Source of the DNA: Hexactinellida sp. DTS-2022
Lineage: Eukaryota > Porifera > Hexactinellida
DNA length: 64,000 nucleotides
Direction of reading: 5' to 3'
Assembly (NCBI GenBank): GCA_028753945.1
Contig: JAPNXP010000012.1
Coordinates: forward strand, 1,116,001-1,180,000
Of this stretch, positions 1 to 64,000 are shown piece by piece. Position 1 is the first letter of the stretch; each line of letters opens with the position of its first letter. Below the pieces are notes generated by a model. That model saw nothing but the letters and a program-made list of their open reading frames with translations, made no database searches and was not told the DNA's origin. The position numbers and the translations under genes were made by a program.

Positions 1-234
1 TTTACAAGAAGAGAAGGAAATATAATGTTATTACACAAATTCTGGCCATAAAAACGCATCTGGTTTCTCCTGCTAGTTACAAATTTCTCCAAAGTTCAGA
101 ATGCATTTCTTTTCCACATGTTCACACACTAGAAATGTTGTACTCTTCTTTTGGGTTGGAAAAACGACTCTTGTACTTACCTTAGCCAGGTAACTTCTTC
201 TTTTGGTTCTTAAGGGAAGAATGTAATTATTCAG
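1..234. other. No supported gene; flank of P-element remnant
   Basis: No convincing coding sequence was found here. The last bases before position 235 are pyrimidine-rich and end in AG (231-234, tcag), so they could be a splice acceptor for the P-element-like reading frame that follows. This is only a possibility because nothing upstream could be recognised as its 5' exon. Confidence 0.4.
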
Positions 235-887
235 ATGGATGAGATCCACGTTAAGTCTGATATCTCATATAAGGGTGGGAAAATATTTGGTCCTAATTTA
301 TCCCCTGAAAACCCCACAAAAACTGTATTTGCTATCATGATTTCTAGTTTACACCAAAAATGGTCCTGTATTTCTCGTTTGATACCTTGCGCATCTATAT
401 CTGCTGAATACCTTTTTCCTATAATTAAGTCTTGTATTTTGGATATCGAATCTTGCGATTTGAAAGTACAGATTATTTCTACCGACAATTACCCTTTAAA
501 CGTGAACTTATTCAAGTTATTTTCTCCAACTAAACAGTTAGAGAGTAGTGTACCACACCCTTCTGATAATAAAAGAAAACTCTATGTTACTTTTGACTTT
601 GTGCACATTTTTAAAAGTATTCGAAACAACTGGTTGAATCAGAAAGATATTCGGAAAACCTTTCACTTTCCCAACTTTCAGTCTCAGAACATTAAGGTGG
701 ATTACTCTGTGTATCCTGTTCAAGTTTACTCTGCATCTTTTAGTGATGTGCGTCTTCTCTATAATTTAGAGAAAGAATCCTTAGCTAAGTTAGCTCCTAG
801 CTGACTATCAAAGCTCGTTATCCTTCTGCTATTGAGCGCCAAAATGTTCTGACCTTAGAGAGCCTGAACTGTAAGCAGCCGACGTAA
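235..887 (+). pseudogene. P-element/THAP9-like transposase fragment
   Basis: A 189-residue frame (235-804) begins MDEIHVK, continues SYKGGKIFG, and contains FDFVHIFKSIRNNWLN near residues 120-135. These are hallmark strings of the RNase H-like catalytic domain of P-element and THAP9 transposases. The Asp of DEIHVK is a likely catalytic-site residue by family position. The frame stops at 804, but homologous sequence continues in another frame from 801 to 887 (LTIKARYPSAIERQNV), so there is a frameshift close to 800. The N-terminal THAP zinc finger and the C-terminal part are absent. It is a broken internal fragment of a DNA transposon. Family assignment is from recognised motifs; the splice acceptor just upstream is inferred. 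Confidence 0.8.
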
Positions 888-912
888 TATTCATCAATGC
901 GATGAAACATTA

Positions 913-1487
913 CTAAGCAAAAAAGAAGGAATCAAAATGTTCATTTCCTTCTAGACGGCTAAGTCTATGATGTAAAATACAGACTTTCTGTGCATTAAAA
1001 ATCGGATCACATTCAATAGGAGTGTCTAACTTATTGTGTAAATAGTTAGGGAGAATGTTCCAATTCATTGAGTTGACATGAGTACAGTCAACTGATAATA
1101 TGTCAATTCCAGCCAAGGCGGCTAACATATTAAGTTCAATATTTGTACCCCAAGCATTGGGTGCAGAAATAGCGTTAATATGTTCATGCAATTCCTGCTC
1201 ACTGTGTATGCCAGATGTGCGCATAACATTGTAGTGATGCTGGGTACTGGTAATGAATGTATTAATCAGATTGTATTGCTTACTGCACCTCGAGTCTCAC
1301 GAATAGGTAAAATTAGTATCTCGTGTAATCCAATACAATGCGCAATCTTCTGCCGCAATGGGATAGTAAGATTATTCATCGTACCATTGAGAAAAGACTC
1401 TGACAAATCGAATGGATCTCGAATTATTGCATCAAATATACATTCACGATCTGATAGTGGTGATACAATGTATTCAGATATATCCAT
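913..1487 (-). pseudogene. OTU-like cysteine protease reading frame beside Helitron
   Basis: Two minus-strand pieces (1487-1266 and 1224-913) read as one domain with a frame break near 1230-1265. The first has DRECIFDAII, which fits the Asp/Cys active-site block of OTU proteases (usual form DGNCLFRAI). The second has WGTNIELNMLAALAGIDIL, like the OTU WGG-IEL-AL block, and EHFDSFFF, which fits the C-terminal catalytic His motif (HYDS). It lies directly 3' of the Helitron helicase on the same strand. Some animal Helitrons are known to encode OTU proteases, so I infer it belongs to the same element. The assignment rests on short motifs and the frame is broken. Confidence 0.6.
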
Positions 1488-1539
1488 TTTGTCTATAACT
1501 CCAATGGGCTAATAGTACTGTCATTAAACTCATGCAGTT

Positions 1540-4440
1540 TCATGATTTTTCCTTTGCCATCAGATATATATTTAGGACAGACTCTCTCTTTGCAGGAGCA
1601 ATAGCCTCAGGCAAAGGAGTCATTGTCAATTGGGAACTTGGGAATGTTTCATTCAATAGAGAACATATTTCATCTATTTCTTCTATGGGCTCAATATGAG
1701 AAGAGGATTTAAAAACTTCCCTATAGACTACATTTCTAATCCAAACTTCCCCAGATTTTGATTTGTCAGTTCCACATACCATTATTTTTAGTCCCAATGG
1801 ATTTTTAACTCTACTCAATGCAACATAGAGTTGGCCATGACTAAAAATGGCTTCAGGGGAAGGCAGATATAGACCAACGGTATCCAAACTCTGACCTTGC
1901 CCTTTGTTAATTGTGATACAATAGGCTAAGCGGATTGGAAACTGCCTCCTCTGAGAATAAATGGAAGTTCAGACTCAGAAGAAGTCAATATAATTCGTGG
2001 TATAAACACTCGCTTAGGATTATTTGTACCAGTTGCGATCTCCGCGTCAATTACTCGGTTTGAGAATGCTCTAATAATCAACCGAGTACCATTACAAAGA
2101 CCCTCATCGGGATCAAGGTTACGCAATAGAATTACAGTCGCAAACAATTTCAAGAATAGCCGATGAGGAGGCATACCGTTAGGAGTGATGTAATTTAAAA
2201 ACTCATTTGGAAAATTTACTGCAGCAGAACCTTCTACAGAATCTGCGCTCAACAGAGTTATACCATCACCAGGAAGCTGATGAATTACGTAATCGTTTAT
2301 TAAATCAGCTGTATCATTTTTAGGACACAGAATAATTTTTTGACTTACATAATCACGATCAGCATAATTTACATTTATATCACCATAGACTGAAGTAACC
2401 AGGTACTACAAATTTGTTATCTATGTGAATCATTTGATTGTCATCCTCAGGTTCAGTACCTTCTCCCACTCTTAATAAAAAGTTGGAAAATTTACTGACC
2501 TCAAGGGTTCCTTGTGACAATAATGTTTGGAGGCGCATATTTATAGTTAGCTTCATTACTTTAACATAACGCCAGAGATATGACCTGTTCAGACAGGAAG
2601 AGACCACTTCAGCTCTCGACCCATGCTTAACCACAGGGGGTATCTGGCGGAAGTCGCCTCCAAAAACCATTACTTTGCCACCAAAGGGGAGATCACAGGA
2701 ACATATATCCCTCAAACTGCGATCAACACACTCAGCTACATGCTTATTTGACATGCACGCTTCATCCCATAGCAAAAGTTTTGTACGCTTAATTAGCTGT
2801 GCCAAAGCACTCTGTTTCGAAATGTTACATACAGATAACTCATTGATATCAATGAGAACTTTCAACCTAGAGTGGACAGTCCGCCCTCCTGCGAGGAGGA
2901 GAGCGGCTATGCCACTGCTAGCTAACCCAAGGGCAATTTGACTCTTCGAGCGAACTTGAGCCAAAAGTATATTATAAAGGAATGTCTTCCCTGTGCCCCC
3001 GGGACCATCTACAAAGAATATTTTGGGATACTGCTCAGGATCATTACCGCTGCTATTATCGAGGTAAATACACTAAGCTGATCAGAATTAAGAGAAGGAA
3101 CATCATGAACAACTATTGCTAGTTGCTCATCAACGTTATAATCTAATTCTCTCTGAATTATAAGAGCCTCCTCGAATGGACTTCTGGTGTGAATGGGTGT
3201 TGGCATCCCTGGGAAATCAGCTAGAGATTTACCCTGGTTTTGCAACGCTTATCAATATCCACTAATACAGCATTAAGTATGTGCTCATCGACCTCAATAT
3301 CGGGCACAGATTTTCTAGCACGATGCAGAAAGTCATCAGAAAAAGCAAATTTATACTTTTCCCAAAGATCCGCAGGATTACATGGTTCGTTATAGAGTAG
3401 AATGGTAACGAATAGATGACGTAACTGTGGAGGCATATGCCACGAAGTAGCCATATCCAAACACATATAATATTTGCTATCATCTTCCAGCAATCCGCGG
3501 TGGCATGCGGCCTTCTTGAAGGTACCACAGACAGTTCCGTCAGGAAGAGTACGAATAGACTGTCGAATAGCCTCAATGCTTGTACAGCCAGTGACGTGAT
3601 TCAACAGAATTCTCAAGTAGAACCGCTCTCCCTCAGTTGGATGAGCAGAAAACACTCGGCCAACCATCTTACCGTGCTCCTTAACTCGCGGCTTTCATTC
3701 TCGCTTAGTTTTATCCCATACAAAATATTCAGGAAAATCTAAGTAAGAGATTGCCCGAGCAGATGGAAATTTTTGGTTAGCTAGAAACCATCCTATTAAA
3801 GTGGAATGTTTTTCTACACTTAACACATCCTCAATATCAGCGTCATCTCGAAAAACGACAGATTGGTGATTTTCAAGATGAAGAGCTAACCTCATCACAT
3901 GTGGCAGATTAGCATGGAGATCGTAAGAAAATATTCTATAGCAAGCCTCACATGCAGATATATACCGAGCTTCCACATAATTAGATACTTCGTCTACCTT
4001 CCGAGGTTTATCAGTGTGATCACCCGACTGGAACTCGATAATGGCTCGGTCATGGCCTTTATAGACATACTTTAGAGGTACTTAACTGCTCTAACTGTGC
4101 TGCAAATTTCAACGTTAATGTGAGCATTATACTTTAACAAAAGGTATGGATAATATGGTACAACCCAGCGATTGTGAAGCTTCATGCCTGCTACCTCTAC
4201 AGTAAGGGAGTTATCTCTGCGCCGATACAATGGGTAACCATCCTTAGTGGTTGTAGTAAAGTTAGAGAATTTCTTTGGGTATTGATTAGAACATGAACCA
4301 TTGCGCATACAAACAGTAGCCTTCTTTACAGTACCACATGGACCATGTAACATACAGCGCTTCACAATCTGATGCAATCACGGATTGAGATCAGGATCAG
4401 GAAGTTCAGCACACACAATCTTATCGTAATCAAGCAATTG
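1540..4440 (-). pseudogene. Helitron PIF1-like helicase, multiply frameshifted
   Basis: Minus-strand coding remnants run continuously from about 4440 down to 1540 in several frames. N-terminal pieces (4377-4072, 3976-3695, 3667-3221) contain Helitron-type strings such as CMLHGPCG, GYPLYRRRD, NRWVVPYYPYLLLKYNAHIN, YISACEACYRIFS and EGERFYLRILL. The PIF1 helicase core follows: Walker A GPGGTGKT (about 3000-2970), Walker B LLWDEACM and FGGDFRQIPPV (2964-2380), and motif [13 protein letters not shown] (near 1840). At least four breaks are visible, including a TGA just upstream of LHQIVKRC near 4380 and a 2-nt loss near 4066. The Rep/HUH nuclease region is absent; the MULE end array begins about where it would be. 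It is a dead rolling-circle transposon. Confidence 0.9.
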
Positions 4441-4494
4441 TGCTTAGAAGACACACTAACTGAAGAGGCAAGGGGACGCTGCATTAGTTCGAAT

Positions 4495-4860
4495 TTTGAA
4501 GGTTGCCAATAGTTCGAATTTCAATGGTTGTCATTAGTTCGACTCTCTTTTTAGGAGGTTGTCATTAGTTCGACTCTCTTTTAGGGAGGTTGTCATTAGT
4601 TCGACTCTCTTTTTAGGAGGTTGTCATTAGTTCGACTCTCTTTTAGGGAGGTTGTCATTAGTTCGACTCTCTTTTTAGGAGGTTGTCATTAGTTCGACTC
4701 TCTTTTAGGGAGGTTGTCATTAGTTCGACTCTCTTTTAGGGAGGTTGTCATTAGTTCGACTCTCTTTTTAGGGAGGTTGTCATTAGTTCGACTCTCTTTT
4801 TAGGGAGGTTGTCATTAGTTCGAATCTCTTTTAGGGAGGTTGTCATTAGTTCGACTCGTG
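4495..4860 (+). repeat. 31-bp tandem repeat in left MULE end
   Basis: About eleven near-identical units of roughly 31 bp, each with gttgtcattagttcgactct followed by ctttttagggag. Two sub-variants (ttttagga and tttaggga) alternate in the first half. The first two units are diverged (tcgaattttgaagg, tcgaatttcaatgg). The inverted counterpart at 7030-7165 has only about four units, so the two ends have expanded unequally. Confidence 0.9.
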
Positions 4861-5231
4861 TTTTTGACTAATTCCTGAATATTGAACGAGTCATTAACTA
4901 TAGAATAATTAATTAATTATTCATAATATTGGCCCTTTTTTAATGAATTAGTCAACTTCGGTTTTAGGGAGGTTGTCATTAGTTCGACTCATTTTAGGAG
5001 GTTTTCATTAGTGTCATTTATTAATTTGTCAATTATCTAACAAACACCAATGTTCATTTAAATTAAATCAATATCTAAACGGTAACAATTATCATTGAAT
5101 AACAGACGTAAATGTTCATTCAAATTAAAACCATATTCAAATGGTGAAAATTATCAATAAAATATATAATATACAATGACTAGTTTACTATAAATAATGA
5201 GTTTTATGTAGTCCTAATATATCTTACTACA

Positions 5232-6792
5232 ATGGAATATAAATTTGATTATTATCGACGTCATACTGGAAAAATTTTCACAACAACAGATGAACACAAA
5301 TATTTGAAGTGTAAAGTCAAAGAAAATAAAGCCTATCTAAAGTGTGTTCTCTTTAGAAATGGGTGCAAAGCAACAGCAAAACTAGATATGCAAACAAATT
5401 TGATTACTGCTCTAGCCAAACACAACCACACATTAGTGGCATATAATTCAGCAGCAAAGGAGTTAAAATCTAAATGCAAGATTATTGCACAAAATTCACA
5501 CGATAATTTAAGGAAAATATTTAATGATGTAACAAGAGAACATCCAAGTGCATCAGAAGTATCGTTTCCCTAATGTGAATCTGCGATGTACCTTTCGAGC
5601 CAAAAAATTCCAAAAATTCCTACAAATGCAGTTGAATTTTCTGAAATGTTAGCTACAACCAGTTTTGGAAAATTCTTTAGATGTTCAGTGTCTATCAATA
5701 ACCAAACGGCAAAGATTTTCTTTTCTGATAAAGTACAAAACATCTTGCCCCAAATAAGCAACATCCAATTTGATGGAACATTTTATACAGTGCCTGTACA
5801 ATTTTATCAGTTGTGGACCATTATTTTAACAGCTGACCGATACACCATACCTGGTATATCACTGTCTTATGACAAGCAAGGATCAAGGGTTATACACAGC
5901 TGTATTAAACAGAATTGTAAATCTCGTACCTCAATTTCAACCAACAATATCGATGTCAGATTGGGAAGCTGCTCCACGAAACGCACTGAAAGAAGTATAT
6001 CCAAATATCAATAACTATGGGTGTTGGTTTCATTTCTCACAGCGCGTATGGCAGAAAACTCAGAAACTTGATTAGTAGATACTTTCAATGAAAATCATGA
6101 ATTTTCAACATACATACGATACCTAATGGCCATCCCATTTCTACCAGCTAGCCTCATTAAGCCAACCTTCACTTTAATTAAATCTCCTACCGGCACTTGA
6201 AAATTCAAAAGTAGAAAAACTTAAAGGTTATTTTAGGAAGAGATGGCTAGGTCAAATTTCTGCCGAAGAATTGTCAATATTTGATTCCGAAATCACAACA
6301 AACAACGGCGCCGAAAGTTATCATGCCAAGCTCAAGGGAAGAATAATATCCAGCCATCCCAGAATATGGAACTTCATGGCAATATTAAACGACATCATTG
6401 CTGATACGGATAACGATATTGGTAGGCTGTTTATTGGAAAGGATATCAGTAGGCCGAGGAAAAGGAAAAATATTTTGATTGATAATCACCGAGCCGATTG
6501 TAAACTGAAATTAACAACTGGTATATATACACCTTGGCAATACCTAAAAGCCATCAGCCAGACAATCGGCCACTTGGGTAGAATATCTATTACATATTCT
6601 GACCATTCTGATGTGTCAGAAACCGAAGAAGAATTACCTACTAACATTTATAATAGTTGTGTCGTTTGCTTTACTCCTCGAACGACAACTTGGATATTTT
6701 TACCATGCAGGCATGCACACTGCTGCACTGATTGTACCAAAACCATTGAGGAGCTTGGGCGACTTTGTCCCATCTGCCGTGCACCAATATAA
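5232..6792 (+). pseudogene. MULE transposase with FLYWCH-like N-terminus and C-terminal RING finger
   Basis: Four plus-strand pieces in changing frames make one protein. Piece 1 (5232-5573) is a FLYWCH/WRKY-GCM1-like zinc module (KYLKCKV, YLKCVLFRNGCKATAKL, HNH). Pieces 2 and 3 (5586-6014 and 5869-6075) carry the MULE core: FDGTFY (first catalytic Asp), MSDWEAA (second Asp) and GCWFHFSQRVW. Piece 4 (6271-6792, 173 aa) holds NNGAESYH with the expected catalytic Glu, then a C3HC4 RING: CVVC, LPCRH, CTDC and CPIC, of IAP-like spacing. The RING is in the same open frame as the Glu motif, so the fusion is real in the DNA. Frameshifts near 5575 and 5868 and stops around 6075 and 6195 make this copy non-functional. 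Confidence 0.85.
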
Positions 6793-6914
6793 AATAGTTT
6801 CCAAATCTTCACAAATTAAGTCATTTATCATATTGTGTTTCCTTATTTATCATATTGTGTTTCCTTTGTGTTTTCCTCATTCTTATACTTATTGGTTATA
6901 TTATACCTAATTAA

Positions 6915-7170
6915 TAACAGCCTACCTAAAACCGAAGTTGACTAATTCATTAAAAAAGGGCCAATATTATGAATAATTAATTAATTATTCTATATTTAAT
7001 GACTCGTTCAATATTCAGGAATTAGTCAAAAACACGAGTCGAACTAATGACAACCACCCTAAAAAGAGATTCGAACTAATGTCAACCTCCTAAAAAGAGA
7101 GTCGAACTAATGACAACCTCCTAAAAAGAGAGTCGAACTAATGACAACCTCCCTAAAAAGAGACTACTAA
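6915..7170 (-). repeat. Right inverted end of the MULE
   Basis: Reverse complement of the left end: the AT-rich block around 6955-6990 (gaataattaattaattattc) matches 4905-4925, and gtcgaactaatgacaacct units repeat about four times before the end near 7165. Confidence 0.85.
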
Positions 7171-7194
7171 TCCATACTGGAAAACCCTCGAATT

Positions 7195-7325
7195 TAATAG
7201 GCTAAAAGTTTTGTCACCTTTAGGGAAGGGAAGATGTGAATACCAGTTCTCAATCAATTCTGAACAAACAAACAAACAAACAAAAATCATTGTGATTTAA
7301 TTAATATATAAGATAGATATACTAT
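7195..7325 (-). repeat. Inverted partial copy of Harbinger inter-gene sequence
   Basis: Blocks such as agttttgtcacctttag, tcaatcaattctgaacaaa and aaaatcattgtgattt are reverse complements of blocks at 11590-11765 downstream of the Harbinger transposase. The left copy lacks about 100 bp in the middle. I read it as a fragment of a related element, not as a terminal repeat, since the pair does not bracket the Harbinger ends. Confidence 0.5.
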
Positions 7326-7459
7326 TTTGTTACTTTGATTTAATTATCAACTCATTAAATATTAATCTTCACAGTGCAAGTTCACACATTATTGCCTATA
7401 TCGTAGAGAGCATCAGAGTTCGGATGCGTACTCTATGAATGGCTGGCTTCTCGAGGTTG

Positions 7460-7962
7460 TCATCTGAGAGCGCGCGGAATATCCTGCTGACTCACGGAGA
7501 GGAGAACCTCAGAGTTGTACGTCACGACAGAAGGAGGCGGCACTCTCAGCTCATAAACATGGTCGTAGTCAAAGCTCTTCCTCTCCAGGGAAGTCTCAGT
7601 CACGTCCGAGACTAAGTCCACTGTCTCAATATCGAAGGAAGCGGAGCCGTGTCGCTGGGGAGAAGGCAGGTTTGGGAAGAATTTGGAACGTTCCATACCT
7701 TCGTAAAAATCCAGAGAGCAGTTCCCTATGTTAGAAATGCTGGGCGTAAATGGGATGCGGATCGGCCCCCTACTGTGGTGTATGATGGGACAGGTGGGAC
7801 GGACCTCTGTGTCGTAGGAAGGAGTGCCCCTGTCCTCCACATCCCCATTCCTGGCCGGTATATTGTACCACCTAGTTCGGTGGCACGGACCCATTATGTA
7901 GAGAGACGCAATTATTACCGGAGGGAATATGCAAATCAATACTAAAATGATGACTTCGAGGG
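7460..7962 (-). CDS. Last exon of unidentified membrane protein
   Basis: The frame is open from a good splice acceptor (tttag at 7967-7963, immediately preceded in frame by a stop) to a TGA at 7462-7460, about 167 residues. It starts with a hydrophobic segment (LEVIILVLICIFPPVIIASL, then YIM) that would span a membrane, then a polar, Tyr/Ser/Pro-rich tail ending SQQDIPRALR. GC content is higher than its surroundings, as in other host exons here. It looks like the transmembrane and cytoplasmic end of a single-pass receptor-like protein. No earlier exon could be found: upstream on this strand is minisatellite. It may be an orphan exon stranded by insertions. Confidence 0.5.
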
Positions 7963-7991
7963 CTAAAATCTATATTATTAAATCTCGATTG

Positions 7992-8031
7992 TTGTGTGTG
8001 TGTGTGTGTGTGTTTGTTTGTTTGTTTGTCC
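7992..8031 (+). repeat. TG/TTTG microsatellite
   Basis: A run of tg dinucleotides followed by tttg tetranucleotides. Confidence 0.9.
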
Positions 8032-8084
8032 GGATTGTATTAAAGTGATGGGGGAATAGAAACCGCAATTAATATTGGGATATA

Positions 8085-9935
8085 AACTAACTTTCAAATG
8101 TTATAATAGGTAAACAAATGTTATTAAGGTAAACAATTATGCTGAACACGAATTTCGCGTTTATAAATTTCTCATATTAATATTTGTTGTTGTTGTTTAC
8201 ACAAAATAGGTAAACAAATTAATGAAAATTCAAAATCAACCTAGAAATTTGCTTTCAACGGGTATTATAGGTAAGAAAGTATGCTGAACACGAATTTCGC
8301 ATTTATAAATCTCTCATATTAATATTTGTTGTTGTTGTTTACACAAAATAGGTAAACAAATTAATGAAAATTCAAAATCAACCTAGAAGTTATTTTTCAA
8401 CGGGTATTATAGGTAAACAAGTATGCTGAACACGATTTTCGCGTTTATAAATTTCTCATATTAATATTTGTTGTTATTGTTTACACAAAATAGGTAAACA
8501 AATTAATGAAAATTCAAAATCAACCTAGAAATTTGCATTCAACTGGTATTATAGGTAAGCAAGTATGCTGAACACGAATTTCGCATTTATAAATTTATAA
8601 TATTAATATTTGTTGTTGTTGTTTACACAAACAGGTAAACAAATTGATGAAATTCCAAATCAACCTAGAAGTTAGCTTTCAACGGGTATTATAGGTAAAC
8701 AAGTATGCTGGACCATGGCCTACTTAATATACGGCTAGATATGTCACCGAGAAGGCCATAAAACGAGAAGGCCAGTTTCAAATTTTCATTTTAGGATAAA
8801 CTATGCCTCCTATTGTTGTTATTTGGGTTGTATATGGGGTAATCAACCATTGCGAGTCCAATGGAACCACTTTTGAGAATATCAGATTTGTGGTTAAGCT
8901 GTTTAGGCGCAATTTAATGATGACGGTAACAATTTATGGTAAAATGAAAAAAATTTCAAATATCATAAATTTCAGTTTCTTCCTATTTTCTAATAATTTT
9001 ATAATAGGAATACTAATATAGGGATATATTTCATACCCCAAAGACTACTAAATCACAAAATGGCGACATTTTAAAAAAAATTAAAAATTATTAAGCAACC
9101 ACATGCTAAAATACAAGTAGTATCCGAATTAAAACTTACTCTTTTCGTACATAAAACGTTTATAATTGCTGGTTTATATATATTCATTCTCATTATATAT
9201 TCGGAAAATGTATTCTAAGTATATTAGCAAATTATTTTCATTTTCTCGCAGTTCTTTAGACTCGAATTTTACATTTTTGTATATTTGTGGTGTCATCATT
9301 AAATTGCGCCTAAACAGCTTAACCACAAATCTGATATTCTCAAAAGTGGTTCCATTGGACTCGCAATGGTTGATTACCCCATATACAACCCAAATAACAA
9401 CAATAGGAGGCATAGTTTATCCTAAAATGAAAATTTGAAACTGGCCTTCTCGTTTTATGGCCTTCTCGGTGACATATCTAGCCGTATATTAAGTAGGCCA
9501 TGGCTGGACACGAATTTCGCGCCTATAAATTTATAATATGAATATTTATTGTTGTTGTTTACACAAAATAGGTAAACAAATTAACGAAACTCAAAATCTT
9601 CCAAGAAGTTAGCTTTCAACGGGTATTATTGGTAAACAAGTGTGCTGAACACGAATTTCGCGTTTATAAATTTATAATATGAATATTTGTTGTTGTTGTG
9701 TTTACACAAAATAGGTAAACAAATTAATGAAATTCGAAATCAACCTAGAAGTTTGCTTTCAAAGGGTATTATAGGTAAACAAGTGTGCTGAACACGAATT
9801 TCGCATTTTTTAATTTATAATATGAATATTTGTTGTTGTTATGTTGTTTACCAAAAATATGTAAACAAATTAACGAAAAATTCAAAATCATTCTAGAAGT
9901 TTGCTTCCGACGGGAATTATTCGTAAACAAGTTAA
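8085..9935 (+). repeat. ~140-150-bp minisatellite array, split by an insertion
   Basis: Units of about 140-150 bp share aataggtaaacaaattaatg, tattataggtaaacaagt, atgctgaacacgaatttcgc and atttgttgttgttgttta. About four units lie at 8085-8712 and about three at 9504-9935. Divergence between units is modest. The array is interrupted at 8713-9503 by an inverted-repeat element whose target duplication comes from the unit itself. No coding potential seen. Confidence 0.9.
8713..9503. mobile_element. 791-bp element with identical 212-bp terminal inverted repeats
   Basis: Positions 8713-8924 and 9292-9503 are reverse complements of one another with no indel seen, starting ccatggcctacttaatatac. The flanks carry a 5-bp duplication, ctgga, at 8708-8712 and 9504-9508, matching the minisatellite target. 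The ~367-bp middle is AT-rich and has no transposase. It is a non-autonomous DNA element; arm identity suggests recent insertion. Superfamily is uncertain: a 5-bp duplication fits Transib, but the end sequence does not clearly match. Confidence 0.85.
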
Positions 9936-9994
9936 AACTATGGAAATGGTAGAAAGAGTTGTATATAACTTCCTCTAACATTTTCCATGGTAGC

Positions 9995-10092
9995 AACGAT
10001 GGGGAGTAAGGCCGCATAGCGGCCGTTAACTTGAGGTGCGTAGCACCGATCTGTCGCAAAGCGACCGAGACCGAAGGGCTCGTAATATATAA
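9995..10092 (+). repeat. Compound GC-rich hairpin element, copy 1
   Basis: Successive small hairpins: ggccgcatagcggcc, ggtgcgtagcacc, gtcgcaaagcgac and gagccctt/aaggg-type ends. It ends ccgagaccgaagggctcg. Related copies are at 38310-38435, 46143-46204, 55976-56010 and 58558-58650, sharing the end module and the gttaa-linked ggccgc hairpin, so it is a dispersed family. Confidence 0.7.
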
Positions 10093-10141
10093 AGTCTGAT
10101 CCATGAGTATGAAGTATTGTATTCGGTGTCTGGAGAATCAA

Positions 10142-10466
10142 TTATATCCAATATACTGAACAATTTATAGTTCGTTTTAAATCTGTCAAGTAGTCTTGGT
10201 CTGTCAAAGTAATTATAAGTACGCCATTATTGCGCAATCAAATAGCGACAAATATTATTATTTATTCAATAAGTATATTCGAACAAACATTTTATGTGAA
10301 AAATATTTTAGTCTAAAGTTCATGTATAAAATGATACTTATATATTTTCACTTTCATCTAAAATTACTTCATCTGCATTATTCATGTTTTGATTGCATTT
10401 CTTCCTTTGATAAAACGGCTTTATTGTCTCGATAAGAAAGTTTTTAGTTAGTTAACCTGCAGCTGG
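10142..10466. other. AT-rich spacer
   Basis: No gene, RNA or recognisable repeat seen between the minisatellite region and the Harbinger end. Confidence 0.4.
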
Positions 10467-10513
10467 GGCCGTATTCACTAAGAAGTTAAGTACTAAGTTT
10501 GAACTAAGTCTTG

Positions 10514-10597
10514 AGTCTTACAACAACAAGAATCTTACAACAACAAGAATCTACAACAACAAGAATCTCTTAAGTCTTACAACAACAAGAATCTATA
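10514..10597 (+). repeat. acaacaacaagaatct tandem repeat
   Basis: Four imperfect copies of acaacaacaagaatct inside the left end of the Harbinger element. Confidence 0.85.
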
Positions 10598-10615
10598 GCT
10601 CGGGAGCGAGTTTTC

Positions 10616-11576
10616 AGGGATCGTAGTGATCCATTGGATCTCTATGATGATCTCGAATTAGTGCAACGTTTTCGCTTCTCAAGGTCAGCAATTTTTAAAT
10701 AACTGAATTGATACAAAATCATCTCAACTGCACTGATAGATCCCATGCTGCACATCCACACGTACAAGTATGCGTCGCTCTACAATTTTTTGCTTCGGGT
10801 ACGTTTCAAATTATTTGTGGAGATGGAGTTCACGTGAGTCAACCATCAGCGTGTAGGTACATAAGAGCTGTTGCACTTGGGCTGCAATCAGTGTATTCAT
10901 CTTTTATCAGTATGCCAAGTCCTGCTGAGAAAGCAACGATTAAGTCTCAGTTTTATGAGTTAGCCCATTTGCCTGGAGTTCTTGGACTTGTGGAAGGAAC
11001 ACATATTCGCATCCAGAAGCCTTCTCAGGATGAAGCTGATTATGTAAACAGACACTTCTACCATTCAATATATGTTCAAGTATCTGTAGACCTGATGGAA
11101 GATTCTCCGATGTGTTAGCAAGATTTCTAGGATGAGTGCAGGATTCTAGAATTTGGAAACTTTCACAAGTCGGAATATTTGTAGAAAATAACTTCTTGGT
11201 TGGAGAACACATACTAGGGGATAGTGGTTACATGTTGAGGCAGTGTCTGTTGACACCATATAGACAACTTGCTTCAATAGAACTATAATTATGCACACAC
11301 AAAAACACGTGTACTGATTGAACAAACTTTCGGAAGATGCAAGCGCAGATTTCATTGCCTACATGGGGAGATCCGAATGGCTCCTGACAAGGTTTGCACC
11401 ATTATTGCTTCATGTGCTGTGCTACATAATATGGCTATAGTTTGGAACAACCAATGCTGGACGATTCGCCTATTGACCAACTTATGGATGAACCTATTGT
11501 AATTAAAGAATTGGGTCACTGGGCTGCTAAGCATTACGGAGACCAATTTGAAATTCATAATTTTGATTGAAATTTA
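10616..11576 (+). pseudogene. Harbinger (HARBI1-like) DDE transposase
   Basis: The reading begins RDRSDPLDLYDD then FRFSRSAIF (10616-10701), shifts frame, and continues VQVCVALQFFASGTFQ, VSQPSACRYI, GVLGLVEGTHIRI and YVNRHFYHSIYVQ (10708-11118). After another break come DSRIWKL, LGDSGYMLRQCLLTPYR, and [22 protein letters not shown] with CAVLHN (to about 11450). These are the ordered blocks of PIF/Harbinger transposase. The Asp of the usual IDGTHI block is Glu here (VEGTHI), while the GDSGY Asp and the EQTFG Glu remain. At least three frame breaks plus the lost catalytic Asp make it inactive. Confidence 0.88.
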
Positions 11577-11769
11577 TATATGTAAATCTTATATATGAAA
11601 TCACAATGATTTTTTTATTATTTTTTGTTCGGAATTGATTGAGGAACTGGTAAGAGCTGCAGACTTGAAATTTGGCAGAGGGGTGGGAAATAAAGTTTCT
11701 AGGAACAAGTTCTAATATCTAAGAAAAATATTCATATATTCCCTCTCAAAGGTGACAAAACTATCAGCT

Positions 11770-12600
11770 GTTAAGTATGCATTATAGAAAGCCCAACTGA
11801 GACTGCAATTTAATTGGCTGAAAAAATAAACACAAATAATTCTGGGGCAATACATTTGACCAATAAATTTTATCCTACAAGTTAGTGCTTTAATAGTCCC
11901 ATTAATCGCATAAATAGTCTATTTAGTAAAAGTTAAACTCAAACCTTTCATTCCACCTTATAAACTCTTAATTTCCAAACTTTTGATTAATTACTCAATT
12001 AGATTTCAGATTTGATACTCATAAACCCGAAAAAAGATATATTTGATAGTAGGAATAAATTTCATATCAATGACTTTTTTTTAGCATGAATTAATGTATT
12101 AATTTACCGAGGATCATGAACATATATTATTATGATTTAGTCTAGAAGTATATCTTTCTGAAATAACAAATTTGTCTATTCTAATTAAGGAATCAAAATT
12201 GTTGTAAATTCACGCGAGAGCCGAAGGCTCGAGAATAAGTTGTGAGAACGCGCGTAGCGAGGTCGGTCAGCTTAAATATACTGCTTAGGGGGCCACTACA
12301 AACTGTAAAGTAGAATCTGCTAAAGGTTACTCTATACACGGTCATTTGTACATAGGCTAGCGGACAGCTATTATAATTCCTGAATGATTTCCGTAATATA
12401 ATTAACCTGCGTATGAGGCCTTCGAACGTTGCGTAAACCGCTTTGGAGGGGGGAGAAGGATTACGAATGTCACAGATCGTACTTTTTATTCCAAAATGGC
12501 AAAAACTTGACGTAAGGAAAGGGATGTATAATTTTCGTTAAATTTCCGTTACAATCCACAGTATCTAAATACAACAGGCATACATTTGAAAAGGTATTTG
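11770..12600. other. Harbinger internal spacer
   Basis: AT-rich sequence between the two Harbinger genes. A short GC-rich hairpin-like patch (gagagccgaaggctcgag, 12218-12235, followed by gcgcgtagcg) resembles pieces of the dispersed compound hairpin family. No gene was seen. Confidence 0.4.
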
Positions 12601-12698
12601 CCATGAATACAAGGCATTATACGGCATTATACGTTCACCTATCGTATAATGGTACCATATATACGTTATACGTTACGTATAACGCTATTAACGCAACT

Positions 12699-13551
12699 AT
12701 GGAAAAATCCAGGAAGATAAATTGGACTAAGGAAGAAGAGTGCACGCTCATTGGTGAAATTGGATCTGCTGGCAACTTATTGAGAGGTTCAAGAAACAGC
12801 GCTGACCTCAATAAGAAGAAGAAGGAAATGTGGAAAACCATTACAGGCAAAGTAAACGCTGTATATGGAAATAATAGAGGGGTAGAACTTAGAAGACTTA
12901 AGAAAAAAATGGAATAACTTGAAGTTAGCTGCTAAGTCAAAAGTTGATGCTAGCTTTAGGGAATCTAGAATAACCGGAGGGGGCTCAAACTTCCCTGGAA
13001 TTGTCGAAGACGAAGAAGTATTAATTTTAGCTGCAGATAGGAGTATAACTAATTCTGATAGAAAAAGAGAGATGTTTGAGACCACCCCAGCTTTTAGCGG
13101 AATCTCAGGTGCAGTCGATAATTTCGTATCACCAGCAACAGCAGCCAGCAGCGAACAGATTCCTCAGATAGGTACTGTAGACGATACGTCAATTTTGTAT
13201 GCTCCCGAAGAACCCCAACGTTACGTTAATCGTAACTGGAAGAAAAGTATGAAGCGAAGACGTGATCCAGCAGATGATCTACGTACAACTGAGTCCCACC
13301 AGCAGCCGGAAATGAAGGTAGCTGAATTACTCCCTTTACAGCAGAAAGTGCTGTTACAACAGATGGCTGTATTCGCAGCACAACTTCAGCTAATTGAAGA
13401 GCAGAGAGAGTACTACAGGCTGAAACGTCAGAAGCTGTTAGAAAAATCATACATTTTGTTACTAGCTAGACTACATACTAGTGTGCAGATATATAACGAA
13501 GTTACTTGTTATTATTATTACGAATCCGAACAAATTCTAAATTTAGTCTAA
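12699..13551 (+). pseudogene. SANT/Myb-like DNA-binding protein of Harbinger element
   Basis: From ATG 12699 the protein starts MEKSRKINWTKEEECTLIGE and runs through a trihelix/Myb-like domain (KKKEMWKTITGKVNAVYG, VELRRLKKKW). A one-base slip in the A-run at 12903-12911 moves the frame: the first ORF ends at 12917 and the second (12919-13551, 210 aa) continues NLKLAAKSK. The tail has a Lys/Arg patch (NWKKSMKRRRD) and a Gln/Leu-rich coiled coil (LLPLQQKVLLQQMAVFAAQL). Such proteins accompany Harbinger transposases and are thought to guide them to the ends and nucleus. With one homopolymer slip as the only lesion, sequencing error is possible. Confidence 0.8.
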
Positions 13552-13675
13552 TACAAAATTACTTATGCAACCTCCCTAGCTTGCTTAAAGTTCGTACTTA
13601 AGTTCGTACTTAAGTACGAACTAAAATCTTAGTGAATACCAATCTTAGTGAATACGACTTAAGTTCGAACTTAGG

Positions 13676-13860
13676 GGGCTGACTGAATAGTGGAATCTAG
13701 TGGAATCCAGTGGAATCTAGTGGAATCTAGTGGAATTACTAAATTTTAGTGGAATTGACTGAACGGTGGAATCGAGTGGATTTTCTAAAAACCGACTGAA
13801 CAGTGGAATCGAGTGGAATCTTTGACTGAATAGTGGAATCGAGTGGAATTTGATTAAATT
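13676..13860 (+). repeat. gtggaatc(t/g)a minisatellite
   Basis: Short tandem repeat of agtggaatct/agtggaatcg with interspersed gactgaacagtgg. It begins directly after the Harbinger right end. Confidence 0.85.
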
Positions 13861-14243
13861 GTTAAACACTACGTATATGCTATAAGCTACGTGTGTATCA
13901 TATTACGTTAATTTTCGCCCATGTAAAATTGTTTGCAATGATTAAACTAGTGTTGTGCATGAAGTAGCACAATATGATACTATATTAGTATTTTTATTAA
14001 TCACCTCTATTGAACTGCCCAATGAATACTTCTCGTAGATAATTGTCCTTTTGGTAGGATTGCATTTAGAAAATCTATGTCATCACTTGATAGTGTTATC
14101 CCAATGTGTTCCTCTGTACTTGGGTGTGGCTCTTGTGGACACAGTGTCGAGGCGCGAGGCACGTCTCTGAAAGTATTCAACTTGTAAACTATATATACAT
14201 ACGGGTATTATATTGGGGTGTTAGTTCGAAGGCATTTTATATA
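13861..14243. other. Spacer without recognised content
   Basis: AT-rich; no ORF or repeat family recognised. Confidence 0.4.
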
Positions 14244-14428
14244 CAGTATACTCCGCTTAACAGAGCCACCGGTTAATAGATTTCTCCACTTAATCGGGTC
14301 AAAATTTCACAAGATTTATAAGACGGGATTACATTTTGGCATAAAATATTTCCGGTTAATAGATTTCTACGCTTAATCGGGACAAAGCAACCTGGTCCCG
14401 AGGTGACTATATTAAGCAGAGTCGACTG
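14244..14428. mobile_element. Tigger/pogo-like MITE, TA target
   Basis: Begins cagtatactccgcttaac and ends gttaagcggag-like inverse (attaagcagagtcgactg), flanked by TA at 14242-14243 and 14429-14430. An internal ggttaatagatttct block occurs twice. 185 bp, non-coding. It sits six bases 3' of the stop of the minus-strand exon that follows. Confidence 0.75.
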
Positions 14429-14433
14429 TATCA

Positions 14434-14820
14434 TCATTTTAACACCTTTTTTAAATCCTCAATTGGAATGGGATCTTGGCTAACTTCTTTCACATGACTC
14501 ATTATAAAGTTTCCATCAATCTTTAGCAATTCAAGGACTTGCTCTTCGCTGACTCCGCTATCGTAAATATCTTGGATCAGCTGTTTTATTTCCTCGCCAT
14601 TCGATAGAACTTCACTCAAAATGTCTACAATGTCATTTATACTTAGTTCATCGATTTTCTCTAAAACTTTTTCTTCAAACTCTTTCGCCTGATCTCCCTT
14701 CACTTCCGAACTCGTCAGTTCCTCTTTCTGCTTTCTAGCCCTGCTAATAACCGCGTCGGTTATTCTCCTTTTGATCTGCTCGCTCTGTATATTTGTAGCT
14801 GTGATCTTCTTAGGTTGCTC
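14434..14820 (-). CDS. Terminal exon of unidentified acidic helical protein
   Basis: The frame is open from a splice acceptor (ag at 14822-14821, in-frame stop overlapping it) to a stop at 14434, about 128 residues. Composition is charged and helical: KRRITDAVISRARKQKEELT then EKVLEKIDELSINDIVDIL and VSEEQVLELLKID, suggesting coiled coil or helical bundle. No family recognised and no earlier exon found on the minus strand. The good acceptor and coherent amino-acid pattern argue for a host exon. It could be an orphan or the end of a gene with upstream exons I cannot see. Confidence 0.5.
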   Translation of the reverse strand, partial: EQPKKITATNIQSEQIKRRITDAVISRARKQKEELTSSEVKGDQAKEFEEKVLEKIDELSINDIVDILSEVLSNGEEIKQLIQDIYDSGVSEEQVLELLKIDGNFIMSHVKEVSQDPIPIEDLKKVLK

Positions 14821-14829
14821 CTAATCCTT

Positions 14830-15530
14830 CGCTATTCAAAGTTACTTTAATTAGTCATCTTAATAACCCCATTTACCGATATTATGATAGACAAATAATT
14901 ATCACAATAAAGAAGACATTTGTAGCTTACATTAATGCAATCACTTGAAACAGAAACACGAATATTAGAGAGTAAAGTAAATAACAATAAGTAGTAATAT
15001 TTTGTAGCGATTTAGTGAACACTAAAACCACAATGTTTCGTAGCTATATTTAGTACTTTAACAATAATTTAAATAATTAGGAATTTGATAGTTCACTGTC
15101 GTTACATATCAGTCTTAAGAAGCTAATGAGTCCAGTTAAGTTACATCGAGATTCAAGGAATTTTAAGAAATCGCCCGTTTTTGACTTACTAAATTTGGTC
15201 CGGCCGGGCATATAATTTTGAAATAAGCTCCAGTCAATTTGATTCTATCCCTCCACTTCTCACCATGAAATTGGGCACCTTCCTAAGTCTAGTCTACTAC
15301 TACCTGACATCAATACACACTTTACCATCAATCACAAAAACAAACTATTGCGGTACGAGTTAGCCGGCCTCTCAATCCATCTCTCAAATCACTTTACTCA
15401 CTAATTCGCCTCGACAACCAATTTTATAAATTTGACAGCATACGCGAATCACCACTCGAATTATACCCCAATTCTTCATTCATCGGAACAGTCAATACAG
15501 TATACTACACACTGCACTCGTCTGAATAAC
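14830..15530. other. Spacer without recognised content
   Basis: AT-rich; possible intron of the exon at 14434-14820, but no further exon is supported. Confidence 0.4.
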
Positions 15531-15534
15531 TCCT

Positions 15535-15785
15535 CCTGTTTTCGAAAGCGCTCAAAGGCAAGGTACATCGAACTTTGTGGGGACCTCTGCTAGAGGCTAT
15601 TCAGGCAACGCAATCCCAATCATGGTGAGCCCCGATAATAGAAAAGCGACCTGCAACGGGACATCCCCAGTGGCGAATTATCAAGTAACACTCAACCAAG
15701 ACTCCTCCATCTAAGTGTATTGCGGGAAAGGCAACGCAACTGACGAGTCCAAGCCGGGACGAAACACAAAGAATATCAGTTGAGT
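15535..15785 (+). other. GC-richer block carrying a hammerhead ribozyme
   Basis: A ~250-bp block clearly richer in GC than its flanks, with no ORF. The ribozyme lies at its 3' side. Its size is close to that of the 237-bp LTR-like element at 60678-60914, but no shared sequence beyond the ribozyme core is obvious. I found no target duplication or terminal repeat. Confidence 0.5.
15715..15767 (+). ncRNA. Hammerhead ribozyme, type III, short helix III
   Basis: All core elements are present in order. Helix III 5' strand gtg (15715-15717), then U-A (15718-15719) and predicted cleavage after 15719. Helix I is ttgcg (15720-15724) paired with cgcaa (15735-15739). Core ctgacga (15740-15746). Helix II is gtcc (15747-15750) with ggac (15757-15760). 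Core gaaa (15761-15764). Helix III 3' strand cac (15765-15767). The conserved CUGANGA and GAAA boxes are exact. Helix III is only three pairs plus the A-U closing pair; such minimal helices in other elements work better in dimeric RNA. Activity is inferred. Confidence 0.85.
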
Positions 15786-16105
15786 TGTAATTAATTAATT
15801 ATTTTAAACAGAGATACTTCTGGCCTAGCACGTTCCAAGATGTAAAGTCCTATGTAAGTTTGCACGTTTGTTGATTACGATTAGTACCTAACAATTTATA
15901 AATGATTGACATATTGTTGAATTTGGGCTGGTTGTTAACGCTCTGATTTTCTAATTCTAAAGCTATTCTTAGATAAAATTCCTATTGAACTTGGATTGAT
16001 TAAATACTGCTAGAGAGCGTGATCAAAGTTGGTTTCAATGTTTTAGGATAGCTTACTTTAATATAGGTATCCTTAATTAATTAAACATCGAAACCAACAA
16101 TTCTT

Positions 16106-16865
16106 AATCAATTTTTACTGTGCCGACTATACTATAGTATAGTGGCCCAGTATTGGAATCACTGCCTTTATTACTGTGCCGACTATACTATAGTATAGTA
16201 GCCCAGTTCTAATCTTACTGCCTTTATTATTACTGTGCCGACTATACTATAGTATAGTGGCCCAGTATTGGTCTTAGTGCTTTGGTTTATTATTATTACT
16301 GTGCCGACTATACTATAGTATAGTGGCCCAGTTCTAATCTTACTGCCTTGGTTATTATTATTACTGTGCCGACTATACTATAGTATAGTGGCCCAGTATT
16401 GGTCTTAGTGCTTTGGTTAGTTATTACTGTGCCGACTATACTATAGTATAGTGGCCCAGTTCTAATCTTACTGCTTTGGTAGTTATTACTGTGCCGACTA
16501 TACTATAGTATAGTGGCCCAGTTCTAATCTCAGTGCCTTGGTTAGTTATTACTGTGCCGACTATACTATAGTATAGTGGCCCAGTATTGGTCTTAGTGCT
16601 TTGGTTAGTTATTATTATTATTACTGTGCCGACTATACTATAGTATAGTGGCCCAGTATTAGAATCACTGCCTTTATTACTGTGCCGACTATACTATAGT
16701 ATAGTGGCCCAGTATTGGTCTTAGTGCTTTGGTTATTACTGTGCCGACTATACTATAGTATAGTGGCCCAGTATTGGTCTTAGTGCTTTGGTTAGTTATT
16801 ACTGTGCCGACTATACTATAGTATAGTGGCCCAGTATTGGTCTTAGTGCCTTGGTTATTATTATT
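16106..16865 (+). repeat. Array of twelve short palindromes
   Basis: Twelve units of about 52-70 bp, each with ctgtgccgac followed by the palindrome actatactatagtatagt and ggcccagt. The tails alternate between a ttctaatcttactgcc type and a tattggtcttagtgc type, then variable (tta)n. The core gccgactatac/gtatagtggc can fold into a near-perfect hairpin. Single copies recur at 23377, 23460, 23765, 23821, 62610, 62668 and, inverted, in 53255-53715. Confidence 0.92.
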
Positions 16866-19800
16866 TTCCTTCCGTATCCTCTCCACAGAACAGAGTTTTA
16901 TTAACTAAGAGCCCAAATTTTCAGGATATGTGTCTCATGGGTTACAGATGTGCACCTGGGGTCACGTTTTTTTATCACATTTATTTGGCCACATTTTTGC
17001 ACCTGTTTAATATTAGAAAAAGAACAATAAATATCCGCGAATATTTAATTTATATGCATTCGATAGAGAATTAAATTCTACACCTTTTCACAGTGCACGA
17101 ATTTTTAAATTGGGCTTCGTTTGTTCCACAATTGAGTTGGAAATTTCCTTTGTTTACTAACACTTCAGTTCAGTTGAAAGTGTTAAATCTAATTCTATTG
17201 TTTCAACTTGTGATTATTATATTGATTCAACTTGTGAGATCGAGTAGGCTTCTATTTTCCAATTGAAAACTAAGATTATAGATTTCAATAACAACGACAG
17301 ATTATGTGATTATATTTACTTCTGCAAGAATACTCTTGCACTGTTAATATACTGACGTAATTAATTATAATTAATTAAGTCAGTATATGACTTATATAGA
17401 TGCTCCCAATTTGTATATTAGGCGTTATCGAGTGTGCGGAATTGAAATTTGATAGCCAAATAAATTAATAAATTATTTATGACAAAATAATCAAACTTTA
17501 TAAATATAAGTTGACATTGAAATTGGTGTTAAATTATAAATAATATTAATAATTATTTATACTAATTAATTAAATATCATAAATCTCAGAGACTATAGAA
17601 GATAGAAACAAACTTTCAATTTATCAATTGGTCCTTATGGCACGTGCCACCTATACAAGTGGATCTTGACACCTTGAGGTGATGATGACATCGTTAAAAA
17701 AATGTGTTTTTACAATTTTGCTAATTCGATATTTAAAATAGGTTAGTTGATGTTGGGTGATGACCCAACACTCACATAAAAAATGCTGAGTCATCAGCTA
17801 TTATATTCTACTCAAACTTGAATAGCTCTAAAATTAAGTGAGCTAAATGGAAACTTCCAACACTCTAAGGGTCGTTGCCTTCCGAAACACCTTTTTGAAA
17901 TAATTTAACACCTTCATAGTGATGATGACTTGGCGAAAAAAAAATCCAAAATTGCGGCCTGTGCCGACAGCATGTTCCTTTGGAGGCACTATCAATAAAC
18001 CACCACCAAAATATAGTGCCACCAAAGGAACATGCGTCGGCACAGGCTGCAATTTTGGATTTTTATTATTTATCCGTAGCCACTCCACAGAACAGAGTTT
18101 TACTAACTAAGAGCCCAAATTTTCAGGATATGTGTCTCATGGGTTACAGATGTGCACCTGGGGTCACGATTTTTTATAACACTTTTTTGGACACATTTTT
18201 ACACCTGTTTAATGTTAGAAAAAGCACAATAAATAGTGCGAGAATATTAAATTTATATGCATTCGATAGAGAATCTAATTCTACACCTTTTCACAGTGCA
18301 CGAATTTTTAAATTGGGTTCCATTTGTGCCACAATTGAGTTGCAAGTTTCCTTTGTTTACTAACACTTCAGTTCAATTGAAAGTGTTAAATCTAATACTA
18401 TTGTTTCAACTTGTAATAATTATATTGATTCCACTTGCGAGATCGAGTAGGCTTCTATTTTCTAATTGAAAACTAAGATTATATATTTCATAACAACGAC
18501 AGATTATGTGATTATATTTATTTCTGCTTAGAATATTCTTGCACAATGGATACATGACATATTTAATTCTAATTAATTCGCTTTGTGTTTAACTTATAGA
18601 GACGGTTCCAATTAGATTATTGGGGTTATCGAGTGAGCTGAATTCAAATATGATAGTGAAATTTAATTTAAATTAATAATAATTGCAAATAATTGAACTT
18701 CATTTATTTTGCTGTACATAATAATGGTGTTAAATTACTAATAAATTAATAATTATTTATACTAATTAATTAAATATCAAAAATCTCAGAGATTATACGA
18801 GATAGAAACAAACTTCCAATTTATCAATTGATCCTTATACCAAGTAACACCTCTACAAATGGGTCTTGACACCTTAAAGTGATGATGAAATCGTCAAAAA
18901 AATGTATTTTTACAATTTTTTGAATAAAATAATTCGCATGGGTTAGTTGGAGTTGGGTGTAAACCCAACACCCACTTAAAAAATGCTGAGTCATTACAGA
19001 TTATATTCTACTGAAACTTGAATATCTCTCAAATGAAGTGAGCAAAATGGAAACTTCCACCACTCTAAGGGTCGTTGCCTTCTAAAACACATTTCTGAAA
19101 TAATATAACACCTTCAAAGTGATGATGACTTGGCGGAAAAAAATCCAAAATTGCAGCCTGTGCCGACAGCATGTTCCTTTGGAGGCACTATCAATAAAAC
19201 ACCACCAAAATTTAGTGCCACCAAAGGAACATGCTGTCGGCACAGGCTGCAATTTTGGATTTTTTATTTTCCTTCCGTATCCTCTCCACAGAACAGAGTT
19301 TTATTAACTAAGAGCCCAAATTTTCAGGATATGTGTCTCATGGGTTACAGATGTGCACCTGGGGTCACGTTTTTTTATCACATTTATTTGGCCACATTTT
19401 TGCACCTGTTTAATATTAGAAAAAGAACAATAAATATCCGCGAATATTTAATTTATATGCATTCGATAGAGAATTAAATTCTACACCTTTTCACAGTGCA
19501 CGAATTTTTAAATTGGGCTTCGTTTGTTCCACAATTGAGTTGGAAATTTCCTTTGTTTACTAACACTTCAGTTCAGTTGAAAGTGTTAAATCTAATTCTA
19601 TTGTTTCAACTTGTGATTATTATATTGATTCAACTTGTGAGATCGAGTAGGCTTCTATTTTCCAATTGAAAACTAAGATTATAGATTTCAATAACAACGA
19701 CAGATTATGTGATTATATTTACTTCTGCAAGAATACTCTTGCACTGTTAATATACTGACGTAATTAATTATAATTAATTAAGTCAGTATATGACTTATAT

Positions 19801-22800
19801 AGATGCTCCCAATTTGTTTATTAGGCGTTATCGAGTGTGCGGAATTGAAATTTGATAGCCAAATAAATTAATTTATTATTTATGACAAAATAATCAAACT
19901 TTATAAATATAAGTTGACATTGAAATTGGTGTTAAATTATAAATAATATTAATAATTATTTATACTAATTAATTAAATATCATAAATCTCAGAGACTATA
20001 GAAGATAGAAACAAACTTTCAATTTATCAATTGGTCCTTATGGCACGTGCCACCTATACAAGTGGATCTTGACACCTTGAGGTGATGATGACATTGTTAA
20101 AAAAATGTGTTTTTACAATTTTGTTAATTCGATATTTAAAATGGGTTAGTTGATGTTGGGTGATGACCCAACACTCACATAAAAAATGCTGAGTCATCAC
20201 CTATTATATTCTACTGAAACTTGAATATCTCTCAAATGAAGTGAACTAAATGGAAACTTCCAACTTTCTAAGGGTCGTTGCCTTTTGAAACACCTTTCTA
20301 AAATAATTTAACACCTTTATAGTGATGATGACTAGGCGGAAAAAAAATCCAAAATTGCAGCCGGCGCCGACAGCATGTTCCTTTGGAGGCACTATCAATA
20401 AACCACCACCAAAATATAGTGCCACCTAAGGAACATGCGTCGGCACAGGCTGCAATTTTGGATTTTTTATTTTTATTATTATTATTTTTTTCTTTCTCCG
20501 TAGACGGTGCCCTGGCCAGAGCTTAATTGTTGATGGGCTGAAACTTGGCATGTAGGTGCGATGGGACCGTCTAATTTGCACCTGGGGTTACGATTTTTCG
20601 TTAACAAATTTTTGACACATCTTTAACACCTTTCAAAATTTGTCTGGTCCATAACTCAAAATATGTTTTACTAAACCCCAAAATTTTATTTCACATTTGG
20701 ATTCACCATAAAATTCTGCGTCTGATGGGAGAAGAAAACTTTTAATAAAGAGTTTTATTTCTGCCCTAAATGGGGGTTGAAATTTCTTTGTTTGCTCACA
20801 CTTCAGTTTCAGTATAACTGTTAAATCTAATTCCATTGTTTCAACTTGTAATAATTATATTGATTTAACTTGTTAAATCTTACTCTATTGATTCAACTTG
20901 CGATAATTAAATTGATTTAACTTATAAATTGCAGCTGGCTTCTATTTAATTTACCATACAATGGATTAAATTAAATAATATAATATAAGGAATTTGTTGA
21001 CTTAATTCAACTCAACCGTGGATAACATTGCTAATATAAATATCTAATAATATAATTTATTATCAATACATAATGAATGAATGGCATTAAACTCAAGATG
21101 GTTTATAGAAACAAACTTCAAATTTATCTACCGTTCCTTGTGACTCGGACCAATTAACAAATGCTTCTTCACACCTTGGGCGTTGATGACTTGGCGAAAA
21201 AAAATCCAAAATTGCAGCCTGCGCCGACAGCATGTTCCTTTGGAGGCACTATCAATAAACAACCAACAAAATATATTGCCACCAAAGGAACATGCGTCGG
21301 CACAGGGTGCAATTTTGGATTTTTTTTTATCCGTAGCCACTCCACAAAACAGAGTTTTATTAATTAATAGCCCAAATTTTTAGGATGGGTGTCTCATGGG
21401 TTACAGATGTGCACCTGGGGTTACGATTATTGATTAACAAATTTTGGACACATCTTTAACACCTTTCAAAATTTGTCTGGTCCATAACTAAAAATATGTT
21501 TTAATAAACCCCAAAATTTTATTTCATATTTGGATTCATCTTAAAATTCTTCGTCTGATGGGTGAAGAAAATTTTCAATAAATGGTTTAATTTCTGCCAT
21601 AAATGGGGGTTGAAATTTCTTTGATTACTCAACACTTCAATTTCAAAAAAACTGTGAAATCTAATTCCATTGTTTCAACTTGTAATAATTATATTGATTT
21701 AACTTGTTAAATCTTTCACTATTGTATCAACTTGCGATAATTAAATTGATTCAACTTATAAATTACAGCTGGCTTCTATTTAATTCTAGTATTACTATAC
21801 AATGGATTAAATAAATTATAATAATATAAGGAATTTGTTGACTAAACTCAAATCACCGTGGATAACATTGCTAAAATAACTAACTAATAATATAATTTAT
21901 TATCAATTAATAATGAATGAATGGCATTAAACTCTAGATGGTTTATGATAGAAACTAACTTCAAATTTATCTACCGTTTCTTGTGACTCGGACCAAATAA
22001 CAAATGCTTCTTCACACCTTGGTCGTTGATGACTTGGCGAAAAAAAATCCAAAATTGCACCCTGCGCCGACAGCATGTTCCTTTGGAGGCACTATCAATA
22101 CACAACACAAAAATATAGTGCCACCAAAGGAACATGCGTCGGCACAGGGTGCAATTTTGGATTTTTATTATTATTATTATCCTTCCGTATCCTCTCCACA
22201 GAACAGAGTTTAATTAACTAAGAGCCCAAATTTTCAGGATATGTGTCTCATGGGTTACAGATGTGCACCTGGGATCACGATTTTTTATTACATTTTTTTG
22301 GACACATTTTTGCACCTGTTTAATATTGAAAGAGGAACAATAAATAGTACCCGAAAATTAAATTTATATGCATTCGATAGAGAATTAAATTCTACACCTT
22401 TTCACAGTGCACGAATTTTCAAATTGTACTTAGTTTGTGCCACAATTGAGTTGCAAGTTTCCTTTGTTTACTAACACTTCAGTTCAATTGAAAGTGTTAA
22501 ATCTAATTCTATTGTTTCAACTCGTTATTATTATATTGATTCAACTTGTGAAATCGAGTAGGCTTCTATTTTCCAATTGAAAAATAAGATTCTACATTCC
22601 ATAACAACGACAGATTATGTGATTATATTTACTTCTGCAAGAATACTCTTGCACTGTTAATATACTGACGTAATTAATTATAATTAATTAAGTCAGTATA
22701 TGACTTATATAGATGCTCCCAATTTGTTTATTAGGGGTTATCGAGTGTGCGGAATTGAAATTTGATAGCCAAATGAATTAATTTATTATTTATGACAAAA

Positions 22801-25800
22801 TAATTAAACTTAATAAATATAAGTTGACATTGAAATTGGTGTTAAATTATAAATAATATTAATAATTATTTATACTAATTAATTAAATATCATAAATCTC
22901 AAAGATCATAGAAGATAGAAACAAACTTTCAAATTATCAATTGGTCCTTATGGTACGTGCACCTATACAAGTGGGTCTTGACACCTTGAGGTGATGATGA
23001 CATCGTTAAAAAAATGTGTTTTTACAATTTTGTTAATTCGATAATTAAAATGCGTTAGTTGATGTTGGGTGATGACCCAACACTCACATAAAAAATGCTG
23101 AGTCATCAGCTATTATATTCTACTCAAACAAAAATATCTCTAAAGTGAAGTGAACTAAATGGAAACTTCCACCACTCTAAGGGTCGATGCCTTCTGAAAC
23201 ACCTTTCTGAAATAATTTAACACCTTCATAGTGATGATGACATGGCGAAAAAAAATCCAAAATTGCAGCCTGTGCCGACAGCATGTTCCTTTGGAGGCAC
23301 TATCAATAAACCACCACCAAAATATAGTGCCACCAAGGGAACATGCGTCGGCACAGGCTGCAATTTTGGATTTTTTATTACTGTGCCGACTATACTATAG
23401 TATAGTGGCCCAGTATTGGTCTTAGTGCCTTGGTTATTATTATTATTATTATTATTACTGTGCCGACTATACTATTGTATAGTGGCCCAGTATTTGTCTT
23501 AGTGCTTTGGTATATTATTAGTCCGTAGCCTCTCCACAGAACAGAGTTTTATTAACTAAGAACTGAAATTTTCAGGATAGGTGTCTCATGGGTTACAGAT
23601 GTGCACCTGGGGTCACGATTTATTAATTTCGATTTTGAAAAATTGTTAACGGGACTTTTAGCTTTTTTTGTCCCATAAGAAAATAGATTCAATAACAAGT
23701 AAATTTTTAGAATCATTAGTATTAGAAAAGTATTTTGCAACTGATAGCTCTTCACGATTTTTACTGTGCCGACTATACTATAGTATAGTGGCCCAGTTCT
23801 AATCTTACTGCCTTTATTACTGTGCCGACTATACTATAGTATAGTGGCCCAGTATTGGAATCACTGCCTTTATTTATATTATTATTTTTTCTCCGTAGAC
23901 GGTACCCTGGCCACACCTTTATACATTGAGGGCTGAAACTTGCCATGTAGATGCGAAGTGCCCTTCTAATTTGCACCTGGGGTTACGATTTTTGATTACG
24001 AAATTTTGCACACATCTTTAACACCTTTCAAAGTTTGTCTGGTCCATAACTCAAAATATGCTTTAATAAACCCCCAAATTTTTTTTCATATTTGGATTCA
24101 CCATAAAATTCTGCGTCTGATGGGAGAAGAGATCTTTCAATAAAGGGGTCAATTTCTGCCATAAATGGGGATTGAAATTTCTTTGTTTACTCACACTTCA
24201 ATTTCTTTAAAAGTGTTAAATCTAATTCTATTGTTTCAACTTGTGATAATTATATTGATTTAACTTGTTAAATCCTACTCTAGTGATTCAACTTGCGATA
24301 ATTATATTGATTTAACTTATAAATTCAAGCTGGCTTCTATTTAATTGTAGTATTACTATACAATGGATTAAATTTAATAATATAATATAAGGAATTTGTT
24401 GACTCAACTCAACCAACCATGGATAACATTGCTAAAATAATTAACAAATAATATAACTTATTATCACTACATAATGAATGAATGGCATTAAACTCAAGAT
24501 GGTTTATGATAGAACAGTTAAGATTTAACATTCCACAACAACGACAGATTAAGTGATTATATATATTTCAGCGAGAATATTCTTGCACAATTAATGTACT
24601 GACGTAATTAATTATAATTAATTCCTTTTGTATTTAACTTATAGACGGTTCCAATTGGATTATTGGGGTTATCGAGTACGTGGAATTCAAATATTATAGT
24701 GAAATTCAATTTAAATTAATAATAATTGCAAATAATTGAACTGAATTTATTTTGCTGTATATAATAATGGTGTTAAATAATTATATATTAATTAAATATT
24801 TATACTACTTATCTAAATTTCATTAATCTCAGAAATGATATAAGATAGAAACAAACTTTAAATTTATCAATTGGTCTTTATGGCACGTACTACCTATACA
24901 AGTGGATCTTGATACCTTGAGGTGATGATGACATCATCAAAAAAATGTATTTTTCCAATTTTGTGAATTAAATAATTCGCATGGGTTGGTTGGAGTTGGG
25001 TAAACACCCAACACGCACTTAAAAAATGCTGAATCATCACAGATTATATTCTACTGAAACTTGAATATTTCTCAAATACAGTGAGCTAAATGGAGACTTC
25101 CAACTCACTAAGGGTCGTTGCCTTTTGAAACACCTTTCTGAAATAATTTAACACCTTCATAATGATGATGACATGGCGAAAAAAAATCCAAAATTGCAGC
25201 CTGCGCCGACAGCATGTTCCTTTGGAGGCACTATCAATAAACCACCAACAAAATATAGTGCCACCAAAGGAGCATGCGTCGGCACAGGCTGCAATTTTGG
25301 ATTTTTTTTATTATTTTTTCTCCGTAGACGGTGCCCTGGCCTGAGCTTTATAGTTGATGGGCTGAAACTTGGCATGTAGGTGCATATGGACCGTCTAATT
25401 TGCACCTGGGGTTACGATTTTTGATTAACGAATTTTTGACACATCTTTAACACCTTTCAAAATTTGTCTGGTCCATAACTCAAAATATGTTTTACTAAAC
25501 CCCCAAATTTTATTTCACATTTGGATTCACCATAAAATTCTGCGTCTGATGGGAGAGGAATATTTTCAAAAATATGTTTAATTTCTGCCATAAATGGGGT
25601 TTGAAATTTCTTTGTTTACTCACACTTCAATTTCAGTAAAAGTGTTAAATCTAATTCTATTGTTTCAACTTGTAATAATTATATTGATTTAACTTGTTAA
25701 ATCTTACTCTATTGTTTCAACTTGAGATAAATATATTGATTCAACTTATAAATTCCAGCTGGCTTCTATTTAATTGTAGTATTACTATACAATGGATTAA

Positions 25801-28552
25801 ATAAAATATAATGATATAAGGAATTTGTTGACTAAACTCAAATCACCGTGGATAACATTGCTAAAATATATAACTAATTATTTAATTTATTATCAATAAG
25901 TAATGAATGAATGGCATTAAACTAAAGATGGTTTATGATAGAACCGTTAAGATTTTACATACCACAACAACGACAGATTATGTGATTATATTTACTTCTG
26001 CGTTAATATTATTGCACTGTTAATATACTGACGTATTTAATTATAATTAATTCAGTCCGTATATGACTTATATAGATGCTTCCAATTTGTTTATTAGGGG
26101 TTATCGAGTGTGCGGAATTGAAATTTGATGGACAAATTAATTTATTTATTATTTATGACAAAATAATTAAACTTAATAAATATAAGTTGACATTGAAATT
26201 GGTGTTAAATTATAAATAATATTAATAATTATATATACTAATTAATTAAATATCATAAATCTCAGAGATCATAGAAGATAGAAACAAACTTTCAATTTAT
26301 CAATTGGTCCTTATGGCACGTGCCACCTATACAAGTGGGTCTTGACACCTTGAGGTGATGATGACATCGTTAAAAAAATGTGTTTTTACAATTTTGTTAA
26401 TTCGATATTAAAAATGGGTTAGTTGATGTTGGGTGATGACCCAACACTCACATAAAAAATGCTGAGTCATCAGTTGTTATATTCTACTCAAACTTGAATA
26501 TCGCTAAAAGGAAGTGAACTAAAACGAAACTTCCACCACTCTAAGGGTCTATGCCTTCTGTAACACCTTTTTGAAATGATTTAACACCTTTATAGTGATG
26601 ATGACTTGGCGAAAAAAAAATCCAAAATTGCATCCTGTGCCGACAGCATGTTCCATTGGAGGCACTATCAATAAACCACCAACAAAATATAGTGCCACCC
26701 AAGGAACATGCGTCGGCACAGGATGCAATTTTGGATTTTTTAAATCTGTCCTCATTTTCCTGATAATTAGGCTCAAAGTTGCCACAATTCACCCTTAACT
26801 TTCTAAAAACTTAAATTCATTAATATTCAATTATGCAAATATTTGGTGGTTTCGATGAAGAACTACTATTTATAAATAATTCAATAGATTCAGTGTTATT
26901 TCGATAACTACAATAAACAATTCTAGTATATATGAATAATTAATTTACATTCAATAGCTATTACTTTACAAATCGATTTCTGATATCATAGTTACAATAA
27001 GGTATTCTATTATATGAATAATTCAATTTGATTCAATAGCTGCTACTATATAAATCGATTTCTAATACATAGTTGTATTAAAGTATTTTCCTATATTAAA
27101 ATTCAATTTCACTCAACAGTTATTCAATTTCTGAACGATTTATGATATTCAAACAATGGATTAATGAGATGGAATATCTATTTGTATAAATATTTGTCTA
27201 TGTGTGTGCTTGGTGCCCGATAGGTATTAGAGTGTAAGGGGGGAGGAGTTTATAACGCATTAATTAATAATGGAAATATAAACTTAATCCCATATGTCAT
27301 TCTAATTAAACAAGTATGCTGATTTCAATTTCAAAACGATAACTGATATATAATAAACAATGGATTATTGAGATGGAATTTCTAGTTTATCACTATTCGT
27401 TTGTGTGCTTCTTTGGTGCCCGAATTGTATTAGAGTGATAGGGGGTCTAAAACGCATTTATAATGGAAATATAAACTTAAACTCAAGATGGTTTAAGATA
27501 GAAAGAAGCATGAAATTTATCAATCGTTCCTTTGTCCCGAAACAAATTAATAAATGGGTGTAAACACCATGTGACGTTCATGACATGGCGAAAAAAATCC
27601 AAAATTGCAGCCTGTGTCGACAGCATGTTCCAATGGAGGCACTATCAATAGACCACCACCAAAATATAGTGTCACCAAAGGAACATGCGTCGGCACAGCT
27701 GCAATTTTAGATTTTTATTATTTCTCCGTAGACGGTACCCTGCCTTCACCTTTATACATTAAGGGCTAAAACTTGGCATGTAGGTGCGGAGTGACCGTCT
27801 AATTTGCACCTGGGGTTACGATTCTCCTTCAAATTTTCTTAACACCTATTTAAACTAATTATAGCTCATAACATGAAATAATTAATATTGAGCTTGATAA
27901 AATTTACATGTACGGATAGAGAATTAAATTCTACACCTTTTCACAGTGCACGAATTTTTAAATTGGGTTTCGTTAGTGCCACAATAGAGTTGCAAGTTTC
28001 CTTTGTTTACTAACACTTCAGTTCCATTGAAAGTGTTAAATCTAATTCTATTGTTTCAACTTGTAATAATTATATTGATTTAACTTGTTAAATCTTACTC
28101 TATTGTTTCAACTTGAGATAAATATATTGATTCAACTTATAAATTCCAGCTGGCTTCTATTTAATTGTAGTATTACTATACAATGGATTAAATATAATAA
28201 TATAATATAAGGAATTTGTTGACTCAACTCAACCAACCGTGGATAACATTGCTAAAATGAATAACTAATAATATAATTTATTATCAATACATAATGAATG
28301 AATGGCATTAAACACAAGATGGTTTATGATAGAAACGAACTTCAAATTTATCTACCTTTCCTTGTGACTCCGACCAATTAACAAATGGTTCTTGACGCCT
28401 TGAGGCGCTGATGACTGGGCAAAAAAAAATCCAAAATTGCAGCCTGCGCCGAGAGCATGTTCCTTTGGAGGCACTATCAATAAATAACCAACAAAATATA
28501 GTGCCACCAAAGGAACATGCGTCGGCACAGGCTGCAATTTTGGATTTTTTAG
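16866..28552 (+). repeat. Tandem family of 0.7-1.3-kb units ending in ~125-bp palindromes
   Basis: About ten head-to-tail units fill this stretch. Each starts near tccgtag(c/a)c and shares a head module ending gcacctggggtcacgatttt. Two body types occur: type A (aagtcagtatatgacttatatagatg and gttgggtgatgacccaacac) and type B (aatttgtctggtccataact and caatggattaaat). Most units end with an imperfect palindrome whose arms read aaatccaaaattgcagcc, gtgccgacagcatgttcctt and the inverse. Palindromes lie near 17940-18063, 19139-19264, 20343-20467, 21202-21322, 22044-22165, 23252-23374, 25183-25304, 26616-26739, 27595-27714 and 28425-28549. Isolated inverted copies elsewhere suggest a mobile origin. 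Small ORFs here are chance frames across palindromes. Confidence 0.85.
26740..27590. repeat. AT-rich interlude within the satellite region
   Basis: Lacks the head module. Contains diverged ~100-bp internal repeats (aatagctattactt, aaatcgatttctgata) and a twice-repeated block with gtgtgcttggtgcccgat and aatggaaatataaacttaa, related to sequence at 8020-8095. No gene seen. Confidence 0.5.
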
Positions 28553-28559
28553 TGTGCAT

Positions 28560-29553
<994 letters not shown>

Positions 29554-29669
29554 GTGTTCAACCATGGCCTATTTATACTTGTTAATCTTATATACGTACT
29601 ACTGCCGCACTCGTGTGCGCTGACGCGTTTCGCTCGGATGCATTGTCTTTTATAGAGTCGCAACGGGCC

Positions 29670-29768
29670 AGAATTCTAGTCCCGAGCCCGGCCCGAAGTC
29701 TTCAAGCTAGGCCCGATGCCCGGCTCGGCCCGCACGGGCTTCCGGCTCGGGCCGGGCTTGCGACCTCT
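29670..29768 (+). repeat. GC-rich cccggcccg repeat
   Basis: Short repeats of cccggcccga/gccgggct type in both orientations, in an AT-rich setting. Non-coding. Confidence 0.7.
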
Positions 29769-29769
29769 A

Positions 29770-30640
29770 GTCTTTTATAATTTCGTTAACTCTATTTTTA
29801 TTTCATTAAATCGATACTAATTTAATTGCCTAATGCCACTGTTTGTTGGAATCTTGTTTCAGCTCCACCGTCCGCGTCAGATTTCACTCCCGCACGAATA
29901 TTGTCATTATTGTCATTATTTCCATTATTACATCTACATTTCAAGTAAGGCCACTGTTCTTTGCCATTTTTATTGTAGGACACACTCTAATATATCCATA
30001 ATTAGCTAGTAACAAAATCAGAACCTATAACAAGCATTATTACCCAACGATTGCATATTTTATCAATAAGCACTCACAAATTAGAATATTTGATCAGATA
30101 ATTATTAACTATGTCGTAATCAAATAATGAGATATGATAATGAGATGCCGCCCGCCCGCATCCTCTGATAGACTTTCGTGTGAACTGAAACAATATTGTC
30201 ATTAACAGTGGCCTAATGTACAGGGATTTTAACTATTTTTGCAGTTCTATAAATGCGTGCAGGGATTTAGTACATTTGTAAAGGTCTTTTAAGTTTGTAC
30301 TAAATTATTGATTGTGAGTCATTTCCAAGGAGATTAATTTGATTTATGTCAACCTTAATAAATACAAATAGCATTAATGTATTCCTTGTCATGCTTGCTG
30401 CATTGACAACATGAATGCATGGTCTTTGTGTCATTCCTCTTAGTATAAGCGTAAAGACATTCCCAAAGACGAGCGAGCGTAGCGAGCGAGAAAACTTTTT
30501 TGGGTTGCCCATTGATTTTGCCAACTAAACTGGTTGGCAGGTGACTTTACCTTAAATACTCGAAATATACGTGGTATATATATTGTGATATAATATTGGT
30601 CTAATCTAGGTGTAATATTGGTAAATTTAATAAATACACC
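29770..30640. other. Spacer without supported gene
   Basis: AT-rich. A short hairpin-like gagcgagcgtagcgagcgag (30471-30490) resembles repeats seen in MITEs of this window. The minus-strand 74-aa frame here has no convincing family match. Confidence 0.4.
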
Positions 30641-30649
30641 CCTTCATTA

Positions 30650-30801
30650 GGGAAGCAGAAGAGGAACGACAACCATTGAAACAGCCGAGAATGAAATAGA
30701 GGTGGAAGTTCAGGGGTTGAATGTCAGGAAGAAAAGAGAGAGAGATGAACCACGAGACGACGAAGAGAACGTTAAAAAGAGAAACCGTGTATGCGTACTT
30801 T
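30650..30801 (+). CDS. Lys/Glu-rich coding-like fragment
   Basis: An open frame reads TTTIETAENEIEVEVQGLNV, KKRERDEPRDDEENVKKRNR and stops at about 30800. Its end matches the fragment ending at 29553. Possibly an exon of a nuclear basic protein or a dispersed repeat; no function can be given. Confidence 0.3.
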
Positions 30802-30921
30802 AATTATGAGATAAATTTCCCTGAAATATGTTACGTACTTCTAAAACAAATATTTGCTATCTAAAATACCTACTTAGTAAACTAAATAATAGTATACTTG
30901 TGTAGAATTTGAGATTGTGAA

Positions 30922-31452
30922 ATGGCTGAATCATTCCCTATGCCCACATTTCCTATTGACATTCAGTGCATGAAGATATCTGAATGGTCAGTACAGAGGA
31001 ACAATTTACAGAGAAATTGGATAATCGCAGTTAAGAGAATTAAAGAGGAATTTATTTCCTTAATTGAGAACATACCCCAGCTTCAAGTAGGCTATGGTGT
31101 GTCTGAATGTAGCTTTGCGGCTTATTTTGCGTGTAAGCTGGTCTTCGAATATTTCCTCTCCAAAGAAGGAGATGCAACCGACCTACTTGGTACTTATTCC
31201 TCTCAAAACGTCAAAACCTGGTTTAATATTCTGAATGAGTACAAGAAGGGCTGGTTGCATGTGGGGGAGAGCGGGTACTTAATCGCGAATAATCTGAAAT
31301 ACGAGCTCCCTTATTGGCGCAAGCAAAAGGAAAGAAGGAAAGCAGAAGGGGACCGCAGTCCGCAGTCCGGTTTCCTACGATTACTATCCATCGTACGATT
31401 ACTATCCAAAGAGAGACTGTTAGATCATAGTGTAGAAAATGTTAGGTCTTAA
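30922..31452 (+). pseudogene. CDK5RAP3: CDK5RAP3 (LZAP) N-terminal fragment
   Basis: From an ATG at 30922, about 130 residues match the N-terminal region of CDK5RAP3, the adaptor of the UFM1 ligase complex at the endoplasmic reticulum. Diagnostic strings are FPIDIQCMKISEW, LLGTYSSQNVKTW and NLKYELPYWRKQ, which align with PIDIQ-SKLLDW, FGRYSSQ-MKDW and NV-YEIP-LKKQ of the family. After about residue 138 the similarity ends and the frame runs through repeated acgattactatcc sequence to a stop at 31452. The rest of the gene is not found downstream. It may be a truncated retrocopy or a first exon cut off from its gene. Confidence 0.72.
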
Positions 31453-31512
31453 TGTAGAAAAAGTTACGTCATACTCAAGGTGTTATATCATCCTCAGTCA
31501 CTCACTCTAAAC

Positions 31513-31823
31513 CAGTGGTTCCCAACCTTTTTTGGTCATTGCCCAATTATCAAATTATTTTACAAATCGCCCCCTTTAATAGTTCTAATTGAAACAATTA
31601 TAGTGGTTTAATATATTGTAACATTTTGACTTAATATGCTCGGATAATTCAGTCCCAATGTAAGGTCTCGGCAGTCACCCTCCTAGATAACAATTTGGAT
31701 TAGACATTGTTTAAAATAGTGTTTAAAACAACATCGCCCCTAAGAGAACTTCATCGCCCCTTCAACGTGTACCGAATTTTCACCCCTCTGAGAGCGATAA
31801 TCGCCCCCGTTGGGAAGCACTTG
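31513..31823. mobile_element. hAT-type MITE
   Basis: Begins cagtggttcccaacc and ends gttgggaagcacttg, an inverted pair typical of hAT/Charlie-like elements. About 310 bp, non-coding. A clean 8-bp target duplication is not visible. Confidence 0.7.
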
Positions 31824-32690
31824 TTTTGACGTAAATGACCCCCCTAAAGATTTGGACCGGGGGGTCCAAATCCGTAAATATAGAGTGTTAAAATTATTCG
31901 ATATTTATGGTAAATCACGGTGAATCTCGGAATAATATTATCAAATCACGTTTTACAGGATCGGTATGTATATAATTATACTCAGGTAGTTGAGTGGAGT
32001 CGAAAGAGGGGTCACTCGATTGGGTAAGGACACAATTGGAGAATGGAATTTTTGACACATTCCTGGTACATTCCAGCGTTGCTATGGAAAAATTCTTCCA
32101 AATATGGTCATGTGATATATCAAATTATCGGAAATTTTACTTGGAAACCGAGTTCAACAATAAAAAGACGATATAACTTCATTTGAACAAGTTTTATGGG
32201 AAACAAGTCCGGCGAACACTATCCGATGTGACAACTTTGACGAGCTGTCATGGCCGATATAGACACTCTTTCAAATGCCTCAATATCCAAAAATGTTCGC
32301 ACTAAATCAAAGTACATGTGTACAAATTTTGGTGCTTTTATCAAAAAAATGAACAATCTGTTGAAATTTTATGGCTATGCCGCTGGACTAGATATAACCA
32401 CGGACTACTATATTAGTAGGGCAGCTTAATAAGAAAGGCAGCATATCCTCCGATAAAAGCTAGAGGTTGTCTTGTGTATGAATTCAGGAAAAAACTTCAA
32501 AAGAGTGCCCACACACATAATGTGTGAAATCAAAATTCTCAGGATGGCTGCGATAAAGATCTGTTGATAAATTCCATAAACGAATCTCTATCTTTATGGA
32601 CACAATCTTTCCTATTATACAACTTGAGAATATTAGACTGTTTAAGCAGACGAAATCTTGTTCATAATAAGCAGACCTGACTGTATTATA
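31824..32690. other. Spacer without recognised gene
   Basis: Contains a small hairpin ggaccggggggtcc (31856-31869). The 60-aa plus frame at 31994 shows no family features. Confidence 0.4.
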
Positions 32691-32692
32691 TT

Positions 32693-32800
32693 ATTTTATT
32701 TATTCCATTACTACAATTAAATAGAAGCCAGCTGGAATTTATAAGTTGAATCAATATATTTATCGAAAGTTGAAACAATAGAGTAGGATTTAACACCCAG
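32693..32800 (-). repeat. Inverted fragment of the type B satellite unit
   Basis: Contains aattaaatagaagccagctgg, the reverse complement of the conserved type B block near 28140-28170, then gttgaaacaatagagtagga. Confidence 0.8.
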
Positions 32801-32801
32801 G

Positions 32802-33020
32802 ACCCCCCTGCAGCAGTTCACCAGCTACCCACCCTCCACCCCTGGTCTCCCTGCGCACCAGCACGCCCACTACCTGCCGCCTCCTCACGGCACTCCGCAC
32901 CACATTCCATACTACCCCGGCTGTCTCCCTGCTGCTCCCATGCCCTACTGTTCGTCCCTCTACCCCTGCTACCCGGGCCCCGCCCCCTCTGCTCCCAAGC
33001 TATGTCCTGCCAGCCAATGC
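32802..33020 (+). CDS. Proline/tyrosine-rich exon fragment
   Basis: A coherent frame from a possible acceptor (cccag at 32796-32800) reads TPLQQFTSYPPSTPG, HYLPPPHGTPHHIPYYPG and YCSSLYPCYPGPAPSAPKLC, then runs into a MITE at 33020. The region is GC-rich and low-complexity, like the activation tails of transcription factors, but no family is recognisable. It is trapped between a satellite fragment and a MITE, so it is probably a stranded exon. Confidence 0.4.
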
Positions 33021-33386
33021 AGTGGCGTATCCAGGGGGGGATTTGGGTGTTCAAAAACCCCCCTCATAAATGGTTTCCAAAAGAGATATGTTATTATTTA
33101 TAATTCGATTTTCCTGAATAGTATTAATATAATTATGTAACAAAGTTATCATGTTATCTAAAGTTCTAAACATAAACATCTAAACACCTAAACATCTAAA
33201 CATCTAAACATCTTTGGTACAACTGAACAATATTACACTCCTCCTACTATGTGACAAGAATAGCTGTACATCGATGTTTGAGCGTCTAAGATTCGAAAAA
33301 AATTCTGGGGGCTAGACCCCCAGACCTCCCCTTACCATCGCTCGCTCTAGAACACCCCCCTCACGATAATCCTGTATACGCCACTG
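33020..33386. mobile_element. MITE with cagtggcgtatcc ends
   Basis: Begins cagtggcgtatccagg and ends cctgtatacgccactg. Contains gatgtttgagcgtctaagat and cttaccatcgctcgctc. A related inverted copy lies at about 44438-44722. hAT-like ends; no exact 8-bp duplication. Confidence 0.75.
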
Positions 33387-33574
33387 TATGCTTATACATA
33401 TACTATATAACAAGGTTTGCAATGCGAAATCAGCGTAAATGTATTACAAAAATACACTATATTAATGATACAATTACAAAAGCATATACAAAATTAATGG
33501 CTAGAGGGAAGAATTATTAGTTAGCCTGTAAATACAACTTAGACAGGACGCATACATACAACAGCTACACTATA

Positions 33575-33911
33575 CAGTAGCGTAACTAGGTAGGGGCGAT
33601 GGGGGCGGCATTTTGACATTTTGTTTACCACAATTGCACGAATTACATGCTAATAAAATCTCTTTGAACCATTTCAAGTTAATTTTCCAGGTTTTCTCTT
33701 AACGATTGCAGTTGTCACCCGATACAGTAATATTCTTTGAATAATTCAGTAACACATTTAGTATATGAACTCTAAACGTTCAAAATGTCGTAACCGGCTG
33801 AGCGGGGCTGGCTACAAACGTCATCGCGATTAACGTTATTTTTGTCCGTGGGTGGGGGGGGGGCGTTTTTGATGCTTGCCCCCAGCGGCACTTTACCACG
33901 TTACGCCACTG
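33575..33911. mobile_element. MITE with cagtagcgtaac ends
   Basis: Begins cagtagcgtaactagg and ends ccacgttacgccactg, with G-rich and C-rich inner arms. 337 bp, non-coding. Confidence 0.7.
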
Positions 33912-34013
33912 CCGCTATAACCTAGCTGATAATACTCTCCTAATCCTAAGCTGGTGGTGAATTCCAGATAGCAGGTACTCATATAGCGTAACTATTGTCA
34001 TTATAATACTAAG

Positions 34014-34232
34014 CTATATAAACCAGACACATACAAAATTAATAATCCCATAAGTGCCATGTATACCCTTATGACCTCCAATTTCATCATGGCATTCCTT
34101 AAGAATATTTGGGACTTGATCATGCTTGACCACTAGGACACAGAGATCATCGATTTGTTTATACAATAACTGCTTTCTCAATATCATCCCAGAAGCAAAT
34201 CGACGGATCTTTTTCAGAGACAGAATCTGCAT
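34014..34232 (-). pseudogene. Retroelement integrase zinc-binding fragment
   Basis: A 72-residue minus frame contains LCVLVVKHDQVPNILKECHD then GGHKGIHGTYGII, which fits the H2C2 zinc-binding domain at the start of retroviral-type integrases (ECHD-GGH-G pattern). The CxxC half and catalytic core are missing. A tiny remnant of an LTR retrotransposon or Ginger-like element. Confidence 0.5.
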
Positions 34233-35212
34233 AAGAATTAGATGAGATATATTGGACTACCTGGTTATAAAATTGATCATCCATGTCATACGAATAGTTA
34301 GGGAATTATAACTCAAAACCTCGAAAAAAATTGTTACCAAACAATTTCTACACTAGCGTCTTCTTCTGTGTCCGAATAAACATAGAAAAAAAGTTGCAAG
34401 CCCAAAGCTGTGAGGAAATTTTTTTACACCCCTTCAAACCCGTGGACCAGGGGCCAAAAATCGCCGATATTTTTTACCTTTTTCTTTTCATTAAAATCAA
34501 TTTATATGGTGTATTTTGGAACAAGGAATTGTTTAGAACCACCCATTTTATGCTAGCATTAATAGAACCTCTCGAACTTTGAGCATTTACTCGAAAAATT
34601 CGAATATCTGAAATCTAATACTACAAAAGTCAGGCCCTATCAAATAAATTACTTGTTTAATATTCCCGCCCGTCCCAATTTTTACACTCCGTCCGGATTC
34701 ATTTACTATTAACTTATGAACTTAATAGTGCAAAATATTAGCTATTGACTGATGTTAAATATTCCTAATGTATCAATTTTAATAAGTCAAAAATTTTAGA
34801 GCATTACTTTTATATTTTGGGCATTGCCTTGTGTTTTTCTAATTAAATTAAATGAGAATATGTATTTTATTTGATATTGGATATGTTGTTTCATATGAAT
34901 GGAATTAAAAAGAAAAAGAAAATCCCGTCCGCCGTCCTTATTTTCTAAAAAATCTGGATGATAAACAAGTAAATTTTTTACATGTATTTATGTTGCAGTG
35001 TGTACCCACACACCCTGTCATGTTAGTGTGTGCAGGTACACACTGCTGTATGACCGCACACAATCAGTGTATTAGTGTGTGCGGGCACACACTGGTACCT
35101 GCACACAATTAATGACTAGACTACATTGTATCAATAAACACTAAGGAGTTTGTGTAATTGCGAAAGAGATCGAATGCCGGCTGCTATCCTCGTGTATTCG
35201 GTACATACAAAC

Positions 35213-35461
35213 CAGGGAATGAAAGGTTCACGAACGAACTTATTGAATTTGAACTGAACGAACTGAACGCAAGACTTTGATGGCATTTAAGCTGAACGAA
35301 CTGAACGAACGTCAACGGTTGCCTGAACGGCAGTTGAACGAACTGAACGAACGGTGGTGGTGTTGAAGTTAGGAGGTGAACGTGAACGAACTGAACGTGC
35401 GTTAATTTGAAATGAACTGAATTTGGTTTATTCAGTCCGTTCGTGAACCTTTAATTCCCTG
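35213..35461. mobile_element. hAT MITE nested in foldback arm
   Basis: Begins cagggaatgaaaggttcacg and ends cgtgaacctttaattccctg. An exact 8-bp duplication, atacaaac, lies at 35205-35212 and 35462-35469. The interior is a gaacgaactgaac microsatellite. The other foldback arm lacks it and shows the empty site. Confidence 0.92.
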
Positions 35462-35510
35462 ATACAAACTATAATTTTTTATTCCGTAATAATGATTATT
35501 TAATCATAGA

Positions 35511-36894
35511 CTATAGTTATAGTAGGATACTACAACTATTTAATACTACTCTAAGCAGCAAAGTTTCAAAATTGTTCGCTTATTTTCTGGGTGGCCTTTC
35601 TGCCTTATAGATAAGCCTAACTAGACCATTTATGATAGGGGTATAAAATTTAGGCAGGAGAAAGAGAATCGAACTTCGAATTCTCAATTTTTCCTTCAAT
35701 TCCAGTATTACATCGAACTTAGTGTATTTGTTATTTTTCCATTTAAACTTTACTACATTGAATTCAAATCAAAGTATGTTTAAAGAGTTGCTTAGGGTTT
35801 TCATGTAGGTACTAGGTAGACTCCATGGGTCTCCATGGATAGCGAACCGACACGAATATTGCTTACTGCATTATGTATTTCAAAGTGTTTACTACTGGGT
35901 GGCAGTGTTGCCGTCGATATGGGAATACCCACAGCATTTCCATATGAGGGGAATGGGGAAAATCTTCATGATATGGAAATTCCCGAGAGTTGAAATCCTA
36001 TGGGAATGCTCTTTGCTGCGTGGTCATGTAAAGAATAAGAAATGCTATTTACTAAAACGAAAACATGTACCAAAGTATTCATAAATTTGGAAGCATACGA
36101 AAGAATGTGTCATCCATCCTGTCTGTGAGCTGTTTTGTAATATATATTATGTATTATTGACTTGTAGTCTGATCTAACTAACATCAACTGTGTAGTTAGG
36201 CTGGTCACGGGCTGATCTATAAAGCTGAATTGCCAGCCTGAAAAAATGATGTAATTTATAATCAGGGCGGGAAGGAGCTGTACAGCTAACAGCAAATATA
36301 ACATCCAACTGTAGTTTAACTATTAACATTAAATGCGTCATTAACAGCATATTAAGGGTCTGTTATTTACATTAATCTCCTTTTGTATCTCATAGGAGAA
36401 ATTCTATAATAATTGGGATCGAAATTCAACTGTGAAAGAACGATTTGCAATTACTGGGCCCTCTTAATTAAAAGCGAATAGTTTCTTATTTCTAGAAACT
36501 AAAAAAAAGCTGCTACATACAATTTTACCTTCTGTGGCTTAAATATACTGACAATTGTCAAGTGTACTTTTGTGTAAGCAGGTGAATGAATAAATTTTCA
36601 GTAGTGTGGCGCTTACACCGCAAGCAGAGTAATATACTAATCTATATGTAGTATAGTATGGGCATATAGTTCACAGTTTGTATAATATCTGGAGTGATTA
36701 AAACTCCTCTACCCCCCCCTTATCTACACCCATCGTAAGTGTTTCCAGATACTCTATACTTGAAAATTTTACTGAAAATTGGTTGATAAAAATTTCTAAA
36801 GAAGGAGTGTAAAAAATAAGCTGTAAACAGCAAGAGTAATGCTGTTAACAGTTAACAGAAAAATAGGCTATTACAACATTTCTAACACTCCTGT
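35511..36894. other. Unique centre of the foldback element
   Basis: No transposase or recognisable gene. Short frames here show no family features. Confidence 0.5.
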
Positions 36895-37974
36895 TTATAA
36901 TTAAATAATTATTATTACGGAATAAAAAATTATAGTTTGTATGTACCGAATACACGAGGATAGCAGCCGGCATTCGATCTCTTTCGCAATTACACAAACT
37001 CCTTAGTGTTTATTGATACAATGTAGTCTAGTCATTAATTGTGTGCAGGTACCAGTGTGTGCCCGCACACACTAATACACTGATTGTGTGCGGTCATACA
37101 GCAGTGTGTACCTGCACACACTAACATGACAGGGTGTGTGGGTACACACTGCAACATAAATACATGTAAAAAATTTACTTGTTTATCATCCAGATTTTTT
37201 AGAAAATAAGGACGGCGGACGGGATTTTCTTTTTCTTTTTAATTCCATTCATATGAAACAACATATCCAATATCAAATAAAATACATATTCTCATTTAAT
37301 TTAATTAGAAAAACACAAGGCAATGCCCAAAATATAAAAGTAATGCTCTAAAATTTTTGACTTATTAAAATTGATACATTAGGAATATTTAACATCAGTC
37401 AATAGCTAATATTTTGCACTATTAAGTTCATAAGTTAATAGTAAATGAATCCGGACGGAGTGTAAAAATTGGGACGGGCGGGAATATTAAACAAGTAATT
37501 TATTTGATAGGGCCTGACTTTTGTAGTATTAGATTTCAGATATTCGAATTTTTCGAGTAAATGCTCAAAGTTCGAGAGGTTCTATTAATGCTAGCATAAA
37601 ATGGGTGGTTCTAAACAATTCCTTGTTCCAAAATACACCATATAAATTGATTTTAATGAAAAGAAAAAGGTAAAAAATATCGGCGATTTTTGGCCCCTGG
37701 TCCACGGGTTTGAAGGGGTGTAAAAAAATTTCCTCACAGCTTTGGGCTTGCAACTTTTTTTCTATGTTTATTCGGACACAGAAGAAGACGCTAGTGTAGA
37801 AATTGTTTGGTAACAATTTTTTTCGAGGTTGACCTATAATTTGGGCTAAAATTCCCTAACTAGAAATACGAAGAGGTCAAAATATAAATAAATAAATAAA
37901 TACATCTTCTGTGCATATGAATTAATACTAGTGTGACCGTTACTAGTTAAAATAACACTCTAGGCGAGTCTAGG

Positions 37975-38095
37975 GTTTCCCGGACATATTTTTACAGCCG
38001 GACATATTTTTACAAGTATCCATGGTTTTGTAAATATGTGTCCATATAAATAGCTGAACATTTTTTTACAGCCGGACATATTTTTACGAAACAGT
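37975..38095 (+). repeat. ccggacatatttttac tandem repeat
   Basis: Four imperfect copies of ccggacatatttttaca, one in a variant form, spaced unevenly. Confidence 0.7.
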
Positions 38096-38309
38096 CCTAT
38101 ATTTAACACCGCGCTACGTGATGATGTGATTTGACTTTTTACGAACTTACATAGCGAAAGTTATTAGTTAAAATGTGTCCTATTATTTTGTAGCACTATG
38201 TGGGTGATTTGATTGTTTGGTTAACAAGGTTAGAAATTACGTAATTCCATTGAAAAGTCTTATTTTAGAAGCCAATATAGGTGTAATAAATAAACAATGC
38301 ATTAGAGAA

Positions 38310-38435
38310 ACGAGCCCTTCGGTCTCGGTCGCTTCGCGACGGATCACTCTCTCACAAAAGTCGCTTCGCGACTTTTGTTCGTTCGTGTTAGGCACTACGC
38401 AATGCAATTAACGGCCGCTTCGCGGCCTTTCCCTC
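38310..38435 (-). repeat. Compound GC-rich hairpin element, copy 2
   Basis: Reads cgagcccttcggtctcgg, gtcgcttcgcgac (twice, the second within aaaagtcgcttcgcgacttt) and ggccgcttcgcggcc next to attaac. It is the inverse orientation of the copy at 9995-10092. Confidence 0.75.
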
Positions 38436-38736
38436 CCCAAAAGCAATAATATTAATAATGAGTTCACCTGTGTCCGTGCCTAAAATTCATTTTTGGTTTT
38501 GATTAATTACTGTAATTTGTTTTGGGAAATTATGTTTGTAAGTTATTCTCATTGCTCATTAGTTAATAATTATTAGTTAATTAATAGCTCAATAATTCTT
38601 AAGGGTAGCTCGTTCAGCTATATTAAAACGTTAGCTTGTTAGCTCAAATAAATTGAGACCTGTGTTGGTAAATTATACGCAATTAATTAATTTCAGTAAA
38701 TTGCAAAGTAATTTACCAACTCTGGATTTAATCTTT

Positions 38737-38809
38737 GCATAATAATGGTTTAAAGATGAGAATAAGACCGCTTCGCGGTCTTATTCTCACCATTAAACCA
38801 TTATTATGC
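38737..38809. repeat. 35-bp-stem hairpin
   Basis: A 73-bp inverted repeat: gcataataatggttta at the outside, gagaataagaccgc at the inside, a three-base loop ttc, and the inverse strand. About three mismatches in the middle of the stem. It could form a miRNA-precursor-like hairpin, but it may simply be a tiny palindromic element. Confidence 0.8.
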
Positions 38810-39667
38810 AGAGGTACATTCAGGGTTGCAAAATATTTGATTTAATAGTAATAAACATTTATACATCCCTCCATAAACTATTTATTTTGCAGGAGCTGGG
38901 TTAGTGATTATTTAATTTAATTGATAGGAATAATTAACATAATAAATCTCATCGTTAAGTAAACCAAAGTCTTCGCTTGCAAACAATATACTCACGGTGT
39001 CTCCCTTCAGCATATGAGTCTAGAATAAATGTGTTTAACAATTTAGTAATTTCTTGACCAAATTTCACTATTTGTAAACACTCACCAGTTCATTTAAGCA
39101 GTCGAAGAGGAGGTTGGCTACATTTAGAGCCAGCTCCGTTTCTTCTTCCCCTCCACTCCCCCTCCTTTTTATTATTTCATTAGGCATCTTTAGGCAATCG
39201 GGATTAATTTTCGCCCACATTCATGAAGATTTTTTAATTGTAGCACGCACTGCATCTGAACAATTACTTTGAAGCACAAGTACCAATACAGTTCATTTCA
39301 AATAATTCCATTACCCCTTTCTTACACTTTATACACGAAGCAACTTCTGACATTGATGAAACCATCGCAGCAAGATCGACAATAAAATTATCCTAGAATG
39401 GAAGAACTTTGAATGACTATATTTCCAATAATCAACCAAAGTCTCAGCTTGCAAACTATATACTCACTGAGTGTTTTCAGCTGTCAGCATTTGAGTCTAA
39501 AATAAATGTTTTTTTAACAATTTAGTAATTTCTTAACCAAATTTCACTATTTTAAACACAAACCAATTGTTTGATGCTCTCAATGAGGGAAGTCCCTCCC
39601 CTCCTGCTCGGGATAAAAGTGTCTTTACGCATCTAAGTCCCAATAACATGTATAAATAATTGATATA

Positions 39668-39833
39668 CAGTGGATCCTCCCATAACGGACACTCCAAATA
39701 GCGGACCTCTAAATAACGGACAACCCTCGTGGCACGGATTTATGTATTTAGCATATGTCTAATAGAAAAGCAACCTCTAAATAACGGACAATGGTTCCGG
39801 TCACAAGGTGTCCGTTGTTCAGAGGCTCTACTG
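39668..39833. mobile_element. Tigger/pogo-like MITE
   Basis: Begins cagtggatcctcccataacg, ends gttcagaggctctactg, flanked by TA (39666-39667, 39834-39835). Internal ctaaataacggacaa repeats. A near-identical copy lies at 44135-44303. Confidence 0.85.
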
Positions 39834-39835
39834 TA

Positions 39836-39928
39836 CAGTGTAAGCCACTTAACGGGACAGCTATGGAAAAATCCGTTTCCTGGCCGTTTGTCCCGATTAT
39901 CCGTCTCCCCATTAAGCAGACTCGACTG
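39836..39928. mobile_element. Second Tigger/pogo-like MITE, abutting the first
   Basis: Begins cagtgtaagccacttaacgg, ends attaagcagactcgactg, flanked by TA on both sides and sharing one TA with the preceding element. Confidence 0.75.
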
Positions 39929-39985
39929 TATTAATATATTTTTACTGTGTTATTATATTCACGTTCTCTCGGTCTACCTCTGATT

Positions 39986-39986
<1 letters not shown>

Positions 39987-40023
<37 letters not shown>

Positions 40024-40024
40024 T
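39987..40024 (+). repeat. (taa)n microsatellite
   Basis: About twelve repeats of the trinucleotide. Confidence 0.95.
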
Positions 40025-40642
40025 TGTGCGAGTAAACAAGTACAATAATAGAAAGTACTGCCTGAGGAGGCTTAAGCACATCAAGACTAAATAACAGAAT
40101 ACAAAAAGAAATATTAAGATAGGGTAAATGGCAGTAAAAGAGATGGGTAAATAAAGAAATGTAAAAGAGAATGGGAAACTGGAAAATTCAAAGAATAGTC
40201 TGGGGGATACAATACAATGATGTTTTTTCACATGCACAATTTTGGTAGCGAGCTGTTGGAGGCTACTTTGTATGCAGGGCTTTGTTGTCGTGGATACAGT
40301 AGAAGAAAAGCAAGGCGAATAATAATAAGCACCGTCTATAGAAGCAGAAACATTAACGCAATTGCCAATTGGTAGTGGGATCAATGGGCAGCTGAGATTT
40401 TACCTCCATCGTTACCCTTTCCATGCTCGCTTTGGCTTCCTTCTAAGCTGCAGCAAGTGCCTCCGCTTGAATCTTAGTGAATCTAGATGGGATCGGTGGA
40501 AGTGGAAGGCCCAAACATGCAAGATAATTCCGAAATTTCTCGGAATTAAGTCCAGCGATACGAAGCTATTGCACATGAAATGTCGAGCAAAATCGTCGAA
40601 TCAGAATTAATTTCGCCCACATTCATGAAGATTAATTGTAGC

Positions 40643-40952
40643 CAGTAGCGGCGCCAGACAAATTCGGGGGGGGGGGGGCTCAAGCCCCCCCGTAATTTTA
40701 GAGAGCCCCAGCCCCCCCCGTAATTTTGGGTAAGCCTCCGCGCATTCTTTTGAATTGGACAAAAAAGTTGTAATTTGAACTTATGTTTTAAAGTTTGTGT
40801 GTCTTGCAATTTGCTTTTGCTTTTCAGTACGTGCATTCTTATTACTCGAAATAATTAAATGTTAACTTGAAGCGTAAGCTTGGCATGGCCCCCTAAAAAA
40901 GAGTTTCGGCATCCCCAGCCCCTCCGTTCTTCGATTCCTGGCGCCGCCCCTG
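40643..40952. mobile_element. hAT MITE with 8-bp target duplication
   Basis: Begins cagtagcggcgccag and ends ctggcgccgcccctg. Exact duplication attgtagc at 40635-40642 and 40953-40960. The uninterrupted target is seen in the related copy at 39235-39255. The interior is rich in g/c homopolymers. Confidence 0.95.
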
Positions 40953-41774
40953 ATTGTAGCACGCACTGCATCTGAACAATAACTTTGAAGCACAAGTACC
41001 AGTAAAGTTCATTTTAAATAATTTATTACCCCTTTCTTACACTTTATACATGAAGCAACTTCTGACATTGATGAAACCATCGCAGCAAGATCTATACTTA
41101 TCCAAAAATGAAATAACCATTGGCTTAACTATATTTACAATGTCAACCAAAGTCTCAGCTTGCAAATATTATACTCACCGGAGTTCTGCCCTTCTTTCCC
41201 CATTTCTTTTTCAGTATCTCTGTCTAAAATAGATGTGTTTAACAATTTGGTAATTTCTTAACCATATTTACTATTTTTTAAACACTTTCCACCTCCAACA
41301 AACAATTGACGGTGTCGTTGGCTACTCCGACCACTATCGGAGTAGCCAACTCTATGTATCAATATATCCCTTTACCCGGCTCTCCTCTCCTCTCCTCTTT
41401 TGCCTTAGCCTTTGTCGAGGCATTTTGCTAATTACCGATACATCAATAATATAATTAATTCATATACAGAAGAAGCCGCTTAATCGGAATAGCTAGGTAG
41501 TAAGTGTTTTGCCCGATTAACCAATAAACTTATTGCAACCAAAATTCTCGTCACACTCAAAAACAAACTATAATTCACCCTGCTAGGATACTACAAAATC
41601 TACATGATATAATAACAGGGTTTCATTTAGGGGAGAGGCATAAGTATTGAAGGCCTCTTTAATTGGCAATTAATACTCGAAACATGAATGTGTAGATAAC
41701 ATTAATAATTTCAACAATGTGCACACTAAATAGAACTCGCCACGATATTAAATTAAATTCATTTATTATTAAAA

Positions 41775-44700
41775 TTAATTGTGTTGTTTGTTCGCTTCTC
41801 TCCACATATCAAGAGACTTCCTAAGCTGTTGATAGCTGAAGTGCATTTGATTAATCTCTTGCTCGTGTCTCTCCTTCATCTGTAGATTCTCCTGTAATAT
41901 GACATTGTTATTGGTCATCAGAGTGTTGTGCTGTTCTTGCAGCATAGCAGAAAGTCCCCTAATCTCTTTCAGAGAGGCAAGGCTCTCCTCCAAATGTCTC
42001 CTCTTCTCATCTAAGGATTTCTCTAACATTAGCTTTTCTTTATCAGATGATACTAGCCTCTCATTCATATCCTGAATACGACGCTCCTGTATCTTAACCT
42101 GTAAATAATACCGTATTTACTCTAATAGTCCCATATGCGATTATTAATTTTAGCTACTACAGTGGAACCTGCATAATCCGGAATTCAGCAGAACCGACAC
42201 TTTTTCCTTATCCCAATGAGCGTCGGACTATGCATTGGAGCCTGCATAATCCGAAATGTTTTCCCTATCCCAACGAGTGTTGGAATAGACAGGTTCTACT
42301 GTATTTGGTATTTGAGGAAATACGTACATACCATTAATCTATTCACCAGTCCTCTCAAGTGCTTGTGTGGTGTTTCTAAGTAGGCGTGGGTATATTTAGC
42401 TTTTATTCGCGATTATAAATTTTAAACACTCTAGTAGGGCGATTATTCGAACGGGGGCTACTATTCGAGTAAATACGGTATATGTATATAAATTTAGTAT
42501 TTTCGAACCCATACGGCTACTACGAAAGTATTTACCTTCTCCTGTAAGAGTCTGCTCTCTTCCTTTAATTGAGACAAAGCTGTTTTCATAGGAGACACCT
42601 CATTCTGGACATTCCTCAAGTTTGCAATCTCCCTAGCCATTTCTGTGAGCTTTGTCTGTTGATCTAAAGAATATTACTAAAATTATTATTAACCTATCAC
42701 CAGCACTTAAACAAAGAGCAGGTAAACTTGAATAGTATATAAATAGTTAATGCCCCCTTTTGAAAAATATTTACTTTTTGCCAATCCCATAGTTCCCATA
42801 GGACCTGTATCGAATCCAAATAACAAATACCTTGCTTATCTTCCTCATCCTCTGCAGCCTCAACTCTCTGCTCTAAACTGATGCGTTCCTTTTTCCAATC
42901 CTTCTCTCTTCTAGCTAGTCCCTGTTCTTTCTCAGAGAAATCTAGGAATCTTCTCTCCACTACTTCATTCAGATCATCCAAGAAACCAACGCCCACATTC
43001 TCTGACAAGTGACAGCGTATTACGTTAGTGATGTCAGTTAGGAAGCTGGCAAACATATGTCCCAGGCTAGAATTGGCATCCAGGCGAGACTGAATCCTCT
43101 CTTCGATCTCAGTGAACGGGTTCCCTATAGGCGCTGCTGGGGCGGGAGTCGCGTCAGCACGGGTCTTAGACAGCAGGTCTAGTAGCGTTACGTCATCCTC
43201 ATCGAGAGCGCTGTGGATTACTGGGAATGCCTTTTGCACCATTTTGACTCTAGGGTGTGTCTGAGTGCCGCTGGTGTCCAGAGAGCCGCGAGATCTGTCA
43301 GCTTCGTCTGGGGATCGGAACGAGAATTCGAGAGCTTGGTCAGAAGAGAAGTGGAGAAGTGCGGCTGCCCTCTCCTGGTCGTACACCCCCCTGTCGTCAA
43401 GCTTTCGCAGCTGCGGGAGCATGTGCACTAAGAATATCCTACAGTGGAGAGCAGGGCTTATCTAGGTGCCAAGGTGCTTGCAGCGTGATTCAATTTAGGT
43501 TCCGGGTTGGCACTTAATTTGATGCCGGGTGTCTGTCAGATTTTCTGGCCCAGAAACTTCAGGATAAACCCTTGTTTAGGTTCAGTACAAAATTTCCTAC
43601 TGCAAATAAAGGCGCATCATTGAATTCAACCGATAATCTATTATGGCTAATACTTTATGGTTACCGTAAATTTTTTACCATCCATAAATAAGTGCCGGAG
43701 AAAGATTAGAATGCTGTTACACGACTGATTGCTATAATTATCTGTAGAGGCCATATTATGAGGGGCGACAATGGCTCTACCAATATCCTGTAACTTCACC
43801 AGTATTAATTGTGGAACAATAACCCTTTTACCCAGGGGTGGATCCAGCACAAAATATCTGGGGGGGGGGGGTGCAATGCCCAGGGTTGGGCCTTAGAATT
43901 GTGGACGCCGTAGGAAGTGCCCGCGGGTCAAATGTGCCAGTATTTGGAGGTTCTTTTTTAAGAACTTCATTTGAGAAAGAAACTTTTAAGAAAATTGAAA
44001 TATATTTAATATACATTAAAGAAATCTATTCTAAATTAATACAGAACTATATACTAATAATTAATCAATTAACCAACAATCACAATGAATCAACAGTTAA
44101 CGATTAGTTAACGTTTTTCCTGATATTTGATATACAGTGGAGCCTCCCATAACGGACACTCCAAATAGCGGACAACCTCTAAATAACGGACAACCCTCGT
44201 GGCACGGATTTATTTATTTAGCATATGTCTAATAGAAAAGCAACCTCTAAATAGCGGACAACGGTTCCGGTCCCAAGGTGTACGTTGTTCAGAGGCTCTA
44301 CTGTACAACGTTCCCAAAAGTACTCACAGAAAAGATAGGGAAGAGAATTGTCATATATTTCTCTCAACCAATCTCGGAAATTGTACCAGTGCTAGATACA
44401 ATTTTCGATTATATTATCATATTCTTGGGGGGGGGTGGCGTATCCAAGATTTTCGTGAGGGGGTGCTTTGGAGCGAGCGAAGCGAGCAACGGTAAGGGGG
44501 GATCTGGGGGGAACTCCTCCCCATAATTTTTTTTAAATCTTAGACGCTCAAACATCGATGTACAGCTATTCTTGTCACATAGTAGGAGGAGTGTATAATA
44601 GTGTGCAGTTGTACCAAAGATGTTTAGATGTTTAGGTATTATAAATAACAACATATCCCTTTTGGAAACCAGTTATGAGGGGGGTGTTTTGAACACCCAA

Positions 44701-45865
44701 ATCTCCCCCTGATACGCCACTGGGGGGGGGGGGGTTCGCACTCCCCGGAGCCATTTTTGGGGAGGTGCAATCCCCTGAACCCCCAGGTGGATCCATCCCT
44801 GCTTTTACCAATATCCTGTAACTTTACTAGTATTAATTGTGGAACAATAACCCTTTTACGGTTTTACCTAAGAAGGCCTTCACTATCGCACCAATAAAAA
44901 ATTGTTAATCGGCTCTGTTTGTTAGAAAAATGTTAAAGCTTATTTGCCAGAAGTATGATATACAGGGAGCCGCTTAATCGTTACGAATAATCCGAACAAA
45001 GTTTTGGAAACAAATAAAACAGTCTAATTTCAATCGGTTAATTGATAGAACAAGATAAACGGCCAGGATTCCTGCTCCCAAGGCGTCCCTATTAAGCGGC
45101 TATACAAACATAAAGCTAACAATCTCTAAACTCAGAAGATCAGTTCGAATTTTACCATAGTTATAAATGGATGTGCCTAAAATCATTTGCGCCTGAATTT
45201 TGTAGAATGAAAAATGATTTTGTATTAAGAATCAAAATAGATCCATAAGGCAAAAATTTATGGCCCCAAGAATTAGTTTGAGCTCCCTCAAACACGCGCT
45301 TAAATTACACATTTAGTATTGAGTATAGCATATGGGAGTATCTCTCAATTTTCGGTCACGTCCAAAAGTTTCCTCTCAAAGTTACGCGCCTGATTGAATC
45401 ATTGCGTGATATAGATACTAGTGTTAGATTTTCAAAACAATATTGGTTAACAAAATTGAATAGTTGAGTATAATTTGATGGCATTTACTGTGAACAAATT
45501 GCATGAAATACTCACCTGAAGTCTGGCTCCTCCTTCGTGATGGGATTGAGTCTAACGTCAATCTCTCTGAGCTGCTTATTGTACCGGAGTCTGTAGAGCT
45601 CTTTCATAGTAGATATTTCGTTAAAGTATAGATTGAGAGATCTCAGTTGCTTCAGGTGTTCCAGTCCTTTCAGGCTTTGTAGCAAATTCCGTGACAAGTC
45701 TAGGGAGGTGAGACAGTGGAAACTAACGAGACTCCGTCCCAGGCTCCTAATTCTCTCGCTATACGAGCCGGAGAGATCGAGACTCTCCTGTTTGTAGGCC
45801 TCGTCTGGAGTCAGCTGGCGAGTGGTGAGCACCCACTCCTCGTTTATGTCAAGCGGCTGTGCCAT
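41775..45865 (-). CDS. CEP72: CEP72-like centrosomal leucine-rich repeat protein
   Basis: Four exons with GT-AG borders: 45865-45516, 43438-42831, 42663-42536 and 42098-41775. Lengths 350, 608, 128 and 324 nt keep phase and give 469 residues. CEP72 is a centriolar-satellite/pericentriolar protein that helps organise microtubules. Exon 1 has N-terminal leucine-rich repeats (LTSLDLSRNLLQSLKGLEHL, LRSLNLYFNEIS) and the cap VRLNPITKEEPDFR; exon 2 continues VHMLPQLRKLDDRGV and LHFSSD, as in vertebrate CEP72. Exons 3 and 4 are coiled coil, ending with LQEQHNTLMTNNNVIL and QMHFSYQQLRKSL, the conserved CEP72 C-terminus. Vertebrate proteins are longer (about 650 aa). Start at MAQPLDIN. Introns 1 and 3 hold several MITEs. 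Confidence 0.92.
42170..42301. mobile_element. Tigger-like MITE in CEP72 intron 3
   Basis: Begins cagtggaacctgcataatcc, ends gacaggttctactg; TA at 42168-42169 and 42302-42303. The end motif is repeated internally. Confidence 0.8.
44135..44303. mobile_element. Tigger-like MITE, copy 2
   Basis: cagtggagcctcccataacg to gttcagaggctctactg, TA on both sides; near-identical to 39668-39833. Confidence 0.88.
44438..44722. mobile_element. cagtggcgtatcc MITE, inverted copy
   Basis: ggtggcgtatccaag at the left, gatacgccactg at the right, with the same internal modules as 33020-33386 (cttagacgctcaaacatcga, ctattcttgtcacatagtag). Confidence 0.75.
44963..45104. mobile_element. Tigger-like MITE, short
   Basis: cagggagccgcttaatcg at the left and attaagcggct at the right, beside ta dinucleotides; in CEP72 intron 1. 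Confidence 0.55.
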
Positions 45866-46142
45866 GCAGGTGGCTTGTATGCTGTTTCAAGTTAAATGTT
45901 AGTAGTTTATCTTGGCTAAATGTTTTACAGGACAGCTCCAATATTGAGGAAAGCACCAGTTGAATAAAGTACGCGATTCAGAAATACCTGCGACTAGGCT
46001 GGATTCGGCTAATTAACATGAGAAATTGGATTTACCAAACAAATTACAGCGTTAACTCATTCTTTTAAAAAGGGACTTTATGAGTAGATTTAATACACCA
46101 CCGAGACAAACATAATTCTAAATAATTAGTCTCATAGCGTAG

Positions 46143-46204
46143 TAAGGCCGCGCATCGATTGTTAATTGAAGCGCGAAGCGCCGAACCGTTACCGAAGGGC
46201 TCGT
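46143..46204 (+). repeat. Compound GC-rich hairpin element, copy 3
   Basis: taaggccgcgcatcgattgt, gcgcgaagcgc and ttaccgaagggctcg, the same module order as at 9995-10092 but shortened. It lies just 3' of the RNA-ligase-like gene. Confidence 0.65.
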
Positions 46205-46327
46205 ATTTGTATAAAACGCTAAATAATAATTTATATATTAACTAAGCTATTGCTTAGTATAACTGTACTTTCATAAGCTCCCTTTATGTATATAACAATA
46301 AATAATAAAATCTGCTAACAAGGAAAT

Positions 46328-48064
46328 CTACATAGACCTGATTATAGGAGGTTCCTTCAAAGACCTCTCTTTCAAAAAATTACTCCACATAATAGGAAAT
46401 TTGTTAGAAATTTGTATAGTTTTCCCTGACTTGAAGAGATCCATTACCCACTGGAAAAACTGTATACAGATATCCTGCCAAGACAAGAAAGATTCCTTGC
46501 TTAATTTCAAACTCTTATTTATTCTGTAGAATCTCTTCCCAATTAACTCTGATCCATTAGTCTTAGCCTCTGCATACTTCGCCCTCTTCTTGTTAACCTG
46601 ATTAATCTGAAACTTCAGGATTTCTCTTACTGCTCGCAAGAGTATATACCAAATAGACTTGAACTTAATCAGCCCTATCACTTCTTGGTTGCCATTAAGA
46701 AAGTATAGCACCACGCCCTCGCTCTGTGTCGAGGCCCTGGCAGTCGCGAGTTCTCTCGGGAGTTCTGCTATTTGTATCAGGGAATAGTTTGCTGTCGGGA
46801 GACAGAGGTACGAAGCTAAGTCAATGGCGATGTTAGGCGGCAAGGAACAGATGCAATTCTTCCCTCCCACGTCACAGGGTACCCAGGTAATGAACTTGAG
46901 CATCGGCGCGGGGAGATGGGACAGATTTACGATGTGCTGGTTTTGGGGTTGCAACAGTTCGAATATAGCAGTGAACCCAGTGTGCGCGAGGAAGGAGAGA
47001 AGTCGCACATGTTGCGACTCACTCATCGCCTCCAACAAGTCGAAAAATGCTTCCCCAATCACACAGGCATATGAATACCGCTGTTCATTGTACTTGAGTA
47101 GGTGTTGTCTCTGTGTGACCAGGAGATGTACGTTCTTAGAGCCGCAGAATATCAGAAACTTAGAGCCTAACAGCCTGACACTGACGTGTGCGGCCTCTCC
47201 ATTAACTTTCTCCATTGCAACCACATTCGTGGCATTGGCAGGAGCGGCCAGGAAGTAGCGACTCCAGCCCGCGTGGTCAGCATGCTGAATGTCATCGTCA
47301 TCCCAGTAGGCACCGCTGAACTTCTTCAACCCGCGTATCACGCAACCCCCGTTGGGAACATCCTTCCCGAAGAAGGTCACAAAGCTATTTCCCCGGGCTA
47401 CCCTCTCCCTGAGCACTTGATTGCTCTCATAGATTTTGTCGTCAATTCCGTAGCAGTTAATCTTCACATCTGTTATTTCAGAAGAGATTCCCTTAGGGAG
47501 AATCCCATAAGGAACTGCGTTGCAGTTTCCTTTGACTTTTTTGTTACTGGAAACCCAATGTAGGTATTCTCGAGCTGAAGTATAATGCGAATGAGAAGAA
47601 AAGGTTTTACTAATAAAAGTTGATTCGCATTGATAATACCTAGAGCAGTTTAGAATGAATTGTTCCTTCGTAAATTCTCCAGTCAATATTTCCATACAAA
47701 TCTCAAAGTAAGGAGAATCTCTCGATTTTAAAGTAAAATACTCTAAATAACTATCAAGAACTGGATTTTGCGAAACAGTTCCTTCACACGTAGTATCATT
47801 GTCTTTATAGGCGATTTGAGTGGGTATAGCTGCGATCATGTCTTTTTCAGAATATCGAGGGAGGAATATCTGTACAAGGGAGAGATCTTCTGTCTGGCTG
47901 ATTGGTGTATCATAATTAATAGATTCTAGTTCGTCACTGTTGCCTTCGTTGATGGATTCATCACCTTGTAGTAGTGGATCTAAATACCCTAAATCGGAAC
48001 TTTTCTCGTCACTATCAGGTAGATAGCTAGCCATTTGGAATCTAACAAGAAATAGATATTTCAT
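46328..48064 (-). CDS. RNA-ligase-like nucleotidyltransferase, single exon
   Basis: Intact frame of 578 codons, or 568 from the second Met (MASYLPDSDE at about 48034), which is equally plausible as the start. The first ~200 residues are acidic and unrecognised. The rest has the ordered motifs of covalent nucleotidyltransferase ligases: motif I MEKVNGEA with the likely nucleotidyl-accepting Lys at residue 286; a CGSKN block at 307-311; motif III AIFELLQP at 366-373; motif IV SEGVVLY at 448-454; motif V IKFKSIWY with Lys 467 and 469. LKKFSGAYW at 247-255 precedes the domain. This set fits the T4 Rnl1/Trl1-type RNA ligase fold, which seals 5'-phosphate and 3'-hydroxyl RNA ends. It is not recognisably RLIG1 (C12orf29) or RtcB. 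No lesion seen, so probably a functional host or domesticated gene. Substrate is unknown. Confidence 0.72.
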   Translation of the reverse strand: MKYLFLVRFQMASYLPDSDEKSSDLGYLDPLLQGDESINEGNSDELESINYDTPISQTEDLSLVQIFLPRYSEKDMIAAIPTQIAYKDNDTTCEGTVSQNPVLDSYLEYFTLKSRDSPYFEICMEILTGEFTKEQFILNCSRYYQCESTFISKTFSSHSHYTSAREYLHWVSSNKKVKGNCNAVPYGILPKGISSEITDVKINCYGIDDKIYESNQVLRERVARGNSFVTFFGKDVPNGGCVIRGLKKFSGAYWDDDDIQHADHAGWSRYFLAAPANATNVVAMEKVNGEAAHVSVRLLGSKFLIFCGSKNVHLLVTQRQHLLKYNEQRYSYACVIGEAFFDLLEAMSESQHVRLLSFLAHTGFTAIFELLQPQNQHIVNLSHLPAPMLKFITWVPCDVGGKNCICSLPPNIAIDLASYLCLPTANYSLIQIAELPRELATARASTQSEGVVLYFLNGNQEVIGLIKFKSIWYILLRAVREILKFQINQVNKKRAKYAEAKTNGSELIGKRFYRINKSLKLSKESFLSWQDICIQFFQWVMDLFKSGKTIQISNKFPIMWSNFLKERSLKEPPIIRSM

Positions 48065-48980
48065 TAATTAATTAATTTAACTTTAAGGAATAAGGAAGAT
48101 GTCAGTCAGTTTTTGAGCGGATATTTCAACAGCAAATTCCAAGTTTAATATACAGGATTACGGGATAATTTACTATACAATTCTTTCGATCGCAACATTT
48201 CTGCCATTCTTCAGATAATATTCATCACTAAGAATGTTTAGGCTATATATATAGAGGGGGACATTGTTACAATATGGGGGACTGCGCCCACCAAATGAGC
48301 AGGGATGCCAACCTCTGAAATCCAAAAATCGGGAGGTTTGCCATTTTTTGGCGGGGGTTTTACCAAAAAATCGGGAGGTCGAAGATGAAAAATCGGGAGA
48401 AAAGCGGGAGACTCAAAATATATGCTATTTCTTTGAATTTATCATGAATAGAACGATACAATCTGATTAATTTTACGTTTGAATATCTACAATTAGGAAA
48501 CGCTTATTTTTCAAGTTCTATCTATCAAATTTCTTCTCGCGTATCTCGTATTCACCCAATGTATCCAATAACAACAAAACGAAATAGTAGATTATTGAAT
48601 TATAATTTTTTACAAAGTAGTTTTTTAGTAGATATAAGTAGATGTAGCAGATTTAAATATCTTCAAAAGTTCATGTCATTTATGGACATTTTTCTAGAGA
48701 TTTCGAGGAATTTCATGACGATTAGGCCATCAAATTTGTAAATGTGTTGTAAAGCTTATTCCACCCTTGGTTGCATTGATTGAAATATAAACTAAACGAG
48801 AAAAATGCAGCATCATATCTGGTATGTATAGCAACTTTCTGGAGGATGTAAGCCACTCGGGATATTTTTAAGAATTTCTTCAAATTCGAATTAAAACATA
48901 ATATTAGTACAGTGTAATAATAAGGGGGCTATATAATCTTAACTACCATACAAGTATATGAGTAGAACAAAACTTGGAAT
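48065..48980. other. Spacer upstream of the ligase gene
   Basis: A gcagggatgccaacctct start and several aaaatcgggaggt repeats (48300-48420) suggest a degenerate MITE, but a matching end was not found. No gene seen. The ligase promoter should lie in the right-hand side of 48065-48250. Confidence 0.4.
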
Positions 48981-48987
48981 TCGTATA

Positions 48988-49590
48988 TTAATATATTATT
49001 ACGGTATATAGACTAATTTTTGCAAAAAATTCAGTTATTTACTTAGGGCTGAAACCAATATACCGAATATTCGAATATTCGTTCGAAATGATTGAACGAA
49101 TATTCGTTCGTTTGCAAATAATATATTATTACGGTATATAGACTAATTTTTGCAAAAAATTCAGTTATTTACTTAGGGCTGAAACCAATATACCGAATAT
49201 TCGAATATTCGTTCGAAATGATTGAACGAATATTCGTTCGTTTGCAAACGAATATTCGTTAGGAAACGAATATTCGTTTGGATGAATATTAGATTGAACC
49301 GGATATTCGTTGACTAATTTTGTACAACAACAAGACTTTTGTATAGCTTAGAGATATCGTAAATATAAATTGCCACTTAAACTAGCTGATTATTAGTTAC
49401 TTGTGTATTATACACTTTATAACTATTATTATACCATTGTAACATTATCAAAAACCTTTTTTCTAATGTATTTTGTCTCTAGAAATTGATTTAATGCTTA
49501 GTCATCCAAACGAACGAATATTCGAATATTCGTTCATTTAGAAAAAGGTTCGTTCGTTACATTTCGAATATTCGTTTCGGGAACTTCCAG
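48988..49590 (+). repeat. Tandem duplication and gaatattcg palindrome cluster
   Basis: A 129-bp block with attattacggtatatagact and aatattcgaatattcgttcg is duplicated almost exactly (about 48988-49116 and 49117-49245). Further gaacgaatattcg palindromes follow to 49580, including an inverse start at 49508. The whole may be one element with palindromic ends (agggctgaaacc... to ...ttcgtttcgggaactt). Confidence 0.75.
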
Positions 49591-50930
49591 GATAAATCAA
49601 TAATATCAGAGATGATACAAGATACAAACAAACTTCCAATTTATTAATTGATCCTTATGCCACGTAACACATTTACAAATTAAATGGGTCTTGTCACCTT
49701 GAGGTGATGATGACATCGTTAAAAAAATGTGTTTCTACAATTTTGGGAATTGTATATTTCGAATGGGTTTGTTGGTGTTGGGTAAACTGGGTGTTCAGCA
49801 TAAAAAATGCTGACTCATCACCTATTATATAGCTAAAAGGAAAATTTCAACTCTAAGGATCGTAGCCTTCAGAAACACCTTTCTGAAATGGCTTAACACC
49901 TTTATAGCGACGATGACATTACAAAAAATATAAAATTAAAGCTTTGCCGATAGCATGTTATTTCGGAGGCACTATCAAACAACCAACCACCAAAAGAAAG
50001 CGCCTTCAAAGGAACATGCTGTCGGCACAGCTGCAGGGTTCTCGCCAAAAATTTTCGTTGTAAGGGTACATGAGAGTGAGATATGACATTATGTCAATGA
50101 TTTAAAGAAACCTCCTAATAATAATATTGACTCAAAGGGTACATACCCACTCACGAGTCACAACATGTGAATAAAGGTACAATAGCTTTCAAGAAGGGCA
50201 TGTACCTTTTGATAGAGGCCTAGCGAGAACCCTGCACAGCTGTATTGATTTAGTTCCTATTTCAATTTTTCCTGATTTTGAAGGGACTTTTTAGTAACAT
50301 TTACCTAGTAGTTAGGAATACACATAGTATATACCCCGTATAATATACTGAATTACATAATATCCTATTATTATTTGCTTTCGAACAACAACAAACAGGT
50401 AATAATAGTATAATAGAAGTGGGATACTCAACAACAAAAACAAGTGATAATTCTATATATATTTCTATCCAAAAATATATACAATTATTAAGTAAGAATC
50501 CATAATTTAAATTAAAATAGGGATAAAGTAGTTGGCCATTTAAATTAGGTGCGAATTGTCGTGGTGCGTTGCAGCTGTGCCGACGCGTTTCCCTTTGGTG
50601 GCACTATCTTTTTGTGGCTACCGGTTGGGTAATTGATAGTGCCTCCAAGGAAAATGCTGTCGGCACAGCTGCAATTTTGGATTTTTTCGCCATGTCATCA
50701 TCACTATGAAGGTGTTAAATTATTTCAGAAATGTGTTTCAGAAGAGTGGTGGAAGTTTCCATTTACCTCACTTCATTTTAGAGCTATTCAAGTTTCAGTA
50801 GAATATAATAGGTGTTGACTCAGTATTTCTTATGTACGTGTTGGGTGATCACCCAACACCAACTAACCCATTCGAATTATATAATTCACAAAATTGTAAA
50901 ACACATTTTTTTAACGATGTCATTGTTGCA
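49590..50930 (+). repeat. Diverged satellite-unit pieces in both orientations
   Basis: 49590-50033 is a diverged type A unit end with a degraded palindrome (49930-50030). 50570-50930 is an inverted unit with a partial palindrome (50575-50690) followed by catcatcactatgaaggtgt. The sequence continues, after an insertion, at 51904-52290. Confidence 0.75.
50034..50234. mobile_element. hAT MITE inserted in a satellite palindrome
   Basis: cagggttctcgcc to gcgagaaccctg, 201 bp, exact 8-bp duplication cacagctg at 50026-50033 and 50235-50242. The target is the stem of the satellite palindrome. Confidence 0.93.
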
Positions 50931-50931
50931 G

Positions 50932-51903
50932 TCCAAATGCGTTTGGCGTGGTTATATGCGCCATTCGCGTTTCTAACATTATTTCTTTTTATTTGTGTTA
51001 TTTAATTATGCTAGTTCAACAATACAAATAATTTTGAATTATTCGGAATTATACAGTGCAACCTCTATAAGTGGGGTCTCTATAAATGGGGAACCTCCAT
51101 AAGTGGGAATTTTTTACCATATTCGTTTATATCCATACAAATGAACCTCTATAAGCGGGGAAGTGGGGAATAGGGGACCATAAATTTCAAGGAGTTTTTA
51201 TCTCCATATAAAACAACCTCCATAAATGGGGGGATGGACAAATCCTAACATGATTCTTATAAAATAATACAATATTTCCAATAAATCGACTCTAAAGTTC
51301 TACAGAAAAAATATTTTCGATTGATCTACTGTGATGTTTTTAGAAAAAATCACCTAGTGTAGATCAGCAGTTAAGTAAATTGTCATAATATACAAATATG
51401 AACTAGAATGTGCATTAATGAGTGTGTTATATGAATATTTATATAATATAGCATATGTAATGTTTTTCCAATTGAATTTTATAACCGGGGAATGGGGGGC
51501 AATTGAAATTTTTCCCGTCCCATGCTCCCCCACTTATAGAGGTTCCACTGTATTTCCCTCTAAGGCGAGGTACATATAGTTCAAGTACATATTGTTCAAT
51601 TACTTAGTTTGAACGTGAATTGTTATAATTCACGATGGTTTTAAATATTTAGTATAAGTCGCAATGGTATTATTTTAGTACATAGATGAAAATTACAGTA
51701 AATATTGTAGAACAGATATTTGAATATTAATTAGATACTCTGTTAGTGAATAATCTAACTAGCAATAATTTATTAATTAAATAACAACAAATAAAAAGAA
51801 ATAATGTAGAAACGCGAATGGCGTATATAAACACGCCAAACGCATTTGGCTGAACTAAAATGCGCCAAACGCGTTTAGCGTTGAAACGCATTTGGACTGC
51901 AAC
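50932..51903. mobile_element. Inverted-repeat element with gcagtccaaatgcg ends
   Basis: Left end gttgcagtccaaatgcgttt (50929-50948) pairs with gcatttggactgcaac on the right (about 51888-51903). Inner ends also pair (gcgccattcgcgtttct with agaaacgcgaatggcg). It split an inverted type A satellite unit. It carries a nested Tigger-like MITE. Confidence 0.75.
51054..51550. mobile_element. Nested Tigger-like MITE
   Basis: cagtgcaacctctataagtg to cacttatagaggttccactg; TA on both sides (51052-51053 and 51551-51552). Internal cctctataagcgggg repeats. 497 bp, non-coding. Confidence 0.88.
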
Positions 51904-52290
51904 ATCATCATCAGTTCAAGGTGTCAAGACCCATTTGTAGAGGTGTCACGTGGGCCGTGGCATAAGGATCAATTGATAAATTAGAAGTTTGTTTCTATCT
52001 TGTATCATCACTGAAATTAATGCTATTTATCAAATTAGTATATTAAGAATTATTCATATTATTAATAATTTAACACCAATTTCAATGTTAACAATGTTTC
52101 AATGTTCAAAGTTTGTCATAGAGAGTAAATTATATATATTTGGCTATCAAATTTCAATTCCGCACACTCGATGACCCCTAATAAACAAATTGGAAGCATC
52201 TATATAAGTCAAATAAAGACTGAAATAATATTAATTAATTACGTCAGTATATTAATATAGTTTAAGAGTATTCTTGCAGAAGGAAATATA
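51904..52290 (-). repeat. Remainder of inverted type A satellite unit
   Basis: Contains aaggtgtcaagacccatttg, ttgataaattagaagtttgt and acgtcagtatattaat, the inverse of the unit at 22640-23000. It resumes the sequence interrupted at 50930. Confidence 0.8.
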
Positions 52291-52304
52291 ATCGGGAGCG
52301 CTGA

Positions 52305-52465
52305 ATTTTGTTAGAATTTGTGATGTTGTCAATTGTTAGAATTTTCCATGTTGTCAATTGTCCGAATATTATGTGCTCCTGTTGTCATTTGTTAGAATTG
52401 GTCATGTTGTCAATTGTTAGAATTTGCCATGTTGTCATTTGTCATAATTTGTCATGTTGCTATAG
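52305..52465 (+). repeat. ~21-bp tandem repeat, probable end of a second MULE
   Basis: About seven units of gttgtcaattgttagaattt type. The design (short gttgtca-based unit repeated at the end) resembles the MULE end array at 4495-4860. Confidence 0.7.
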
Positions 52466-52637
52466 TACCAGCTTCTAAGTTTTCTTTTGCTGGTTAAATG
52501 AAATCACTAACTGTGGAATTAGTAAACAAATCAAATGGTATCTTATGACCAATCGAGTGCATTCTGTACATCCATATTAATAAATAGCACATACGTACAT
52601 ATATCCCGACAATATTTCATAATTTACTTATCTAATA

Positions 52638-52790
52638 TGGAGTACACACTTACAAATTATAAACAGAATCGCGGGATAATTTATGAGACTTCTGATGGAC
52701 ATAAGTATACGTATTTAGTCAAAAGAATGGTCGCTTATAATTATTTGAATGTGTTTTGTTCCTTAACGGTTGTAAATCTACTTTCGGCAA
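52638..52790 (+). pseudogene. FLYWCH-like N-terminus of a second MULE
   Basis: Reads MEYTLTNYKQNRGIIYETSD and GHKYTYLVKRM, closely matching MEYKFDYYRRHTGKIFTTTD and EHKYLKCKVKE of the MULE at 5232. Similarity fades after about 45 codons and the rest of the transposase is missing. Together with the tandem repeat upstream this is the left end of a related element. Confidence 0.7.
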
Positions 52791-52868
52791 GATATCCTTC
52801 TGTAAGATGTCCTTTCGGCAAGATGTATTCGGCATTATGTCTTTCGGCAATATGTCTTTCGGCGAGGT
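52783..52868 (+). repeat. ctttcggcaagatgt tandem repeat
   Basis: Five degenerate copies of tttcggcaagatgtc, ending tttcggcgaggtggg. Confidence 0.8.
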
Positions 52869-52884
52869 GGGCGGACACGACTCG

Positions 52885-53260
52885 ATCTCACAAGTTGAAT
52901 CAATATAATTATTACAAGTTGAAACAATAGAATTAGATTTAACAGTTTTACTGAAACTGAAGTGTGAGTAAACAAAGAAATTTCAACACCCATTTTATGG
53001 CATGAATTAAACGCTTTATTATATTTCTTCTTATCTCATGAGAAGCAGAATTTCATGATGAATCCAATGGTGAAATAAAAAATTCGGGTTTAGTAAAACA
53101 TTTTTTGAGTTATGGACCAGACAGATTTTCAAAGGTGTCAAAGTGGTATAAAAAAATGGTTTTTCAAAAATTTGGCTAGAGATGCATATTTATTATTTAT
53201 AATATATGGGACACCGATACTATAAATTTGAGCACCGGGCGTATAGAAGTGGGCCACTGA
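52885..53260 (-). repeat. Inverted type B satellite unit (truncated)
   Basis: Contains gttgaatcaatataattatt, acttgaagtgtgagtaaac-like and agttatggaccagacagat, the inverse of type B bodies in the main array; followed by the short palindromes. Confidence 0.85.
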
Positions 53261-53715
53261 CTATACTATAGTATTGTCGGCACAGTAATAATATACCAAA
53301 GCAAGAAGATTAGAACTGTGCCACTATACTATACATAGGCGTAGCACGCGGTTCGGCTGGTCCGGCCTGGCCGGACCAGTTTTCATTTATTATACTATTT
53401 ATATAGGACGGTCCGGTTTTGGCCGGACCACTTTAACTCTTTGGCCGGAGATCTTTCAGAGCCGTGCGACGCCCGTGTATAGTATAGTCGGCACAGTAAT
53501 AACTAACCAAGGCAGTGATTTCAATACTGGGCAGGGGCGTAGCCAGGGTGGTCACTAGGGGGGTTTCCAAACAGCTTACTAGTACAGTCGACTCTGTACA
53601 CTTAGACTACTGTTACGTATATCTAAGAGGTTTAGGGGGGGTTTCCGGGCAACGGGAAACCCCCCCTGCCTACGCCCCTGCTGGGCCACTATACTATAGT
53701 ATAGTCGGCAAAGTA
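53255..53715 (-). repeat. Short palindromes, inverted, with two nested MITEs
   Basis: Three copies of the actatactatagtatagt palindrome or its halves in inverse orientation. A small element is inserted at about 53336-53476 (taggcgtagcacg to cgtgcgacgcc ends, interior of gccggaccag palindromes). A second is at 53532-53680. Confidence 0.8.
53532..53680. mobile_element. 149-bp MITE with 5-bp target duplication
   Basis: caggggcgtagccagg to gcctacgcccctg, flanked by ctggg at 53527-53531 and 53681-53685, generated from the palindrome tail tactgggcc. Confidence 0.85.
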
Positions 53716-53752
53716 AAAATTGCAGCCTGTTCCGACGTATTTCCCTTTAGAG

Positions 53753-53874
53753 CAGGATTTTTTTAAGGTTGAGACCTTGGTGTTACTCAACACTGCAGCA
53801 GTCGCTGCCGACCCGAATAGTGGTGTAACTCCGAAAATCTTGGTGCAAAATTTACACCAAGATCGGCCTTAAAA
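53753..53874. mobile_element. Small MITE
   Basis: caggatttttttaaggttga at the left pairs with gccttaaaaaaaccctg at the right; inner arms accttggtgt and acaccaagat also pair. Target duplication not seen. Confidence 0.65.
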
Positions 53875-53929
53875 AAACCCTGCGATTGGGTCTTAAAAAC
53901 CTAACGATCTAAGGAAGGTACTTATGGAG

Positions 53930-55627
53930 TTAAAAGCCTGTCATGAGATCGTAAAGTCTCTTATTACATTGCATTATAGATTTAGCGTGAGTTAATATTA
54001 TTAATATACAATCTTTGGGATAACAGACAGTTGCAAATACTATGAGTTCTCGTCTCATTATCTGCACGTCCTTTCGAAAAGTATTATGGCGGAGAATTTT
54101 TCTGTGTATTTGTGTATTCTGTGTATTCTTAGCTGAACTTGATTGCTCCATTGTTTGGCTCTGAGATTGCATAACAACATCTCTATCGCTCTGGTATGTA
54201 ACCAATTCTCGCATAGGGAGAGACAGAGTCTTCAGTTTCGGAATATCCAGAATGTAAACTTCTTTGGAAAAGCGGGCTTTTGCTGTGTCTCTAATTTCAA
54301 AACTTGTCTCAGTTGGTTTAAGAAAGAACCGAGAGTACACACAAGTATTTGCTGGCGTTTGTTGTTGTTTAGAAAATATATTTCTTTTCACATTCATTGG
54401 AACTGTTTGCGTTGGGGACTGTGGCGCCTCTTTTGGTGTATTTATAGAATATTCTTCCATCAGCTGATCGCCGTCTAATTCCAATTCCTCGCGGTTCCTT
54501 TTGTTATGTCTACTGTTTGTAGTCAGGAAACTAGTCATGGTCTTCTGGTGCTGCTCGACAACCCCAGCGGCAATTGGAATGCTAGGAATTTTCCCGTCCT
54601 TACTAGGAGAATAGTCCCCAATTATCGAGTTAGTTATCGGGTTAATGTTACCACGGGCCAGGCCCTTTGCCTTAGTAGGCGTAGCCAGTAAACCATCGAA
54701 TGAAAGAGTGCTTAAATCGACCTCAGGGGGGATGGGGGTAAGGGGAAGCTGTAATTCTGTTGTGAAATCAAACACTATTTGGTACAGGAATGTCATGTTT
54801 GCTTGTTGGAAACTATTTTCGTAGTTTTCTGGCACAGAATTCGGTTTTTCCATCCTAACAGCTGTTATCGCTTTAATCGAATCGAAACCGTATTTCCTCA
54901 TCAGCTTACGCAGTTACCAATCCGATCCCAGGAATGCTGTCTAGATAATCACAGCCGGATAGTATGCACATGTGTCTGAATGATTCCTCAGAGAATCCCA
55001 GCATATTGTGTCCCTTAACATTGCCCACCTCGCTAAGGTTAATAAGCAACCCGTTACCCGTATCATCCATCTTAAAAAAACCCTTTCGCAGCCAAACACT
55101 AGCAAATCCGAGTCTTCACTAATCACTGCATAAGCCAGACCTGTCCTAACCATAAATGCAAGCTGCGCATCAGCTTCGTAAGGCGCTACTATGCACTGTA
55201 TTCCCCTTTCCCTGCAGGCGTTAATTAGTTTCGGTGCAAATTCAGGTTTAACATCGACACAGTGCTTGAAGCAATCATAGGCCTCCTTACGCTTGCCCTC
55301 TCGCAATAATATCATTCCTTTCTCACGGAAAATGTTCCTTTGTTTCCTACGCTTTTCCTCGGTGATCCTCTTACTGGGCAAACGCGCTCCGTCGAATACG
55401 AGAATTGGAGTTACATTGTGTGACAACAGCATGTTAACTTTCCGCATGCAATAGTGCACTTATCTCATTTCAGACTCCTTGCCATCGATTAACTCTAGGG
55501 AGCAGGAATAACGACCTTTGTGCAGCCAGCAATAGGCGTCAACAACTACAACCTGGTTATGGAATGTGGACACGTTAGTGGGATGCTGTGTGCTCTTTAG
55601 GAACGGGAGGAGACCGGTTATACCCAT
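53930..55627 (-). pseudogene. EXO1: Intronless, damaged EXO1 copy
   Basis: Exonuclease 1 is a 5'-3' FEN1/XPG-family nuclease of mismatch repair and end resection. The copy starts at ATG 55627 (MGITGLLPFLKS), carries the N-terminal nuclease region (VVVVDAYCWLHKG, VTPILVFDGARLPSK) and the internal region (CIVAPYEADAQLAF, ISEDSDLLVFG, HMCILSGCDYLDSIPGIGL), then the helix after the core (FLYQIVFD) and a long polar tail to 53930. Lesions: TAA at 55460-55462 where the family has Tyr; a frameshift in the A7 run at 55074-55080; a frameshift near 54912. Intron absence across regions normally split in animals suggests a retrocopy. No poly(A) or target duplication found. Confidence 0.85.
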
Positions 55628-55975
55628 TACTACTAATTATAGGATACAGGCAAAAGTGAGAGCATATTTGCATTCATATATCGAGTGATAGTATAATGTT
55701 ATGAAAAATTGTTCACTAAATCACTAAATCACTCTCATAAGTTCTACCTGTGACTTATAACTTATTCGTAGTTAATTCAGTTCAGTATGTGCTACTTGGG
55801 AGCCAAGGTATGTCAATAAATATCTCTATAATAATAATGGTGAAACGAAAAATCTAAAATAACAGCTGTGCCGACAGCATTGCTTTTGGAGGCACTACCA
55901 ATCAAACTACCACCAAAATGTAGTGCCTCTAAAGAAACATACTGTCGGCACAACTGGAATTTCAGATTATTATGC

Positions 55976-56010
55976 AAGCCCTTCGGTCTCAGTCGCTTTG
56001 CGACGGATGG
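55976..56010 (-). repeat. Compound GC-rich hairpin element, partial copy 4
   Basis: gcccttcggtctcagtcgct followed by ttgcgacgga: the end module of the family only. In the duplicated partner only a gcaacggatcggtgct trace remains at 58873-58888. Confidence 0.6.
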
Positions 56011-56369
56011 GTACTGAACACCTCAAGTATTTTGGGAGCCAAGGTATGTCAACTAATTAATTAATGCAATTTAAAACCAAAGATTTACCTTCTGCGTAAT
56101 AAATTGTTTGATTAATTCGCTGGATTACTCTCATCAATATGTCATATATTAGCAGAGAAATAGGTCAATAAATCGTGTAATATATATATACGTAGATATA
56201 TAATTCATAATTGCTATTGGTAATATGTAAGCATACTTAAAATAGAACGTATAAGGTTACACTTATGGGAGAATACAACTGGTACAGTCAGTATAAGGCA
56301 CTCAGCTTATGCATACAGGGCATTGAGAAGTTATCACAGTTAATCAGTTTCAAGAAACAACTAACACTA

Positions 56370-57739
56370 ATGGCAGAGAGGAACCCCCGAATCCCTCACT
56401 CCATACAGTCTCTGCTGTACGAGGAGAGGAGAGGGAAGTACTGTGGGTACAAACTCGAGCTAATTAGTGATACAATAAGTTCTGATTTGAAAGGATTCCT
56501 GATTTGTTCAGAATGCAAGGGGATAAGTAGAATGGCTAGACAAGTGGGAGCAAATACAGTTTGTGAAATGTGTGCCATAGGAACAGCTGGAAATCTCGAT
56601 GAGAGAGTTGAAAATAAAGTGAAATCTCTAAACTCAAAGTGTCCTCTGTCGGGAAATGGCTGTGATTGGGAAGGGGTGTTGGGGGAAATAGAACAACATA
56701 TGGAAGTGTGTTTGAAGGTGTTGGTAAAATGTGAGCTGGATGTGGCATGGCATTTGAGAGAGAAAATACAGAAGAACACAACAAAGAAGTATGTCCACTG
56801 AGAATCATAGAATGCCAGTATTGCAGAATAGAAATACAAGCAAATAAAGAGAACCATCACATAGGGGAGTGTACGAATCATCCAGACACAGAAATAGCAT
56901 GCCCTTATAAGGAGTTAGGCTGTGACGAAATAGTCCTAAGGAGGAATAAGAACGTACACCTAGCAGATAATATTATTGGTCACCAGAAGTTAATGCTAGA
57001 TCAATTGAGTCAGCTGAGAAGTAGGAACCAACAGCTGGAACAACTCAATGAAGAACTGAAAAATAAGTACCACCAACAGGAAATGTTCAGCAATCAACAA
57101 GAAAGAGTCAACAAACAACAAGAAAGAGTCAACAAACACCATAAATATAGGATTGAGACAATTGAGGCATCAGCAACAAATAAAAAGGGGAAAGATAAAC
57201 GCACAAGGAAGGTGTGGGTCATGATAGAACTGGTTCTAGCAGTAATAGCAGTTGTGTTGGCAGCTATAATAGGAATATCTGTAGCTGCAAGCTTTGCAAA
57301 TGGAATTCAATACAATTTAGAGCAAATACAGTCTTTAAAAGAAAGCACAAGTCACATTAGTGAATACATATCAGAAAGAGGAAAGGTTCTACCGGGAATA
57401 GAATGGATACATGGTTTGGAAGAGACAGGTTATGTCTACGGACCCAGCTTCTATCTGGAACGGTGCAACCTGAGAATCAAAGCAAAAGTATTTAGTAATG
57501 GTGTTGCATATTACTTTATACAAAGATTGAATGGAAAGTATGATGAATCAATCAATAGCTGCATCATAACATATATCTATTTTACATATTGGTACGCTGA
57601 TGAAATTATAAAGGACGACTCAAATGATAAGAATAGAATCCTGACAGTTGGCCAAGATTCCTATTTTCTTGAAATAAATTGGATATCATCGAAAGGAGAA
57701 GTAAGAATAAGAGCCTATTTCTACGCAGTAGTGGATTGA
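56370..57739 (+). pseudogene. TRAF-type zinc-finger membrane protein, copy 1 (one frameshift)
   Basis: Start taken at MAERNPRI (56370), since upstream sequence contains an indel in the duplicate; the frame is open from 56265. Order: a Cys-rich segment (FLICSECKG, TVCEMC); TRAF-type zinc fingers (CPLSGNGCDWEGV, then CPLRIIECQYC, HHIGECTNH, CPYKELGCDEI); a Gln/Glu-rich coiled coil; a membrane helix (WVMIELVLAVIAVVLAAIIG); and a ~140-residue C-terminal domain (GYVYGPSFYL, YYFIQRLNGKYDESINSC) that weakly resembles a MATH/TRAF-C domain. A 1-nt loss near 56745 relative to copy 2 breaks the frame between the first and second zinc-finger blocks. TRAFs are normally cytosolic, so a membrane helix here is unusual. 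No introns. Confidence 0.65.
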
Positions 57740-58125
57740 ATGCTGCCAAGAATGAAGAGTGGAACAGTTGGCAGATACACAGTATGAGTATGTATTTGTA
57801 TTTGTGCTAAGCTAAACTGAGTTATATATTGTTAGCATAATGTCTGTTATTTTCCCGTGTCAGTATATAGAGACTGGGATTAGACGAGAAAGCCACAAAA
57901 TACTCGTCAATAAATAAACAATAATTACAAATGTAAACTATCTTGTCAATATACATACTCAAGGGAGCGATTGAGTAAATTGACAATAGAAGCTTATCCA
58001 AGAACATGCATTGACAGGAAGTGTACCCAAGTATGTAATATCGCCCTCAACAGAGGAAACCCCTTAATTGCTAGTATAATATGGTAGCTTATATATAATC
58101 CTAGTTATAAGTGTAACAGTAGCAG
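57740..58125. other. Spacer between duplicated genes
   Basis: No gene or known repeat seen; possible 3' untranslated region of copy 1. Confidence 0.4.
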
Positions 58126-58129
58126 GCAT

Positions 58130-58454
58130 GGGGCCAAGCCCCAAAGGACTTAAGCCCTTTGGACTTAAGCCCATTTTTGAGAGGGCTTAAATCCGGACTT
58201 AAGTCCTCCTTTAATAAAGGGCTTAAGTCCGGACTTGGACTTAAGCCCTTTATAGATGAGCTTCAAGCCCTTTCAAGCCCTTTTTCAAGGCACTTATTCA
58301 ATAAAATACGGTATGGATTTCTAAATAATGAGAGTAAAAGACTTAAGTCCGGACTTAAGCCCTTTTCAAAAAGGGCTTAGAAAAGGGCTTGGGCTTAAGC
58401 CCTTCTGATAAGGGATGGGCTTGGACTTAAGCCCTTTTGAAAGGGCTTGACCCC
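58130..58454. repeat. Cluster of ggacttaagccc palindromes
   Basis: More than twelve copies of gggcttaagtcc or its inverse, many as the palindrome gggcttaagtccggactt. Outer ends ggggccaagccc and gggcttgacccc are inverse, with possible ATG flanks. Likely a small element built of its own palindromic end motif, or a palindromic minisatellite. Confidence 0.75.
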
Positions 58455-58557
58455 ATGTCTGAACAGTAGTATAGGGTGTAGAGTTGGTCAAGTTTGTTAA
58501 AAGGTTGTCCAGAGGTCTGTCAACAGGATTAACAATTCTAGTTACCAGAATAACGTA

Positions 58558-58650
58558 TAATACGAGCCTTTGGGTCTCTTTGTTCGTTCGTGTTATTAAA
58601 CGCAACACAATTAACGTCCGCTTACCCCACCTCCCCACCCCTAAAACCAC
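58558..58650 (-). repeat. Compound GC-rich hairpin element, copy 5 (decayed)
   Basis: tacgagcctttgggtctc, ttgttcgttcgtgtta, aattaacgtccgcttaccccacc: the module order of the copy at 38310-38435 with hairpins eroded. Confidence 0.55.
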
Positions 58651-60677
58651 TCTCAAAAGTTCTACCTGTGACTTATAACTTATACGTAGTTAACTCAGTA
58701 ATAAACATCTTTATAGTGATGATTACGTGATGAAAAATCTAAAATAACAGCTGTGCCGACAGCATTTCTTTTGAAGGCACTACCAATCAAACCACCACCA
58801 AAATATAGTGCCTCTAAAGAAACATTCTGTCGGCACAGCTGTAATTTCAGATTTTTTATATATATAGTTTTGCAACGGATCGGTGCTACACACCAAGTAT
58901 TTGGGAGCCAGGTAGGTCAGCTAATTAATTAATGCTGTTAACTAACCCAAGATTTACCTTCTGAGTAATAAATTGTTGATTAATTCGCTGCACTACTCTC
59001 ATCAATATGTCATGTATTATGCAGAAGATATAGGTCAGTAAATCGTGTAATATTATAGATAGATATATAATTCATAATTGCTATTTGGTAATATTTAAGT
59101 ATACTTAAAAATAGAACGTATAAGGTTACAATACAACTTGTACAGTCAGTATAAGGCAACTCAGCTTATGCATACAGGGCATTGAGAAGTTATCACAGTT
59201 AATCAGTTTCAAGAAACAACTAACACTAATGGCAGAGAGGAACCCCCGAATCCCTCACTCCATACATTCTCTGATGTACGTGGAGAGGAGAGGGAAGTAC
59301 TGTGGGTACAAACTGGAGCTAATTAGTGATACAATAAGTTCTGATTTGAAAGAATTCCTGATTTGTTCAGAATGCAAGGGGATAAGTAGAAGCGCTAGAC
59401 AAGTGGGAGGAAATACAGTTTGCGACATGTGAGTCACTGTTAGAGATAAATCTGTTGACGAGAGAGTTGAAAATAAAGTGAAATCTCTAAACTCAAAATG
59501 TCCTTTAATAGAAAATGGCTGTAGCTGGTTAGGAGTGATAAGGGAAATTGAAGAACACATGCTTTTTTGTTCAAAACTGGTGATACAATGTGAGTTGGAA
59601 TATGGTATGGCATTTGAGAGAGAAAACACAGAAGAACACAACAAAGAGGAATGTCCACTGAGAATGAAAGAGTGCCAATATTGCAAACAGCAAGTACAAG
59701 TAAATAAAGAGAACCATCACATAGGGGAGTGTACGAATCATCCAGAGATGGAAATAAGATGCCCCTATAAGGAGTTAGGCTGTGAAGCAATAGTCCTAAG
59801 GAGGAATAAGGACATACACCTAACAGAGAATACGATTAGTCACCAGAAGCTAGTGCTAGATCAACTGAATCAGCTGAGAAATAGGAACCGACAGCTGGAA
59901 CAACTCAATGGAGAACTGAAAAATAAGTACCACCAACAGGAAATGTTCAGCAATCAACAAGAAAGAGTCAACAAACAACAAGAAAGAGTCAACGAACAAC
60001 ATAAAGATAGGATGGGGATAATTGAGGAATCAGCAATAAATAAAAAGTTGAATGATAAACGTACAAGGAAGGTGTGGGTCATAATAGAACTGGTTCTAGC
60101 TGGAATAGCAGTTGTGTTGGCAGCTATAATAGGAATATCTGTAGCTGCGAGCTTTGCAAATGGAATACAATACAATTTAGAGAAAATACAGGTCAATTCA
60201 CAACAAACAAACTCCAATTTAGAGAAAATACAGGCCAATTCAAGGGAAACAAACTCCAATTTAGAGAAAATAGAGGCTATAATATTTAGACATTAGTGAA
60301 CACATACAAGTGAACACAAGTCACATTAGTGAATATATATCAGGAAGAGGAAAGATTCTACCGGGAATAGAATTGAAACATGGCTTGGAAGAGACTGGTT
60401 ATGTCTACGGACCCAGCTTTTATCTGAAACGGTGCAACCTGAGACTCAGAGCATACTTATATAGAAGTGGTTATGCAAGTTACTATATACAAAGAGTGAA
60501 AGGAAAGTATGATCACTCAATCAATAGCTGCATCATAACATATATCTATTTTACATATGGGTAGGCTGATGAAATTGAACCTATAAACGACGATTCAAGT
60601 GCTACGAAGCGAACCCTTACAGTTGGCGACAGTTCCTATATTCATAATATATACTGGGGATCATCGAGTAGAGAAGT

Positions 60678-60914
60678 TGTGATGACGGGCTGACAGGAGT
60701 GCACTAGAGGGATCCTAGTGTAGGTGGGTTGTGCTTAGTACCTGTTGTAGGAGAACGGCATGGCTCACTGGTAACTAGAACTGGAGTAGACCAGTTGTAG
60801 TGTGGTCGAGGGTTACCCTCCTGATGAGTCCTTGTGATAGGACGAAACCACTTCCACCACATGTAGTATCCCGGTGGGTGTGAGATACATTTACGGTGTC
60901 TCATGCTCACCACA
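60678..60914 (+). mobile_element. Retrozyme-like solo LTR, 237 bp
   Basis: Ends TGTGATGA and TCACCACA (TG...CA with a short imperfect inverse), flanked by the 4-bp duplication aagt at 60674-60677 and 60915-60918. Copy 1 of the duplicated gene gives the empty site (gaagtaagaataagag at about 57700-57715), which fits exactly with one aagt. It encodes no protein and holds a hammerhead ribozyme. LTR ends, 4-bp duplication, small size and a type III hammerhead are the features of retrozymes known from plants; here the rest of the element (second LTR, primer site) is absent, so it is a solo LTR. Confidence 0.82.
60802..60851 (+). ncRNA. Hammerhead ribozyme, type III, in the LTR-like element
   Basis: Helix III 5' strand gtgg (60802-60805), cleavage triplet guc with cut predicted after 60807. 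Helix I gaggg (60808-60812), loop tta, ccctc (60816-60820). Core ctgatga (60821-60827). Helix II gtcc (60828-60831), loop ttgtgata, ggac (60840-60843). Core gaaa (60844-60847). Helix III 3' strand ccac (60848-60851). All conserved core bases are intact. Helix III has four pairs plus the core A-U. Confidence 0.9.
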
Positions 60915-61003
60915 AAGTAATAATAAGAGCCTATTTCGACGCATAAGTGGATTGATTTCGTTTGTATAAATAAGTTAGCTGTAGTTAACTGAATTAATTA
61001 CTC

Positions 61004-61541
61004 ATGAATAATTATATTATAAATACTACTGGATTTATTCATACATACAGTATAGACTTTACTATGTTTGAATCAGCAATCGATATTGGAAATGAGGTTG
61101 TATCCCTATTATTATCTGTAATATCTTTCCCTATTCGTATTAGTGTACTATGTACGGAGGAGATACAAGCTGTATCGAGAGATAAAGAGAGTTCCACAGG
61201 AACTGCTCTGGAAGGACTCGTATAGGAACCATCTTAAGAATCTCAGGTTAAAGTGTGTTATCCATAATTTCGTTATTATCATTTTAGTGATGGAATTTGT
61301 CCGAAGTGTAGGCTATATACTCTTTTCACTTCCTTCGTGGTTCATATATTTTGGAAATGAGAGCTCTGGTTTGAAAGCATATCAATATAATATTGAAACT
61401 TTTAGCTACGATTATATTCTTAGCCTATCATATCTGTTTGTCCCTGTACTGTGCCTATTCATGAAGTTCCTTTGGTTGGCATATAGGAAGCTCGAATACA
61501 GATATACCATCATTAGATGGACATGGTACATAGCTATATAG
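61004..61541 (+). pseudogene. Multi-pass membrane protein fragment, frameshifted
   Basis: A first frame (61004-61225) includes NEVVSLLLSVISFPIRISV, a membrane helix. A second frame from about 61143 continues YYVRRRYKLYREIKRVPQEL, then hydrophobic segments (CVIHNFVIIILVMEFVRSV, ILFSLPSWFIYF, YILSLSYLFVPVLCLFMKFL) to a stop at 61541. A one-base shift near 61146 joins them. The pattern of helices with basic loops resembles a GPCR-like or other lineage-specific multi-pass protein, but I recognise no family. The rest of the gene, if any, is cut by the element that starts at 61546. Confidence 0.45.
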
Positions 61542-61545
61542 TGCT

Positions 61546-62526
61546 GTTGTATGACAGTTTTACTACCATGACAGACTTACTACCTCTATTACTAGTACCA
61601 TGGATGTTCTCTATCTATGACAGATTTACTACCTTACATGACAGAATTACTACCCTTTGATCATGACTTGAGTTCTCATCACGCAACTCTTAGTTCTACT
61701 TGACTATTACTATGCACTTTTATTGGCTTCTTTCTTACTCTACTTGACTAAATACAAACAGCATGTATTCAAATTATTAGGAAATGGTAATTCATTTATA
61801 TTATTTTATTTACTCATCGATTTAAGAAAGTACACAAATTATAGTCTTGATTCAAGAAATCACATACAATAATGAATATCTCTGAATATTTAAAGCTTGT
61901 GAATTTTCTTTCCCATGTAATTTTTCCGAACGATTTATTGAACTCAACAAAATTCGCGAGACGAAATTTTGAAGTGCGTGCCTCAGGCTATCAACTTGGT
62001 GAAGTTATTGACATGATACATAGTCATATACAACTTTTTTTTACACAGACAGCTTCAGTGATGCAATGATTATTGAGTAGAGCGTAATATATTATCAGAT
62101 TTCCCAATAGGTTTGTTATGTATGTATTGTTAAATCCATTAAAAGGTCCTATCTCCGATGTTAGAATAATTATCTATTTGCTATACCGTTCACAATGCTA
62201 TACATATTAATTAACCTAGTGAATAATGAATACGGGGAAGGCGGATGTGGAAATGTCAATTATATAGATGATAGAGCAAGTCAAATTCAATAAATTTTTT
62301 AAAGATACAAGTAAATACTTCCTATATTGAATACATGCTGTTTGTATTTAGTCAAGTAGAAGAAAGAAAGAAGCCATTAAAAGTGCATAGTAATAGTCAA
62401 GTCATGATCAAAGGGTAGTAATTTTGTCATGTAAGGTAGTAAATCTGTCATGGATAGAGAACATCCATGGTACTAGTAATAGAGGTAGTAAGTCTGTCAT
62501 GGTAGTAAAACTGTCATACAACAGTG
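61546..62526. mobile_element. Inverted-repeat element with atgacag/ttactacc repeats
   Basis: Left ctgttgtatgacag at 61546 pairs with ctgtcatacaacag near 62512-62526. The arms (about 220 bp, with an internal indel) are inverse copies and include five atgacaga-ttactacc repeats, catggatgttctctatc and aaatacaaacagcatgtatt. Flanks allow a TG duplication. The centre has one short frame (61872-62069, 65 aa, NISEYLKLVNFLSHVIF) without recognised family. Confidence 0.8.
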
Positions 62527-62602
62527 CTAAGAGTTATTATGTGTACTTCGTACTTTTTAATTGCACAATTATTTCCTAATGATTATCAATATTTCGCCGA
62601 GG

Positions 62603-62735
62603 TTATTACTGTGCCGACTATACTATAGTATAGTGGCCCAGTATTAGAATCACTGCCTTTATTTATATTATTACTGTGCCGACTATACTATAGTATAGTG
62701 GCCCAGTATTGGAATCACTGCCTTTATTTATATTA
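62603..62735 (+). repeat. Two short satellite palindromes
   Basis: Two copies of tgtgccgactatactatagt with the atagtggcccagtatt tail, as in the 16.1-kb array. Confidence 0.92.
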
Positions 62736-64000
62736 TTATTATTTCTCCGTAGCAGGTGCCCTGGCCACACCTGTATACATAGAGGGCTGAAACTTGGCAT
62801 GTAGATTCGGAGTCGACGTCTAATTTGCACCTGGGGTTACGATTTTGTATTAACAAATTTTTGACACATCTTTAACACCTTTCAAAATTTGTCTGGTCCA
62901 TAACTCAAAAAATGTTTTACTAAACCCCAAAATTTTATTTCACATTTGGATTCGCCATAAAATTCTGCGTCTGATGGGAGAAGAAACCTTTCAATAAAGG
63001 GGTCAATTTCTGCCATAAATGGGGGTTGAAATTTCTTTGTTTACTCACACTTCAATTTCAGTAAAGTGTTAAATCTAATTCCATTGTTTCAACTTGTAAT
63101 AATTATATTGATTTAACTTGTTAAATCCTACTCTAGTGATTTAACTCGCGATAATGATATTTATTTAACTAATAAATTCCAGCTGGCTTCTATTTAATTC
63201 TAGTATTACTATACAATGGATTAAATATAATAATATAATATAAGGAATTTGTTGACTAAACTCAAATCACCGTGGATAACATTGCTAAAATAAATAACTA
63301 ATAATATAATTTATTATCAATACATAATGAATGAATGGCATTAAACTAAAGATGGTTTATGATAGAACCGTTAAGATTTTACATTCCACAACAACGACAG
63401 ATTAAGTGATTATATTTATTTCGGCGAGAATATTCTTGCACAATTAATGACTGACTTAATTAATTATAATTAATTCATTTTGTATTTAACTTATAGACGG
63501 TTCCAAATAGATTATTGGGGTTATCGAGTGCGTGGAATTCAAATATTATAGTGAAATTCAATTTAAATTAATAATAATTGCAAATAATTTAACTTAATTT
63601 ATTTTGCTGTATATAATAATGATGTTAAATAATAAATAAATAAATTAAATATTTATACTAATTAGATAAATTTCATTAATCTCAGAGATGATACAAGATA
63701 GAAACAAACTTTCAATTTATCAATTGGTCCTTATGCCAGGTACCACCTATACAAGTGGGTCTTGACACCTTGAGGTGATTATGACATCGTCAAAAAAATG
63801 TATTTTTACAATTTTGTTAATTCGATATTTAAAATGGGTTAGTTGATGTTGGGTGATGACCCAACACACACATAAAAAATGCTGAGTCATCAGCTATTAT
63901 ATTCTACTCAAACTTGAATATCTCTAAAATTATATGAACTAAATGGAAACTTCCACCACTCTAAGGGTCGATGCCTTCTGTAACACCTTTTTGAAATAAT
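62736..64000 (+). repeat. Satellite unit running off the window
   Basis: Starts with the head module (ctccgtagcaggtgccctgg, gcacctggggttacgatttt), a type B body (aatttgtctggtccataact), then type A-like sequence (gttgggtgatgacccaacac) to the window end. Same order as 23885-25175. Confidence 0.9.

Follow-up and report, generated by a model that had tools for sequence, protein, structure and literature searches.

Insertion of a ribozyme-bearing repeat into a duplicated gene

The window, a stretch of 64,000 nucleotides, carries two direct, tandem copies of a gene region of the TRAF zinc-finger type, 2.86-3.2 kb apart, of which the first has a zinc finger scoring just below the Pfam cut-off and the second hosts a short insertion (Table 1). 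The inserted element begins with TGTGATGA and ends with TCACCACA (in a longer terminal reading, TGTGATGACGGG...CTCACCACA), and, as the initial annotation had described, this 237-bp TG...CA unit lies in the second gene copy with an exact AAGT on both sides. The annotation had also taken the first copy for the uninterrupted site. Indeed, once the element and one AAGT are removed, the flanks align to the upstream copy without a gap across its AAGT, the gaps lying further off. The insertion is thus demonstrated by an empty paralogue.

Table 1. Positions of the window element, its insertion site and host gene copies, and of two LTR elements elsewhere in the genome. Positions without a prefix are those of the window; others are preceded by the locus.
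Feature	Position	Strand	Basis
Left target-site duplication AAGT	60674..60677	.	Letters and count of target-site duplications
Family A single repeat (LTR-like unit), 237 bp, TGTGATGA...TCACCACA	60678..60914	+	
Unit positions 1-180 (5' segment and hammerhead), common to both ends of composite L020	60678..60857	+	
Type III hammerhead ribozyme; cut predicted between 60807 and 60808	60800..60853	+	RF00008, 58.3 bits
U5-like 3' segment with CA at its end, followed in some other copies by a stem-loop	60858..60914	+	
Right target-site duplication AAGT	60915..60918	.	
Empty (uninterrupted) site AAGT in the first gene copy	57699..57702	.	Repeat family D15 and flank alignment
Tandem TRAF-type zinc-finger gene region, second copy, approximate; host of the insertion	59159..60955	+	
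Tandem TRAF-type zinc-finger gene region, first copy, approximate	56300..57739	+	
Gypsy-order LTR element with one ORF, 1427 aa	L092:1483-6144		
Gypsy-order LTR element with one ORF, 1499 aa	L093:1416-6298		

The proposal that the element codes for nothing agrees with the ORFs of the window, since none of at least 120 aa overlaps it (26 listed). Similarly, the type III hammerhead recognized inside it from the letters matched the Rfam model RF00008 at 58.3 bits, against a gathering score of 48.5, and this was the sole Rfam match at the gathering threshold in the 64-kb window. The predicted cleavage site follows C60807, as read off the hammerhead consensus.

The annotation's "apparently animal" genome was corroborated by one protein of the window, 578 aa long and bearing a DUF7920 domain, for which 17 homologues were recovered. 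Among the named homologues, a glass-sponge protein (Oopsacas minuta, 66% identity) ranks first and mollusc proteins (36-40%) come next; six further ENA proteins (57-89%) rank above the molluscs. Going by this one protein, the host looks like a hexactinellid.

Several other repeats were noted in the same window. Adjoining the element is an inverted repeat with 133-bp arms that are 97% complementary (61539-62529), perhaps a separate foldback element or MITE. A palindromic repeat with GCTGTGCCGACAGC or a near variant occurs at 55848-55971 and 58730-58859, and similar sequence was seen by eye beside two ribozyme loci (L011 and L053), so that it may be a widespread small element. An array of GGACTTAAGCCC-type repeats occupies 58161-58464, and similar letters adjoin L054. 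A PIF1-like helicase fragment (2383-2964, minus strand) and a DDE_Tnp_4 match below the Pfam cut-off (10708-11115, plus strand) are perhaps remnants of DNA transposons.

Related copies and ribozyme families in the host genome

We searched the host genome (112.4 Mb in 18 contigs) for further copies. Scoring 40 of 318 candidates yielded at least 51 DNA matches to the window unit, at least 30 of them near full length and 93-100% identical, in accordance with the expectation that other copies would exist. The exact hammerhead core, CTGATGAGTCC-N(3-14)-GGACGAAAC, occurs 192 times, compared with no occurrence of a reversed control. All 68 scored candidates of the RF00008 search matched the model, 64 of them above the cut-off, a count that is a lower bound because 68 of 12,319 first-look candidates were scored. 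The type I model RF00163 gave no match among 73 scored of 14,702 candidates, and its control likewise gave none, so that this absence carries no weight. The exact core pattern had no match in viral contigs and none in prokaryote genome contigs, a comparison with other eukaryotes outside its scope.

The first 80 loci contained 93 motif sites, 86 of them distinct. Grouping by eye on the flanking sequence gave the related families A, B, C, D, E, F, and H, with unit lengths of 237 bp in A (the window family), 231-232 bp in B, mostly 269-284 bp in C, and 325 bp in D (312 bp in one case). Automatic clustering merged 79 of the 86 distinct sites into one group. Beyond the ribozyme core of about 50 bp, most RF00008 loci share nothing with the window element.

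A second, divergent lineage of type III-like hammerheads, with a GTA triplet and a GGCC stem II, was observed at L064:1066-1121 and L065:2599-2656. Its members, at 39.8 and 36.2 bits, respectively, fall short of the gathering cut-off, and at least 41 DNA matches were found in the genome when 40 of 76 candidates were scored. In L065 the element runs TGTCACGAAG...CTTCATGACA, with a short palindrome after it.

To assess conservation of the ribozyme, we collected 68 distinct cores from 110 sites and kept 62, leaving out six because of their register or length. Of the 62, 61 preserve CTGATGA and all preserve GAAA, and 56 have GTC as their cleavage triplet. Two-sided changes were found in stem II, at pairs 36-43 (TA in 34 cores, CG in 25), 34-45 (CG/TA), and 35-44 (CG/TA), and in stem III, at pairs 7-54 (TA/GC/AT) and 6-55 (GC/AT). 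The outer stem III pair, 5-56, also shows two-sided changes yet is poorly paired overall, and stem I has none across the 62 cores. Paired cells amount to 94.2%, more than in any of 1000 shuffles (maximum 93.2%), which leave relatedness in. Although the shuffles keep relatedness, the different two-sided changes in five pairs argue for pairing in stems II and III that reflects more than inheritance, in keeping with selection on the ribozyme.

Target-site duplications

The annotation had further anticipated 4-bp duplications at other copies. Exact ones flank 34 of 56 units, a count in which wrong inner ends were scored for L046 and L036, compared with 0.7% expected by chance from mismatched flank pairs; the remaining 22 units lack an exact duplication, and none of the same 56 has a duplication of 3, 5, or 6 bp. 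At the next downstream end, judged by eye, L046 reads GTGT/GTGT, which would add one match, and L036 again has none. Unit boundaries were set by family end motifs, and loci without two readable ends were excluded. For example, 24 family A loci were tried and L021 was excluded for want of a readable end, and L004 was counted twice, both times without a match. By class, exact duplications were found in 13 of 23 units of family A, 2 of 3 in B, 2 of 8 in C, 4 of 6 in D, and 1 of 2 in H. Among composite units the figures were 5 of 5 for direct and 7 of 9 for mirror-image composites, and these two classes form a non-random sample because composites were spotted during locus reading and most of their duplications had been seen before the count.

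Direct two-repeat elements

Fuller elements had been predicted to carry two repeats and a primer-binding site. The former part was confirmed by two-repeat units of 0.55-0.7 kb; as to the latter, no tRNA primer site starting with TGG was seen after the repeat in the seven boxes read. In L020, L081, and L082, a 5' segment with hammerhead is followed by an internal part and then by a second 5' segment with hammerhead and a U5-like end. These elements measure 548, 684, and 684 bp, their hammerheads are 311, 385, and 385 nt apart, and the whole units are enclosed by AAAC, CTAC, and ATAG, respectively. L027, flanked by CTAG, resembles L020 except that its 5' repeat is incomplete and its 3' repeat is interrupted by a further, nested element. 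L019 consists of two single units in tandem inside CTCC, with hammerheads 238 nt apart. Family A internal sequence was found at just four loci among the matches listed (40 of 277 candidates scored), and single repeats therefore dominate.

In a comparison of six boxes by eye, a purine-rich box immediately before the 3' repeat was recognized in families A, D, and H and, more weakly, in C. It reads AAAGGGAAGGTGA before the repeat start TGTGACG in L086, AACAAGGGGGGTGA before TGTTATAG in L081, and GGAAGGGAACCTGA before TGTGATG in L020; in L083 the purine-rich character is less marked. In six composites (L020, L022, L027, L081, L082, and L084) the 5' repeat has no U5-like end, and the internal part begins shortly after the hammerhead. 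A standard LTR cycle would not predict this arrangement: a circle derived from such a copy would lack the U5-like end, so uncut RNA or a second template would have to supply it. Predicted folds of the circles are weak for L020 (z -1.5) and L082 (z -2.7) and stronger for L081 (-4.9) and L019 (-5.0), and G+C content is 51-53% in four units.

The many single repeats could stem from recombination or have been inserted directly. For the window element, initially termed a "solo LTR", an origin by recombination between two LTRs is unproved, and it may instead be a direct insertion of a single-repeat cDNA. An origin of all single repeats by recombination is likewise possible but unproven, and recombination does not explain the mirror-image units described below.

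Mirror-image units and concatemers

The L086 concatemer measures 2.18 kb and contains five hammerheads together with five 325-bp repeats, all inside one CTAT duplication. Each repeat is identical to the first at no fewer than 324 of 325 positions, and hammerheads are 486 nt apart. The order is repeat, internal part, repeat, and stem-loop, followed by mirrored units with one partial end. Shorter mirror-image units are enclosed by ATAT (L022), CGTA (L048), ATAC (L083, L088, and L091), or CTAG (L084), and each has the repeat's 5' end on both of its outer sides. The turn point is a stem-loop just past the CA end of the repeat in L022, L048, L086, and L088; in L083 and L084 the turn is at a different place, and in L091 additional sequence stands there. 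L034 and L004 are mirror-image units without a matching duplication, and the arms of L034 come from two families. Overall, the sequence indicates that direct and mirror-image composites were each inserted as one unit.

Priming site and gypsy elements

A stem-loop follows the repeat in all 13 hand-picked stretches, which represent families A to E. In 12 of them the stem reaches several bases into the repeat end, and in L008 only one base does. Where copies are mirrored, the outer part of the stem-loop simply consists of the mirrored repeat; the extension is non-trivial in L083, L086, and L090, since internal sequence comes after it there. In four ribozyme elements compared, the complementary partner of the primer site lies within this stem-loop, exactly in families B, C, and D and inexactly in A. 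Within the repeat of these four elements, a complement to the primer site extends for only 5-7 nt, which is not above shuffles.

Two of at least 150 loci with an rve domain were read at their ends. Both elements, L092 and L093, encode RVT_1, RNase H, and rve domains in Ty3/gypsy order between TGT...ACA repeats of 166 and 172 bp that are 100% identical within each element. L093 is flanked by ATAG/ATAG, and L092 by CTAG/CTAA, with one mismatch. In each, the bases that directly follow the repeat have a 12-nt complement within it, and equal or better complementarity arose in only 2 of 2000 mononucleotide shuffles for L092 and 1 of 2000 for L093. This complementarity is a mark of Tf1-like self-priming as set out in the available part of PMC4600332. 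The end boxes read GGAGGGAGGTGA before TGTCATGG in L092, GGGGAGGAGA before TGTTAGG in L093, and GGGAAGGTGA before TGTGACG in the ribozyme concatemer L086, a likeness judged by eye against two gypsy elements among at least 150 rve loci. When larger elements with the same post-repeat start were sought, 13 places were found, all within loci of 0.9-2.6 kb (L083 and L086-L091), among which no autonomous element was recognized. The ribozyme elements would thus use an enzyme related to that of L092 and L093, together with a primer fold of their own; the gypsy helper is a candidate lineage and not an identified element, because two of at least 150 rve loci were read.

Discussion

We consider it likely that a glass sponge harbours a non-autonomous, retrozyme-like retroelement of the LTR type with a type III hammerhead, and that the window element is one of its single-repeat copies. 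The repeat, the hammerhead, the ends, the 4-bp duplications, the purine-rich box, the stem-loop, and the composites are legible in the DNA; cleavage, circularisation, self-priming, and a gypsy helper are our inferences. A fuller element would consist of a repeat with hammerhead, a short non-coding internal part ending in the purine-rich box, and a second repeat with hammerhead. Its transcripts would cut themselves at both hammerheads, and the unit-length RNA (238, 311, 385, or 486 nt, depending on the copy) would be closed into a circle. A reverse transcriptase of the Ty3/gypsy type would copy the circle, with the stem-loop that follows the repeat, and not a tRNA, as its primer; at times it would complete more than one round or snap back at the stem-loop, and a gypsy integrase would insert the DNA with TGT...ACA ends, producing the 4-bp duplication. 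The broader reading, namely that LTR-type retrozymes exist in one of the earliest-branching animal lineages, self-primed from ribozyme-made circles with a post-repeat stem-loop in place of the tRNA primer, and that concatemers such as L086 are rolling-circle or snap-back products integrated by a Tf1/sushi-like gypsy integrase, we regard as evenly balanced.

The foldback appearance of the mirror-image units, with their long inverted arms and 4-bp duplications in seven of nine cases, and the short inverted ends of single units (TGTGATGA/TCACCACA) would also suit a MITE or foldback element that transposes by cut and paste with the help of an integrase-like transposase (Ginger, for example) and carries the hammerhead by chance. 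Ginger-like elements combine such a transposase with TGTNR ends, and their ends and 4-bp sites would agree with those found here. We nevertheless think this origin unlikely, because the direct two-repeat units, the purine-rich box immediately before the 3' repeat, the stem-loop in the position of a primer site, the boxes resembling by eye those of two local gypsy elements, and the two-sided ribozyme changes together indicate an RNA stage.

A second alternative is an ordinary TRIM-type miniature LTR retrotransposon whose hammerhead is a passenger with no role in mobility, and the size, the two terminal repeats, the absence of coding, and the occurrence of single and tandem forms all match such elements. 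The ribozyme is nonetheless the only part that most RF00008 loci have in common with the window element, and its stems covary, which makes a passenger quite improbable. Finally, assemblies are generally known to be error-prone at palindromes and arrays, so the mirror-image and concatemeric loci might be artefacts of assembly or amplification, with only the single repeats real. An artefact would not create the 4-bp duplications at the outer ends of seven of nine mirror-image units, and we hold this explanation to be very improbable; the copy number inside L086 could still be wrong.

A retrozyme-like retroelement, our preferred reading, calls for comparison with the LTR retrozymes of plants (Cervera et al. 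2016, PMC4918200), as portrayed in the available part of that source. Both have a type III hammerhead within the terminal repeat, TG...CA ends with 4-bp duplications (exact at 34 of 56 sponge units), two repeats around an interior that is putatively non-coding in the sponge (L086 has two full repeats in direct order), a purine tract, single repeats and multimers, and a highly paired predicted RNA; the Ty3/gypsy-like boxes of the plant elements may have a counterpart in the sponge, where the end boxes resemble by eye those of two local gypsy elements. The sponge elements differ in their animal host, their predicted units of 238-486 nt (600-1000 nt in plants), their mirror-image insertions, the six composites whose 5' repeat has no U5-like end, and their G+C content of 51-53% in four units, against more than 55% in plants (PMC7229834, in part). 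The tRNA-Met primer-binding site of the plant elements was not found, by its TGG start, in the seven sponge boxes read, where a self-complementary stem-loop takes its place. For want of that primer site the sponge elements are not classed as plant-type, though they would work like plant LTR retrozymes. The plant model, as given there, allows the direct insertion of single-repeat cDNA and proposes multimeric cDNA.

The non-LTR retrozymes of metazoans (Cervera and de la Pena 2020, PMC7229834, available part) share with the sponge elements an animal host, the unit size (theirs about 170-400 nt), tandem copies, and a hammerhead. Theirs is of type I, and according to that source the elements have no LTR, lack a primer site and a purine tract, are low in G+C, and show longer duplications where any occur. 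In contrast, the sponge elements have type III hammerheads matching RF00008, LTR-like TG...CA ends, 4-bp duplications, and, in four units, a G+C content of 0.51-0.53. Type III hammerheads as such have animal precedents: the discontinuous one in mammalian Clec2 genes (PMC6155905), those in HDV-like RNAs of toads and termites, and elements in insects mentioned without detail (both PMC7761336). The available parts of these sources describe no LTR-type element in any of the three cases.

TRIMs in bivalves (biv-TRIM), reported as the fourth animal case in PMC6934838, are likewise small, non-coding LTR elements of an animal host with single and tandem forms, and in the part of that source available to us they have no clear priming mechanism. 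The sponge elements show the short terminal repeats, putatively non-coding interior, and purine tract of TRIMs and, in the boxes read, no conventional primer site; they add a ribozyme and a post-repeat stem-loop, whereas the words "ribozyme" and "hammerhead" are absent from the main text on biv-TRIM. A further comparison is with the self-priming Tf1/Tj1/sushi group (PMC4600332, available part), to which the 12-nt complementarity between repeat and primer site in L092 and L093 is similar. The ribozyme elements are like this group in their self-complementary primer site and unlike it in their lack of coding and in having the partner, in four elements, in the downstream hairpin and not in the repeat. 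In the genome papers on Oopsacas and Aphrocallistes, the main text uses neither "ribozyme" nor "hammerhead". Searches of the open-licence PMC literature brought up no account of sponge hammerheads or of animal LTR retrozymes.

These elements would blur the split, as drawn in the available parts of PMC7229834 and PMC7761336, between type III LTR retrozymes from plants and type I, LTR-free retrozymes of animals. An abundant and partly young set of type III, LTR-like elements would provide a second system for studying the return of circular ribozyme RNA to DNA. The concatemers and mirror-image insertions, each within a single 4-bp duplication, resemble traces of the multimeric cDNA of the plant model (PMC4918200, available part), and they give sharp size predictions for such circular RNAs, of 238, 311, 385, and 486 nt.
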